From the NCBI GenBank assembly GCA_903832875.1, contig CAILDA010000133.1:1-48140 (forward strand): a stretch of 48,140 bases of DNA, in the 5' to 3' direction. Within the stretch, counting starts at the first letter, position 1. The number at the start of each line of letters is the position of its first letter. The stretch comes from an uncultured Micrococcales bacterium. Its GTDB lineage: Bacteria > Actinomycetota > Actinomycetes > Actinomycetales > Microbacteriaceae. The translations under genes were made by a program, and so were the position numbers. Shown here one piece after another: positions 1 through 48,140 of this stretch. Below the pieces are notes generated by a model. The model was not told the DNA's origin. It did not search any database and was given only the letters and a program-made list of their open reading frames with translations.

Positions 1-1044
1 GGATTCAAGAATTGATTCTGATTCTGCAAGAACAGGAATAGCTCCTGAAACTGGAGCTGAGAACCCGGTTGCTCTAGCAGCTGGACGAGGGCCTGCTTCA
101 TCGAAGCCAGCAGCAATAACAGTTACCCGAATTTCATCGCCGAGAGCATTGTCGATAGATGTTCCGAAAATAATGTTTGCAGCTGGATGTACAACTTCTT
201 GAATCAAACGAGCAGCATCATTTACTTCTTTCAACTTCATGTTTGAAGCGGCTGCGAATTGAATCAAAACACCACGTGCGTTATCAATGCTGTTTTCAAG
301 CAGTGGGTGGTTGATAGCTTGCTCAGCCGCGCGCATTGCTCGGTCTTCACCCTTAGCAGTTCCAATACCCATCAGAGCGGTTCCTGCTCCTTGCATTACT
401 GATTTCACGTCAGCGAAGTCCAGGTTCACAAGTCCTGGCTCTGTAATCAAGTCAGAGATACCTTGAACACCGGCACGTAAAACATCATCAGCCATGCTGA
501 ATGCATCAGTGAAACTTAGCTCTTCATCGTTTAGTTCAATAAGTCTTTGGTTAGGCACGATGATCAGAGTGTCAACTTCTGCACGAAGAGCATCAATACC
601 AGCTTGTGCATTTTCTGCACGACGTTTACCTTCAAAATCAAATGGACGACTAACAACACCGACAGTTAGCGCTCCAGCTTGTTTAGCAAGACGAGCAACC
701 ACCGGAGCAGCTCCAGTTCCAGTTCCGCCACCTTCACCGGCAGCAACAAAAACCATGTCTGATCCACGAAGAACTTCAGCAATCTCATCTACGTGATCTT
801 CTGCTGCTCTGCGACCAACTTCGGGATCAGCACCAGCGCCAAGGCTACGAGTGCTTGATCCGCCAATTTCTAATTTCACATGTGCTTCAGATTTAAGTAA
901 GTCCTGACCATCTGTGTTGATTGCAATGAACTCAACACCTCTTAGTCTCTTCTCAATCATCTGGTTGACTGCGTTACCGCCGGCACCGCCGACGCCGACA
1001 ACTTTGATAACCGCCAAGAAGTTGTTAACTAATGGATCTGACAT
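1..1044 (-). CDS. ftsZ: Cell division protein FtsZ (3' end outside window)
   Basis: FtsZ is the tubulin-like GTPase that forms the Z ring at the division site. The first 348 residues are present; the C-terminal tail, including the peptide that binds partner proteins, lies beyond the window edge, so this is truncation by the window and not a pseudogene. The tubulin signature GGGTGTG is at residues 105-111, and the catalytic T7 loop (VNLDFADV) is near residue 205. The ATG at 1044 has a GGAAG ribosome site just upstream. It is the last dcw gene visible and is separated from ftsQ by 143 bases that hold a palindrome and candidate promoters, so it can be expressed independently of the upstream operon. 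Confidence 0.98.
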   Translation of the reverse strand, partial: MSDPLVNNFLAVIKVVGVGGAGGNAVNQMIEKRLRGVEFIAINTDGQDLLKSEAHVKLEIGGSSTRSLGAGADPEVGRRAAEDHVDEIAEVLRGSDMVFVAAGEGGGTGTGAAPVVARLAKQAGALTVGVVSRPFDFEGKRRAENAQAGIDALRAEVDTLIIVPNQRLIELNDEELSFTDAFSMADDVLRAGVQGISDLITEPGLVNLDFADVKSVMQGAGTALMGIGTAKGEDRAMRAAEQAINHPLLENSIDNARGVLIQFAAASNMKLKEVNDAARLIQEVVHPAANIIFGTSIDNALGDEIRVTVIAAGFDEAGPRPAARATGFSAPVSGAIPVLAESESILES

Positions 1045-1066
1045 GTTCTTCCTTCTGATAAGCCAC

Positions 1067-1129
1067 ATTAGACAAACCCTAAACCTCAACTTGAGGGTTA
1101 AGTATGTTCACATAATGCTGTTTCGCCAA
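1067..1129 (-). promoter_or_regulatory. ftsZ upstream region: palindromic operator and candidate promoters
   Basis: A near-perfect palindrome covers 1080-1100, centred on 1090. Its core is CCTCAA-C-TTGAGG and nine of ten base pairs match over 21 bases. A second pair, AACCCT (1075-1080) and AGGGTT (1094-1099), overlaps it. Reading toward ftsZ, a distal candidate promoter is TTGGCG (1124-1129), 17 bases, then CATACT (1101-1106). A proximal -10-like TCTAAT is at 1067-1072. The palindrome lies between the two -10 elements, as expected for a regulator of ftsZ. FtsR, encoded at 32295-32978, is a candidate binder. The sequence shows the dyad; promoter activity and the identity of the binder are inference. 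Confidence 0.6.
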
Positions 1130-1187
1130 GAAACTAAGCGCTAAAGCACCCATATTGCTGGAGATTTGAAGGCGTGTCTAAAACTAG

Positions 1188-2039
1188 CTAACGGATCACA
1201 CTTGGCGTAAGCGGGGCAGAAACATCAAATGTCGCTCTGCCCGTTGATGTTCTAACTAGCAAAGTCTTTAGAACTTTAGATTTCAAAATCGATTGACTTG
1301 AATCTCCCCAAATAATAGTTTGGGCGGAATTACCCCTGAGTTGCAAGGTTACGTTATCCCTGGTCTTAGCTTGGATGTATGCCACTCGCTTTAGTAGCTG
1401 AGCAGGTAGAGCGAGCAAAACATCAATAGCCTGCGCATAACTTTTTGAACTCTTCGGATCGTCGCTCACGATGATGGTGGGCAACAGTTCATATCCAGAG
1501 GCAATACCAAGGTTTACACCAGCTGGATCGTATAAAAATCTGGTACCACCGCGCACCACAAGCGAGATGGGTGTTCGCTCAGTTATTCGCACCTCAAGTG
1601 CATGTGGTGGTTTGCTAATCAGCGAGATACTCTCAATCAACTTGAATTGAGATAAGTCCTCAGCTACCGATGCTTCGCTAATCATTGGTAACGGCGTTCC
1701 AATTCGATTCTTCAGAAGCGATAAAACCTGTTTATTGGAAACTTTGGAAGTACCGGTAACGGTGATCTTGTCTATTGAAAGCAACGGCGTAAACATAGTT
1801 GCAAGGACTAACAGAACTAAGCCGATAAGGGACAGACCGGTTGTCCTTAGAAAAACTGTCCTAACCCGCGACTGTTTAGTAAATCGTCGTGTTTCTTTGC
1901 TAGCTTGTCTGCGCTGGGCTAGTTCTCCTAAGTTCAAAACTCGCTTAGGTTTTACCTTCTGAGTCTTGGCAGGTTTAACTGCCGGCTTTTTTGAATCCCG
2001 GCTAGGTGTTTGCGAATAACGATTCTTTGGTGGCTGCAA
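1188..2039 (-). CDS. ftsQ: Cell division protein FtsQ/DivIB
   Basis: FtsQ is a bitopic divisome protein that connects early and late division proteins through its external POTRA domain. The protein has 283 residues: a basic, Pro/Lys-rich cytoplasmic tail (about 1-62), one membrane segment (about 63-87), then a POTRA-like start (SIDKITVTGTSKVS, about 88-101) and the FtsQ beta domain. The start is TTG at 2039. No ATG occurs before the membrane segment and a single base separates it from the murC stop, so translation is probably coupled to murC; no strong ribosome site is visible. The length is normal for actinobacterial FtsQ. Confidence 0.9.
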   Translation of the reverse strand: MQPPKNRYSQTPSRDSKKPAVKPAKTQKVKPKRVLNLGELAQRRQASKETRRFTKQSRVRTVFLRTTGLSLIGLVLLVLATMFTPLLSIDKITVTGTSKVSNKQVLSLLKNRIGTPLPMISEASVAEDLSQFKLIESISLISKPPHALEVRITERTPISLVVRGGTRFLYDPAGVNLGIASGYELLPTIIVSDDPKSSKSYAQAIDVLLALPAQLLKRVAYIQAKTRDNVTLQLRGNSAQTIIWGDSSQSILKSKVLKTLLVRTSTGRATFDVSAPLTPSVIR

Positions 2040-2040
2040 C

Positions 2041-3432
2041 TTAGTTCTCTAAAGCTTTCAAAATTCCAGGCACCTGACGATAAACATCGCCACAACCCAT
2101 CGTGATAACAAAATCACCTTGCTGAGCAATCGCTGCAACAGCGTTAGGGACATCATCCCAATTAGGCACGTAGTGCATTCTTGCTTGATCTTCAAAGGCA
2201 TCGGCGATTAGAGCACCGGTCACGCCAGGTTCAGGATCTTCTCTTGCTGCATAAATATCCAGCACTACTACCTCATCGCTTAGAGCTAGCGCCTGCGCAA
2301 ATTCCTTAGCAAATAATCTGGTGCGGCTAAAAAGATGAGGTTGGAAAACTGTTATTAATCTTCCAGAGCCAACAACAGCCCGCGCTGCGCTTAGAGCTGC
2401 AAGTACTTCAGTTGGGTGATGAGCAAAATCGTCATAAACCTTTACTCCCCTGTGATCACCGTGTAATTCAAATCTTCTTTCAGTGCCACCGAAAGTTGCG
2501 ATAGCAGCCAAGGACGTTTTTGCATCAAAACCTAAGCCCACTAGAACTCCAAAAGCACCAGCTGCATTAATTGCATTGTGTAATCCTGGCACTTTCAACT
2601 GAGCTGAATACTGCTCACCAAGATAACTAATTGTGAAGGACACCTGTGCTGCCGTTGCATCAACTTCAACTAGAGATACATCAGCAGCAAGGTGCTGCCC
2701 GAAAGTAATCACTTTTTTATCAGATAGCAGTTGTGTTACGCGAACTGCTCCTTCGTCATCTGAACTGATGACAACGAACTGGCTAGCACCGTTAGCAAAT
2801 CTTGCGAACTCTGCTTCAAAGTTCTCTAACGACCCATAGTGATCTAAATGATCTGGATCAACATTGGTAATCAAAGCAACAGCTGTTTGATAGTGCAGGA
2901 AAGAGCCATCTGATTCATCAGCTTCAATAACGAATAGATCAGAAGAACCACTAGCCGAAGATGTTCCGTAGGCAGCGATAACTCCACCGTTCACAAAGCT
3001 AGGGTCCTCCCCAAGGGCCTTGAGACCTGTGATGATCATTCCAGTGCTGGTTGTTTTGCCGTGGGCTCCTGCTACCGAAACAAGTGTTTTCTTATCGGTC
3101 AGGTACTTTAGAGCCTGTGACCTGTGCAAAATAGGTAACTTCTTCTCCTGAGCCAAAACGTATTCAGGGTTAGTTGGCCAAAGCGCTGATGTGACCACAA
3201 CAGTGTCACAGTCGCCCAAGTTACCTGCATCGTGACCAATGTGGATTTCTGCGCCAAGTTTTCTAAGTTCAACTATGTTGCTTGATTCACGAACATCGCT
3301 ACCGGTAACTTTATGACCTGCGTTGATTAGCATTCGAGCTATTCCGCTCATGCCAGAGCCGCCGATGCCAATAAAGTGCACCTTGCCAAGATCTGCTGGT
3401 ACCGCTTGGCTGTAATCGGGTTTGATGGTCAT
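2041..3432 (-). CDS. murC: UDP-N-acetylmuramate--L-alanine ligase MurC
   Basis: MurC adds L-alanine to UDP-MurNAc in the cytoplasm, the first step of the peptide stem, using ATP. The 463-residue protein has the N-terminal nucleotide motif GIGGSGMS (22-29), the Mur ligase P-loop AGAHGKTTS with Lys126, and the central and C-terminal Mur ligase domains (ERRFELHG and DDFAHHPTE segments). The ATG at 3432 is preceded by AGGAA. It follows murG after 52 bases, one of the larger gaps inside the dcw cluster, and is followed after one base by ftsQ. The length matches the family. Confidence 0.97.
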
Positions 3433-3484
3433 AAATTCCTAAAGATTTCTTTTAAGACTAAGTTCGGGTCCGTAAGGTGAACCC

Positions 3485-4552
3485 TTACAACACGCCATTA
3501 ACTAACTTGAGTAGCCTTTGCGCACCATCACCGAAACCAGTAGCCAAAGCCTTTTCCTTCATAGCTGTGCGCAGCTTGCTGTTACTGACCAAAGGAATCA
3601 ATTCGGATCGAACATACTCAGGAGTGAAATTGGCATCAGCAACTATCAATGCCCCGCCTGCAGCCACTACTTGTGCAGCATTTAGCCTCTGTTCGCCATT
3701 ACCAACCGGGTAAGGAACAAAGACAGCAGGCAATCCAACGGCTGTGAATTCAGAAACTGTTGCAGCACCTGCCCTGGCAACAGCAAAATCAGCTGCTGCA
3801 ATGGCTAGGTCCATGCGATCGCAATAACTTAGTCGAACGTAGCTGCCAGTGTGAATTGGTTCTAAACCAGATTTGTCGCCAACAATATGAATCACTTGAA
3901 TACCAGCAGCGTCTAAGACTGACCTAGAAGCCTCGATGGTCTCATTAATCTTCTTGGCACCTAATGAACCACCTGTAACTAGCAGCGTCGTCAGCTTGGT
4001 ATCTAAGTTGAAGAACTTAGTTGCTACCTTCTTGGTATCACTGCCGATAATCTCTACTATTTCTTTGCGCAGTGGCATCCCAGTTAGAACTCCGTTAGCC
4101 AACTTGGTGTTAGGAAAAGTAATCGCTATAGCTGAAGCTCGTTTTGCTCCGACCCGGTTGGCGTAACCAGGTAACGCATTAGCCTCATGGATTACATAAG
4201 GTATTCCCATTGCAATTGCTGCTCTATAAGCAGGTGCACTTGCGTAGCCACCGAAGCCGACGACAACATCAATTTTGTTATCCCGGATGTACTGCTTGAC
4301 CTGATCAACAGCTTTTCTAAAGGCCGATGGAAACTTAAGCGCATAGCCGTTTAGTTTTCTAGGCATTGGAAGGCGTGCGACAGTAAGAAGTTGATACCCT
4401 CGCTCAGGTACCAGTCTTGATTCCAAACCTTCGACAGTCCCCAAAGCAAAGACACTGTGTTTACCAGGCTGCAGCATAATTTGGTCAGCAAGAGCTAGTA
4501 ACGGGTTTACATGCCCTGCAGTTCCTCCACCAGCTAGAAGATAGTTCGTCAT
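3485..4552 (-). CDS. murG: UDP-GlcNAc:lipid I GlcNAc transferase MurG
   Basis: MurG converts lipid I to lipid II on the inner face of the membrane. The 355-residue GT-B protein has the glycine-rich loop LLAGGGTAGHVNP near the N terminus, a second loop GGSLGAKKIN, and the donor-binding segment ARAGAATVSEF followed by GNGEQRLNA. Its ATG overlaps the ftsW stop as ATGA. AGGAG touches the ATG directly, too close to act as a normal ribosome site for this start, so expression probably depends on coupling with ftsW. Confidence 0.97.
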   Translation of the reverse strand: MTNYLLAGGGTAGHVNPLLALADQIMLQPGKHSVFALGTVEGLESRLVPERGYQLLTVARLPMPRKLNGYALKFPSAFRKAVDQVKQYIRDNKIDVVVGFGGYASAPAYRAAIAMGIPYVIHEANALPGYANRVGAKRASAIAITFPNTKLANGVLTGMPLRKEIVEIIGSDTKKVATKFFNLDTKLTTLLVTGGSLGAKKINETIEASRSVLDAAGIQVIHIVGDKSGLEPIHTGSYVRLSYCDRMDLAIAAADFAVARAGAATVSEFTAVGLPAVFVPYPVGNGEQRLNAAQVVAAGGALIVADANFTPEYVRSELIPLVSNSKLRTAMKEKALATGFGDGAQRLLKLVNGVL

Positions 4553-5808
4553 CTCCTAGCGGCCCTCTGCTTCGGATTTGGTTCTCTTTCGATTGCCAGG
4601 ACAACGCCGAGCGCCATCAAAACTGCAATCAGCGATGAACCACCTTTAGAAATCAGTGGCAGCGGAACTCCTAGCACTGGCATCAAATGCAAAACAACCG
4701 CGATGTTGATGAGTGCTTGTAGCAAGATCCAAAGCATGATGCCGGTAGCTGCAAGTGAAGCAAATTGAGATCTTGCACCACTAGCAATGTTTCTTATGTG
4801 CTTGGAGAGCAAGAAGAAACAACCAAGCACAACAAGAGCTCCAATCATTCCCCACTCTTCACCGATGATGGCAAAGATAAAGTCATTCTCGACTTCAGGA
4901 ATCCAACCCCAGTTCAATTTGGATTGTCCAAGACCGGTGCCAAAGATTCCACCAGAAGCCAACGCCCAGGTTCCGTGCTTTACTTGCCAGTTGGCACCGT
5001 CATCAACTTCAGAAGCTTGACCAAACATGCTTACAAAGAAGTTCAATATACGAAGCACACGAGAAGGTGAAATAACCGCACCAGCTGCAAAACCGATGGC
5101 TGCCAAACCATAGAACTTCATTAGATGCTCTCTAGGTAAACCAGCCAAATACATGAGCACGATAACTATCATCACGATGACAATTGCAGTACCCATATCT
5201 CGTCCAGTTACGAAAACCAATAATGCAGATCCAAAGCCTGCAACAAGCGCTTGCTTACCACCTTTATTGAAATCCCAAAGATCAACACTTCTCTGACTCA
5301 AGAAACTTGCAATAAACAAAATTAGACCAAGTTTCAGGAACTCTGAAGGCTGCACTTGAATGAACCAAATTCTGATCCAGTTGGTATTACCACCAACTGC
5401 GACACCGATGCCTGGAACAAGAACTAAGAGTTGTCCAATAATTCCACCAACTAGCAACAAGTTTGCAAAGCGCTGAATCCACTCCATGTCCCGCATGGAA
5501 ATTATTAGCATTGCAGTTAGCCCAATAAGCGCATAGAGCAGCTGCCCTCTGAAATAACCAAAAGGGTCGCCATCAGCCTTGATGGAGTTCACATTTGAAG
5601 AAGATAAAACCATGACAAGACCAAAGCTCACCATCAAGATGATCAACATAACTAGCGAATAGAAGAGCTTTGACTGATGCAAGAAATACTCGTCGAACCA
5701 CTGCGTGGTTGACTGCACGGGAGTCTTCATAAATGTGGCGATGCGACCAGAAGGTGCTTGACGCTTTTGTTTAGCCTGAGGCCGTTGTTGCTTTTTGTCT
5801 CTAGCCAT
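4549..5808 (-). CDS. ftsW: Peptidoglycan glycosyltransferase FtsW (SEDS family)
   Basis: FtsW polymerises lipid II at the septum together with its partner transpeptidase, here FtsI at 11333-13081. The 419-residue protein begins with about 50 basic cytoplasmic residues and then has about ten membrane segments. SEDS landmarks include GGNTNWIRI, QPSEFLKLGLI, ENDFIFAIIGEEWG and the C-terminal GVPLPLISKGGSS. The start is ATG two bases after the murD stop, and the end overlaps murG. RodA is a paralogue, but the position between murD and murG identifies FtsW. Confidence 0.96.
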   Translation of the reverse strand: MARDKKQQRPQAKQKRQAPSGRIATFMKTPVQSTTQWFDEYFLHQSKLFYSLVMLIILMVSFGLVMVLSSSNVNSIKADGDPFGYFRGQLLYALIGLTAMLIISMRDMEWIQRFANLLLVGGIIGQLLVLVPGIGVAVGGNTNWIRIWFIQVQPSEFLKLGLILFIASFLSQRSVDLWDFNKGGKQALVAGFGSALLVFVTGRDMGTAIVIVMIVIVLMYLAGLPREHLMKFYGLAAIGFAAGAVISPSRVLRILNFFVSMFGQASEVDDGANWQVKHGTWALASGGIFGTGLGQSKLNWGWIPEVENDFIFAIIGEEWGMIGALVVLGCFFLLSKHIRNIASGARSQFASLAATGIMLWILLQALINIAVVLHLMPVLGVPLPLISKGGSSLIAVLMALGVVLAIEREPNPKQRAARR

Positions 5809-5810
5809 AG

Positions 5811-7265
5811 CTAAACCACTTCCTTCTTTATTGCCTGGGCAAACGCATTGCCTCTATCTGCATAGTCTTTGAATTGATCCATTGAAGCTGCAGCTGGTGC
5901 TAGCAGCACCGTATCCCCCGCAACTGCCATGGAACTAGCAATCTTCACAACTTCGGTCATAACTTGATCTGCTGAGACCGTCACTTCAAAAACTTTTGTT
6001 TCTGGTGCATGCAAAGCAAGAGCTGTAAGAACTGGTTCTCTATCCAAACCGATGACTATGGCTGCTTTGATTTTCTTTGCATAACGTTCAACCAACGGCG
6101 AGACATCAACACCTTTGAGTAAGCCGCCAACAACCCAGATAACTGAATCAAAGGTGGCTAGGGCTGCAGCTGCTGCATGAGGATTAGTTGCCTTTGAGTC
6201 ATCAACCCAACTGACATCGCTTTTCTCAAGCACGAGTTCAATCCGATGAGCATCAAGACGAAATTCTCTTAATGCACTTGCAATCTCTTGAGGCTGAACA
6301 CCGGCTGCCCTTGCGATAGCAGAAGCTGCTGCGATGTTAGAGATCAAGTGTGGGCTGACCAGTGCAATGTGTTTCAAATCTTCAAGTGTTGCTAACTCCT
6401 CTGCTACCGAAGGGTCATCAATGAAAGCTCTATCTACTAGAAGATCTTCAACCCAACCAATCTCATTAGGTGCAGGTGTATTGACTGTGAATCCAACTGC
6501 TTGAGCAGTTGAACTATTGGATGAGCTCTCCATTAGTTGATAGGTCAAAGTATCTGCAACGTTATATACACAGCAAACACTGGTGTTGTTATAGATCTTT
6601 CCCTTGGTGTTTGCATACACTTCGAAAGATCCATGCCAATCAAGATGATCATCGGCGATGTTTAGGACAGCGCTTACCAATGGGCTGATTTCATTTATGT
6701 AGTGCAGTTGAAAACTACTTAGCTCAACCACTAAAACTTCGAAGTTGGCTGGATCGCGAACAACATCAAGAATAGGAACACCGATATTGCCACAGGCAGC
6801 AGCCTTGATGCCCGCTGAGTGCAGCATCTGTTCGACAAGTTGGGTAACGGTAGTTTTTCCATTGGTTCCGGTAATGCAAAGCCACTGCGATGGCGTTCCT
6901 GACTTATCTCTAACCCGCCAGGCAAGATCTATGTCGGTCCAGATAGGCATCTTTCCCTGCTCTGCTGTTAAAAGCAGTTCATCATCTGGTCTGATTCCAG
7001 GTGAGGTAATTATCACCGCTGCCCCAAAGCTTTGCATTGCCTCTATGGAAGCTTGTTTGCTCGCACCTACTAGATGAGTAACACCTAAGACATCGAGAAC
7101 ATCCAGGGACTTCTCGTCAGCCTTGTCTGCAATTACTAAAACAGTTGCGCCTAACTCAGCTAACGTGTCTGCAACGGAAAAACCGGTAACCCCTAGTCCA
7201 TAAACAATTGCTCTGAGCTGGCTCCAATCGGAATGCCAACTATCTAGCTGATCCAACTTGCTCAT
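5811..7265 (-). CDS. murD: UDP-MurNAc-L-alanine--D-glutamate ligase MurD
   Basis: MurD adds D-glutamate to the growing stem peptide. I start the 484-residue protein at ATG 7265 (MSKLDQLDSW), which overlaps the mraY stop as ATGA. The frame stays open 22 codons further upstream, but that stretch lies inside mraY and does not look like MurD. The P-loop ITGTNGKTTVT has Lys137. Other Mur ligase landmarks are LNIADDHLDWHGS and DDSKATNPHA. The length is normal. Confidence 0.96.
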   Translation of the reverse strand: MSKLDQLDSWHSDWSQLRAIVYGLGVTGFSVADTLAELGATVLVIADKADEKSLDVLDVLGVTHLVGASKQASIEAMQSFGAAVIITSPGIRPDDELLLTAEQGKMPIWTDIDLAWRVRDKSGTPSQWLCITGTNGKTTVTQLVEQMLHSAGIKAAACGNIGVPILDVVRDPANFEVLVVELSSFQLHYINEISPLVSAVLNIADDHLDWHGSFEVYANTKGKIYNNTSVCCVYNVADTLTYQLMESSSNSSTAQAVGFTVNTPAPNEIGWVEDLLVDRAFIDDPSVAEELATLEDLKHIALVSPHLISNIAAASAIARAAGVQPQEIASALREFRLDAHRIELVLEKSDVSWVDDSKATNPHAAAAALATFDSVIWVVGGLLKGVDVSPLVERYAKKIKAAIVIGLDREPVLTALALHAPETKVFEVTVSADQVMTEVVKIASSMAVAGDTVLLAPAAASMDQFKDYADRGNAFAQAIKKEVV

Positions 7266-8392
7266 GCAACCGAACCATAAATCCACTCGACATAGAACAA
7301 ACCAATCCCAGCCATAACGAGAAGACCACAAATAATCCAGAATCTAACCACAACTGTGACTTCGTTCCAGCCTTTGAGTTCGAAGTGATGGTGCACGGGG
7401 CTCATCAAGATTATTCTTCTTGGTTTTCCAGTGGTCCACTTAGTGATCTTGTATACGCCGCGTTGCAAAATAACTGAACCAGCTTCGATTGCAAAAATTC
7501 CACCAACAAGAACTAGTAAGACTTCTGTTCTTGACAAGATAGCTAGAGCTGCAAGAGCACCACCAATACCAAGCGAACCTGAATCGCCCATGATGATTTG
7601 TGCAGGGTTGGTGTTAAACCAGAGGAAACCGATGAGAGCGCCAACAATAGCTGCTGCCACTACTGCCAAATCAAGTGGATCTCTGGTGTCATAACAATTT
7701 GGTGCAAGATTATTGATATCACAGGCCTGGTTGAATTTCCAGAAACCAATTACAGCAAAAGCACCGATGGACATAATCAAAGAACCAGTTGCAAGACCGT
7801 CCAATCCATCAGTAATGTTCACGCCATTAGAAGTGCTTACAACTAGCAAATAAATCCAGAACAGGAATGCTGCCACTCCAATCCAAATTCCAACATCTCC
7901 CCAACTCTTAGGTGCTATTTGCATTAAATCAAAACCGGTGTCCCGAAATAAAGAAACCTGAGTGGAAGCTGGAGTTAAACCAAAAACATCTTTGTTTTGC
8001 AACGAAGCCCAAGCAAAGATCGTCGCAACCACAACTTGACCTACAATTTTCAAAATTCCAGAAAGACCTGCACTCTTTTGGCTTCTTACCTTTAGGAAGT
8101 CATCTAAGAAACCAACAAGGCCAAGACCTACCATCATGAAAAGAACCAGCATTGCTGACTGAGTTGGCATCTCGCCGTTATAAGCCTTAGCTACGAAGTA
8201 AGCAGTTACCGAACTGAGAATGATCGCGATTCCACCCATGGTTGGTTTCCCGCGTTTGACTAGATGAGTTTCTGGGCCATCGACTCGAATTGGTTGCCCC
8301 CAACCCAAGCGCTTGAAGAACCAAATCAGAGTTGGTGTGAAAACTAGCGCAAAAACTAAACCTAATAAGCCAGCAAGTAGAAGAGCTCTCAT
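7262..8392 (-). CDS. mraY: Phospho-MurNAc-pentapeptide translocase MraY
   Basis: MraY transfers phospho-MurNAc-pentapeptide to undecaprenyl phosphate, making lipid I in the membrane. The 376-residue polytopic protein shows the family signatures FLDDFLK, NITDGLDGLATG, MGDSGSLGIGG and MSPVHHHFELKGW, which contain the catalytic aspartates and the histidine cluster. The ATG overlaps the murF stop (ATGA), and its own stop overlaps the murD start. The length and about ten hydrophobic segments are typical. Confidence 0.97.
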   Translation of the reverse strand: MRALLLAGLLGLVFALVFTPTLIWFFKRLGWGQPIRVDGPETHLVKRGKPTMGGIAIILSSVTAYFVAKAYNGEMPTQSAMLVLFMMVGLGLVGFLDDFLKVRSQKSAGLSGILKIVGQVVVATIFAWASLQNKDVFGLTPASTQVSLFRDTGFDLMQIAPKSWGDVGIWIGVAAFLFWIYLLVVSTSNGVNITDGLDGLATGSLIMSIGAFAVIGFWKFNQACDINNLAPNCYDTRDPLDLAVVAAAIVGALIGFLWFNTNPAQIIMGDSGSLGIGGALAALAILSRTEVLLVLVGGIFAIEAGSVILQRGVYKITKWTTGKPRRIILMSPVHHHFELKGWNEVTVVVRFWIICGLLVMAGIGLFYVEWIYGSVA

Positions 8393-9789
8393 TTGGTCTC
8401 CTCCAACAGGTCATCGCCTAGGTAACGTAAATTTGCTGACTTTGAGGATTTCACTAGAACGATTTCCTCTCCTGTAAGCATTCCACGCAGGAAGCCCAGA
8501 GCCTCGGAGATTTCATCAAAATACATTGATTCACCATCCCAAGAACCTTCTTGAGATGCACCCATATGAATAAGTTTGGCTCCAAGACCCACAACGACAA
8601 CCTGGCTTAGATTCAGACGAACCGCAATACGTCCGATAGCGTCATGTTCAACCGCACTGAACTGCCCCAGCTCTGCCATCTCACCCATCACGGCAACTGT
8701 TCTCTTGCCGCTTAGTCGGCCCAACTGAGCCAGAGTCTGCAAAGCAGCACGCATGGATTCTGGGCTTGCGTTGTAAGCATCGTTTATGACAACTAAGCCA
8801 TCTTCACGAACATGTCTTTCCATTCGCCAGCGTTCTGCCAAAACCATGTTCTCTAAAGCGGTGATGCTTGACTTTCGATCAACACCGAGCAAATCGCCAG
8901 CACTGAGAGCAGCTAATGCGTTATAGACGTGATGTTCACCGAGGATTTGCAATCTAACTGAATCCGAAGATCCATCTGGTCGATTGAAGAGAAAACTAGT
9001 CCCCTCAAGAGATAGCGTGATGTTTGTTGCTCTGTATTGCGATTTTTCATTGGTCCCAAAGCTATGAACTTTAGCCTTAGTTCTTGAAGCCATGTTTGCA
9101 ACTCTGGAATCATCAATGTTTAGAAGTGCTGTTCCAGTGCTATCCATTTCTTCGACAAGTTCGGCTTTGATGTTCTCGGTGATCTCAATGCCACCGAATT
9201 CACCAGCGTGAGCGAGACCAACCTTGAGTTCAATTCCAATATCTGGTTTACACATCTTGGTTAGGTAAGCAATACTGCCTAATCCATCAGCCCCAAGTTC
9301 AACAACCAGATACTTTGTATTCTCAGTAATTTTCAACATCGAGTAAGGAGCGCCAACTTCGTTGTTAAAAGATTCTTCAGGAGCTACAGTTTCGCCAGCT
9401 ATTGAGAGAACTTCACGCAGCATGTTCTTGGTAGTTGTTTTGCCGTTCGATCCGGTAACTCCAATTACTTGCAAGTTGCCTTTGGCTTTAACTTCTGCAA
9501 CAACGAATGCCGCTAGTAAGCCAAGTGCGTGGACTGAGTCCTTAACAACTAACTGGCTGATGGCATCATCAACTTTGTGTTCGACTATCGCTGCAACAGC
9601 ACCATTGGCAATTGCATCAGAGATAAATAGATGCCCATCGGTTACTTCCCCAGGCTTAGCAACAAAGAGCGAACCTGCTTTGACTAATCTTGAGTCGGTT
9701 TCAACAGAACTAGTTACCTGTATCTCGCCAGCGCCGATAAGTTCAGCACCAATAATCTTTGCAATTTCTTGAAGGCTCAAACTGATCAT
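8389..9789 (-). CDS. murF: UDP-MurNAc-tripeptide--D-alanyl-D-alanine ligase MurF
   Basis: MurF completes the pentapeptide by adding D-Ala-D-Ala. The 466-residue protein has an N-terminal MurE/F-type domain, the P-loop GVTGSNGKTTTKN with Lys117, the MurF-typical NNEVGAPYSML and VINDAYNASPESM motifs, and a complete C-terminal domain. Start and stop both overlap neighbours: the murE stop shares one base with the ATG (TAATG), and the murF stop overlaps mraY. Confidence 0.96.
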   Translation of the reverse strand: MISLSLQEIAKIIGAELIGAGEIQVTSSVETDSRLVKAGSLFVAKPGEVTDGHLFISDAIANGAVAAIVEHKVDDAISQLVVKDSVHALGLLAAFVVAEVKAKGNLQVIGVTGSNGKTTTKNMLREVLSIAGETVAPEESFNNEVGAPYSMLKITENTKYLVVELGADGLGSIAYLTKMCKPDIGIELKVGLAHAGEFGGIEITENIKAELVEEMDSTGTALLNIDDSRVANMASRTKAKVHSFGTNEKSQYRATNITLSLEGTSFLFNRPDGSSDSVRLQILGEHHVYNALAALSAGDLLGVDRKSSITALENMVLAERWRMERHVREDGLVVINDAYNASPESMRAALQTLAQLGRLSGKRTVAVMGEMAELGQFSAVEHDAIGRIAVRLNLSQVVVVGLGAKLIHMGASQEGSWDGESMYFDEISEALGFLRGMLTGEEIVLVKSSKSANLRYLGDDLLEETK

Positions 9790-11330
9790 TAGTAACCAGC
9801 TTCTTTGAGAGCAGCTCTAGCTTCTGCGCGGGCAGAGTATGGGGTTCTGACCCCTTCAATGTCTCTATAGTCCTGATGGCCTGGTCCTGCCCACAAAATC
9901 GCATCGCCCGGTTTCACAAGTGAAACAGCCAACCTGATAGCCGCCTCAGGAGGCGATACTTCATGTATTTCAAGTTCGGGACGGAAATTCTTAGCAGCTT
10001 CGACAAGAGCTTTTCTAATTGATGCTGGATCTTCAAAGCGAGGGTGGTGATCAGTAATCACCAAGATGTCACAACCGGCTGCAGCAACTTTAGCCATATC
10101 TGGTCGCTTTGATGCATCACGATCACCATCGGCTCCAAAGAGCATCAAAACTTTACCTGAGGTAACTTTTCTAACCGCTGCCAAAGTGTTCAAGAAAGCA
10201 TCAGGGCTGTGACCAAAGTCAACATAAACATTTGGTGCACCCTCTGGTGAAACTAATTCTGTTCGACCAGGTAGATATGCATCAATACCATTTGCAATCG
10301 CTTTGGCAATGAGTTCAAAGTTATATCCGGCAGTTACTGCCATAACTATCGCTAGACCTGCGTTAGCCGCCATGTGAGCGCCGAGAATTGGAACACTGCT
10401 GGCTAGGTATTGACCTTGAGGTCCAACAAGTTTGAACTCTGTTTTACCAGGTAGTTCGTTTGTTACTGCAACGTGCCAATCAGCTTCAATTTCGGCATGA
10501 CTTGCGATTGTCACAACCGGAACTTCACTAAGGGCAGCTACATCCTTACCAAAAGAACTATCGAGACAAATAACTGCCTTCTTTGACTTTGCTTTAGTGA
10601 AAAGTCTTGCCTTGGCTTTTAGATACTCATCGAAGCCCGCGTAATCATCAAAATGATCGTGCGAGAGATTAGTAAAGCCAGCAACATCAAAATGTATGCC
10701 ATCAACCCGTAATTGAGTTAATGCTTGAGCGGAAACCTCGATGGCAACATCCGTAACACCTTTTTCACGCATACGTGCAAGTAGTGCCTGCATCTCCGGT
10801 GACTCAGGTGTTGTTAGACGACTCACAATCACTTCTCCAGCAATGTGGCGCTCTGCTGTTGAGGTAAGACCAGTTACGCGACCTAGCTGGCGCAATAAAG
10901 CTTCAAGTAAATAACTTGTTGAGGTTTTCCCGTTGGTTCCGGTAGTTCCAAAAAGGATAGGCATGTTTCCTGGTGTATTGCCATAGACGAAAGCTGCTAG
11001 CTCCCCTAAACGTTTTCTTGGTTCTTCAAGAACTAAAACAGGAACAGAAGCGTGAGAAGCTAACTGCAAGCCAGCGCTGTCTGTAACAACTGCAACAGCA
11101 CCTAGTTCTTGAGCCTTGGCTATGAAGTTAGCGCCATGTGTCTTGATTCCAGGCATTGCAACAAAAAGATCTCCTGGTCTTAGATCTCCTGTGTTCATGC
11201 TGATGCCAGTAATTGAAACAGTTGAAGTTGCAGAATATTCCAAACCGAAGTGCCCAGCTAAGTCAGAAAGTGAAACAGGTGCAACATGCTCTGGTCTCAG
11301 AATTGGAGGAATTGACTGCTTGATTTCCAT
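9789..11330 (-). CDS. murE: UDP-MurNAc-dipeptide ligase MurE (third-residue diamino acid ligase)
   Basis: MurE adds the third residue of the stem peptide, which carries the cross-link. The 513-residue protein has the P-loop GTTGTNGKTSTSY with Lys135 and all three Mur ligase domains. The specificity loop reads DHHPRFEDP at residues 427-435 where DAP-adding enzymes have DNPR followed by a similar tail. The Asp-Asn pair is replaced by His-His while Pro and Arg remain, so the substrate need not be meso-DAP; type B peptidoglycans of Microbacteriaceae carry Lys, Orn, diaminobutyrate or homoserine at this position. The start is ATG two bases after the ftsI stop. Confidence 0.94.
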   Translation of the reverse strand: MEIKQSIPPILRPEHVAPVSLSDLAGHFGLEYSATSTVSITGISMNTGDLRPGDLFVAMPGIKTHGANFIAKAQELGAVAVVTDSAGLQLASHASVPVLVLEEPRKRLGELAAFVYGNTPGNMPILFGTTGTNGKTSTSYLLEALLRQLGRVTGLTSTAERHIAGEVIVSRLTTPESPEMQALLARMREKGVTDVAIEVSAQALTQLRVDGIHFDVAGFTNLSHDHFDDYAGFDEYLKAKARLFTKAKSKKAVICLDSSFGKDVAALSEVPVVTIASHAEIEADWHVAVTNELPGKTEFKLVGPQGQYLASSVPILGAHMAANAGLAIVMAVTAGYNFELIAKAIANGIDAYLPGRTELVSPEGAPNVYVDFGHSPDAFLNTLAAVRKVTSGKVLMLFGADGDRDASKRPDMAKVAAAGCDILVITDHHPRFEDPASIRKALVEAAKNFRPELEIHEVSPPEAAIRLAVSLVKPGDAILWAGPGHQDYRDIEGVRTPYSARAEARAALKEAGY

Positions 11331-11332
11331 GA

Positions 11333-13081
11333 TTACCAGTTTGTCGCTAACTTCTTAGATTTAGTTGTAGAGGGGTGCACTGCGTAAGTCTTGAGCACCT
11401 GTTTCATGACAGATACGAACCCAGGGGTAGCACCAAGTGAGTTGCTAACAGTCCTTGATTTATATGCAGTGACCGCAACAATAAATTGCGGATCTTCAGC
11501 TGGAGCAATACCTACGAATGAAACCGCGTGAAGTCTTCCATAACCTTTACCTTCGGCAATCTGAGCTGTGCCAGTTTTACCACCAACTCGATATCCCTGG
11601 ATACGGGCTGTTCTTCCAATAGGTCCCTGCTCAACAACTTTTTCTAGCATGTCCATAGTTAGTGATGCACTTGTTTCGCTGATTACCCTAACTGGAGCTT
11701 CTACAGCTGTCTTGGTGGTGTTGCCATCTTTATCGCGGCAACCGTCAACCAGGATCGGTGACAAGCGAACACCCTTGTTGGCAATCGCTTGGTAAATTCC
11801 TGCGGTTTGAATTGGGGTTAGTGAAACTCCCTGTCCGAACATAACAACTTTGTCAGTCATCTTGTCCCAGGTTTTGTAATTGGAAAGCTGTCCTGAAGAT
11901 TCACCTTCAAAGTTCACTCCACTGCGAGAGCCCATACCGAATTTTTTCATGTATTCATAACGAGTCGCGCTATCAACCTTGCCACCGATCTGAACGAGAC
12001 CTGTGTTTGAGGAAACTTTCAGAACACCAGTAAGGGTAAGTTTTTCTGGGGCGTGAATTTCTGAGTCGTTGATGTATTGACCCCAAGGCATACGCAACCT
12101 ATCTGGCGCAGTAACTCTGGTTAGAGGAGTTGCTTTGCCATCGTCGATTGCCGTTGCAGCGGCAACGGCCTTAAGAATCGAACCAGGTTCGAAAGCTGAT
12201 TGAAAGATTCTGGTGTGTCTGTTCTGCTCTGCAACTGCGCCAGGACGATTTGGATCAACTGAAGGTGCTTCTGCAGCGGCAAGAATTCTTCCTGTTTTAG
12301 CTTCAATCACAATTGCGCTCGCCCAGTCAGCTTTCAATCTTCTAACCGTTGCAGCCATCTCCTGCTGAGCGGCATACTGCAAATCTGAGTTGATTGTGAG
12401 AACCACATCAGAGCCATCTCTTACCGGTGTAATTGTTCTAACCGAGGATGGGATTTTAATAAGGTCAGCACCTTGTTCATATATCTCTCGGCCATCAGTT
12501 CCAGCCAAGCAAGAGTTCATCATTCGTTCGATGCCAGCCAGAGCAGAACCATCGGAACCGACGAAACCAATAAGGTTGCCGGCAACTGCTCCATCTGCAT
12601 AATGCCTTGATTGTTTTCTATCGAAGTAAATCCAAGGAATGTCTAGGTTCTTAAGTGTCGTGTATGAAGATGCGCTCACTGACTTCTTTAGATTCGCATA
12701 GCGGCCAAGTCCAGTCATCTTGCTCAGAATGCTTTCGGTTGGAATACGCAGTATCCCCGCGATTTTTTCAGCAATTTGTTCTTTGGTGAAAGAGACTTTT
12801 TGATCGTTAATGGTTAGAACAACTGGACCTACGTTAACCGGGTCAATGTTCACATCCCAACTAAATGATGTGGTTGCCAGAATGTGCCCTTCACTGTCAA
12901 CAATGTTTCCACGAACAGCTTCGATGTTGCGCTCAACAAGACGAGCCTTAAGAGATTCAGCGTTGATTTCAGGTGCAGCTATGACTTGGAACCAAGCTAA
13001 ACGCCCAAAGAATAGAACCAGGATCAGCAAGACGATGCCGTTGAAACGTCTTTGACGTCTGTCTAGCTCATCTTGGTCCAT
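11333..13081 (-). CDS. ftsI: Septal penicillin-binding protein FtsI (class B PBP)
   Basis: FtsI is the septal DD-transpeptidase that cross-links new peptidoglycan. The 582-residue protein has an N-terminal membrane anchor (about 14-32), a dimerisation domain, and a transpeptidase domain with the three penicillin-binding motifs in order: SILK (active Ser301, Lys304), SSN (357-359) and KTG (502-504). No PASTA domains follow. It is partner to FtsW in the same operon. The ATG at 13081 lies 19 bases after the ftsL stop. Confidence 0.97.
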   Translation of the reverse strand: MDQDELDRRQRRFNGIVLLILVLFFGRLAWFQVIAAPEINAESLKARLVERNIEAVRGNIVDSEGHILATTSFSWDVNIDPVNVGPVVLTINDQKVSFTKEQIAEKIAGILRIPTESILSKMTGLGRYANLKKSVSASSYTTLKNLDIPWIYFDRKQSRHYADGAVAGNLIGFVGSDGSALAGIERMMNSCLAGTDGREIYEQGADLIKIPSSVRTITPVRDGSDVVLTINSDLQYAAQQEMAATVRRLKADWASAIVIEAKTGRILAAAEAPSVDPNRPGAVAEQNRHTRIFQSAFEPGSILKAVAAATAIDDGKATPLTRVTAPDRLRMPWGQYINDSEIHAPEKLTLTGVLKVSSNTGLVQIGGKVDSATRYEYMKKFGMGSRSGVNFEGESSGQLSNYKTWDKMTDKVVMFGQGVSLTPIQTAGIYQAIANKGVRLSPILVDGCRDKDGNTTKTAVEAPVRVISETSASLTMDMLEKVVEQGPIGRTARIQGYRVGGKTGTAQIAEGKGYGRLHAVSFVGIAPAEDPQFIVAVTAYKSRTVSNSLGATPGFVSVMKQVLKTYAVHPSTTKSKKLATNW

Positions 13082-13100
13082 GAGTTGCCCCTACTAAGTT

Positions 13101-13736
13101 TTAGTGAGTTGGTGAGGCAGGAATGCCAGCACTAGGCAAAACTACTTTGGTGGAGCCTGTATTTGCAGGGATGACACTCGTGGAATTTGAATTAACAGTT
13201 GGCAACTCTAACTTTGCCTTTTTAGCTTGAGCGAACTTTGTAGGGTCGCTCTTAGAAATCATTGCAGCGTTAGCAATCAAGTTAGTTGAGACAGAATTGG
13301 CATTGCTCACTGAAGCAGGAACAGCATTACCGAGAACCTTGCCATCGCGAACATTTAGAAATACTTGGTTAGAACTAACAATCATGCCCAAGGCGCGAGC
13401 ACTATTAGCCAGGTTCTGGGGAGACCTAAGAGAATCAACCTGCTGACCGACGATCTGTGCCTGAGTTGAAAGCTCTGAGCTTTCGCGCTTCAGTTCAGAG
13501 ATCTTGTAAATCGATTGGTTACAAAGCAAGTTGATAAGTAAGTTCAACACAACAACCGTGACCAAGCCATAGATGACCTTTTTGGCTAGAGATTTAGATG
13601 TGCCAGCAGCAACCGCGCTTCTTACTGAAACAGCTTGCCTCGGTCTGCGCAGCGGTGCCGGAACACTTGAGACGGGTCTTAGATGTCTCCTTGGCGCAAT
13701 CGGGCGAATAGGTTGAGCTGCTCTTAATACGCTCAT
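13101..13736 (-). CDS. ftsL: FtsL-like divisome protein
   Basis: This small bitopic protein of the FtsL/DivIC type joins FtsB/FtsQ to activate FtsWI. The 211 residues comprise a Pro/Arg-rich cytoplasmic tail (about 1-50), one membrane segment (about 53-72), a short coiled coil (KISELKRESSELSTQAQ), the FtsL-type patch LRSPQNLANSARALGM, and a Ser/Thr/Ala-rich low-complexity tail of about 80 residues. The call rests on position between rsmH and ftsI plus this architecture. The ATG overlaps the rsmH stop (ATGA). Confidence 0.85.
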   Translation of the reverse strand: MSVLRAAQPIRPIAPRRHLRPVSSVPAPLRRPRQAVSVRSAVAAGTSKSLAKKVIYGLVTVVVLNLLINLLCNQSIYKISELKRESSELSTQAQIVGQQVDSLRSPQNLANSARALGMIVSSNQVFLNVRDGKVLGNAVPASVSNANSVSTNLIANAAMISKSDPTKFAQAKKAKLELPTVNSNSTSVIPANTGSTKVVLPSAGIPASPTH

Positions 13737-14692
13737 GCGGCGTTCCTTATCTTTTCGGCAGCACGCAGACGAACTGATGCAGACCTTGGGTTTTCTTGGA
13801 TTTCTTCTGGTGTTGCTTTTTCAGCACCACGAACAACTAGTCGAAGTACTGGGGCATGCTCAGCAAGCTCGATTGGAAGATCAATCGGTGCTGAAGAATT
13901 AGCTGCGGCTACAAGAGCCTGTTTAACGATGCGGTCTTCTAGAGATTGGTATGAAAGAACGAGAACTCTGCCACCAACTTTTAGGGAATCGATAACAGCA
14001 GGAATCGTTTCTTCCAGAATCTCCAGTTCGCTGTTCACTTCAATGCGAAGAGCTTGGAATACTCGCTTGGCAGGATGACCTGAGCTCTTACCAGGGATAA
14101 ATGGAACTACCTTGGCAATGAGCTCAGTTAGCTGCTTGCTGTGAACAAAAGGGGTCTGGGTGCGAACTTTGACAATCTGCTTAGCGATAGGTTTTGCGTA
14201 ACGCTCTTCACCATAAACTTTGAAGATTCTTGAAAGTTCATCTTCGCTGTATTCATTTAGAACTACTGCTGCAGTTAAATCAGCTGAGCCATCCATGCGC
14301 ATGTCCAATGGAGCATCGAATGAATAAGCAAAACCACGTTCACGTTGATCCAACTGCATTGAAGATACGCCAAGGTCCAAAAGAACTGCATCAGCAAGAT
14401 TGATACCAAGTTCTTGAAGTACTTCTGGAATCTCGCTGTATACGGCTTGAACTAGATGAATACGATCTGAAAACGGAGCAAGACGCTCGCCTGCTAACTT
14501 CAAAGCATTCTCATCGCGATCAATGCCAACAAGGGTTAGCTGAGGGAACTTACGTAAAAAGGCCTCGCTGTGTCCACCGAGGCCTAATGTTCCGTCAACA
14601 AGAATCGCTGAGTCACCTGTTAGTGACTCCCCCAAAATTTCAAGGCAACGCTCTAAAAGAACTGGTTGGTGCAAAGAGGCTATTTCGTTCAT
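13733..14692 (-). CDS. rsmH: 16S rRNA (cytosine-1402-N4)-methyltransferase RsmH (MraW)
   Basis: RsmH methylates C1402 of 16S rRNA in the decoding centre using S-adenosylmethionine. Recognisable segments are HQPVLLERC near the start, LVDGTLGLGGHSEAFL (SAM site), DLGVSSMQLDQRERGFAY and RVFQALRIEVNSELE. The start is uncertain. ATG 14692 (MNEIASLHQPVLL) best fits the family but lacks a ribosome site. ATG 14731 has AAAAGG five bases upstream, and the frame stays open to GTG 14776. The stop overlaps ftsL. Confidence 0.95.
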   Translation of the reverse strand: MNEIASLHQPVLLERCLEILGESLTGDSAILVDGTLGLGGHSEAFLRKFPQLTLVGIDRDENALKLAGERLAPFSDRIHLVQAVYSEIPEVLQELGINLADAVLLDLGVSSMQLDQRERGFAYSFDAPLDMRMDGSADLTAAVVLNEYSEDELSRIFKVYGEERYAKPIAKQIVKVRTQTPFVHSKQLTELIAKVVPFIPGKSSGHPAKRVFQALRIEVNSELEILEETIPAVIDSLKVGGRVLVLSYQSLEDRIVKQALVAAANSSAPIDLPIELAEHAPVLRLVVRGAEKATPEEIQENPRSASVRLRAAEKIRNAA

Positions 14693-14808
14693 CTTTTTGG
14701 CTTTTAGTCCTAGATTCTGAACCCCATCCATTTGCACCTTTTGGTTGCTGCGTCTGGCATCGGGGAAGAAAGCCACAAGCCAAATAGCTGGAGATCAAAA
14801 TCTAGGAA

Positions 14809-15240
14809 TTAGTTGAGCGTCACCTCCCCCTCGTTGAAGTTTGCAAAATCTTCTGCAGTTGCATCCATAAAGGCCGCGTACTTCTCTGGATTCCAAATTT
14901 CTATGTGCTTACCAACACCAACGACAACAAGATCGCGACCGAGTTCAGCCCACTCGCGCAAACCTGAGACAACAAGGATTCGGCCTTGTCCATCAGGTGT
15001 TTGTGTCTCAGCAAGGTTGAAGTAATGACGATTAAGTCCTCTGCGCTCACGAGAACCTAGCGGTGATGTGCCTGCAAGTGACTCGGCCCTGGCTTCGAAT
15101 TCTGCAGTTGTGAGAAGAACTAAACAGTTCTCTTGACCTTTAGTTAGCACTACCCCACCGGCTAGACGGTCACGGAATTTGGCTGGCAAGATCAGACGGA
15201 ACTTGTCGTCGAGTTTTGGGTAGCTAGTGCCTATGAACAT
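14809..15240 (-). CDS. mraZ: Transcriptional regulator MraZ
   Basis: MraZ is a DNA-binding protein of the SpoVT/AbrB fold that represses the dcw operon by binding direct repeats in its own promoter. The 143-residue protein starts with the family hallmark MFIGTSYPKLDDKFRLILPA and has two AbrB-like halves; the second includes TQTPDGQGRILV. The ATG at 15240 has a strong AGGAAGG site upstream. It is the first gene of the dcw operon, and three regularly spaced repeats occur in its upstream region. Confidence 0.97.
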   Translation of the reverse strand: MFIGTSYPKLDDKFRLILPAKFRDRLAGGVVLTKGQENCLVLLTTAEFEARAESLAGTSPLGSRERRGLNRHYFNLAETQTPDGQGRILVVSGLREWAELGRDLVVVGVGKHIEIWNPEKYAAFMDATAEDFANFNEGEVTLN

Positions 15241-15276
15241 TGGCTGCTCCCTTCCTCAGTGCGACTTCGCTAATAC

Positions 15277-15312
15277 GCTCCACATTACACCACTTTCATC
15301 CACAAATACCAA
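15277..15312 (-). promoter_or_regulatory. mraZ promoter with three 10-bp-spaced MraZ boxes
   Basis: Reading toward mraZ, TTGGTA (15307-15312), a 17-base spacer and TGTAAT (15284-15289) make a good sigma-70-type promoter, with transcription expected to start near 15277. Three GTGG repeats (CCAC on the plus strand at 15280, 15290 and 15300) are spaced exactly ten bases apart and cover the spacer, the -10 and the start region. MraZ in E. coli binds TGGG repeats at the same 10-base period, so this is the likely auto-repression operator. Binding is inference. Confidence 0.75.
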
Positions 15313-15411
15313 ATTAAGCAGAACAAACTACTATTCTGGCGTGTCTTGACCTATAAACACAAGGGGCAGTTTGGTGGAGGGAATATCCAAGAAAATGGCA
15401 AAAAAGGTTGA

Positions 15412-15452
15412 TTTTTAAAGGAAAATGGGCCCAACCTAAGGTTGGAGCCCAT
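15412..15452 (-). terminator. Rho-independent terminator of the DUF3040 gene
   Basis: On the minus strand, a stem of ATGGGC plus CCAACC pairs with GGTTGG plus GCCCAT (15425-15452, one bulged base, three-base loop). It is followed by a T-rich run (TTTTCCTTT). It lies 24 bases after the DUF3040 stop and before the mraZ promoter, so it separates the two transcription units. Confidence 0.75.
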
Positions 15453-15475
15453 AAAATTGTGGCTATTTAGCCAAA

Positions 15476-15835
15476 TTAGCTTCTGTTGTTGCGATCATCC
15501 CAGCGTTTTTGGAAGAAATTACCTTGCTCACCGGACTGCTTTGGGGTTGATTTAGGAGCTCTATAGGCCTTGCCAGACCAGTTTTGGCTGACTAAGTAAA
15601 GCCCACTGAGCATTATCAGGAAGGCAATTACCCCTAGCCAGACCTGGTGGAGAGTAGTGGCAAAAACGAGAATGCTTAGTCCTATGACTACAAGCAAAGA
15701 TCCTGCAACTAGCAGCCTTGCGTAACTCTGCTTGGTTGCCTGTTTTTGCTCAGCTTTAGGCTTTTCAGCCTTACTGCCAGTAAGTTGGCGTTCCAGTTCA
15801 TCGAGAACCTTCTGCTCTTTATCACTCAATCCCAC
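15476..15835 (-). CDS. DUF3040 small membrane protein (Rv2169c-like)
   Basis: This 119-residue protein has a short N-terminal helix starting MGLSDKEQKVLDELERQL, which is the DUF3040 signature, two adjacent membrane segments (about 44-62 and 66-84) and a basic, Gln/Lys-rich tail. Function is unknown. Homologues sit between mraZ and the idsA region in mycobacteria, as here. I place the start at GTG 15835, because GGAGG lies five bases upstream and the family normally begins at this point. An ATG four codons earlier is less likely, since that ATG itself lies within the ribosome site. Confidence 0.85.
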   Translation of the reverse strand: MGLSDKEQKVLDELERQLTGSKAEKPKAEQKQATKQSYARLLVAGSLLVVIGLSILVFATTLHQVWLGVIAFLIMLSGLYLVSQNWSGKAYRAPKSTPKQSGEQGNFFQKRWDDRNNRS

Positions 15836-15870
15836 GAAAACCTCCATGCTTTCGCTTAAATGCTAATCCC

Positions 15871-15893
15871 TAACTGCCAGTTAGGCTATTCCA
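15871..15893. promoter_or_regulatory. Divergent intergenic palindrome and leaderless-type -10 of the prenyl synthase gene
   Basis: A perfect 6-1-6 palindrome, TAACTG-C-CAGTTA, occupies 15871-15883 between the divergent DUF3040 and polyprenyl synthase genes. It overlaps TAGGCT (15882-15887), a TANNNT-type -10 on the plus strand that ends six bases before the GTG start at 15894, as expected for a leaderless transcript. A related palindrome (TTACTG-C-CAGTAA) lies at 15771-15783 inside the DUF3040 gene. Regulation is inferred from position only. Confidence 0.45.
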
Positions 15894-17018
15894 GTGAAAT
15901 CAACCGAAAATCTACTTAATCAGGTTCAGGAGAATCTTGATCTCTTCTGCCAGAAGCAAAGAGCAGATTTTGAGGCTATTTCTTCTGATTTGGTGCCTGT
16001 GGTCGACTACACCCACAGCTTGTTACAAGGTGGGAAAAGGTTCAGAGCCCTTTTTTGTTACTGGGCCTGGCGCAGTTCGCTAACGGATGCTAACTACCAT
16101 CAAACAGAAACTGAAGTAAATGATTCAGAAGAAGCTATCGCGGGAATTGCTGCATCGCTTGAGATGTTCCATGCGGCTGCCCTAGTTCATGATGACTTAT
16201 TAGATCAATCAGATACTCGCCGTGGAGCTCCTGCTATTCATAAGAGATTTGAAACTTTACACACGGACAAGCAATGGGCTGGTTCTCCGGAGCGTTTTGG
16301 AGTTGCTGGTTCTGTTTTAGTTGGCGACCTAATGCTTGGTTGGTCCAGTGAGATTTTTGGTAACGCCTTGTTGCATTCCCCAACTCGGGAAATTGAAAGC
16401 GCATGCCGCGATGAATTCAGTTTGATGCGCGTTGAAGTTATGGCAGGACAATATCTTGATGTCTTAGAAGAAAATGCTGCTCCTTCAAGACCTGTCACAG
16501 AAGGCGTCGGTCGAGCTGAAAAAGTCATTCTCTATAAAACTGCTAAATACAGCATTGAAGCACCGCTTCGAATTGGAGCGGCATTTGCTGGAGCAGATCA
16601 ATCGACCTTAGGAATGTTTAGTCAATTCGGAATTCCGCTAGGAATTGCATTCCAGCTTCGCGATGACATTCTCGGTGTGTTCGGAGATCCAAGCGTTACT
16701 GGTAAACCTGCTGGCGATGACCTACGTGAAGGTAAGCGAACTGTTCTGATAGCTCTAACCAAAGAATCCCTTGCCGAACGCTCCCCTTCTATGGCGACAA
16801 GTTTTGAAGAACTTTTAACCAGCAGAGATCTTGATGCTCAGCAAATTGCTTTTATGCAAAAACTAATTAAAGAATCAGGTGCTCTCGAAAAAACTGAGCG
16901 AATGATAGTTGAGTTAGCAGATAGATCTTTAGAGTCTCTGGAAGCTGCAACATTGGAAGCTACTGCAAAAGCAGCTTTGAAAGCTCTAGCTCTGAAAGTA
17001 ATTAACCGGGACGCTTAG
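15894..17018 (+). CDS. Polyprenyl (geranylgeranyl-type) diphosphate synthase
   Basis: This trans-prenyltransferase condenses IPP with allylic diphosphates to make C15-C20 or longer isoprenoid chains. The 374-residue protein has the first Asp-rich motif DDLLD at residues 100-104 and the second, DDILG, at 257-261, plus the GGKRFR segment near residue 46. It is an IdsA-type protein by context: idsA2 lies next to the Rv2175c/PknL genes in M. tuberculosis. Product chain length cannot be read from the sequence. The start is GTG with no good ribosome site but a -10-like TAGGCT six bases upstream. The stop overlaps the convergent HTH gene by four bases. Confidence 0.9.
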   Translation: MKSTENLLNQVQENLDLFCQKQRADFEAISSDLVPVVDYTHSLLQGGKRFRALFCYWAWRSSLTDANYHQTETEVNDSEEAIAGIAASLEMFHAAALVHDDLLDQSDTRRGAPAIHKRFETLHTDKQWAGSPERFGVAGSVLVGDLMLGWSSEIFGNALLHSPTREIESACRDEFSLMRVEVMAGQYLDVLEENAAPSRPVTEGVGRAEKVILYKTAKYSIEAPLRIGAAFAGADQSTLGMFSQFGIPLGIAFQLRDDILGVFGDPSVTGKPAGDDLREGKRTVLIALTKESLAERSPSMATSFEELLTSRDLDAQQIAFMQKLIKESGALEKTERMIVELADRSLESLEAATLEATAKAALKALALKVINRDA

Positions 17019-17362
17019 AGCGCTAGCGACTGGGCTATTCTTCTTACCTCTGCCTTACGCCCTGAGATGAGAGCCGCTATTGGTGTTGTCTTTAAGGAAT
17101 CATCCACACTATAAAGCCAATCAATTGCGCCTTGCAGTGAGAAGCCTGAGTCCAAGAGAACTAGGACAGTTCCACGCAGTGAATGTAAAGGTTCGCCTTG
17201 AATAATTAATTCAGCTGGAATCCTTAGGACACCTTCGCGTTTTACTGCAATTAGGGTGTGTTCTTCGATGAGGCGTCGCACCTTGCCAGGGACGATGCCG
17301 AGCAATTCACCAGCCTCAGGAACGGTAAGCCAACTCGATACTTGATCTATGGGTTCAGTCAC
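17015..17362 (-). CDS. Rv2175c-like DNA-binding protein (winged HTH plus C-terminal domain)
   Basis: The 115-residue protein begins with an excisionase-like helix-turn-helix (SSWLTVPEAGELLGIVPGKV, with LIEEHTLIAVKREGVLRIPAEL as wing) and ends with the small C-terminal domain typical of the Rv2175c family (GTVLVLLDSGFSLQGAIDWLY). In M. tuberculosis Rv2175c is a DNA-binding substrate of the PknL kinase, phosphorylated near its N terminus; here Thr2 and two serines (9-10) are available. A PknL-like kinase is two genes away. The start is GTG 17362. DNA targets are unknown. Confidence 0.85.
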   Translation of the reverse strand: MTEPIDQVSSWLTVPEAGELLGIVPGKVRRLIEEHTLIAVKREGVLRIPAELIIQGEPLHSLRGTVLVLLDSGFSLQGAIDWLYSVDDSLKTTPIAALISGRKAEVRRIAQSLAL

Positions 17363-17447
17363 CCCTTAAGATTGCCACACCTAAGCGCTTGATACCATCT
17401 GAACTAACAACATGGCACGATAAATATGCCCAAACAGCAACGGAATT

Positions 17448-18422
17448 ATGACAACAGGCCCTGAAAACCCGATTCGACTAGGCCAATCAGGCCTACCCGG
17501 AAACGCTGCACCTAGCTCCAAGAGCGTTTCCCCTGCAGAATCTGCACTACTGCATCTGGTTACCCCAGGTCAGAATTTGGCTGTAATTGCCGCAGTGCAT
17601 GGGTTATCTCTTGCAGAACTGACTAAGGCCAATGGGCTGACAGAGCAATCCCTAATTTTCCCAGGCCAAAAACTCATTATTCCTATCCCCCTTTCAGAGG
17701 AACTAGAAATTAAAGCTCCAACTGAACATTTGGTGGCTTTAGGTGAGAGCATCTTTGCAATTGCTGCTCGATTTGGGATAAGCGTTACTCTCTTACAGAA
17801 ACTAAACAATCTAAGCGATAGCTCAATACTTTTCCCCGGTACAAAACTAAAACTTGTTGAAGATAAAATTCCAGACACCACAAATCATCCTGCCAAGTTC
17901 GCCAGAGCTTTCCCAGCTCATTGTTTGGTGCACGGATACCACGTGGTTAGAACTGGTGATCAACCAAGCCGGGTTGCTGCATTCCATGGAGTTAGCACAC
18001 AAGCACTGCTTACTGCCAATGACATGAGTTGGAATGCCACTTTCTATGAAGGGCAAAAACTAATTGTGCCCATTTCACATGGTCTATTGAACTGCCCTGC
18101 TCTAGTAAAACTGACTCCTAACTCCTTTGGGACAGCTCAAAAGTATTTCCAAGTTGCTAAAGAACAAGATGCCAGCGATTATTTGATAGTGAATGCTTTT
18201 TGCTTAGAGATGCAGCGCTCAGGTCTAGTGCCTGAGTTTGGAGTTTTGGCTGCAGCAAAAGAATTAGTTAGAAAGTTAACCTTGGTCTTCGGTTTTGAAA
18301 CTCTCAGCGTGAAGCAAGCTTTGACTCAAGCCGGTTTTGAAGAATTAGCGGCTGGCGCTTCACTTTGGGAAGCTTCAGCTTGGGGCTGGCTAGTGGAAGT
18401 AAGGGCATACGAAAATGTCTAA
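17448..18422 (+). CDS. Triple-LysM protein without visible export signal
   Basis: The 324-residue protein has three LysM repeats (about 36-81, 92-137 and 163-208), which bind N-acetylglucosamine-containing glycans such as peptidoglycan, and a C-terminal region (about 211-324) of predicted helices that I do not recognise. There is no signal peptide, lipobox or membrane segment, and an in-frame stop at 17421 rules out a longer N terminus. It overlaps the PASTA kinase gene by eight bases, so the two are probably co-translated and linked in cell-wall sensing. How it would reach the wall is unclear. No enzymatic domain is evident. Confidence 0.85.
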   Translation: MTTGPENPIRLGQSGLPGNAAPSSKSVSPAESALLHLVTPGQNLAVIAAVHGLSLAELTKANGLTEQSLIFPGQKLIIPIPLSEELEIKAPTEHLVALGESIFAIAARFGISVTLLQKLNNLSDSSILFPGTKLKLVEDKIPDTTNHPAKFARAFPAHCLVHGYHVVRTGDQPSRVAAFHGVSTQALLTANDMSWNATFYEGQKLIVPISHGLLNCPALVKLTPNSFGTAQKYFQVAKEQDASDYLIVNAFCLEMQRSGLVPEFGVLAAAKELVRKLTLVFGFETLSVKQALTQAGFEELAAGASLWEASAWGWLVEVRAYENV

Positions 18423-20247
18423 CCTTGAAGGCATTACGTTAGCTGATCGCTATCAAATAACTGAGGTTATCGCTCGCGGTGGCATGGCAACTGTTTATCT
18501 TGGTAAGGACATCCGTCTAGATCGTCAAGTTGCAATCAAGATTATTCATCCCCACCTTTCAGATGATCCTGTGTTTAGAGACAAGTTCTTTAGAGAAGCA
18601 AGAATGCTAGCAAAGGTAGCGCATTCAAATTTGGTAAATATTTTTGACCAGGGTGATGACCAAGATCATGCCTTCATTGTTTTGGAATTGGTTGAAGGTA
18701 TTACTCTTCGAGATGCTTTGAAGAACTTTGGCTCGTTGCGTTCGGAACAAATAGTGCAGGTCTCGAGAGCTGTGCTATCTGCCTTAGCTCAGGCACATCA
18801 GAATGGAATTGTTCACAGAGATCTCAAACCAGAGAACATACTGCTCGCCGATGACGGCAGAATCAAGGTCACTGACTTTGGTTTAGCTCGAGAACTAACA
18901 GCTAGTACAGATACTGGTTCGCTCGTTGGGACAGTGGCATATCTCGCCCCAGAAGTAATAAAACGAGGCAAAGCTGAAACTGCAAGTGATGTTTACAGCT
19001 TTGGAATATTGCTCTTTGAAATGCTGACCGGTAAACAGCCGTTCCCCGGTGATGATGCGATGCAAATTGCTTTCCGGCACACAACAGAGCGTGTTCCATC
19101 CGCTAAAACCATAAATCCACAAGCTGATACAGCTTTGAATGATTTGATGATTTGGTGCACCGAGCCGCTTGTTGAAAACAGGCCAAATAACGCATACCTA
19201 GCCTTGGCCCATTTAGATAAGTTCTCCGGCAAGGCAAAGACTAATTCTGAAGATCTCGCTCAAACACTTTTGCTATCCGAACAAATCCCTCAAGAGGGCT
19301 TTACCGAAGTTTTAGCTGACCTAGAAAGCCCTGACCAACCAAAACCTTTTGCTAAGTTTTCTTCCAAACTTTTAGCAACTAGATGGCTGGTAGCAAGTCT
19401 TATCGCAGTCAGCGCAGGATCTTTCGGTGGTTGGTATTACGGATCTGGTCCAGGCGCTTTGTTGGCTATTCCTAGCATCACGGATAAGAATCAAAGCCAA
19501 GCCACTGCTCTTCTAACTCCCCTAACTGAAAACATAACCATAAGAAAAGTCTTCAGCAGCACATTCACAGAAGGACAGGTTATTGGTTCTGAACCCGGTG
19601 CTGGTGTTTTAGTTCCTCGAGGCATGAACATCACCATTCTGGTTTCCAAAGGAAAAGAGTATGTTGCTGTTCCAGCACTCCAAGGACTTGACCTAGTTAC
19701 CGCAACAGCAAAAATAATTGGAGCCAGATTAGCCGTTGGAAAGGTATCTGAATGGTTTAATGCTGAGCACCCAATTGGCACGGTTTATAACTATTCAGGT
19801 GAAGATGGCACCGAGCTTGCCGTTGCATCTGGAGTTGATCTAAAAGTTTCCTTGGGTGCAATTCCCGTTGTTGCAGGCTTCCCTAAGAATGTTGCCAAGG
19901 CCGCCTTGGAAGCTGCTGGACTAAACGTACGCGTAGTCGCATCTAAATATTCAAGTAGCGTCGCTAAAGGGCAAGTTATTGCTGTAGTTCCAGACGAACC
20001 TGAAATAGGCAAAGGATCTTCAATCAAACTAGTTGTGAGCCTCGGCCCTGAAACTGTGAAGATGCCTCAGGTCAAAGGTGAAACTATTTTGGCGGCTAAA
20101 TCACTGCTCGAATCATTGGGCTTGAAAGTAATCATCGATACCAAGTGGCTCACCAAAGATTATGGAATTAAGCGCATTACAGGTGCAAGCGAAACTGCGG
20201 GAGCAACTCTCAAAGTTGGACAGAGTGTAACTATCAGATCTCGCTAG
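18415..20247 (+). CDS. pknL: Ser/Thr protein kinase with four PASTA domains (PknL-like)
   Basis: This is a membrane Hanks-type kinase that couples extracellular wall fragments to phosphorylation inside the cell. The 610-residue protein has an intact kinase domain (about 13-270): P-loop ARGGMATVY, Lys42, HRDLKPEN with Asp136, and DFG 154-156. One membrane segment follows (about 321-340), then four PASTA repeats to the C terminus. By position beside the prenyl synthase, Rv2175c-like and DAHP synthase genes it corresponds to mycobacterial PknL, although PknB-type kinases also carry PASTA repeats and PknB was not seen in this window. It overlaps the LysM gene by eight bases and ends three bases from convergent aroG. 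Confidence 0.95.
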   Translation: MSNLEGITLADRYQITEVIARGGMATVYLGKDIRLDRQVAIKIIHPHLSDDPVFRDKFFREARMLAKVAHSNLVNIFDQGDDQDHAFIVLELVEGITLRDALKNFGSLRSEQIVQVSRAVLSALAQAHQNGIVHRDLKPENILLADDGRIKVTDFGLARELTASTDTGSLVGTVAYLAPEVIKRGKAETASDVYSFGILLFEMLTGKQPFPGDDAMQIAFRHTTERVPSAKTINPQADTALNDLMIWCTEPLVENRPNNAYLALAHLDKFSGKAKTNSEDLAQTLLLSEQIPQEGFTEVLADLESPDQPKPFAKFSSKLLATRWLVASLIAVSAGSFGGWYYGSGPGALLAIPSITDKNQSQATALLTPLTENITIRKVFSSTFTEGQVIGSEPGAGVLVPRGMNITILVSKGKEYVAVPALQGLDLVTATAKIIGARLAVGKVSEWFNAEHPIGTVYNYSGEDGTELAVASGVDLKVSLGAIPVVAGFPKNVAKAALEAAGLNVRVVASKYSSSVAKGQVIAVVPDEPEIGKGSSIKLVVSLGPETVKMPQVKGETILAAKSLLESLGLKVIIDTKWLTKDYGIKRITGASETAGATLKVGQSVTIRSR

Positions 20248-20250
20248 AGA

Positions 20251-21618
20251 TTACCTGGCAGCTAGCTCTTCGGCAACTAAGAAAGCTAACTCCAAAGACT
20301 GTGAATGGTTCAGTCTTGGATCACAAAGTGATTCGTATCTAGATTCCAAAGTTTTCTCATCAATGTGTTCACTGCCACCAAGGCACTCTGCAACATCATC
20401 GCCAGTAAGTTCAACGTGCACTCCACCAGGGAAAGTTCCCAGAGCGCGGTGAACTTCAAAGAAGCCTTTTACTTCATCCATGACATCATCAAATCTTCTA
20501 GATTTGTAACCGTTCTTTGTAGTGATGCCATTACCGTGCATCGGGTCTGTAATCCAAAGTGGTTGAGCACCTGCATCTCTAACTGCTTCAACAAGCTTTG
20601 GCAGTGCCTCACGAATCATGCCCGTGCCCATACGTGTGATGAAAGTCAATCGGCCTGGTTCCCTATTTGGGTCAAGCTTTTCGATTAGAGCCATGACATC
20701 GTCAACGGATGTGCTTGGACCAAGTTTGACACCCAGTGGGTTTCTTACTCTTGATAGGAAGTCAACATGTGCGCCATCTAGCTGACGTGTTCGTTCACCA
20801 ATCCAAATAAAGTGAGCACTGGTGTCATACGGAGTTCCAGTTCTTGAATCGATGCGAGTCATAGGTCGTTCGTAATCGAAGAGCAAACCTTCGTGACTGG
20901 TATAAAACTCAGTTGTTCTTAGTTCACTGAAGTTCGCACCACAGGCTGCCATAAACTTGATGGCTTTATCGATTTCACGAGCCATCACTTCATAGCGAGA
21001 GTTAGCTGGGTTATCAGTAAAGCCTTTATTCCACTCATGAACCGAACGAAGATCGGCGAAGCCACCCATGGTGAAAGCTCTAATCAGATTCAAAGTTGAC
21101 GCTGAGGTGTTGTATGCCTGCAACAATCGCTTTGGATCTGGTGTTCTTGATTCAGTTGTGAAGTCATAGCCGTTTACTGCATCACCACGGTAAGCAGGAA
21201 GGGTTAGTTCTTCTCTTGTCTCTGTATCAGATGAGCGAGGCTTAGCAAATTGTCCAGCCATGCGGCCCATTTTGATAACTGGCATTGATGCGCCGTAGGT
21301 AAGCACAACTGCCATCTGCAGCAAAGTCTTTACTCTGTTTCGAATCCGATCTGCAGTTGCATCTGCAAAAGTTTCGGCACAGTCTCCACCTTGGAGCAAG
21401 AAAGCTTTACCGGCAGCTGCTTGAGCAATACGGTCTTTCAAAATATCAACCTCACCAGCAAAAACCAGTGGTGGGTATTTAGCTAGGGTCTGGCGAACCT
21501 GCTCGAGTTGATCAGCATCAGGCCAGGTTGGTTGCTGTGCTGCTACAAGGTTGCGAAAATTATCCAAACCTTTGATAACGGCTGGATCTGCTTTAACTAC
21601 TGTTTCGTATGAAGCCAA
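20251..21618 (-). CDS. aroG: 3-deoxy-D-arabino-heptulosonate-7-phosphate synthase, class II
   Basis: The enzyme condenses phosphoenolpyruvate and erythrose 4-phosphate, the first step of the shikimate pathway. The 455-residue protein is clearly the class II (plant/mycobacterial) type: LLQGGDCAETFAD, MGRMAGQFAKPRS, TDPMHGNG and GGVHVELTGDDVAEC. In mycobacteria this enzyme forms a complex with a chorismate mutase of a different class; the AroH-type mutase at 37370 is not expected to do so. The start is TTG 21618 (MASYETVV), with AAGGA about ten bases upstream. It is last in a probable ROK kinase - acyltransferase - aroG operon. Confidence 0.95.
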   Translation of the reverse strand: MASYETVVKADPAVIKGLDNFRNLVAAQQPTWPDADQLEQVRQTLAKYPPLVFAGEVDILKDRIAQAAAGKAFLLQGGDCAETFADATADRIRNRVKTLLQMAVVLTYGASMPVIKMGRMAGQFAKPRSSDTETREELTLPAYRGDAVNGYDFTTESRTPDPKRLLQAYNTSASTLNLIRAFTMGGFADLRSVHEWNKGFTDNPANSRYEVMAREIDKAIKFMAACGANFSELRTTEFYTSHEGLLFDYERPMTRIDSRTGTPYDTSAHFIWIGERTRQLDGAHVDFLSRVRNPLGVKLGPSTSVDDVMALIEKLDPNREPGRLTFITRMGTGMIREALPKLVEAVRDAGAQPLWITDPMHGNGITTKNGYKSRRFDDVMDEVKGFFEVHRALGTFPGGVHVELTGDDVAECLGGSEHIDEKTLESRYESLCDPRLNHSQSLELAFLVAEELAAR

Positions 21619-21649
21619 TTCTTTTGTGTCCTTTTTCTTGGGTTGGTTT

Positions 21650-22327
21650 TTAGCGACGTTTATCTCTGAGAGTTGAGGCGTATACGTCGTTGTATTCCTG
21701 CCCGCTGAGCTTCATTAGTTCATACAGAATTTCATCGGTTACCGCTCGAAGCACTAAGCGGTCACCTTCCATGCCAGTAAATCTTGAGAAATCTAATGGT
21801 TCTCCAACCACGACACCAATACGTCTAATTCGTGGAAATCTTCTGCCGATAGGTTGAACTTTTTCGGTATCAATCATGGCAACTGGAAAAACTGGAACTT
21901 TAGCTTCCAAAACCATACGAGCAATACCAGTTCTACCGCGGAACAAACGTCCATCAGGACTTCTCGTTCCTTCTGGGTAAATACCAAGCAGTTGGCCTTG
22001 GCCTAAAACACCTAAACCAGTGTTCAGAGCAGCCTCAGAAGCTTTACCACCACTGCGGTCAATAGGTAGTTGACCAGTTCCTTTGAAGAACCAGCGACTC
22101 AGAGTTCCCTTTATACCTTTACCGGTGAAGTATTCACTCTTGGCAAGAAATACCACTGGACGGCGAAGCATCAATGGCAGAAATATTGAATCTGAAAACG
22201 AAAGGTGATTGCTAGCCAAAATAGCTGCACCATCGGTAGGAATCTTTTCTGATCCTCTAACCCAAGGTCGGAACAAGACTTTAAGGATTGGCCCTAGAAC
22301 AATGTTTTTCAGCAGGAAATACCACAT
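21650..22327 (-). CDS. 1-acyl-sn-glycerol-3-phosphate acyltransferase (PlsC family)
   Basis: The 225-residue membrane-associated enzyme transfers an acyl chain to lysophosphatidic acid or a related acceptor. It has the catalytic HX4D motif NHLSFSD (His41, Asp46), the acceptor motif EGTRSPDGRLF and the Pro-containing motif VPVFPVAMI. A strong GGAGG lies six bases before ATG 22327. It follows the ROK kinase gene after 42 bases. The acceptor cannot be decided by sequence; phospholipid synthesis is most likely. Confidence 0.9.
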   Translation of the reverse strand: MWYFLLKNIVLGPILKVLFRPWVRGSEKIPTDGAAILASNHLSFSDSIFLPLMLRRPVVFLAKSEYFTGKGIKGTLSRWFFKGTGQLPIDRSGGKASEAALNTGLGVLGQGQLLGIYPEGTRSPDGRLFRGRTGIARMVLEAKVPVFPVAMIDTEKVQPIGRRFPRIRRIGVVVGEPLDFSRFTGMEGDRLVLRAVTDEILYELMKLSGQEYNDVYASTLRDKRR

Positions 22328-22369
22328 GGTGCACCTCCGATCGTGGCTAAAGCTAGTTGAACTATAAGT

Positions 22370-23320
22370 TTATCTGCCTGCAGTATGCACTCTGGCAAGG
22401 TCTGCTGCCCCGACTACCCCAGCATCGTTGACTAACTCAGCTGCAACCAACTTCAATTCAGGTCTAAAACCTCTTGCAGGCAAGTGTTCCAGGTAAGCCT
22501 TACGAATTGGAGCTAGCAGCAACTCCCCAGCAGCGCTTACCCCACCACCAATAACAACAACTTCAGGGTCTAAAACAGCTACCAAGGTAGCAATTGCTAT
22601 TCCTAGGTTGGTTCCAAGATCAGCAAGAAGACCTAAAGCTGCCTCATCCCCTTCTTGAATAGCCTGATAGACCTCAGTTCCAGTCAATTCCCCAGCTGCA
22701 TTGGCTAGTTCGATGAGCCTAGAAGCAGATGCAGCGCCTGTGGCTACCAACTCTTTTGCTGAGTTCAATAGCGCTGTTCCTGAACCATATTGCTCTAAAC
22801 AGCCTTTCTGACCGCAACCGCAAAGTTTTCCATCTGCAATGAAACGCATGTGACCTAACTCTGCCCCGATACCAAAGCCGCCTCTAAAGAGCTCCCCGTT
22901 GGCAACGATTGCTCCGCCAACGCCTGTTCCAACAGTCAACATGAGCATGTGCTTGCTGCCTCGTCCAGCGCCAAAGCGGTACTCAGCCCAGCCAGCAGCA
23001 TTCGCATCATTGTCGATGACTACAGGTAGCCCAAGTTTCTCTTCAAGTTTTGCCTTCAGCGGCTCTTTTGGATATCTCAGGTTAGGCGAATAAACCACTC
23101 TGGACTGTTCTGCATCGATAAATCCGGCAGCAGCCACTCCAACCGAGTCAACCTCTTGGCCAGCTCGAAGCTCAGTTACCATCTCAACAACGGCTTGGAA
23201 AAGAGCTTCTGAGTCGTGTGAGGGGGTGGGAACTTTGAGTTCCCTAAGGATTTCCCCGGTCGGGTTAACCAAGGCACCAGCGATCTTGGTGCCTCCGATG
23301 TCGATTCCGACGGTATTCAT
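22370..23320 (-). CDS. ROK-family sugar kinase, probable glucokinase
   Basis: The 316-residue protein has the ROK ATP-binding start VGIDIGGTKIAGALV, the sugar-site ELGHMRF and the zinc motif CGCGQKGCLEQYG. There is no N-terminal HTH, so it is a kinase and not a ROK repressor. Glucose is the usual substrate of this actinobacterial subfamily, but fructose or another sugar is possible. The ATG at 23320 has AGGAA upstream. A -10-like TATAAA on the minus strand at 23362-23367 may start the three-gene operon with plsC and aroG; no convincing -35 was seen. Confidence 0.9.
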   Translation of the reverse strand: MNTVGIDIGGTKIAGALVNPTGEILRELKVPTPSHDSEALFQAVVEMVTELRAGQEVDSVGVAAAGFIDAEQSRVVYSPNLRYPKEPLKAKLEEKLGLPVVIDNDANAAGWAEYRFGAGRGSKHMLMLTVGTGVGGAIVANGELFRGGFGIGAELGHMRFIADGKLCGCGQKGCLEQYGSGTALLNSAKELVATGAASASRLIELANAAGELTGTEVYQAIQEGDEAALGLLADLGTNLGIAIATLVAVLDPEVVVIGGGVSAAGELLLAPIRKAYLEHLPARGFRPELKLVAAELVNDAGVVGAADLARVHTAGR

Positions 23321-23470
23321 GGGTTTCCTTCTAAGTGTTCTGCAACGACTAACCTCGTAAGTTTATAGCCTAGAACCGCTTCCAGACTAGGCAGATTAGG
23401 TGAATTATGGGCCTTGAGACAGGTAGAGTTATCAAAAGTTTCATTTGAACGTATCCAACTGGAGGCTGTC

Positions 23471-25309
23471 TTGAAAATCAATGAAATCCCATTAGTCGTT
23501 GTATCTGACCCAAAAACGAACATCACTGATCTGTTTATAGACAGAGTCAAAAAAGACCCAAAACTTCCTCTGATGTCAAAGCAAGTCGAACCAGGCGTCT
23601 GGGTTGATGTTACTGCTGCTGAATATCTTGCAGAAGTTAAAGCTCTAGCAAAGGGATTCATAGCTTCAGGCATTGAACCTGGTCAACGCGTTGGCATCAT
23701 GAGCCACACCAGATATGAATGGGCTTTGTGTGACTTTGCACTTTGGTTCGCTGGTGCAGTATCTGTTCCAATTTACGAAAGTTCTGCTCCGAGTCAAATC
23801 GAATGGATCCTTGGTGACTCAGGTGCTATTGCTGGAATTTTTGAGGACGAAGAGTTACTGAGCCTTTTCAAAACAGTCAAGAAATCTTTGCCTGATGTAA
23901 AGAAGACTTGGACTTTTGACAAGAGCGACTTAAGTGACCTTGTTGATCTTGGAACTAAAATTTCTGACGAAGTTCTAGAAGCAAGAAGAACAACTGCTGG
24001 TCTTCAAGACTTAGCAACAATTATTTACACCTCTGGAACAACTGGACAACCTAAGGGCTGTGAACTTTTGCATCAGGGTTTCGTTGATCTTTCTAGAAAT
24101 GCGCAAGCTGTTCTGCCAGAAGTTGTTTGCCCTGGTGGTTCAACTATTTTGTTCTTGCCGATGGCTCACGTGTTTGCCAGATTCGTTTCAGTTCTTTGTA
24201 TTGCTGGTGGTGTTCAAGTTGGTCACCAACCAGATGCCAAGAGTGTTGCTCCTGCGATGCAGAGCTTCCACCCTACTTTCCTGCTTGCTGTTCCTCGAGT
24301 CTTCGAGAAGGTATACAACTCAGCTGAGCAACGCGCTGAAGCCGGCGGCAAAGGAAAGATTTTCCATGCTGCTGCTGAAACTGCTATTGCTTGGTCTATG
24401 GCGCTGGATACCAAGAAGGGTCCTAGCCTTGGTTTGAACCTAAAGCACAAAGTATTCGACGCTCTTGTCTATAAGAAGCTTCGTGCTGCTATGGGTGGCA
24501 GAGTGAAATATGCAATCAGCGGTGGTGGCCCACTAGGAGCAAGACTTGGTCACTTCTACCGCGCTATCGGTCTAATTGTTCTTGAAGGTTATGGCCTTAC
24601 CGAAACAACTGCACCAGTAACTATTGGTCGCCCTAACAACGTCAAGATTGGCAAAGTTGGTTTCCCACTACCTGGTTGTGGTGTGAAGATTGCCGATGAC
24701 GGTGAGATCTGGCTTCGCGGAACTAACGTTCTGAAGAGCTACTGGAATAACAAACAGGCAACCAAGTCAACCTTCGATGGAGACTGGTTCAAAACTGGTG
24801 ACATCGGTGCTCTTGATGAAGATGGCTTCTTAGCTATCACTGGTCGCAAGAAGGAACTCATAATTACTGCTGGTGGCAAGAACGTTGCTCCAGCTCTTCT
24901 TGAAGATCCACTTCGCGCCAACCCGCTAATCAGCCAGGCTGTTGTCATTGGTGATGCAAAGCCTTTCGTTTCAGTGCTTATTTCAATTGACGAAGAAATG
25001 CTTCCTATTTGGCTAGAGAACAGCGGCATCAAAGACAAACTGAGCGTTGAGCAAGCTATTTCCAACCCAATTGTGCTAGCTGAAGTCTCTAAAGCAATTG
25101 AAGGTGTTAACTCACATTTCTCAACTGCAGAGTCAATTAGAAAGTTTGCTTTGTTACCGCAGGATCTAACTGAGAAGAGTGGGCATTTGACTCCATCACT
25201 CAAGATCAAGAGATCTGTAGTGGTTGATGACTATTCCCACCTAATTGATGACATCTATGCAGATAGTGCTAAGTCAACCTGTCACAACATCGGTGATTAC
25301 AAGATCTAA
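23471..25309 (+). CDS. Long-chain acyl-CoA synthetase (FadD15-like)
   Basis: This AMP-forming ligase activates fatty acids as CoA thioesters. The 612-residue protein has the adenylate signature YTSGTTGQPKGCEL, the EGYGLTETTAP motif, the FKTGDIGALDEDGFL motif and the C-terminal Lys loop (GRKKELIITAGGKNVAP). I start at TTG 23471 because GGAGG lies five bases upstream; the frame is open 19 codons further, but that part carries no start signal. The end overlaps the convergent def gene by four bases. Similarity is to the FadD15/FAA1 group, which handles medium to long chains. Confidence 0.92.
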   Translation: MKINEIPLVVVSDPKTNITDLFIDRVKKDPKLPLMSKQVEPGVWVDVTAAEYLAEVKALAKGFIASGIEPGQRVGIMSHTRYEWALCDFALWFAGAVSVPIYESSAPSQIEWILGDSGAIAGIFEDEELLSLFKTVKKSLPDVKKTWTFDKSDLSDLVDLGTKISDEVLEARRTTAGLQDLATIIYTSGTTGQPKGCELLHQGFVDLSRNAQAVLPEVVCPGGSTILFLPMAHVFARFVSVLCIAGGVQVGHQPDAKSVAPAMQSFHPTFLLAVPRVFEKVYNSAEQRAEAGGKGKIFHAAAETAIAWSMALDTKKGPSLGLNLKHKVFDALVYKKLRAAMGGRVKYAISGGGPLGARLGHFYRAIGLIVLEGYGLTETTAPVTIGRPNNVKIGKVGFPLPGCGVKIADDGEIWLRGTNVLKSYWNNKQATKSTFDGDWFKTGDIGALDEDGFLAITGRKKELIITAGGKNVAPALLEDPLRANPLISQAVVIGDAKPFVSVLISIDEEMLPIWLENSGIKDKLSVEQAISNPIVLAEVSKAIEGVNSHFSTAESIRKFALLPQDLTEKSGHLTPSLKIKRSVVVDDYSHLIDDIYADSAKSTCHNIGDYKI

Positions 25310-25803
25310 CGCATAAACCAATCGGTTTGGCGCAGGGTCTTCATTGCTTCTTTGCGTTCATCTTGGCTAAGCCTGTCTAGATAAAGCATGCCGTCCAGAT
25401 GGTCATACTCATGCTGCAGCGCTTGCGCTAGTAAACCTTCGCCAGCAATTGTTGCGTATGAACCATCTAGTTGATATCCAGATAGTGAAGCTAACGGATA
25501 ACGAAGAACTTTATGCCAAAGTCCAGGTACTGACAGACAACCCTCTTCGAGTAATTCAGGTTCACCGCTAAGTTCTAGTTTTTCTGGATTGATTAGATAG
25601 CCGGCATTACCATTCACGTGATAGCTAAAGATACGAAGTGAGATTCCAATTTGTGGTGCCGCTACCCCAGCTCTGCCAGGTAGCTGAGTTGTTTCTAAGA
25701 GATCAGCAACAATAGCCTCAGTTTTATGATCGAATGCAACGACTAAGTCGCAGGAAGTTTTTAGTACGGGATCACCGTAAAGGCGTATTTCACGAACTGC
25801 CAT
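25306..25803 (-). CDS. def: Peptide deformylase
   Basis: The enzyme removes the N-formyl group from nascent proteins. The 165-residue metalloenzyme has the three family motifs: RAGVAAPQIG (motif 1, with Arg in place of the first Gly), EGCLSVPG (metal Cys) and QHEYDHLDG (two metal His and the catalytic Glu). The ATG directly follows the stop of the MinD-like gene (TAAATG), so it is probably co-expressed with it and pyruvate carboxylase. Peptide deformylase is usually found beside fmt; this may be a second copy or simply relocated. Confidence 0.95.
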   Translation of the reverse strand: MAVREIRLYGDPVLKTSCDLVVAFDHKTEAIVADLLETTQLPGRAGVAAPQIGISLRIFSYHVNGNAGYLINPEKLELSGEPELLEEGCLSVPGLWHKVLRYPLASLSGYQLDGSYATIAGEGLLAQALQHEYDHLDGMLYLDRLSQDERKEAMKTLRQTDWFMR

Positions 25804-26994
25804 TTAGTACTTGGACTTAGCCAAACCTTCAATGACAAGTGCTGCTAGTTCTCTAGCTGCTTCTCTGGTGTTTTTGTGTAATTGATCAAATTTGATAACA
25901 GAACCAGCAGCAAGAGCTGGGTCATAAGGAATCTTCACAACGGCACGAACACGAGATTTGAAGTGAGCTTCAATTTCATCAAGCTTCACAAGGTTAGTTC
26001 CCTGTGTTGCAGTGTTTAGAGCAACAACTGATTGACGAACAAGGTCGCCATAACCATTAGCTTCAAGCCAAGTCAGCGTCTCTGATGCAAGACGAGCCTC
26101 ATCAACTGAACCACCTGAAACAATTACCAAACCATTTGCTCGCTGCAGCGTTGGACGCATAACTGAATGCACAATACCTGTTCCACAGTCAGTCAAAATA
26201 ACTGTGTAATAACGAGCAGCCATGTCAGCTACTACGTTGTAGTCACCTTCATCGAAGGCTTCTGAGAGCATTGGATCGCTATCGGATGCTAAGACGTGCA
26301 ATCTGGTTGCATCTCTTGAAACCATTGTTGAGAAATCAGAGAAACCATCAACGGCAGCTGCGCGGTTAACTACATCACGAACAGTGAATCTAGTTGACTT
26401 GCTCACTCGCTCAGCAAGTGTTCCACGGTCTGGGTTGGCATCGATAGCAATAACGCGATCTTCTCTAACCAGAGCCATAGCCATACCTAGCAAAGTGGTA
26501 ACAGTTGTTTTACCAACACCACCTTTGCGGGTAAGAACTGGAACAAACTTTGCTCCACCTTCAAGAACTGTGCTGATTCGAGCATCAGTATCTTTGCGTT
26601 CTCGAACTCGAAGGTTATCCCCCAGGTTGATTGACTTTAGGGATAGAAAGTAAAGGAATCGTCTAAAACCAGTCTCTGGTGCTGGTCTGTTCTTTGCTGA
26701 GACATCGATAAGTCGATCAGCTGTAAGCATGGCAGCAGGTTCTGGTTGATCAAAGGCATCGCCACGCAGGCTATCTCTGCGAGAGTAACCAGCTTGTGAA
26801 TTAGCAAGAGTGTCAGTTTCAGAAGCTCCACCGGTTGACACGATAGAGGTTGACTCAGTTACAACTTTAATTGAAGAAGTTGAAGGAGTTAGATCAACAG
26901 TTCCTGCATCCAAAACACTCTCAGTTAACTCAGCCGCCACTTGCTCTTCTTTGTTGCGGCGACGTGAAAGTCCACGTTCTGCTTTGTCAGTCAC
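25804..26994 (-). CDS. MinD/ParA-like P-loop ATPase with long N-terminal region
   Basis: The 396-residue protein has about 145 N-terminal residues that are charged and Ser/Thr-rich, including a patch RPAPETGFRRFLYFLSLKSINLG, and then a MinD-type ATPase domain with deviant Walker A RKGGVGKTTV (about residue 155) and the Walker B-like VILTDCGTG. The patch before the ATPase resembles actinobacterial MinD-like proteins associated with secretion or polar processes, not the Min system; no MinC or MinE is near. It may bind the membrane or a partner through the N-terminal region. GTG 26994 has AAGGA upstream. It lies between pyc and def. Function unknown. Confidence 0.85.
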   Translation of the reverse strand: MTDKAERGLSRRRNKEEQVAAELTESVLDAGTVDLTPSTSSIKVVTESTSIVSTGGASETDTLANSQAGYSRRDSLRGDAFDQPEPAAMLTADRLIDVSAKNRPAPETGFRRFLYFLSLKSINLGDNLRVRERKDTDARISTVLEGGAKFVPVLTRKGGVGKTTVTTLLGMAMALVREDRVIAIDANPDRGTLAERVSKSTRFTVRDVVNRAAAVDGFSDFSTMVSRDATRLHVLASDSDPMLSEAFDEGDYNVVADMAARYYTVILTDCGTGIVHSVMRPTLQRANGLVIVSGGSVDEARLASETLTWLEANGYGDLVRQSVVALNTATQGTNLVKLDEIEAHFKSRVRAVVKIPYDPALAAGSVIKFDQLHKNTREAARELAALVIEGLAKSKY

Positions 26995-27067
26995 TGCTAA
27001 ATCCTTATGTCTCTCAGGCTTGAATAATCGCCAAGCCGAACCTTTTGTGCTCTGGTAAGTCTATTCG

Positions 27068-30000
27068 CTACTGCGCTTCGACTACGAGAATCAGGTCCCC
27101 TGACTCCACAGATTGGGTCTTGGTTATGGCTAAACGCCTTACAATTCCCGCTGTATTTGCAGTTATTGTGGCTTCCATCTTCATAGCCTCTATTGTTGCT
27201 ACCGGCTGGCCAAGCGCAACAGGTGTGCCTTCGACAACCTGGAGGGTTACCACTCCAGCAAATGGAGCTGCCACTTCAGCTGGGTTAGCCAAGTTTGCTT
27301 TCTCAGCAGAAACTACCGCTGTGGCTATCTTGCGATCACGAACGTTGATAGGTCTTAGCTGGCCATTTAGAGTCGCCATGACGGTCCTAAAGCCCTTAGT
27401 GTCGGGGCTTCCGATAGCTTCAAGGCCAACAAAAATACGAACACCCTTGGCAATTTCAACTACGTGCTCTTGGCCTTGTTCCAAACCATACAAGTAGTCC
27501 AAAGTGTCAACCGGATCAAGGTTGCCGTAAATTGCTCTGGTCTTCTCAAACTCAGCTGTTGGGCCAGCAAAGAGCAACCTGTTTAGCGTGCTGCGCCTAA
27601 CCTTTTCATCAACAGATCTCAAGTTCTCTAAATCAGCATCTGAAACCGGAGTTAAACCAAACTTAGGGTTCTTACCCTGCAGAACTTTAGTTCTAAATGG
27701 CTCAGGCCAGCCACCAGGTAGGTCACCAAGTTCACCAGCCATAAAGCCAACAACTGAATCAGGAATGTCATAGTTCTGCGGGTTCTTAGCAAATTCAGCA
27801 GGATCTGCATTCACTGCAACTAGGTGAAGCGCTAGGTCGCCAACAACCTTAGATGAAGGAGTTACCTTAGGAGGTCTTCCTAAAATCTCATTGGCGGCGG
27901 CATACATGTCTTCAACTCGTTCGAAATGGTTGCCAAGACCTAGCGCGATTGCTTGCTGTCTTAGGTTTGATAGCTGACCACCTGGAATTTCATGCCTATA
28001 AACACGACCAGTTGGTCCACGAAGTCCAGATTCAAATGGAGCATAAACATTTCGAACAGCTTCCCAATATGGTTCGAGAGTTGTCATCTCGCCAAGAGTG
28101 ATTCCTGAATCTCTTTCAGTGTGTTCAAGAGCTGCAACTAGTGCGGATGCTGAAGGTTGTGAAGTTGTGCCTGCCATCGGAGCTGAAGCAACATCAACTG
28201 CATCAACACCAGCATCAATTGCAGCCATCAGTGTTGCTAGCTGGCCACCTGCAGTGTCGTGGGTGTGTAGATGAACTGGCAAGTCAAACTTCTCACGAAG
28301 AGCAGTAACTAACTTTGCCGCAGCCTGAGGGCGAAGCAATCCAGCCATGTCTTTGATAGCCAATATGTGAGCACCAGCTGCAACTATCTGTCCAGCTAAC
28401 TGAAGGTAATAATCCAGTGTGTATAGATCTTCTTTTGGATCTAGCAAATCACCGGTATAACAAATAGCAACTTCTGCAACAGCTGTCTTAGTTTTAAGAA
28501 CAGCGTTTATTGCAGGAATCATTTGGTCAACATCGTTTAGTGCATCAAAGATTCTAAAGATATCAACACCGCTAGAGGCAGCCTCAGCTACGAATGCATC
28601 AGTAACCTCAACCGGGTATGGCGTATAACCAACAGTGTTTTGCCCACGCAAGAGCATTTGAATACAAATGTTTGGCATTGCTTCGCGAAGAGCTACAAGT
28701 CTTGCCCATGGGTCTTCACCGAGGAATCTGAGTGCAACATCGTAGGTTGCTCCACCCCATGCTTCAACGGAGAACAGTTTGCTCAGCACTCTTGCCTGAT
28801 AAGGCGCAACCTGAACTAAATCTCTTGAACGCACTCTTGTTGCAAGTAGTGACTGGTGGGCATCGCGGAATGTTGTGTCAGTTATCGCAACAGCCTTTTG
28901 ATCTCGCAACGCTTTAGCAAAAGCAACCGGTCCTAGTTCTTGCAAAGCCTGTCTAGATCCTGCAGGAGCAGCAAGCGTTAGATCTAGTTTTGGTAATTTG
29001 AAGGCAGGAGAAACTAAGTTACCTCTTGCTCCATGTGGTTGGTTCACTGTGACATCAGCTAGCCAGTTCAGAATCTTGGTGCCACGGTCTTGAGATGGGT
29101 ATGCGCTAAGGAGTTCTGGTCGCTCATCAATAAATGCTGTGCTCAAATCCCCTGCTGCAAAACTGGCATCCCCCAGCACACCTTGCAAGAAGGCAATGTT
29201 GGTGGCTACTCCTCTGATGCGGAATTCCGCTAACGCACGTTGGGCTCTGCTAACGGCAGATTTCAAATCGCGACCGCGAGTAATTAGCTTTACCAAAAGT
29301 GAATCGAAGTGCGGGCTGATTTCGCTACCAGTAGATGCAGTTCCACCATCTAATCTGATTCCAGCTCCACCAGGAGAACGGTAGGTGGTTATCTTTCCGG
29401 TGTCTGGCCTAAAGCCTGCACTTGGGTCCTCTGTGGTGATACGACATTGAATAGCAAAGCCATGCATCTCAATCTTGTCTTGAGTAAGACCAAGATCTAC
29501 TAGTGACTCCCCTGCTGCAATCCGCATCTGCGATTGAACTAAATCAATTTCAGTTATCTCTTCAGTAACGGTGTGCTCAACTTGAATGCGAGGATTCATT
29601 TCGATGAAGACATGCTTACCAGCATTATCGCCAATAGTGTCAATTAGGAATTCAACAGTTCCAGCGTTGACATAGCCAATTTCTTTAGCGAAAGAAACAG
29701 CATCTTTGTATAGCGCTTGACGAAGAGCTTCATCGATATTTGGCGCAGGTGCTATTTCAACAACCTTTTGGTTTCTTCTTTGCACTGAGCAGTCACGTTC
29801 AAAAAGGTGAACAACATTGCCTTCGCTGTCAGCAAGGATCTGAACTTCGATGTGTCTAGGGCGAAGAACTGCTTGCTCTAAGAAAACTCTGGCGTCACCA
29901 AAAGCTGATTGAGCCTCCCTCATAGCCTCGCCAATTGCTCCCGAGAGCTCATCAAGCTTTGCAACACGGCGCATGCCTCTGCCGCCACCACCAGCAACGG

Positions 30001-30475
30001 CTTTTACAAATAGCGGAAAACCGATCTCTTTAGAATCAGAAATCAAAAGTTCAACATCATCTGATTGTCTCGATGATTTTAGAACTGGAACACCAGCAGC
30101 CATAGCTGCTTCTTTTGCGTTTACCTTGTTACCAGCAAGTTCCAGAACATGAGAACCAGGGCCAATAAAAGTTATGCCATTAGCGGCAGCTGCTTCAGCT
30201 AGTTCAGGGTTCTCGCTTAGAAAGCCATAGCCTGGGTAAATGGCATCAGCGCCACATTCTTTGGCCACTCTGATGATTTCTGTTACATCTAGGTAGGCAC
30301 GAACCGGGTGACCTAAAGCTCCAATTTGGTATGCCTCATCGGCTTTGAGGCGATGTGACGAGTTTCTGTCTTCGTAAGCAAATACTGCGACAGTCTTTGC
30401 TCCTAGCTCATAGGCAGCACGGAATGCACGGATGGCGATTTCGCCACGGTTGGCAACCAAAATCTTCTTGAACAT
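27068..30475 (-). CDS. pyc: Pyruvate carboxylase
   Basis: Pyruvate carboxylase makes oxaloacetate from pyruvate and bicarbonate, refilling the TCA cycle. The 1135-residue single-chain enzyme has a biotin carboxylase domain (about 1-450; GGGGRGMRRV ATP loop, EMNPRIQVEHTVTEE), a carboxyltransferase TIM barrel (from about 530; DTTFRDAHQSLLATR, with metal site HLHTHDTAGG), the allosteric/linker domain, and a C-terminal biotinyl domain with EAMKMEA. I start at ATG 30475 (MFKKILVANRGEIA), the normal family start; the frame is open 16 codons further. It heads a probable pyc - MinD-like - def operon. Confidence 0.97.
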   Translation of the reverse strand: MFKKILVANRGEIAIRAFRAAYELGAKTVAVFAYEDRNSSHRLKADEAYQIGALGHPVRAYLDVTEIIRVAKECGADAIYPGYGFLSENPELAEAAAANGITFIGPGSHVLELAGNKVNAKEAAMAAGVPVLKSSRQSDDVELLISDSKEIGFPLFVKAVAGGGGRGMRRVAKLDELSGAIGEAMREAQSAFGDARVFLEQAVLRPRHIEVQILADSEGNVVHLFERDCSVQRRNQKVVEIAPAPNIDEALRQALYKDAVSFAKEIGYVNAGTVEFLIDTIGDNAGKHVFIEMNPRIQVEHTVTEEITEIDLVQSQMRIAAGESLVDLGLTQDKIEMHGFAIQCRITTEDPSAGFRPDTGKITTYRSPGGAGIRLDGGTASTGSEISPHFDSLLVKLITRGRDLKSAVSRAQRALAEFRIRGVATNIAFLQGVLGDASFAAGDLSTAFIDERPELLSAYPSQDRGTKILNWLADVTVNQPHGARGNLVSPAFKLPKLDLTLAAPAGSRQALQELGPVAFAKALRDQKAVAITDTTFRDAHQSLLATRVRSRDLVQVAPYQARVLSKLFSVEAWGGATYDVALRFLGEDPWARLVALREAMPNICIQMLLRGQNTVGYTPYPVEVTDAFVAEAASSGVDIFRIFDALNDVDQMIPAINAVLKTKTAVAEVAICYTGDLLDPKEDLYTLDYYLQLAGQIVAAGAHILAIKDMAGLLRPQAAAKLVTALREKFDLPVHLHTHDTAGGQLATLMAAIDAGVDAVDVASAPMAGTTSQPSASALVAALEHTERDSGITLGEMTTLEPYWEAVRNVYAPFESGLRGPTGRVYRHEIPGGQLSNLRQQAIALGLGNHFERVEDMYAAANEILGRPPKVTPSSKVVGDLALHLVAVNADPAEFAKNPQNYDIPDSVVGFMAGELGDLPGGWPEPFRTKVLQGKNPKFGLTPVSDADLENLRSVDEKVRRSTLNRLLFAGPTAEFEKTRAIYGNLDPVDTLDYLYGLEQGQEHVVEIAKGVRIFVGLEAIGSPDTKGFRTVMATLNGQLRPINVRDRKIATAVVSAEKANLANPAEVAAPFAGVVTLQVVEGTPVALGQPVATIEAMKMEATITANTAGIVRRLAITKTQSVESGDLILVVEAQ

Positions 30476-30531
30476 GGGTTCCGTTCCTGCAGTCAAGCGA
30501 ACAAATAACGAAGTGCACGTCAATCAAAAGG

Positions 30532-30544
30532 TAGCCTTATCGGG
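30532..30544 (+). promoter_or_regulatory. Leaderless-type -10 before the ParA-like gene
   Basis: TAGCCT (30532-30537) fits TANNNT and ends six bases before GTG 30544, the arrangement seen for leaderless actinobacterial transcripts. No good -35 is visible and no ribosome site sits at the usual distance. Inference only. Confidence 0.35.
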
Positions 30545-31587
30545 TGCATGTATTAAGCATTAGCGCCCTGAAGGGCGGAGTTGGTAAGACCACGGTTACC
30601 CTGGGACTTGCCTCTGCCGCCATGTCTAAAGGCTTACGTACTCTGGTGATCGATTTAGACCCTCAGTGCAACGTCAGCAATGGATTAGGTGCGGTTGGGG
30701 ATTTTGATAATTCAGCGGCCGAAGTAATCAAGAAGCCCCGACACGGCGCTGTGTTCAAAGCAATTGTAGCGTCATCTTGGGCTAAGGGACAGACTGGACG
30801 CCTAGACATTATGGTTGGCCACTCAAGGCTTACCGCTAGAAACAGCACAAACCCATCCTTCAGATCGCTTTGGAACCTGGAGCAGGCGCTGTCTCGAATC
30901 GAGAAAGATTACGACCTAGTACTCATCGACACTCCACCTAACATCAACGCTCTAACCCGCATGGCTTGGGTGGCCAGCGATCGAGTTCTATTGGTAGCAG
31001 AGCCATCCATTAATTCAGTTCTGGCAATTGAGTCTGCGATGAAAGCCCTGCACGAAGTTAGAAGGCAAGTTAACCGTCAGGTGAGTTTATTTGGAATCCT
31101 AATCAACAGGCTAAGACCGAGCGTTGCTGAGCATCAATACCGAGTGAATGAACTCGAAGAGCTCTACGGCCAATCACTTATCAGCACACCAATAGAGGAG
31201 AAATCAGCTATTCAACAAGCTCAGGGTGCTGGAAGATCTATCCACTCATGGCCAGGTCAAAGCGCTGCTAAGTTAGCCGCTCAATTTGATGAATTGTTAG
31301 AGCAGATTTCTAGTTCTTTTGCCTCAGAAGACCTCAGACAAATTGAACAATCTGGGCGATCAACTAGCAAAAACAGGTTTTCCAAGAGAACTCATGATTC
31401 AACTGAGACTAAGCGGGCAAAATCTAAACACGCTTCTGAAGATAACGTCAAAGCCAAAGGTGAGCGGGTTGAGATGGTGACAAATGTTCCAGTTTCACCG
31501 GAATATCAAGATAAGTTCAATGAAGTTTTACGTCAGACCATGACTGAGAAGCAGATTAAATCGCTAACCGATAAGGAAGATGATTAA
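30544..31587 (+). CDS. ParA-like ATPase with charged C-terminal tail
   Basis: The 347-residue protein starts directly with the ParA-type deviant Walker A LKGGVGKTTV (signature Lys10, Lys15), followed by VIDLDPQCN and VLIDTPPN. It has no N-terminal DNA-binding extension and no parB neighbour. After the ATPase domain (about 1-255) comes a basic/acidic, Ser-rich, probably disordered tail and a short terminal segment (EYQDKFNEVLRQTMTEKQIK) that may be a helix. Family knowledge suggests a positioning ATPase; the cargo is unknown. It is divergent from pyc, convergent with a MerR gene (stops adjacent), and begins with GTG. Confidence 0.85.
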   Translation: MHVLSISALKGGVGKTTVTLGLASAAMSKGLRTLVIDLDPQCNVSNGLGAVGDFDNSAAEVIKKPRHGAVFKAIVASSWAKGQTGRLDIMVGHSRLTARNSTNPSFRSLWNLEQALSRIEKDYDLVLIDTPPNINALTRMAWVASDRVLLVAEPSINSVLAIESAMKALHEVRRQVNRQVSLFGILINRLRPSVAEHQYRVNELEELYGQSLISTPIEEKSAIQQAQGAGRSIHSWPGQSAAKLAAQFDELLEQISSSFASEDLRQIEQSGRSTSKNRFSKRTHDSTETKRAKSKHASEDNVKAKGERVEMVTNVPVSPEYQDKFNEVLRQTMTEKQIKSLTDKEDD

Positions 31588-31609
31588 CTAAACAGCTTTT
31601 TTGTTTAGT
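31587..31609. terminator. Hairpin at a tail-to-tail junction
   Basis: Perfect 8-bp inverted repeat ACTAAACA (31587-31594) / TGTTTAGT (31602-31609) with a 7-base T-rich loop, placed exactly across the adjacent stop codons of the ParA-like and MerR genes. It could slow or end transcription from both sides, but the stem is A/T-rich and no T-run follows, so it is a weak candidate. Confidence 0.35.
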
Positions 31610-32184
31610 CTGCGGAGGGTTAGTTCGTCCATCTCTTCGACGTGGCTAGGGTCGATGTGAGCAAGCGTTGCTTCCACTTCATCTAGTACCTTGCCAACTG
31701 AAATACCAAAGACTCCTTGACCTTTGTCCATCAAGTCAATAATTTCATCAGCTGATGTGAATAGGTAAACCTTTGCTCCATCAGAGAACAGAGTGATTTT
31801 AGCCAGGTCGCTAATTCCAGCTGCACGAAGTTCTTTGATAGCGATTCGGATCTGCTGCAAAGATACGCCAGCGTCTAAGAAGTTCTTAACTAGCTTCAAA
31901 ACTAAAATGTCGCGGAAAGAGTAAAGTCTCTGGGTTCCCGAACCTGATGCTCCCCTAACGCTTGGTTGCACTAAAGCTGTTCTATCCCAGTAATCAAGTT
32001 GGCGATAGCTAATACCGGCCGCTCCCGCTGCAGAAGTGCCTCGGTAGCCAACGTTTGGATCATGCCAAGGTTGCGAGACTGCGAATAAATCATCTTGCAG
32101 GTAGGCAAAATCGCTTGCTTTACTCAGGTCGATTCGGCCAGTTTCAGTGGTCGGTTCAACGTTTTCTGGTTGTAATGAGTCCAT
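31588..32184 (-). CDS. MerR-family regulator (Rv1830/ResR-like)
   Basis: The 198-residue protein has an N-terminal tail (about 1-45), a MerR winged helix-turn-helix (ISYRQLDYWDRTALVQPSVRGASGSGTQRLYSF) and a helical region (DILVLKLVKNFLDAGVSLQQIRIAIKEL) followed by a C-terminal effector/dimer part. It corresponds by position to M. tuberculosis Rv1830, one of two MerR proteins near garA, linked there to growth and division control. There is a very good ribosome site (AGGAGG, five bases) before ATG 32184. A 19-bp palindrome lies just upstream, so autoregulation is likely. Confidence 0.88.
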   Translation of the reverse strand: MDSLQPENVEPTTETGRIDLSKASDFAYLQDDLFAVSQPWHDPNVGYRGTSAAGAAGISYRQLDYWDRTALVQPSVRGASGSGTQRLYSFRDILVLKLVKNFLDAGVSLQQIRIAIKELRAAGISDLAKITLFSDGAKVYLFTSADEIIDLMDKGQGVFGISVGKVLDEVEATLAHIDPSHVEEMDELTLRRLNKKAV

Positions 32185-32210
32185 GCTGGCCTCCTCTCAA
32201 TATTCATAAA

Positions 32211-32229
32211 GTTCAAGTTGACCTTGAAC
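32211..32229 (-). promoter_or_regulatory. Palindromic operator upstream of the MerR gene
   Basis: Perfect inverted repeat GTTCAAG-N5-CTTGAAC, 27-45 bases before the ATG of the MerR gene. Its size and position are typical of MerR-family operators. -10-like A/T-rich sequence (TATGAATATT) follows it on the minus strand. The binder is most simply the adjacent MerR protein or FtsR; neither is shown by the sequence. Confidence 0.6.
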
Positions 32230-32294
32230 GTTTTCTTAATTCTTGCTGCTACCTACGACTAAGGGCAGTTAATATTCATCTTCGGCGTGTCGCG

Positions 32295-32978
32295 TTAGTC
32301 AATTTTGTCGATAACTGAGCGGATTAACTCAGATCGAATATTGGCAAATTGCGCTTCAATCTCGGCTGCATAGGCTGCTGCACGGGACTTTGCTGCTGGA
32401 TCACGTTGCTTTTTAACGCTAGCTACAACACCTTGAATCAAGCCAAGGTCCCGATCTGCTGCGGTCTTGATGCCACGCAAATGTCTGGCTGAAATACCGA
32501 AGCGCTGGAGCTGCATCAAAGATCTAGCGATTTCGATGTCGCTGTATTCGAATGGGTCGACACCAATCAAGGCATTTGCTTGAGCTTCAGCTAGCAGAGT
32601 TTCATTGATTCCAGATTCAGCAATGAGTTCAAGCTTAGAGAACTGTCTATTCACGCTTGGTCGTCTTGTTCCAGTAGGTAGCGATGGCTGCTTGCCTGAA
32701 TCTAGGTCATCTAGATATGAACGAATGACTTTTAGCGGTAAGAACTTGTCTCTTTGCAATTCAAGAATGAGTTTTACTCGATCAACGTGAGCCTCAGAGT
32801 ATTTGCGATAACCCGCATCTGTTCTTAGCGGATTTACTAAACCCTGTTCTTCTAAAAAGCGGATCTTCGATGGAGACAAATCTGGAAAATCAGACTTAAG
32901 TATTTCAATTACACGACCAATGGTGTGCAATTTACCTGGTCTAGGTGCAAATAAACTCGTTGCTTCGTTAACAGCCAT
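32295..32978 (-). CDS. ftsR: MerR-type regulator FtsR (Rv1828-like)
   Basis: The 227-residue protein has a MerR winged HTH at about residues 16-85 (TIGRVIEILKSDFPDLSPSK, then FLEEQGLVNPLRTDAGYRKY) and a helical C-terminal region without a cysteine cluster. It corresponds to M. tuberculosis Rv1828 and C. glutamicum FtsR; the latter is described as an activator of ftsZ. It follows garA after nine bases and so probably shares its transcript. A possible target palindrome lies upstream of ftsZ at 1080-1100. The start is ATG 32978. Confidence 0.85.
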   Translation of the reverse strand: MAVNEATSLFAPRPGKLHTIGRVIEILKSDFPDLSPSKIRFLEEQGLVNPLRTDAGYRKYSEAHVDRVKLILELQRDKFLPLKVIRSYLDDLDSGKQPSLPTGTRRPSVNRQFSKLELIAESGINETLLAEAQANALIGVDPFEYSDIEIARSLMQLQRFGISARHLRGIKTAADRDLGLIQGVVASVKKQRDPAAKSRAAAYAAEIEAQFANIRSELIRSVIDKID

Positions 32979-32987
32979 GACTTATCC

Positions 32988-33431
32988 CTAGCTGTCTTTC
33001 TTAGAAGCGTAAAAAGTGAAGTGATACTTACCTACCTGAAGCTCACCGCTGTTTACAAGAACAGCAGATTCCACTCTTGCGCCAGCAAGGTATGTGCCGT
33101 TTAGTGAAGCAAGATCCTTTACGGTAAAGACACCAGCGCTTCTAGATATCTCGGCATGTCTTCTTGAAACTGTTACGTCGTCGAGGAAGATATCTGCATT
33201 CGGATGTCTGCCAACTGTAACTAGGTCTGCATCTAGTAAGAAACGAGCACCTTTATTAGGTCCACGTCGCACGATTAGAAGGGCATTGCCTGAAGGTAGC
33301 GCTTCAACAGCTGTCTGTTCTTCATCGGAAAGAGAGTCTTGTTCTGAGCCAAGGAGATCTTCTTCGAATTTACGAGTTGACTCAGTTTCGTCACCAGAAC
33401 CTGATGCTGGGCCATTAGCTAACTCGTTCAA
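32988..33431 (-). CDS. garA: FHA-domain regulator GarA/OdhI
   Basis: GarA inhibits the 2-oxoglutarate dehydrogenase complex and adjusts glutamate metabolism; phosphorylation of its N terminus by Ser/Thr kinases switches it off by self-binding to the FHA domain. The 147-residue protein has an acidic N-terminal tail and an FHA domain with the phosphothreonine-binding residues (GRHPNAD, VSRRHAE, LNGTYL). The tail reads DETESTRKFEEDLL (14-27), similar but not identical to the ETTSVF phospho-motif of GarA/OdhI; Thr16 and Thr19 are possible sites. The ATG overlaps the pgsA stop (ATGA). Confidence 0.9.
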   Translation of the reverse strand: MNELANGPASGSGDETESTRKFEEDLLGSEQDSLSDEEQTAVEALPSGNALLIVRRGPNKGARFLLDADLVTVGRHPNADIFLDDVTVSRRHAEISRSAGVFTVKDLASLNGTYLAGARVESAVLVNSGELQVGKYHFTFYASKKDS

Positions 33432-34048
33432 TTTCGCTCCTCTTCGCTTAAAAGAATACCTGAGGAAGACCTAGCTGATTTCCTGATGTTATAAACCTGA
33501 AGTAAATAGAGGCCACAGGTCCACCAGTACAGCCAGATACCCCAGAAGGCGAAAGCCCAAGCTATTGGATAGACGATGACCGCAGCTTGCTCAGGCAAGA
33601 CCTCGGGTAAAAGAAGTAATGGGAAGGCATACAGCAGTGCAAAGGTTCCTGCCTTACCTGTGTAATTCACTGGCAGCGGGCCGTGCCCGACTTGAGCCAA
33701 GAACGGCAAGGTGAAGAACAATAGGAGATCTCTAGCAACAACAGCGACAACTAGCCACCATGGCACCTTCTCTGTCATCGCAAGGCCAATCAAAGAGGCA
33801 AAGATGAATAACCTGTCGGCAGCAGGGTCTAAAAGCTGACCCAATCGGGACATTTGGTTGAGTTTTCTAGCCAAGAAGCCATCAAGCCAATCGGTGAAGC
33901 TAGAAAATGCTAGAACGGCAAATGCAAGAAGATTTTGATCAATGAGAATCAACCATAGGAATACTGGCACCAGCAACAAACGCAGGCCACTAAGAGCGTT
34001 GGGCCAGGTAAGTACCCGGTCACTTAGTTGTAGATTGCTCTCTGCCAT
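33428..34048 (-). CDS. pgsA: CDP-alcohol phosphatidyltransferase (PgsA-like)
   Basis: This integral membrane enzyme joins CDP-diacylglycerol to an alcohol phosphate, most likely glycerol 3-phosphate. The 206-residue protein has the family signature D-x2-D-G-x2-A-R-x8-G-x3-D-x3-D (DWLDGFLARKLNQMSRLGQ, then LLDPAADR) and about five membrane segments. In mycobacteria the pgsA2 gene sits in the garA region. The exact alcohol (glycerol phosphate, inositol or another phosphatidyl acceptor such as for cardiolipin) cannot be fixed from sequence. It follows der after 76 bases. Confidence 0.88.
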   Translation of the reverse strand: MAESNLQLSDRVLTWPNALSGLRLLLVPVFLWLILIDQNLLAFAVLAFSSFTDWLDGFLARKLNQMSRLGQLLDPAADRLFIFASLIGLAMTEKVPWWLVVAVVARDLLLFFTLPFLAQVGHGPLPVNYTGKAGTFALLYAFPLLLLPEVLPEQAAVIVYPIAWAFAFWGIWLYWWTCGLYLLQVYNIRKSARSSSGILLSEEERN

Positions 34049-34124
34049 GATTACCTGATTCTAGTTTTGTTTTGCCAGAAGGGCTAGCGGGAATTTAAGC
34101 CACTCCTAGTTCCTGAGGGCAAAA

Positions 34125-35633
34125 TTAACGCTTACGTTTTTCTCTTACTCGCATACCAATTTCAACTGGAGATCCTTCAAAACCATAGGTTTCACGAAGT
34201 CGTCTAACAATGAATCTGCGGTAACCAGGATCTAAGAATCCGGTTGTAAATAGAACAAACTTAGGCGGTCTGGTGCTGGCCTGAGTAGCAAAGAGAATGC
34301 GAGGTTGCTTACCACCACGAACTGGATGAGGAAATTCCATTGCCAATTCTTGAATGAAAGCGTTTAGCTTTCCAGTTGGAATACGAGTGTCCCAAGAATC
34401 AAGAGCAACTTCCAATGCAGGAACAAGCTTTTCTAAATGACGTCCGGTTTTAGCTGAGATGTTAACTCTTGGTGCCCAGTCAACGTGAGCTAGATCCTGT
34501 TCGATCTCTCGCTCAAGGTATTCACGTCTATCTTCATCTAGGGTGTCCCACTTATTGAAAGCTAGAACGATTGCTCGACCTGACTCTAAGGCCATGTCAA
34601 CAATACGAATATCACCTTCAGAGATTTTCTCAGTTACATCCAAAACAACAACAGCAACTTCAGCTCTTTCAAGTGCAGCAGCAGTTCGAAGTGATGCATA
34701 GAAATCTGCACCCTGAGCTAAATGGATTCTCCTTCTGATACCTGCGGTATCGATGAAGCGCCAAACTTTGCCACCTAATTCAACCTGCTCATCGATTGGA
34801 TCTCTGGTTGTTCCAGCTAGATCGTTTACAACTGCACGCTCAGAGCCAACTGCTTTATTAAGTAGTGATGACTTACCTACGTTAGGACGGCCAATAATTG
34901 CAATTCTTCTAGGCCCACCGAATTCTTGTTTAGCAACAGCAGATACTTCAGGAAGTACATTCATGACCTTATCTAGAACGTCTGCAACACCGCGACCATG
35001 CAGAGCCGATACTGGATGTGGCTCCCCTAAACCAAGTGACCAGAGTGAAGCAGCTTCTGCTTCACCTCTTTCATCATCAACTTTGTTAGCAAGTAAAAGA
35101 ACAGGTTTCTTGCTTGCTCTTAGCATTTTGACAACGCGCTCATCAGTTGCTGTTGGGCCAACAGTTGCATCAACAACGAATAGCACAGCATCAGCTAGTT
35201 CAACTGCTATCTCAGCTTGAATTGCAACTGACTTGTCGATTCCTTTGGCATCTGGTTCCCAGCCTCCGGTATCAACCAAAGTGTATTTACGACCATTCCA
35301 TTCAGCTTTATAAGAAACTCGGTCTCGAGTGACCCCCGGCTTATCTTCAACTACGGCTTCACGTCTACCGATGATTCGGTTGACCAGTGCAGATTTACCT
35401 ACGTTAGGGCGACCAACGATAGCCAAGACTGGCAGTGCTGGCATAAGAATAGGCTTGCCTTCGGCAATGCCCATCTCCTCTAGAACCTGAATATCTTCTT
35501 CGTCTAGTTCATAGTCTTCAAGACCAACACGAAGTGCTCGAACTCGGGCCTCTTCTTCTTCAGAAGAAAGCGAATTTAGGCGTTCGAGAAACTCTGGATC
35601 AACTGCTTCCGCGTTGAAATCCTGCTCATCCAT
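34125..35633 (-). CDS. der: Ribosome assembly GTPase Der (EngA)
   Basis: Der is a double-GTPase needed for 50S ribosome maturation. The 502-residue protein has two G domains in tandem, with P-loops GRPNVGKSA (Lys80) and GRPNVGKSS (about residue 250), both with DTGGW/DTAG and NKxD motifs (NKVD, NKWD), and a KH-like C-terminal domain. About 67 residues precede the first G domain; they are very acidic and much longer than in most Der proteins. ATG 35633 follows cmk by 12 bases. Confidence 0.96.
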
Positions 35634-35645
35634 GTTTACCTCTAC

Positions 35646-36290
35646 CTAATCTTTAGCAATCAAAGCGATAATCGCCTTGACAGTTGAATCAAAATCTAAT
35701 TCCGTTGAGTCCACTAAATGAACACCAGCCGCGGGCACAAGAAAATCAACAACTTTCGAGTCATTTTGGTCGCGTTTGGTAACTTGATCGGCAATCGATG
35801 TGCCTTCAGGAAGTTCTGCGGAACGTCTTCCAAGTCTAACTTCTTCGCTGGCAGTTAGCAGAATTCTTTTTTGGGCTTCAGGGAACACCACGGTTGTGAT
35901 ATCTCGCCCCTCAACTACTACCCCAGCCAAGCCTGAAGCATGGACTAGCTCCTTAGTCATCAAGTGCATGTACTCACGCACCTGCGGCAAACTGGCAAAC
36001 TGACTCACTGCTTCCCCAACTGAAGCCAAGCGAATCTCATAGGTTAGGTCCAAATCCCCTACTTTGACCCAGTAATTCTCTGGGTCTAGGGAGATTGAGT
36101 AACCAAAGTTCTTGGCTATTTCTTCTGCTGTCGAGTTGGCTACAACTAGCCCATTGTTTAGTACCGCCCAGGTCAGTGCTCGATAGGCAGCTCCGGTATC
36201 GAGGTAACCAAAACCTAGTTCCTTGGCAACAGCCTTGCTTACGCTGGATTTACCTGAACCTGCTGGACCGTCAATTGCAATAATTTGCAT
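35646..36290 (-). CDS. cmk: Cytidylate kinase
   Basis: The enzyme phosphorylates CMP and dCMP with ATP. The 214-residue protein has the P-loop DGPAGSGKSSVSK (6-18), the LDTGAAYRALTWAV substrate segment, and VVEGRDITTVVFPEA, typical of Cmk. The ATG directly abuts the tyrA stop (TAAATG), and der follows 12 bases later. Length is slightly under the family average but complete. Confidence 0.95.
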   Translation of the reverse strand: MQIIAIDGPAGSGKSSVSKAVAKELGFGYLDTGAAYRALTWAVLNNGLVVANSTAEEIAKNFGYSISLDPENYWVKVGDLDLTYEIRLASVGEAVSQFASLPQVREYMHLMTKELVHASGLAGVVVEGRDITTVVFPEAQKRILLTASEEVRLGRRSAELPEGTSIADQVTKRDQNDSKVVDFLVPAAGVHLVDSTELDFDSTVKAIIALIAKD

Positions 36291-37373
36291 TTAGCCCGCC
36301 AGACGCCAACCATTTGAACTCAAGGTTTCCAACAATTTAGCTTCAATGGCAGGTAATACAGATAGCTCAACTAAACCAACCTGAGCACCGGTAGCGTGAT
36401 CTAGTTTTAGGTCTTCAATGTTCAAACCAGCTGAACCAATTTCATTTAGTAACCGAGCAAGTTCACCAGGCTTGTCATCAATCATCACGACGATGGAAGC
36501 GTAGGACGTATTCCTAGAACCATGCTTACCTGGCAACCGAGAGATACCTAAGTTTCCAGCTTCAAGCGCTTTACCAAGTTTTGCTAAAGAACCTGCTGAA
36601 TCAACTTGTTCCAGCGAATGAATCACTGATGAAAGATCTGTTTCAAAATCTCTTAGAACAGGCAACAGTTCTGTGGCATTAGCTGAAAGTATTTGCAACC
36701 AAAGCTTTGGGTCGCTTGCTGCAATTCTTGTGGTGTCTCTTACCCCTTGACCTGCTAATGCTAAATCAGAATCATCAGCACCCGACAATCTCGCTGCTAG
36801 CAAGCTGGAAATTACCTGTGGTGCATGGGAAATCAGTGCAACGGCATGATCATGTTCTTGAGCAGTCATCCGTATTGGAGTTGCTCCAAGATCTAGGGCC
36901 AACTGCTCAACGACGTTCACTGACTGAGCTGAAGTATTTTTCTCTACGGTGATAACCCAAGGTCGACCAACGAAGAGATCAGGTCTACCAGAGAGTGCTC
37001 CGCCTTTTTCTCGACCTGCCATCGGATGTGAACCAACATAGTGGGATAACTCTGCACCACTTGCTGTTACTTCACTAAGAATGCTCGATTTCACACTGGC
37101 AACATCTGTAACTACTGCTTGAGGAAATCTCTTTATTGCAGAAGAAATTGTTTCTGCTGCAACATCGGGTGGAACACAAACAATTACCAGAGCAACCTCG
37201 TCTGCAGCATTGAGTGTTCGACCGGCACCAAAATCTTTAGCCAATGATAGAACTGCAGGTGAAGAGTCTTCCAACGATACGTCAACGCCTAGGTTTGTTA
37301 GTCCCAACCCGATACTTGTGCCTAGTAATCCTGATCCAATAATGTGAACCTGACCTGAAGTTCTTGAACTCAC
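36291..37373 (-). CDS. tyrA: Prephenate dehydrogenase with C-terminal ACT domain
   Basis: TyrA oxidises prephenate to 4-hydroxyphenylpyruvate for tyrosine synthesis. The 360-residue protein has an N-terminal dinucleotide fold (HIIGSGLLGTSIG), the VTDVASVKSSI and GSHPMAGREKGG motifs of the family, and an ACT-type regulatory domain at the C terminus (about 290-360: IVVMIDDKPGELARLLNEIG), suggesting feedback control. GTG 37373 overlaps the aroH stop (GTGA). Confidence 0.94.
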   Translation of the reverse strand: MSSRTSGQVHIIGSGLLGTSIGLGLTNLGVDVSLEDSSPAVLSLAKDFGAGRTLNAADEVALVIVCVPPDVAAETISSAIKRFPQAVVTDVASVKSSILSEVTASGAELSHYVGSHPMAGREKGGALSGRPDLFVGRPWVITVEKNTSAQSVNVVEQLALDLGATPIRMTAQEHDHAVALISHAPQVISSLLAARLSGADDSDLALAGQGVRDTTRIAASDPKLWLQILSANATELLPVLRDFETDLSSVIHSLEQVDSAGSLAKLGKALEAGNLGISRLPGKHGSRNTSYASIVVMIDDKPGELARLLNEIGSAGLNIEDLKLDHATGAQVGLVELSVLPAIEAKLLETLSSNGWRLAG

Positions 37374-37732
37374 TGAGCGATATCCAATCGAAGTGCTGTG
37401 GCACCCCTTAGGTAAACATGTTGGACTTCTGCACGAGTAACATCTAGTTCCGCGTTGATCATGACGCGAACAATTCGAGGTAGGGCACCTTTAACGTTCA
37501 TCTCAACGAAACACATCAGTGGCACATCCCCTAAGCCAAGTTCTCTAGCTGCTAGGGCTGGGAATTCTGAGGTGATATCAGGAGTGGCAGTGAACAATAT
37601 TGAGACAAGCTGATCAGTGTGCATGTTGTTGGCGTGCATCATCTTGGCTAGTAGTTCAGCAGTTAGCTTAAGTAAGTGCTCACGTTCATCAGAATCTAGT
37701 TGGATTGCTCCACGGATAGCTCTAAGCGCCAT
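37370..37732 (-). CDS. aroH: Monofunctional chorismate mutase, AroH class
   Basis: The enzyme converts chorismate to prephenate, feeding TyrA directly downstream. The 120-residue protein matches the small trimeric AroH fold of Bacillus subtilis, with the catalytic residues in place: Arg7, Glu77, Arg89 and Tyr107 (segments RAIRGAIQ, CFVEMNVKG, RIVRVM, HVYLRGA). It is not the helical AroQ class that associates with mycobacterial DAHP synthase. The start lies 11 bases inside the end of rluB. Confidence 0.94.
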   Translation of the reverse strand: MALRAIRGAIQLDSDEREHLLKLTAELLAKMMHANNMHTDQLVSILFTATPDITSEFPALAARELGLGDVPLMCFVEMNVKGALPRIVRVMINAELDVTRAEVQHVYLRGATALRLDIAQ

Positions 37733-38540
37733 TTGTTCGTCCTCTCGGATTAGTTTTTCTCTGTTGCCCGACTTTGGACTTTGGAGGTCTTGGTGCTCTG
37801 GTTTGTTTACCTTCAGCTGCTTTTAGCAGCGCACCTACCTCAATTTTACTAAGCAGACGGGTCTGCCCTTGCTTTAGTGGGCCTAGATGCACTGGACCAA
37901 ACTGTCTTCTAACCAAATCTTTGACTGGATGCCCTAGTGCTTCAAACATTCGCCGAACTACTCTGTTCTGTCCGGAGTGAATAACAATCTCAACCAAAGA
38001 TTCGAAAGCATTTGAATCGACAAGTAAAGCTTTATCTGCCTTAATCAAGCCATCTTCTAATTCAATACCTGATAGCAACTTGTTAATTTCTTGAGCTGAG
38101 ACTAAACCTTCAACTTTTGCGATGTATGTCTTAGTAACACCGAACTTAGGATGAGCAAGCATGTTGGCAAGCTCACCATCATTGGTAAGAATTAGTAAAC
38201 CTGAGGTATCGGCATCTAATCTACCCACGTTATAAATACGATCTGAACGCAAAGCATATTGACTGAGATCTGGTCTCCCAAACTCGTCAGCCATGGATGA
38301 GATAACCCCAACTGGCTTATTCAAAGCCATGTAAACCCGGCTAGCATCAAGCTGAATTGGAGTACCACGAACAGTCACTTTGTCATGTTCTGGATCTATT
38401 TTTGTGCCAAGTTCTTTGACTAGCTTGCCGTTGACTTTCACTGCCCCTGAGGTAATAAGCTCTTCGCTTGCTCTTCTCGAGGCAACTCCTGCATTAGCAA
38501 GGACTTTTTGAAGGCGAACGCCTTCGTTTGATTCACTCAT
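37722..38540 (-). CDS. rluB: Ribosomal large subunit pseudouridine synthase (RluB-like)
   Basis: The enzyme makes pseudouridine in 23S rRNA. The 272-residue protein has an N-terminal S4 RNA-binding domain (about 8-65), the RsuA/RluB catalytic motif GRLDADTSGLLILTNDG with the active Asp, and the family motif SGQNRVVRRMFEALGH. The last 30 residues are a basic, low-complexity tail. It lies between scpB and aroH, in the usual actinobacterial scpA-scpB-rluB order. The exact target uridine is not provable from sequence. Confidence 0.93.
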   Translation of the reverse strand: MSESNEGVRLQKVLANAGVASRRASEELITSGAVKVNGKLVKELGTKIDPEHDKVTVRGTPIQLDASRVYMALNKPVGVISSMADEFGRPDLSQYALRSDRIYNVGRLDADTSGLLILTNDGELANMLAHPKFGVTKTYIAKVEGLVSAQEINKLLSGIELEDGLIKADKALLVDSNAFESLVEIVIHSGQNRVVRRMFEALGHPVKDLVRRQFGPVHLGPLKQGQTRLLSKIEVGALLKAAEGKQTRAPRPPKSKVGQQRKTNPRGRTNGA

Positions 38541-38542
38541 GA

Positions 38543-39187
38543 TTAGTTGCCTGCAGAACTATCGGTACCGAATTCTGAATTTGCATCAGGTAGGTATGGG
38601 CTAATCAGTGGCAGATCATCTAGGGCATTGATACCAAGAGTCTCTAAGAAAGTTTCGGTGGTGCCATAGTTAATGGCACCGGTCTCGCTGTCAGTAAATA
38701 CTTCAGTAATCAGCCCTCTGCTGAGCAAAGTTCTAACTACGGTGTCAACGTTCACTCCACGAATAGAAGCTATCTGTCCCCTAGCAATTGGTTGACGATA
38801 AGCAATAACAGCCAAGGTTTCTAACGCAGCCTGCGATAACTTAGTTGGGTTTTCATTTGAGATGAATTCTCTAACTGCCCACTCGAAGTCTTCTCTAACA
38901 AATACTCGCCAACCGCCGCCTACTTCGCGAAGTTCAAATCCTCTTGGACGCGTTCCATTAGCTCCATCAAAGTCTGCTTTGACAGCAAGGACTGCTTCTC
39001 GAACATCTGGAACTGGCATGTCAAGAGAGGTGGCCAAGTGAACTATCGATAGCGGAACTTCAGCAACCATCAAGATTGCTTCAATCGCTCCTTGCAATGC
39101 AGTTGAGTCAATCGGCTCTCCCAGTGCAAAGTTCTCTCTCGGGTCTTGCGTACTCTGTTGTGTTTGATCTTGATTATCAAGAGTCAT
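38543..39187 (-). CDS. scpB: Segregation and condensation protein ScpB
   Basis: ScpB binds ScpA and, together with SMC, forms the bacterial condensin. The 214-residue protein contains the two winged-helix domains with the hallmark LAVIAYRQPIARGQIASIRGV followed by VDTVVRTLLSRGLI. The ATG lies 11 bases inside the scpA gene, so synthesis is coupled. The N- and C-terminal tails are acidic. The smc gene is not in the window. Confidence 0.94.
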   Translation of the reverse strand: MTLDNQDQTQQSTQDPRENFALGEPIDSTALQGAIEAILMVAEVPLSIVHLATSLDMPVPDVREAVLAVKADFDGANGTRPRGFELREVGGGWRVFVREDFEWAVREFISNENPTKLSQAALETLAVIAYRQPIARGQIASIRGVNVDTVVRTLLSRGLITEVFTDSETGAINYGTTETFLETLGINALDDLPLISPYLPDANSEFGTDSSAGN

Positions 39188-39995
39188 AATCAGCTCCTAG
39201 CGCGGATAGTAATGAATCATCGAAATCTTCTGCTCGCCAAGTTATCTGCAACGGGCCAAGTGATTCGTTTTGCTCAAAGCTAACTGCTCCAAGCCGGTAA
39301 AGCTCAAGAATCGAAATAAATCTGGCAACAAGTACCGCTCTATCTCCAATTGATGAAATAAGTTCACGGAAAGTTAAAGTTTTAGCTGATCGCAACATTG
39401 CAACAACTTCAGCAGCCTGTTCACGAATCGAGATACGTGGCGTATACAAGTGGCTCAACCCAACCATCGGAATCTCCCGAGGTGCCATGGTCTCTTCAGC
39501 TAGCCTGGCAAAATCTTGCAAGCTAACGGTCCAAATTAGTTCTGGCTGCTGCTGTCTGAATCTTTCCTCAAGTCTTACCGAGCGGAAAACTCTTCTAGCT
39601 TCGAGAGAAATAGCATTCTGGAACCAGGCTGAAATATCTTTGAAGGCACGATATTGCAACAAACGAGCAAACAACAGGTCACGAGCTTCTAGTAAAGCAA
39701 CATCTTCAGGATCGACTACTTCGCCTTTAGGCAATAGTTCAGCAATCTTTAGGTCCAGCAAAGTAGCGGCAACTACTAGGAACTCACTGGCCTCATCAAG
39801 TTGATCCGCTTCTTCAAGAGTTCTCACATAAGCGATGAAGTCTTTGGTTACCTCGCTCAAGGAAATAGAGATGACGTCTAACTGATGCTTAGAAATAAGT
39901 GAAAGTAATAGATCAAACGGGCCTTCAAAGTTGCCAATGTTTAGCGAGAAACCAGAGCCGGTTAGATCTTCATCGTCTTTATGGAGCGCTGCCAC
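39177..39995 (-). CDS. scpA: Segregation and condensation protein ScpA
   Basis: ScpA is the kleisin that bridges SMC heads. The protein shows the N-terminal hallmark NFEGPFDLLLSLISKHQLDV and the C-terminal winged helix. I start at GTG 39995 (272 residues), which overlaps the end of pldP by 17 bases. TTG 40001, with GAGAG a few bases upstream, is an alternative, and the frame stays open to 40055 inside pldP. The overlap suggests coupling with the ATPase gene. Confidence 0.92.
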   Translation of the reverse strand: MAALHKDDEDLTGSGFSLNIGNFEGPFDLLLSLISKHQLDVISISLSEVTKDFIAYVRTLEEADQLDEASEFLVVAATLLDLKIAELLPKGEVVDPEDVALLEARDLLFARLLQYRAFKDISAWFQNAISLEARRVFRSVRLEERFRQQQPELIWTVSLQDFARLAEETMAPREIPMVGLSHLYTPRISIREQAAEVVAMLRSAKTLTFRELISSIGDRAVLVARFISILELYRLGAVSFEQNESLGPLQITWRAEDFDDSLLSALGADYDS

Positions 39996-40812
39996 GTGCA
40001 ACCATCTCTCGAGCAACCGCTCGGTAGAGTTCCGCAGCTTCAGAAGAAGGCGCAAACTGTGTCACAGGCTTACCCTTTTGCGAAGAGTCCTTGAATTTAA
40101 CTGTCAGTTTGATAACCGACTTGAAAACAGCATCACCGTAGTCTTCGTAAAGCTGGTTCAACATGTTTCTGGAGTGCAGGGTTCTAGGGTCAAACATAGT
40201 TGGCAGAATTCCATCAATCTGCAAACGTTCATTCAACCTGTCTCTGACAAGTTCAACTGTGTTATCGATAAGTAGTTGCAAACCTCTAAGTGCGAAGTAA
40301 TCACAAGCAACCGGAATCATTACTCCATGAGCTGCAGTTAGAGCGTTTACTGTTAGCAAACCAAGAGAAGGTTGGCAGTCGATCATTACTAAGTCGTAGT
40401 CACCTAGCACTGGACGTAAAACTCCAGCAAGGATCTTTTCTCTGCCAGGTTCAGCAACCAGTTGAATCTCAGCTGCTGATAGCTGGATGTTGGCTGGAAT
40501 TAGATCAAGTCCTGGCACTTCGGTGTGAACGATGACATCGGTTGCTTTGAGTTTTCTATCCAACATCAGATCATAAATAGTTTTTACATCTTCGTTGACA
40601 ACACCAAGTCCTCTTGAAAGAGCACCCTGTGGGTCAAAGTCAACAAGAAGTACTTTGCGACCGTATTCAGCTAAAGCCGCAGCAGTGTTTATTGTTGTGG
40701 TGGTTTTACCAACACCACCCTTTTGATTACAGAGGGCAATTATTCGCGCAGGACCGTGACTGGTTAGTCGTTTAGGGACGGGAAACCTATGGTCGGAGTT
40801 TTTACCTGACAT
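39979..40812 (-). CDS. Orphan ParA-like ATPase PldP (Soj family)
   Basis: The 277-residue protein has the ParA deviant Walker A NQKGGVGKTTTT (signature Lys31, Lys36), Walker B LLVDFDPQGA, and MIDCQPSLGLLT. In C. glutamicum the ParA homologue between xerD and scpA is PldP, which affects division-site placement and is distinct from the origin-linked ParAB. The same position here (xerD - this - scpA) supports that identity. No parB follows. AGAGAGG precedes ATG 40812. About 78 bases separate it from xerD and contain a -10-like TATACA on the minus strand (40883-40888). Confidence 0.9.
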   Translation of the reverse strand: MSGKNSDHRFPVPKRLTSHGPARIIALCNQKGGVGKTTTTINTAAALAEYGRKVLLVDFDPQGALSRGLGVVNEDVKTIYDLMLDRKLKATDVIVHTEVPGLDLIPANIQLSAAEIQLVAEPGREKILAGVLRPVLGDYDLVMIDCQPSLGLLTVNALTAAHGVMIPVACDYFALRGLQLLIDNTVELVRDRLNERLQIDGILPTMFDPRTLHSRNMLNQLYEDYGDAVFKSVIKLTVKFKDSSQKGKPVTQFAPSSEAAELYRAVAREMVARGSAP

Positions 40813-40890
40813 TAGATGGTTTCCTCTCTGGCTTCACAGCAGTAAGTTTCAGCTTTTAGGCTGTGTTCTGGGTTCTTTTACCTGTATAGC

Positions 40891-41823
40891 CTACCGCTGT
40901 GCTCGGGGATGAGCCGTTGCATAAATCTCCCTTAATGCATCGACTGTTACCAAAGTGTAAATCTGGGTGGTCGACACCGAGGCATGGCCTAGGAGCTCCT
41001 GAACCACTCGAACATCCGCCCCGCCTTCTAATAGATGGGTGGCAAACGAGTGCCTAAAGGTGTGGGGGGAAACTTCATGCTCTATCTTGGCTGCCAGGGC
41101 AGCATCCGAGATTATCTGCCAGACGCTCTGCCTCGAAAGCCTTGAACCCCGCTGATTCAAAAACAGGGCTGGGGTTCCCTTAGCTAACCTGGCTAGCGAT
41201 GGCCGAACTCGGACAAGATAAGCCTGAACAGCGTTCTGAGCGTAGCTACCAACTGGAACTATCCGCTCTTTAGAGCCTTTACCGAAAAGCCGAATAATCT
41301 CAGGATCAATCAAGTCATCTAGATCTATGTTTACAAGCTCTGAGACACGAGCACCGGTGGCATATAGCAATTCCAAAATTGCTCTATCTCGCACTCGAAC
41401 CAAGTCTGCACCAAGACCTGAAATGTCATCTGGCTCGGGCCCAGAGGCTTGCAGTAATTTCTCTATCTCTGCCAAGGAGATTGCCTTGGGCAGTCTTCTA
41501 GGAGCTTTAGGTGGTTTTACCTGAGCTGCCACATCATTTTCACAAATACCCTCGAAGAGCATGAACTTATGGAAACCTCTGACAGCAGCAAGTATTCGCG
41601 CAACTGAAGTTGCAACCATTCCCTTATCGGTTACTAATCTTTGGGTGAAGTCTCTGACCAATAGTTCAGTTATCTGGTTTGAGGAGTCGATTGAGTGGCT
41701 AACTAAGAAATCATGGTAACGAACTAGATCTCTGCGATAGGCAAGCAAGGTGTTTTTAGCCATGCCTCGTTCGATAGTTAGATGTCTTAGATAACTATCA
41801 ATATTTGCTTGAACGTTAGCCAT
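40891..41823 (-). CDS. xerD: Site-specific tyrosine recombinase XerD
   Basis: XerD resolves chromosome dimers at dif together with XerC. The 310-residue protein has an N-terminal SAM-like core-binding domain and a catalytic domain with the tyrosine recombinase residues: Arg in ARVSELV, HTFRHSFATHLLEGG (His, Arg), LGHASVSTTQ (His) and the nucleophile Tyr in IYTLV. It is chromosomal XerD by its place between nudix and pldP, not a phage integrase. The ATG overlaps the nudix stop by eight bases. Confidence 0.94.
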   Translation of the reverse strand: MANVQANIDSYLRHLTIERGMAKNTLLAYRRDLVRYHDFLVSHSIDSSNQITELLVRDFTQRLVTDKGMVATSVARILAAVRGFHKFMLFEGICENDVAAQVKPPKAPRRLPKAISLAEIEKLLQASGPEPDDISGLGADLVRVRDRAILELLYATGARVSELVNIDLDDLIDPEIIRLFGKGSKERIVPVGSYAQNAVQAYLVRVRPSLARLAKGTPALFLNQRGSRLSRQSVWQIISDAALAAKIEHEVSPHTFRHSFATHLLEGGADVRVVQELLGHASVSTTQIYTLVTVDALREIYATAHPRAQR

Positions 41824-42406
41824 TTTGATTTCTCTTGGCAGCTAATGACAAAACTGCAACAACAAGTGTTGGGCTTTTCAACTTGGATGCTTTGACCGCT
41901 GCCAAGACTTCTTGGAAAGGAACCCAGATGGGCACCATTCCTTTTTCTTCACCTGTTCGCTCAAACTCAACCTCTGTTTTGGATAAGTCCTTGGCAAGAA
42001 AGATTTCAATGATCTCGCTACTAGATCCTGGTGTTGTGTAGAAAGAGTGTAGGTGAGACCAATTCGTTGCCTGATAGTCAGTTTCTTCAGCTAACTCACG
42101 CTTAGCTGCAACCAAGTCGTCTTCGCCATCATGATCTCGCAATCCAGCAGGCATTTCATAGAGGTATTGATTTACCGGAGCACGGTATTGCTTTATCAGC
42201 AGAACTTCATCTTTTTCATTTAGAGCTAGTACCGCTACAGCTCCCCTGTGAGCTATAAATTCTCTGACCAGAGTTTCGTCTTGGAATGTGAAGGTTTTAC
42301 GAACAACATTCCAGATTTTTCCAATGAATGCTCGCTCTAAAGAGATTTCAGTTTCTTTACCAAGACCGAGCTGATCTGAGAGTTGAAAATCTTCGTTCTC
42401 AGTCAT
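41816..42406 (-). CDS. ADP-ribose pyrophosphatase-type Nudix hydrolase
   Basis: The 196-residue protein contains a Nudix box (GLRDHDGEDDLVAAKRELAEET) after the strand VLLIKQYRAPVNQYLYEMPAG, typical of ADP-ribose pyrophosphatases that hydrolyse ADP-ribose to AMP and ribose 5-phosphate. In mycobacteria the same gene (Rv1700) sits between pyrG and xerD. Another nucleoside diphosphate sugar could be the real substrate. ATG 42406 lies nine bases after pyrG. Confidence 0.9.
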   Translation of the reverse strand: MTENEDFQLSDQLGLGKETEISLERAFIGKIWNVVRKTFTFQDETLVREFIAHRGAVAVLALNEKDEVLLIKQYRAPVNQYLYEMPAGLRDHDGEDDLVAAKRELAEETDYQATNWSHLHSFYTTPGSSSEIIEIFLAKDLSKTEVEFERTGEEKGMVPIWVPFQEVLAAVKASKLKSPTLVVAVLSLAAKRNQNG

Positions 42407-42415
42407 TGCCTTAAT

Positions 42416-44158
<1,743 letters not shown>

Positions 44159-44165
44159 TTATTGC

Positions 44166-45854
44166 TTAGGAATTTTTAGCCAAATCTCTGAGTTCTTTGG
44201 CGTGCGTTCTAGCTGTCTCTGAATCGGATAGACCTGAGAGCATTCTGGCTAGCTCTTCAGATCTAGCGTTTTCATCTAGAACGTGAACGTCGCTCGAAGT
44301 GAAACCAGCCTCTGAAGATTTCACAACCGTTAGATGTCTATCTGCGAAGGCTGCCACCTGGGCTAGGTGGGTAACCACAATAACTTGGGCATTCTTGGCT
44401 AATTTGGCAAGACGTCTACCGACCTCAATTGCCGCAGCACCGCCAACACCGGCATCCACCTCATCAAAGATGAAAGTCGGAGTTGAATCAGTTTCAGCCA
44501 ATACAACTTCAAGTGCAAGCATGATTCTGCTTAACTCTCCGCCAGATGCACCCTTACCTAATGGTCTTGGGTCAGCCCCTGAATACGATTCAAGCAAGAA
44601 GCTCACCGAGTCAAATCCAGTTGGTCCAAAATGTTCGGTTTTCTCAACAAGAACATGAAGCTTGGATCCAGCCATAGCTAAAGCAACTAATTCATCACTA
44701 ACTCGCTTTGCTAAATCAGTTGCTGCTTGAGTTCTATTGCTGGAAATTTGATCAGCACAAGCTTTCGCTTGTTTGTGTAAAGTGGCAACCTCGGCTTCAA
44801 GGGATGCAATTCGTTCTGAGGAAACATCGAGCTCTGCCAGTTTGGCTTGAGCAGTTTCTTGGAAAGTTTGCAAGTCTTCAATGGTTGGGCCATAGTGACG
44901 CAATGCAGCATTCAATGCACTGCGACGCTCCTGTATTTCATCTAAAGTCATAGGGCTATCGCTCTCAAGAGAGGTTAGATAACCCGACAGCTCTGCAGCA
45001 ATATCGTTGAGGTCTTCTCCGATTTGACGAAGTGCCGAAGCCTGTGTCTCAAGCGTTGCATCATGTGAAGCTGCGTTTTCTAGAGCTTTTCGCGCTTTAC
45101 CGATAAGCGAGGTTGCATCGATAGCGTCAAAGTTGTCATTCAAAAGCGCATCGTGGGCTAAACCAACTGCTGCACGAAGATCTGCGCTAAAGGTAAGTTT
45201 CTTAGCAAGTTCCGCTAACTCAACATCCTCGTTTGGTTTGGCGGCTAACTTGTCCAACTCTTCGAGCGAATGAGTCAGCTCTTCTACTTGCCTAGCCCTT
45301 GCCGAAATGTTTGCTTGGATATCTTCCAGTGTTGCCTGTGCTTGTTTCCAAGCATTGAAGTAATTGGCGTACTCGCCGAGTAGTGCTAAGTGTTTAGCTC
45401 CAGCGAATTTATCTAGAGCAATTTTCTGAGCAGCTGGTGATTTCAACCTGATTTGGTCTGCTTGACCATGCACAACTACTAGTTCTTCGCCAATTTCGCT
45501 CAGCAAACCAACCGGAACAGACCTGCCGCCAATGACTGCCTTGGATCTGCCATCGCTTGCAACTGTTCGGGCTAGCAGCAGTTCTCCATCTGCAATAAGA
45601 GCACCGGCATCGTAAGCCTTAGTAAGTGTTGGGTTAATTGCATCGAGTCGCCAACGACCTTCAACTGAAGTTTGCCCAGCTCCAGATCTAATAGCTCCAG
45701 AATCTGATCTGTCACCAAGTAATAAACCAAGAGCAGTAAGGACCATAGTCTTACCAGCACCGGTTTCACCGGTTAGCACAGTTAGTCCTTTATCAAAGGC
45801 AAGTTCAGCTTCACTGATGACACCTAAGTCAGTTATTCGAATATCTTCAATCAC
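44166..45854 (-). CDS. recN: DNA repair protein RecN
   Basis: RecN is an SMC-like ATPase that helps repair double-strand breaks. The 562-residue protein has Walker A GETGAGKTM near residue 30, a long central coiled coil (about 150-370), the ABC signature GASGGELSRIML, and Walker B FIFDEVDAGVGG. GTG 45854 starts 21 bases after nadK. The order tlyA-nadK-recN is common in Gram-positive bacteria. Confidence 0.95.
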   Translation of the reverse strand: MIEDIRITDLGVISEAELAFDKGLTVLTGETGAGKTMVLTALGLLLGDRSDSGAIRSGAGQTSVEGRWRLDAINPTLTKAYDAGALIADGELLLARTVASDGRSKAVIGGRSVPVGLLSEIGEELVVVHGQADQIRLKSPAAQKIALDKFAGAKHLALLGEYANYFNAWKQAQATLEDIQANISARARQVEELTHSLEELDKLAAKPNEDVELAELAKKLTFSADLRAAVGLAHDALLNDNFDAIDATSLIGKARKALENAASHDATLETQASALRQIGEDLNDIAAELSGYLTSLESDSPMTLDEIQERRSALNAALRHYGPTIEDLQTFQETAQAKLAELDVSSERIASLEAEVATLHKQAKACADQISSNRTQAATDLAKRVSDELVALAMAGSKLHVLVEKTEHFGPTGFDSVSFLLESYSGADPRPLGKGASGGELSRIMLALEVVLAETDSTPTFIFDEVDAGVGGAAAIEVGRRLAKLAKNAQVIVVTHLAQVAAFADRHLTVVKSSEAGFTSSDVHVLDENARSEELARMLSGLSDSETARTHAKELRDLAKNS

Positions 45855-45875
45855 GCTTATGGCCTAGAAACTTAT

Positions 45876-46823
45876 TTATTGCCCGGTTGATTCGGGTCCC
45901 CGCCAGCCAGTAACCGGTAGCGAGAACTTACGAACAAGTCGATCGGTGAAAGGACCTTGACGCAAACGAGCAAGTCGAACTGATTTAGCTGATTTGCTAA
46001 CCTCAACTCTTGCGCCAACAGGTAAGTCATGAGTTCTTCTGCCATCACACCAAAGTACTCCGGTGCCGGCAGATCTATCCATAACTTCAACTGCAAGTAA
46101 TGAACGCGGGCTAATCACCATAGGTCTTGAGAATAATGCATGAGCAGAAAGTGGGACCATGAGCATTGCATCAACACTTGGCCAGACAACAGGTCCGCCT
46201 GCGCTAAATGCATAAGCTGTTGAACCAGTTGGGGTTGCCATGATGATTCCATCACAACCAAAACTTGATAGTGGACGACGATCTATTTCAACAACAACCT
46301 CGAGCATTCGCTCAGCTGCGCTCTTCTCAACGGTTGCCTCATTCAAAGCCCAGGTTCTATAAACCTCTTTGCCTCCGACAAGAACACGAACATCCAAGGT
46401 AAAACGTTCTTTAACTAAATAGTCCTTTGCAACGACTCTTGCTACTGCGTGAGATAAACCTTCGCGTTCGCTTTCAGCAAGGAAGCCGACGTGACCTAAG
46501 TTGATCCCCATCAAAGGTGTCGCGCTTTCGCGAACGATCTCAGCAGCTTTGAGAATTGTTCCATCGCCACCTAAAACCATTACTAGTTCGAGATCTTGTT
46601 CTGGAATTACAACACCCAGCTCTAAAACAGATTTCAAGAAATCAGTGTTGGTGCCTCTGGCCTGAAGGAATTCTCGAATTTCAACGAGTTGTTCTGAATT
46701 CATCACTGGAACTAAGCCAGCTGCAACTAGTTGCTCAACAGCCTCAACCGCAGCGGTAACAGCCTCAAGTCGACCGGTATGGGCAACTAGAAGCACATAA
46801 CGCTTTTCTGCCAATTGAACCAC
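45876..46823 (-). CDS. nadK: NAD kinase
   Basis: The enzyme phosphorylates NAD to NADP. The 315-residue protein has the GGDGT motif (VLGGDGTILKAA), the ALNE motif and TPTGSTAYAFSAGGPVVWP, all diagnostic. The start is GTG 46823 with AAGG close upstream; TTG 46814, five bases after GGGTGG, is a possible alternative three codons later. It follows tlyA by 16 bases. Confidence 0.95.
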   Translation of the reverse strand: MVQLAEKRYVLLVAHTGRLEAVTAAVEAVEQLVAAGLVPVMNSEQLVEIREFLQARGTNTDFLKSVLELGVVIPEQDLELVMVLGGDGTILKAAEIVRESATPLMGINLGHVGFLAESEREGLSHAVARVVAKDYLVKERFTLDVRVLVGGKEVYRTWALNEATVEKSAAERMLEVVVEIDRRPLSSFGCDGIIMATPTGSTAYAFSAGGPVVWPSVDAMLMVPLSAHALFSRPMVISPRSLLAVEVMDRSAGTGVLWCDGRRTHDLPVGARVEVSKSAKSVRLARLRQGPFTDRLVRKFSLPVTGWRGPESTGQ

Positions 46824-46839
46824 CCGCCTTACCTGTTAG

Positions 46840-47676
46840 TTACGCTCGTTCTTTTGCTAGTTCATCAATTCTGCCAGACCAGTCAAGGCTATGGTCAGTC
46901 TCCACAGAGTTCAACCAAATTAGGTACTCAACGTTGCCATGGGTGCCTGGTAGTGGGGATTTGACTAGTCCGTGGATGTTGAGACCTACATTCTTAGCCT
47001 CATCCATTACCTGCCTGATAGCTCCTGCTCGAAGCCTGTGGTCGTTCACAATTCCTGAAGCATCAAGGGATTTCTTACCAACTTCAAACTGAGGTTTTAT
47101 CAAAAGGACAAAGTTGGCATGAGGTGCAACTAGCTTCATTTGAGCTAGAACCAATGTCAATGAGATAAAACTCAAATCGGCAACAACCAGAGAAATGGTG
47201 TTCTCAGTGATCTTCTGACTTAGTTTTGAACCGACAACTTTCTGCAGGTTCTCAGGTGTTAGATCTCTGGCATTGAAGTTTTCAATGTTAATGACAAGTC
47301 GGTTATCTAGTAATGGCTCAGCTAACTGAGAATGTCCAACATCGAGAGCAATAACCTGGCTGGCACCAAATCTGAGTAAGACATCAGTAAAGCCTCCGGT
47401 TGATGCTCCAACATCCAAACAAATCTTGCCGACAATTTCGATTTCAACGAATTCTTCTAAGGCAGCAGCGAGCTTGTGTCCTGCTCTTGAGACATAATCA
47501 ATTGCTTCTAAGACAACTAGTTCTGCTTTTGCAGGAACTGGTTGCGATGATTTTCTTGCTTCTCGCCCATCGATAAAAACTCGACCAGATTCAATAAGTG
47601 TTGAGGCCTGATTTCTTGACCTTGCTAAACCGCGATCAACTAGAGCGATGTCTAAGCGTGTTGAATTCTCATCCAA
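46840..47676 (-). CDS. tlyA: TlyA-family 16S/23S rRNA (cytidine-2'-O)-methyltransferase
   Basis: TlyA methylates riboses in 16S and 23S rRNA. The 278-residue protein has an N-terminal S4 RNA-binding domain (about 6-62) and an FtsJ-like SAM methyltransferase domain with LDVGASTGGFTDVLL and VVADLSFISL. In actinobacteria loss of TlyA alters capreomycin sensitivity. The start is TTG 47676, one base after the stop of the small upstream gene, so translation is likely coupled. No other in-frame start lies nearby. Confidence 0.93.
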   Translation of the reverse strand: MDENSTRLDIALVDRGLARSRNQASTLIESGRVFIDGREARKSSQPVPAKAELVVLEAIDYVSRAGHKLAAALEEFVEIEIVGKICLDVGASTGGFTDVLLRFGASQVIALDVGHSQLAEPLLDNRLVINIENFNARDLTPENLQKVVGSKLSQKITENTISLVVADLSFISLTLVLAQMKLVAPHANFVLLIKPQFEVGKKSLDASGIVNDHRLRAGAIRQVMDEAKNVGLNIHGLVKSPLPGTHGNVEYLIWLNSVETDHSLDWSGRIDELAKERA

Positions 47677-47677
47677 T

Positions 47678-47824
47678 TTATTGCTCGGATGCTTCGTCAG
47701 AAGCTGAGTTAAGTTGGGCTTCTAGCTTCTCGCGTAGCGAGGCAAAAGCTGCTGGCTGCTCTGCTAAATCAAGTTGAGCAATTCTCGCTAGCTCAGCTTC
47801 TAGTTCTTCAAGTTTGTCGCTCAT
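47678..47824 (-). CDS. Small conserved-position protein, 48 residues
   Basis: This short gene begins MSDKLEELEAELARIAQLDL and is Glu/Ala/Leu-rich, so it should form one amphipathic helix or coiled coil. It is immediately adjacent to the phosphatase stop (TAG then ATG) and one base from tlyA. M. tuberculosis has a similarly small unknown gene (Rv1693) at the same place, which supports a real gene. Function unknown; a helper of the phosphatase or TlyA is only a guess. Confidence 0.8.
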   Translation of the reverse strand: MSDKLEELEAELARIAQLDLAEQPAAFASLREKLEAQLNSASDEASEQ

Positions 47825-48140
47825 CTATGCCTTCTTTTCATAAAGTGCACTCTGCACATCTAGGAAATGTATGTGTTTACCTGAATTCCAAATAACTTTA
47901 CATGCCGCTCTAAGAGCTTCAATGGAACCTGGATCGCCTTCAGTTACTAGGACTTTATCCCCTAGCAACTCAACACTAGCCTTACCGCAACGCCAACCAC
48001 GCTTGGTTTGCTCAGGTTCTCCGTAAGGAGTTGAGAGCTCATCAAGGCTGTCAATAATGTATGTTGGTCGCTCTTCTACTGATGCAGCTAAGACATCTTT
48101 ACGTGTTGAAATACCAGTTAGGACTAGAACACTAGGAATA
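47825..48140 (-). CDS. HAD-family phosphatase, C-terminal part (Rv1692-like)
   Basis: The 105 visible codons are the C-terminal portion of a HAD-superfamily hydrolase of the NagD type; the 5' end is beyond the window. VLVLTGISTRKDVLAAS followed by RPTYIIDSLDEL is the characteristic end of the NagD-type HAD core. The last ~65 residues (RCGKASVELLGDKVLVTEG onward) resemble the C-terminal extension of M. tuberculosis Rv1692, a glycerol 3-phosphate phosphatase. The stop adjoins the small gene and tlyA, matching the Rv1692-Rv1693-tlyA order. The exact substrate is inferred. Confidence 0.8.
   Translation of the reverse strand, partial: IPSVLVLTGISTRKDVLAASVEERPTYIIDSLDELSTPYGEPEQTKRGWRCGKASVELLGDKVLVTEGDPGSIEALRAACKVIWNSGKHIHFLDVQSALYEKKA

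Follow-up and report, generated by a model that had tools for sequence, protein, structure and literature searches.

A paired HHPR and Gln486 signature points to L-homoserine addition by a MurE of Microbacteriaceae

The MurE ligase encoded in the window (the whole stretch of DNA analysed, 48,140 nucleotides) probably joins L-homoserine, and not DAP or Lys, to UDP-MurNAc-dipeptide. The best explanation of the sequence classes found across its family, the Microbacteriaceae, is that enzymes combining HHPR (in place of DNPR) with Gln486 add homoserine, and that those combining Phe or Tyr at position 428 with Glu486 add diaminobutyrate (Dab). This assignment, inferred by combining the wall chemistry of named relatives with what is known of the residues' roles, is the most likely one; by the features tested, the window enzyme is neither DAP-type nor of the S. 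aureus Lys type. The possibility of L-homoserine or L-Dab as third residue has already been published (PMC3681970; PMC12844806), and a literature search of open-licence papers found, in their available text, no explanation of what determines the choice between the two in MurE.

The murE gene and its locus

Three genes of the window define the immediate context:

8389..9789, minus strand: murF, directly downstream of murE in the dcw cluster (TIGR01143, 357.1 bits, cut-off 288.6)
9789..11330, minus strand: murE, UDP-MurNAc-tripeptide synthetase, 513 aa (TIGR01085 and three Mur-ligase Pfam domains)
11333..13081, minus strand: transpeptidase gene (ftsI/PBP2 type), adjacent to murE on its upstream side (no model above its cut-off)

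By family, the window protein is MurE: it scores 361.8 bits against the TIGR01085 murE model (cut-off 257.3), and PF01225, PF08245 and PF02875 are all above their cut-offs in a Pfam search. The dcw (division/cell wall) cluster reads, in transcription order, mraZ, rsmH, a small gene, the transpeptidase gene, murE, murF, mraY, murD, ftsW, murG and murC, where MraZ, FtsW, MurG and the transpeptidase are model matches below curated cut-offs; murE sits between the transpeptidase gene and murF, a placement expected of a MurE. A profile search of the source genome (a draft, 88% complete) identified this protein as its sole MurE, the two remaining matches being MurC and MurF. The gene encodes the housekeeping MurE of a freshwater member of the Microbacteriaceae that resembles Rhodoluna. 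Within a few kilobases of this cluster, at 18415-20247 of the window, a PASTA-domain Ser/Thr kinase (PknB type) is encoded.

Among the NCBIfam models, a DAP-ligase model gives the highest score, and this, together with the retention of Arg431 of the DNPR motif, would suit a standard meso-DAP ligase carrying a neutral variant of the motif. That the window protein is such an enzyme is nevertheless hardly credible, as its 436 bits against the DAP equivalog PRK00139.1-2 fall below the cut-off of 476 and the ligand residues Asn and Glu are missing. Against NF010628, which describes the L-Lys-adding type, the score is 218.3 bits for a cut-off of 536.

Specificity loop and coupled sites

The residues considered are the following:

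9873..9875, minus strand: Gln486, replacing E. coli Glu468 and S. aureus Glu460 (M. tuberculosis MurE alignment; roles from PMC3829189)
10026..10052, minus strand: third-residue specificity loop, aa 427-435 DHHPRFEDP, in place of DNPR (translation and alignment)
10044..10049, minus strand: His428-His429, replacing the Asp-Asn of DNPR (translation and alignment)
10119..10121, minus strand: Arg404 of GDRD, conserved (alignment and family table)
10215..10217, minus strand: Phe372, replacing the Tyr of VDYAH, the third class-linked site (family comparison)

The first-pass annotation had read the loop as D-H-H-P-R followed by FEDP, with Pro-Arg kept and Asp-Asn replaced by His-His, and translation of the minus-strand gene agrees with that reading. 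In the alignment with M. tuberculosis MurE (2wtz), D-D-N-P-R-D-E-D-P stands opposite D427-H-H-P-R431-F-E-D-P of the window protein, which places DNPR opposite His428-His429-Pro430-Arg431. Two changes go beyond that annotation: the Glu partner of the motif Asp is Gln486, the AGKGHE loop reading AGPGHQ in the same alignment, and the Tyr of VDYAH is Phe372. Arg404 of GDRD is presumably the alpha-carboxylate ligand.

In DAP enzymes, as described in the available text of PMC3829189, the far carboxylate is bound by the Asn and Arg of DNPR, and an amine-binding role is assigned to the motif Asp and Glu468. The same source reports that S. aureus MurE holds the Lys epsilon-amine mainly through Glu460, Asp406 and one backbone carbonyl, and that the D406A and E460A variants lose most activity. 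Set beside the meso-DAP enzymes of M. tuberculosis (2wtz) and E. coli (1e8c), the window MurE shares the family, the GDRD Arg and, in the 2wtz alignment, the motif Pro-Arg, but it carries His-His for Asp-Asn, Gln for Glu468 and Phe for the VDYAH Tyr, and so has neither the DNPR nor the Glu468 equivalent of meso-DAP-adding enzymes. The S. aureus L-Lys enzyme (4c12) adds a non-DAP residue, as proposed here for the window MurE, but 4c12 retains Asp406 and Glu460 and carries Ala at the Arg position (DNPA), whereas the window protein has lost both acids (His428, Gln486) and kept the Arg (HHPR; PMC3829189). The Thermotoga maritima enzyme (4bub) is alike in its retained Arg, its non-DNPR motif (DDPR in Thermotoga) and VDF-HSPDA, but differs in keeping Asp and Glu. 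Since both acids are missing in the window MurE, a neutral residue is favoured and a cationic side chain (Lys, Orn, DAP) disfavoured.

At aa 198-204 (window 10719-10739), the protein reads EVSAQAL instead of the usual EVSSHAL, as do most family proteins tabulated; this could relate to the glycine at position 1 of group-B walls, Mur-Gly being described for R. lacicola (PMC4156110).

Survey of the family

The comparison drew on 129 further proteins (L004-L132) from 150 family genomes, taken from among the matches listed and not from every match, and on a DNA-pattern scan of named genomes for the GADGDRD stretch. The scan gave at least 120 loci; of those listed, 117 encode a MurE-like protein, and two of these 117 come from other taxa. 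It under-samples proteins that lack the stretch. Removal of L156, L163 and L211 (no MurE) and of L157 and L159 (other taxa) left 245 proteins; with 16 partial ones (<440 aa) set aside, 229 full-length proteins remained, 226 of them different.

Among the matches listed, DNPR occurs in none of the 229 full-length proteins and HHPR in 123, which makes HHPR a lineage feature and not a sequencing accident. His428 and Gln486 are combined in 109 of these 229 listed rows (with Phe372 in 106 and Ser372 in 3), and Phe or Tyr428 with Glu486 and Tyr372 in 80; the remaining 40 include HHPR with Lys, Thr or Leu486, and four end before position 486. In the His/Gln class, the two acidic residues by which Lys and DAP enzymes hold the side-chain amine, the motif Asp and the loop Glu, have become His and Gln, and the neighbouring Tyr has become Phe, while the sister class keeps Glu486 and Tyr372 and replaces the motif Asp by Phe or Tyr. 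The perfect separation of 428 and 486 arises by construction, as the classes are defined by these two positions. What does not arise by construction is the absence of any His428/Glu486 or Tyr428/Gln486 row among the 229 matches listed, where the single mixed row (Phe/Gln, L130) is a degenerate gene. In Microbacteriaceae, sites 428, 486 and 372 move together.

HHPR had been taken as a sign of an altered third residue. This stands for the pair HHPR plus Gln486 and falls for HHPR alone, which was rejected as a marker: Labedella L197, Curtobacterium L134 and Rathayibacter L249, the last two being extra copies, combine HHPR with Lys or Thr486. The marker is the pair. The L249 copy (HHPR/Thr) lies outside the dcw cluster.

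Codon patterns were scanned beyond the family, using CGN arginine codons only, so that they under-count. The exact pattern for T-D-H-H-P-R-x-E matches 9 of the 198 genomes sampled from the order, every one belonging to Microbacteriaceae (a family with 14 of the listed rows), and 3 of the 296 sampled from the phylum, namely the source genome, one family member and one outsider, whose match is not in a MurE frame. The DNPRxED pattern is found in 74 of the 198 order genomes and in none of the 14 listed family rows. An HHPR-bearing DAP-type MurE, which would have spoken against the first-pass annotation, was thus not encountered outside the family in these sampled genomes.

Thirteen of 14 further-searched family genomes yielded 13 additional murE-model matches above cut-off, of which L304 repeats L084; the other 12 are distant proteins outside the 229, and L307 repeats no surveyed protein. 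Eleven distant MurE proteins (L295-L303, L305, L306), from genomes G003, G005, G018, G019, G024, G058, G059, G082, G088, G099 and G145, show 22-34% identity to the window MurE. Eight of them have a DDVH motif and three have others, SSHAL is present in most, and no dcw neighbours were found in the flanking stretches examined. The MurE of G128, a genome of the same genus as G059, coincides with the Aurantimicrobium protein (YHPR/Glu); set against the distant MurE of G059, this suggests whole-gene replacement. Genome G068 (L313, L312) has a degenerate murE in its dcw cluster (FPPG, GDRD lost) and an intact solo HHPR/Gln copy, as if one substrate class had been replaced by the other.

Wall chemistry and site class

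In group-B walls, the cross-link runs via D-Glu at position 2, and residue 3 can therefore do without an amine; in the scheme of Schleifer and Kandler, type B2beta is said to carry L-homoserine at position 3. The D-Lys or D-Orn of Frigoribacterium and Frondihabitans belongs to the bridge, which counts against Lys or Orn as the residue added by the window's class.

Rhodoluna is the nearest named genus to the window organism. The wall of Rhodoluna lacicola contains homoserine and a D-Ala-D-Dab peptide and is of type B2beta (PMC4156110). Per Glu, homoserine amounts to only 0.4 and Dab to 0.8 (PMC4156110); the homoserine value below 1 could reflect hydrolysis losses or a mixed residue 3. The hydrolysate list in the available part of PMC4156110 is without Lys, Orn, DAP, Ser or Thr, which further weakens the meso-DAP reading. 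Losing both acids would suit any side chain without positive charge, and the window enzyme might on that ground add a different small residue, either neutral or acidic (Ala, Ser, Thr, Glu); with homoserine on the Rhodoluna list, and Ser and Thr missing from it, this is most improbable. Among the organisms compared, R. lacicola is the only one for which the available sources report homoserine in its own wall (PMC4156110). Type B2beta is also assigned to Frigoribacterium (D-Lys) and Frondihabitans (Orn, D-Orn) (PMC7033078, PMC5945732). All five proteins from these three genera (L215, L241, L218, L227, L209) are His/Gln, and the MurE is the sole one in each of the four genomes searched (those of L215, L241, L227 and L209); L218 comes from a MAG bearing the name Frigoribacterium and does not group with L227.

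Four other genera have B2gamma walls: Agromyces aureus with D-Glu-L-Dab (PMC5217419), Herbiconiux with D- and L-Dab (PMC10011130), Subtercola vilae with 1.7 Dab per unit (PMC5945732) and Cryobacterium with Dab (PMC7033078). Their proteins are FHPR/Glu, and MurE is the sole copy in the one genome searched per genus. This proposed Dab class resembles the window MurE in belonging to Microbacteriaceae, in about 50-55% identity, in lacking DNPR and in its GPGH loop; it differs in having Phe/Tyr428, Glu486 and Tyr372 against His, Gln and Phe. The comparison of motif with known peptidoglycan type, which had been proposed as a check, therefore sets B2beta genera with His/Gln apart from B2gamma genera with Phe/Glu: the seven genera with a published type and one MurE split 3:4 with no exception, although the sample is small, the genera are related, and most of the chemistry was determined in other species of the same genus. 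When sets are defined by wall type (5 B2beta rows against 13 Dab-genus rows), eight sites tell them apart, each with one residue throughout the first set and another throughout the second (138, 353, 372, 428, 480, 486, 490 and 503).

These results bear out the earlier expectation of a non-DAP third residue in a type B wall of Microbacteriaceae, through the residue losses, the class of the Dab genera and the homoserine of Rhodoluna. Of the candidates put forward then (Lys, Orn, Dab, homoserine), homoserine is favoured by the loss of both acids, the Rhodoluna wall and the Phe/Tyr plus Glu of Dab genera, and the others are disfavoured. An enzyme adding L-Lys or L-Orn through a re-drawn amine site is very unlikely: Microbacteriaceae with Lys or Orn walls exist (PMC7033078, PMC10757982), Salinibacterium among them (Lys and Orn listed, PMC7033078), and the Salinibacterium MAG protein L138 is His/Gln, but the Asp and Glu needed for most of the S. 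aureus Lys-adding activity are both gone (PMC3829189) and neither amino acid is on the Rhodoluna list. L-Dab, or a mixture of Dab and homoserine, is likewise an unlikely product, though one that the 0.8 Dab per Glu in the R. lacicola wall speaks for (PMC4156110); in this case the His pair would merely replace Asp, and the class difference would be lineage drift. Against it, the Dab-walled genera retain the Glu486 and Tyr372 that the window's class has lost, and the D-Ala-D-Dab peptide from R. lacicola places Dab in the bridge (PMC4156110).

Several genomes carry their MurE outside the dcw cluster or have more than one. In Rathayibacter soli, Dab is listed and homoserine is not in the available text of PMC11294650. 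The Rathayibacter dcw copies L240 and L243 are FHPR/Glu, as are the dcw copies L261 (which coincides with L240) and L263; L155, L158 and L206 are HHPR/Gln copies of Rathayibacter. Five named Rathayibacter genomes have two to three MurE matches each, one genome having a copy in two pieces. Outside the dcw cluster lie the His/Gln copies L155 (Rathayibacter), L262 and L264 (both from genomes with a Rathayibacter-like dcw copy), and such non-cluster copies of Rathayibacter may be alternative enzymes. The five Microbacterium genomes searched have a single MurE, outside the cluster (four HHPR/Gln, one QHPR/Gln). At two Microbacterium loci, L137 and L142, murE lies outside the cluster and beside dxr, and the genome of L137 gave no second MurE match. 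The diamino acids given for Microbacterium are D-Orn, L-Lys or Dab (PMC10757982).

TIGR00709 (dat, Dab synthesis) is above cut-off in 28 of the 150 family genomes and, in a hand tally by class, accompanies 15 of 51 Phe/Tyr plus Glu proteins against 4 of 52 HHPR plus Gln proteins (window included). The window's genome and the two congeneric genomes sampled besides it (L004, L005) gave no dat match above cut-off. As the R. lacicola wall holds Dab all the same (PMC4156110), dat is an unreliable marker and was dropped as independent evidence of Dab.

Phylogeny and class switches

The window MurE groups with Rhodoluna L215 and L241 (71.8 and 73.3% identity), to which L004 and L005 show 79.5-86.7% identity. 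In a FastTree tree built without the columns of either loop, position 428 undergoes only three changes between His and Phe/Tyr; the class thus mostly tracks clades, as lineage drift in a Dab-adding enzyme would have it. An independence test yielded three independent pairs differing at 428, with which a sign test cannot reach 0.05. With so few pairs, the coupling rests on L046, L096 and the chemistry, not on a p value.

A second tree (IQ-TREE, 83 rows) also excluded the 372 region besides both loops. Here L046 (genome G075, Tyr/Glu/Tyr) is nested with 15 His/Gln rows (SH-aLRT 100), its nearest row being L024, an HHPR/Gln protein of the same genus, and a topology uniting the Phe/Tyr rows in one clade is rejected (p-AU 0.0055). 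Of the 30 most class-informative sites in L046, 19 agree with the His class, six with the Phe/Tyr class (372, 428, 486, 490, 496 and 459) and five with neither. L046 is a flip from His/Gln to Tyr/Glu/Tyr. L096 has the Phe/Tyr-class state at five of the same sites (372, 428, 486, 490, 496; of these, 490 and 496 were picked post hoc) and is mixed overall, with 14 Phe/Tyr-like, 10 His-like and six neither among the 30; the other sampled member of its genus, L042, is HHPR/Gln. It is placed less firmly than L046, outside the main His/Gln group of the 83-row tree, and may have kept an older state or had its gene replaced, not switched in place. All four genes (L046, L024, L096, L042) are located in the dcw cluster. 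The opposite state of L046 and L096 at the five sites argues against drift in an L-Dab-adding enzyme.

Proposed substrate selection and its significance

The His428/Gln486 pair common to the B2beta genera is present in the window MurE, and homoserine addition can be pictured from the published residue roles on which the pocket geometry is based (PMC3829189). In both classes, a bulky residue 428 would shorten the pocket for a four-carbon amino acid. Glu486 of the Phe/Tyr class would then hold the gamma-amino group of Dab, and Gln486 and His428 of the window's class would hydrogen-bond the neutral hydroxyl of homoserine, a cation being no longer favoured. The homoserine reading has its limits, as residue 3 could be partly Dab in Rhodoluna (0.4 homoserine against 0.8 Dab per Glu). 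The non-cluster His/Gln copies of Rathayibacter, whose wall contains Dab, and the His/Gln protein L138 of Salinibacterium also count against it.

A more far-reaching and tentative possibility is that 372, 428 and 486, with 490 and 496, form a compact substrate code that has switched between homoserine and Dab on more than one occasion, and that certain genera, chiefly Rathayibacter, retain both enzymes and could change residue 3 on demand. If homoserine addition by the HHPR/Gln486 class is right, wall type would become readable from sequence, even where the freshwater actinobacteria concerned are uncultured, and a few point mutations would put the specificity of this essential ligase to the test. 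A homoserine-type MurE would also make a long-known but unexplained wall type recognisable by a simple marker in the sequence.
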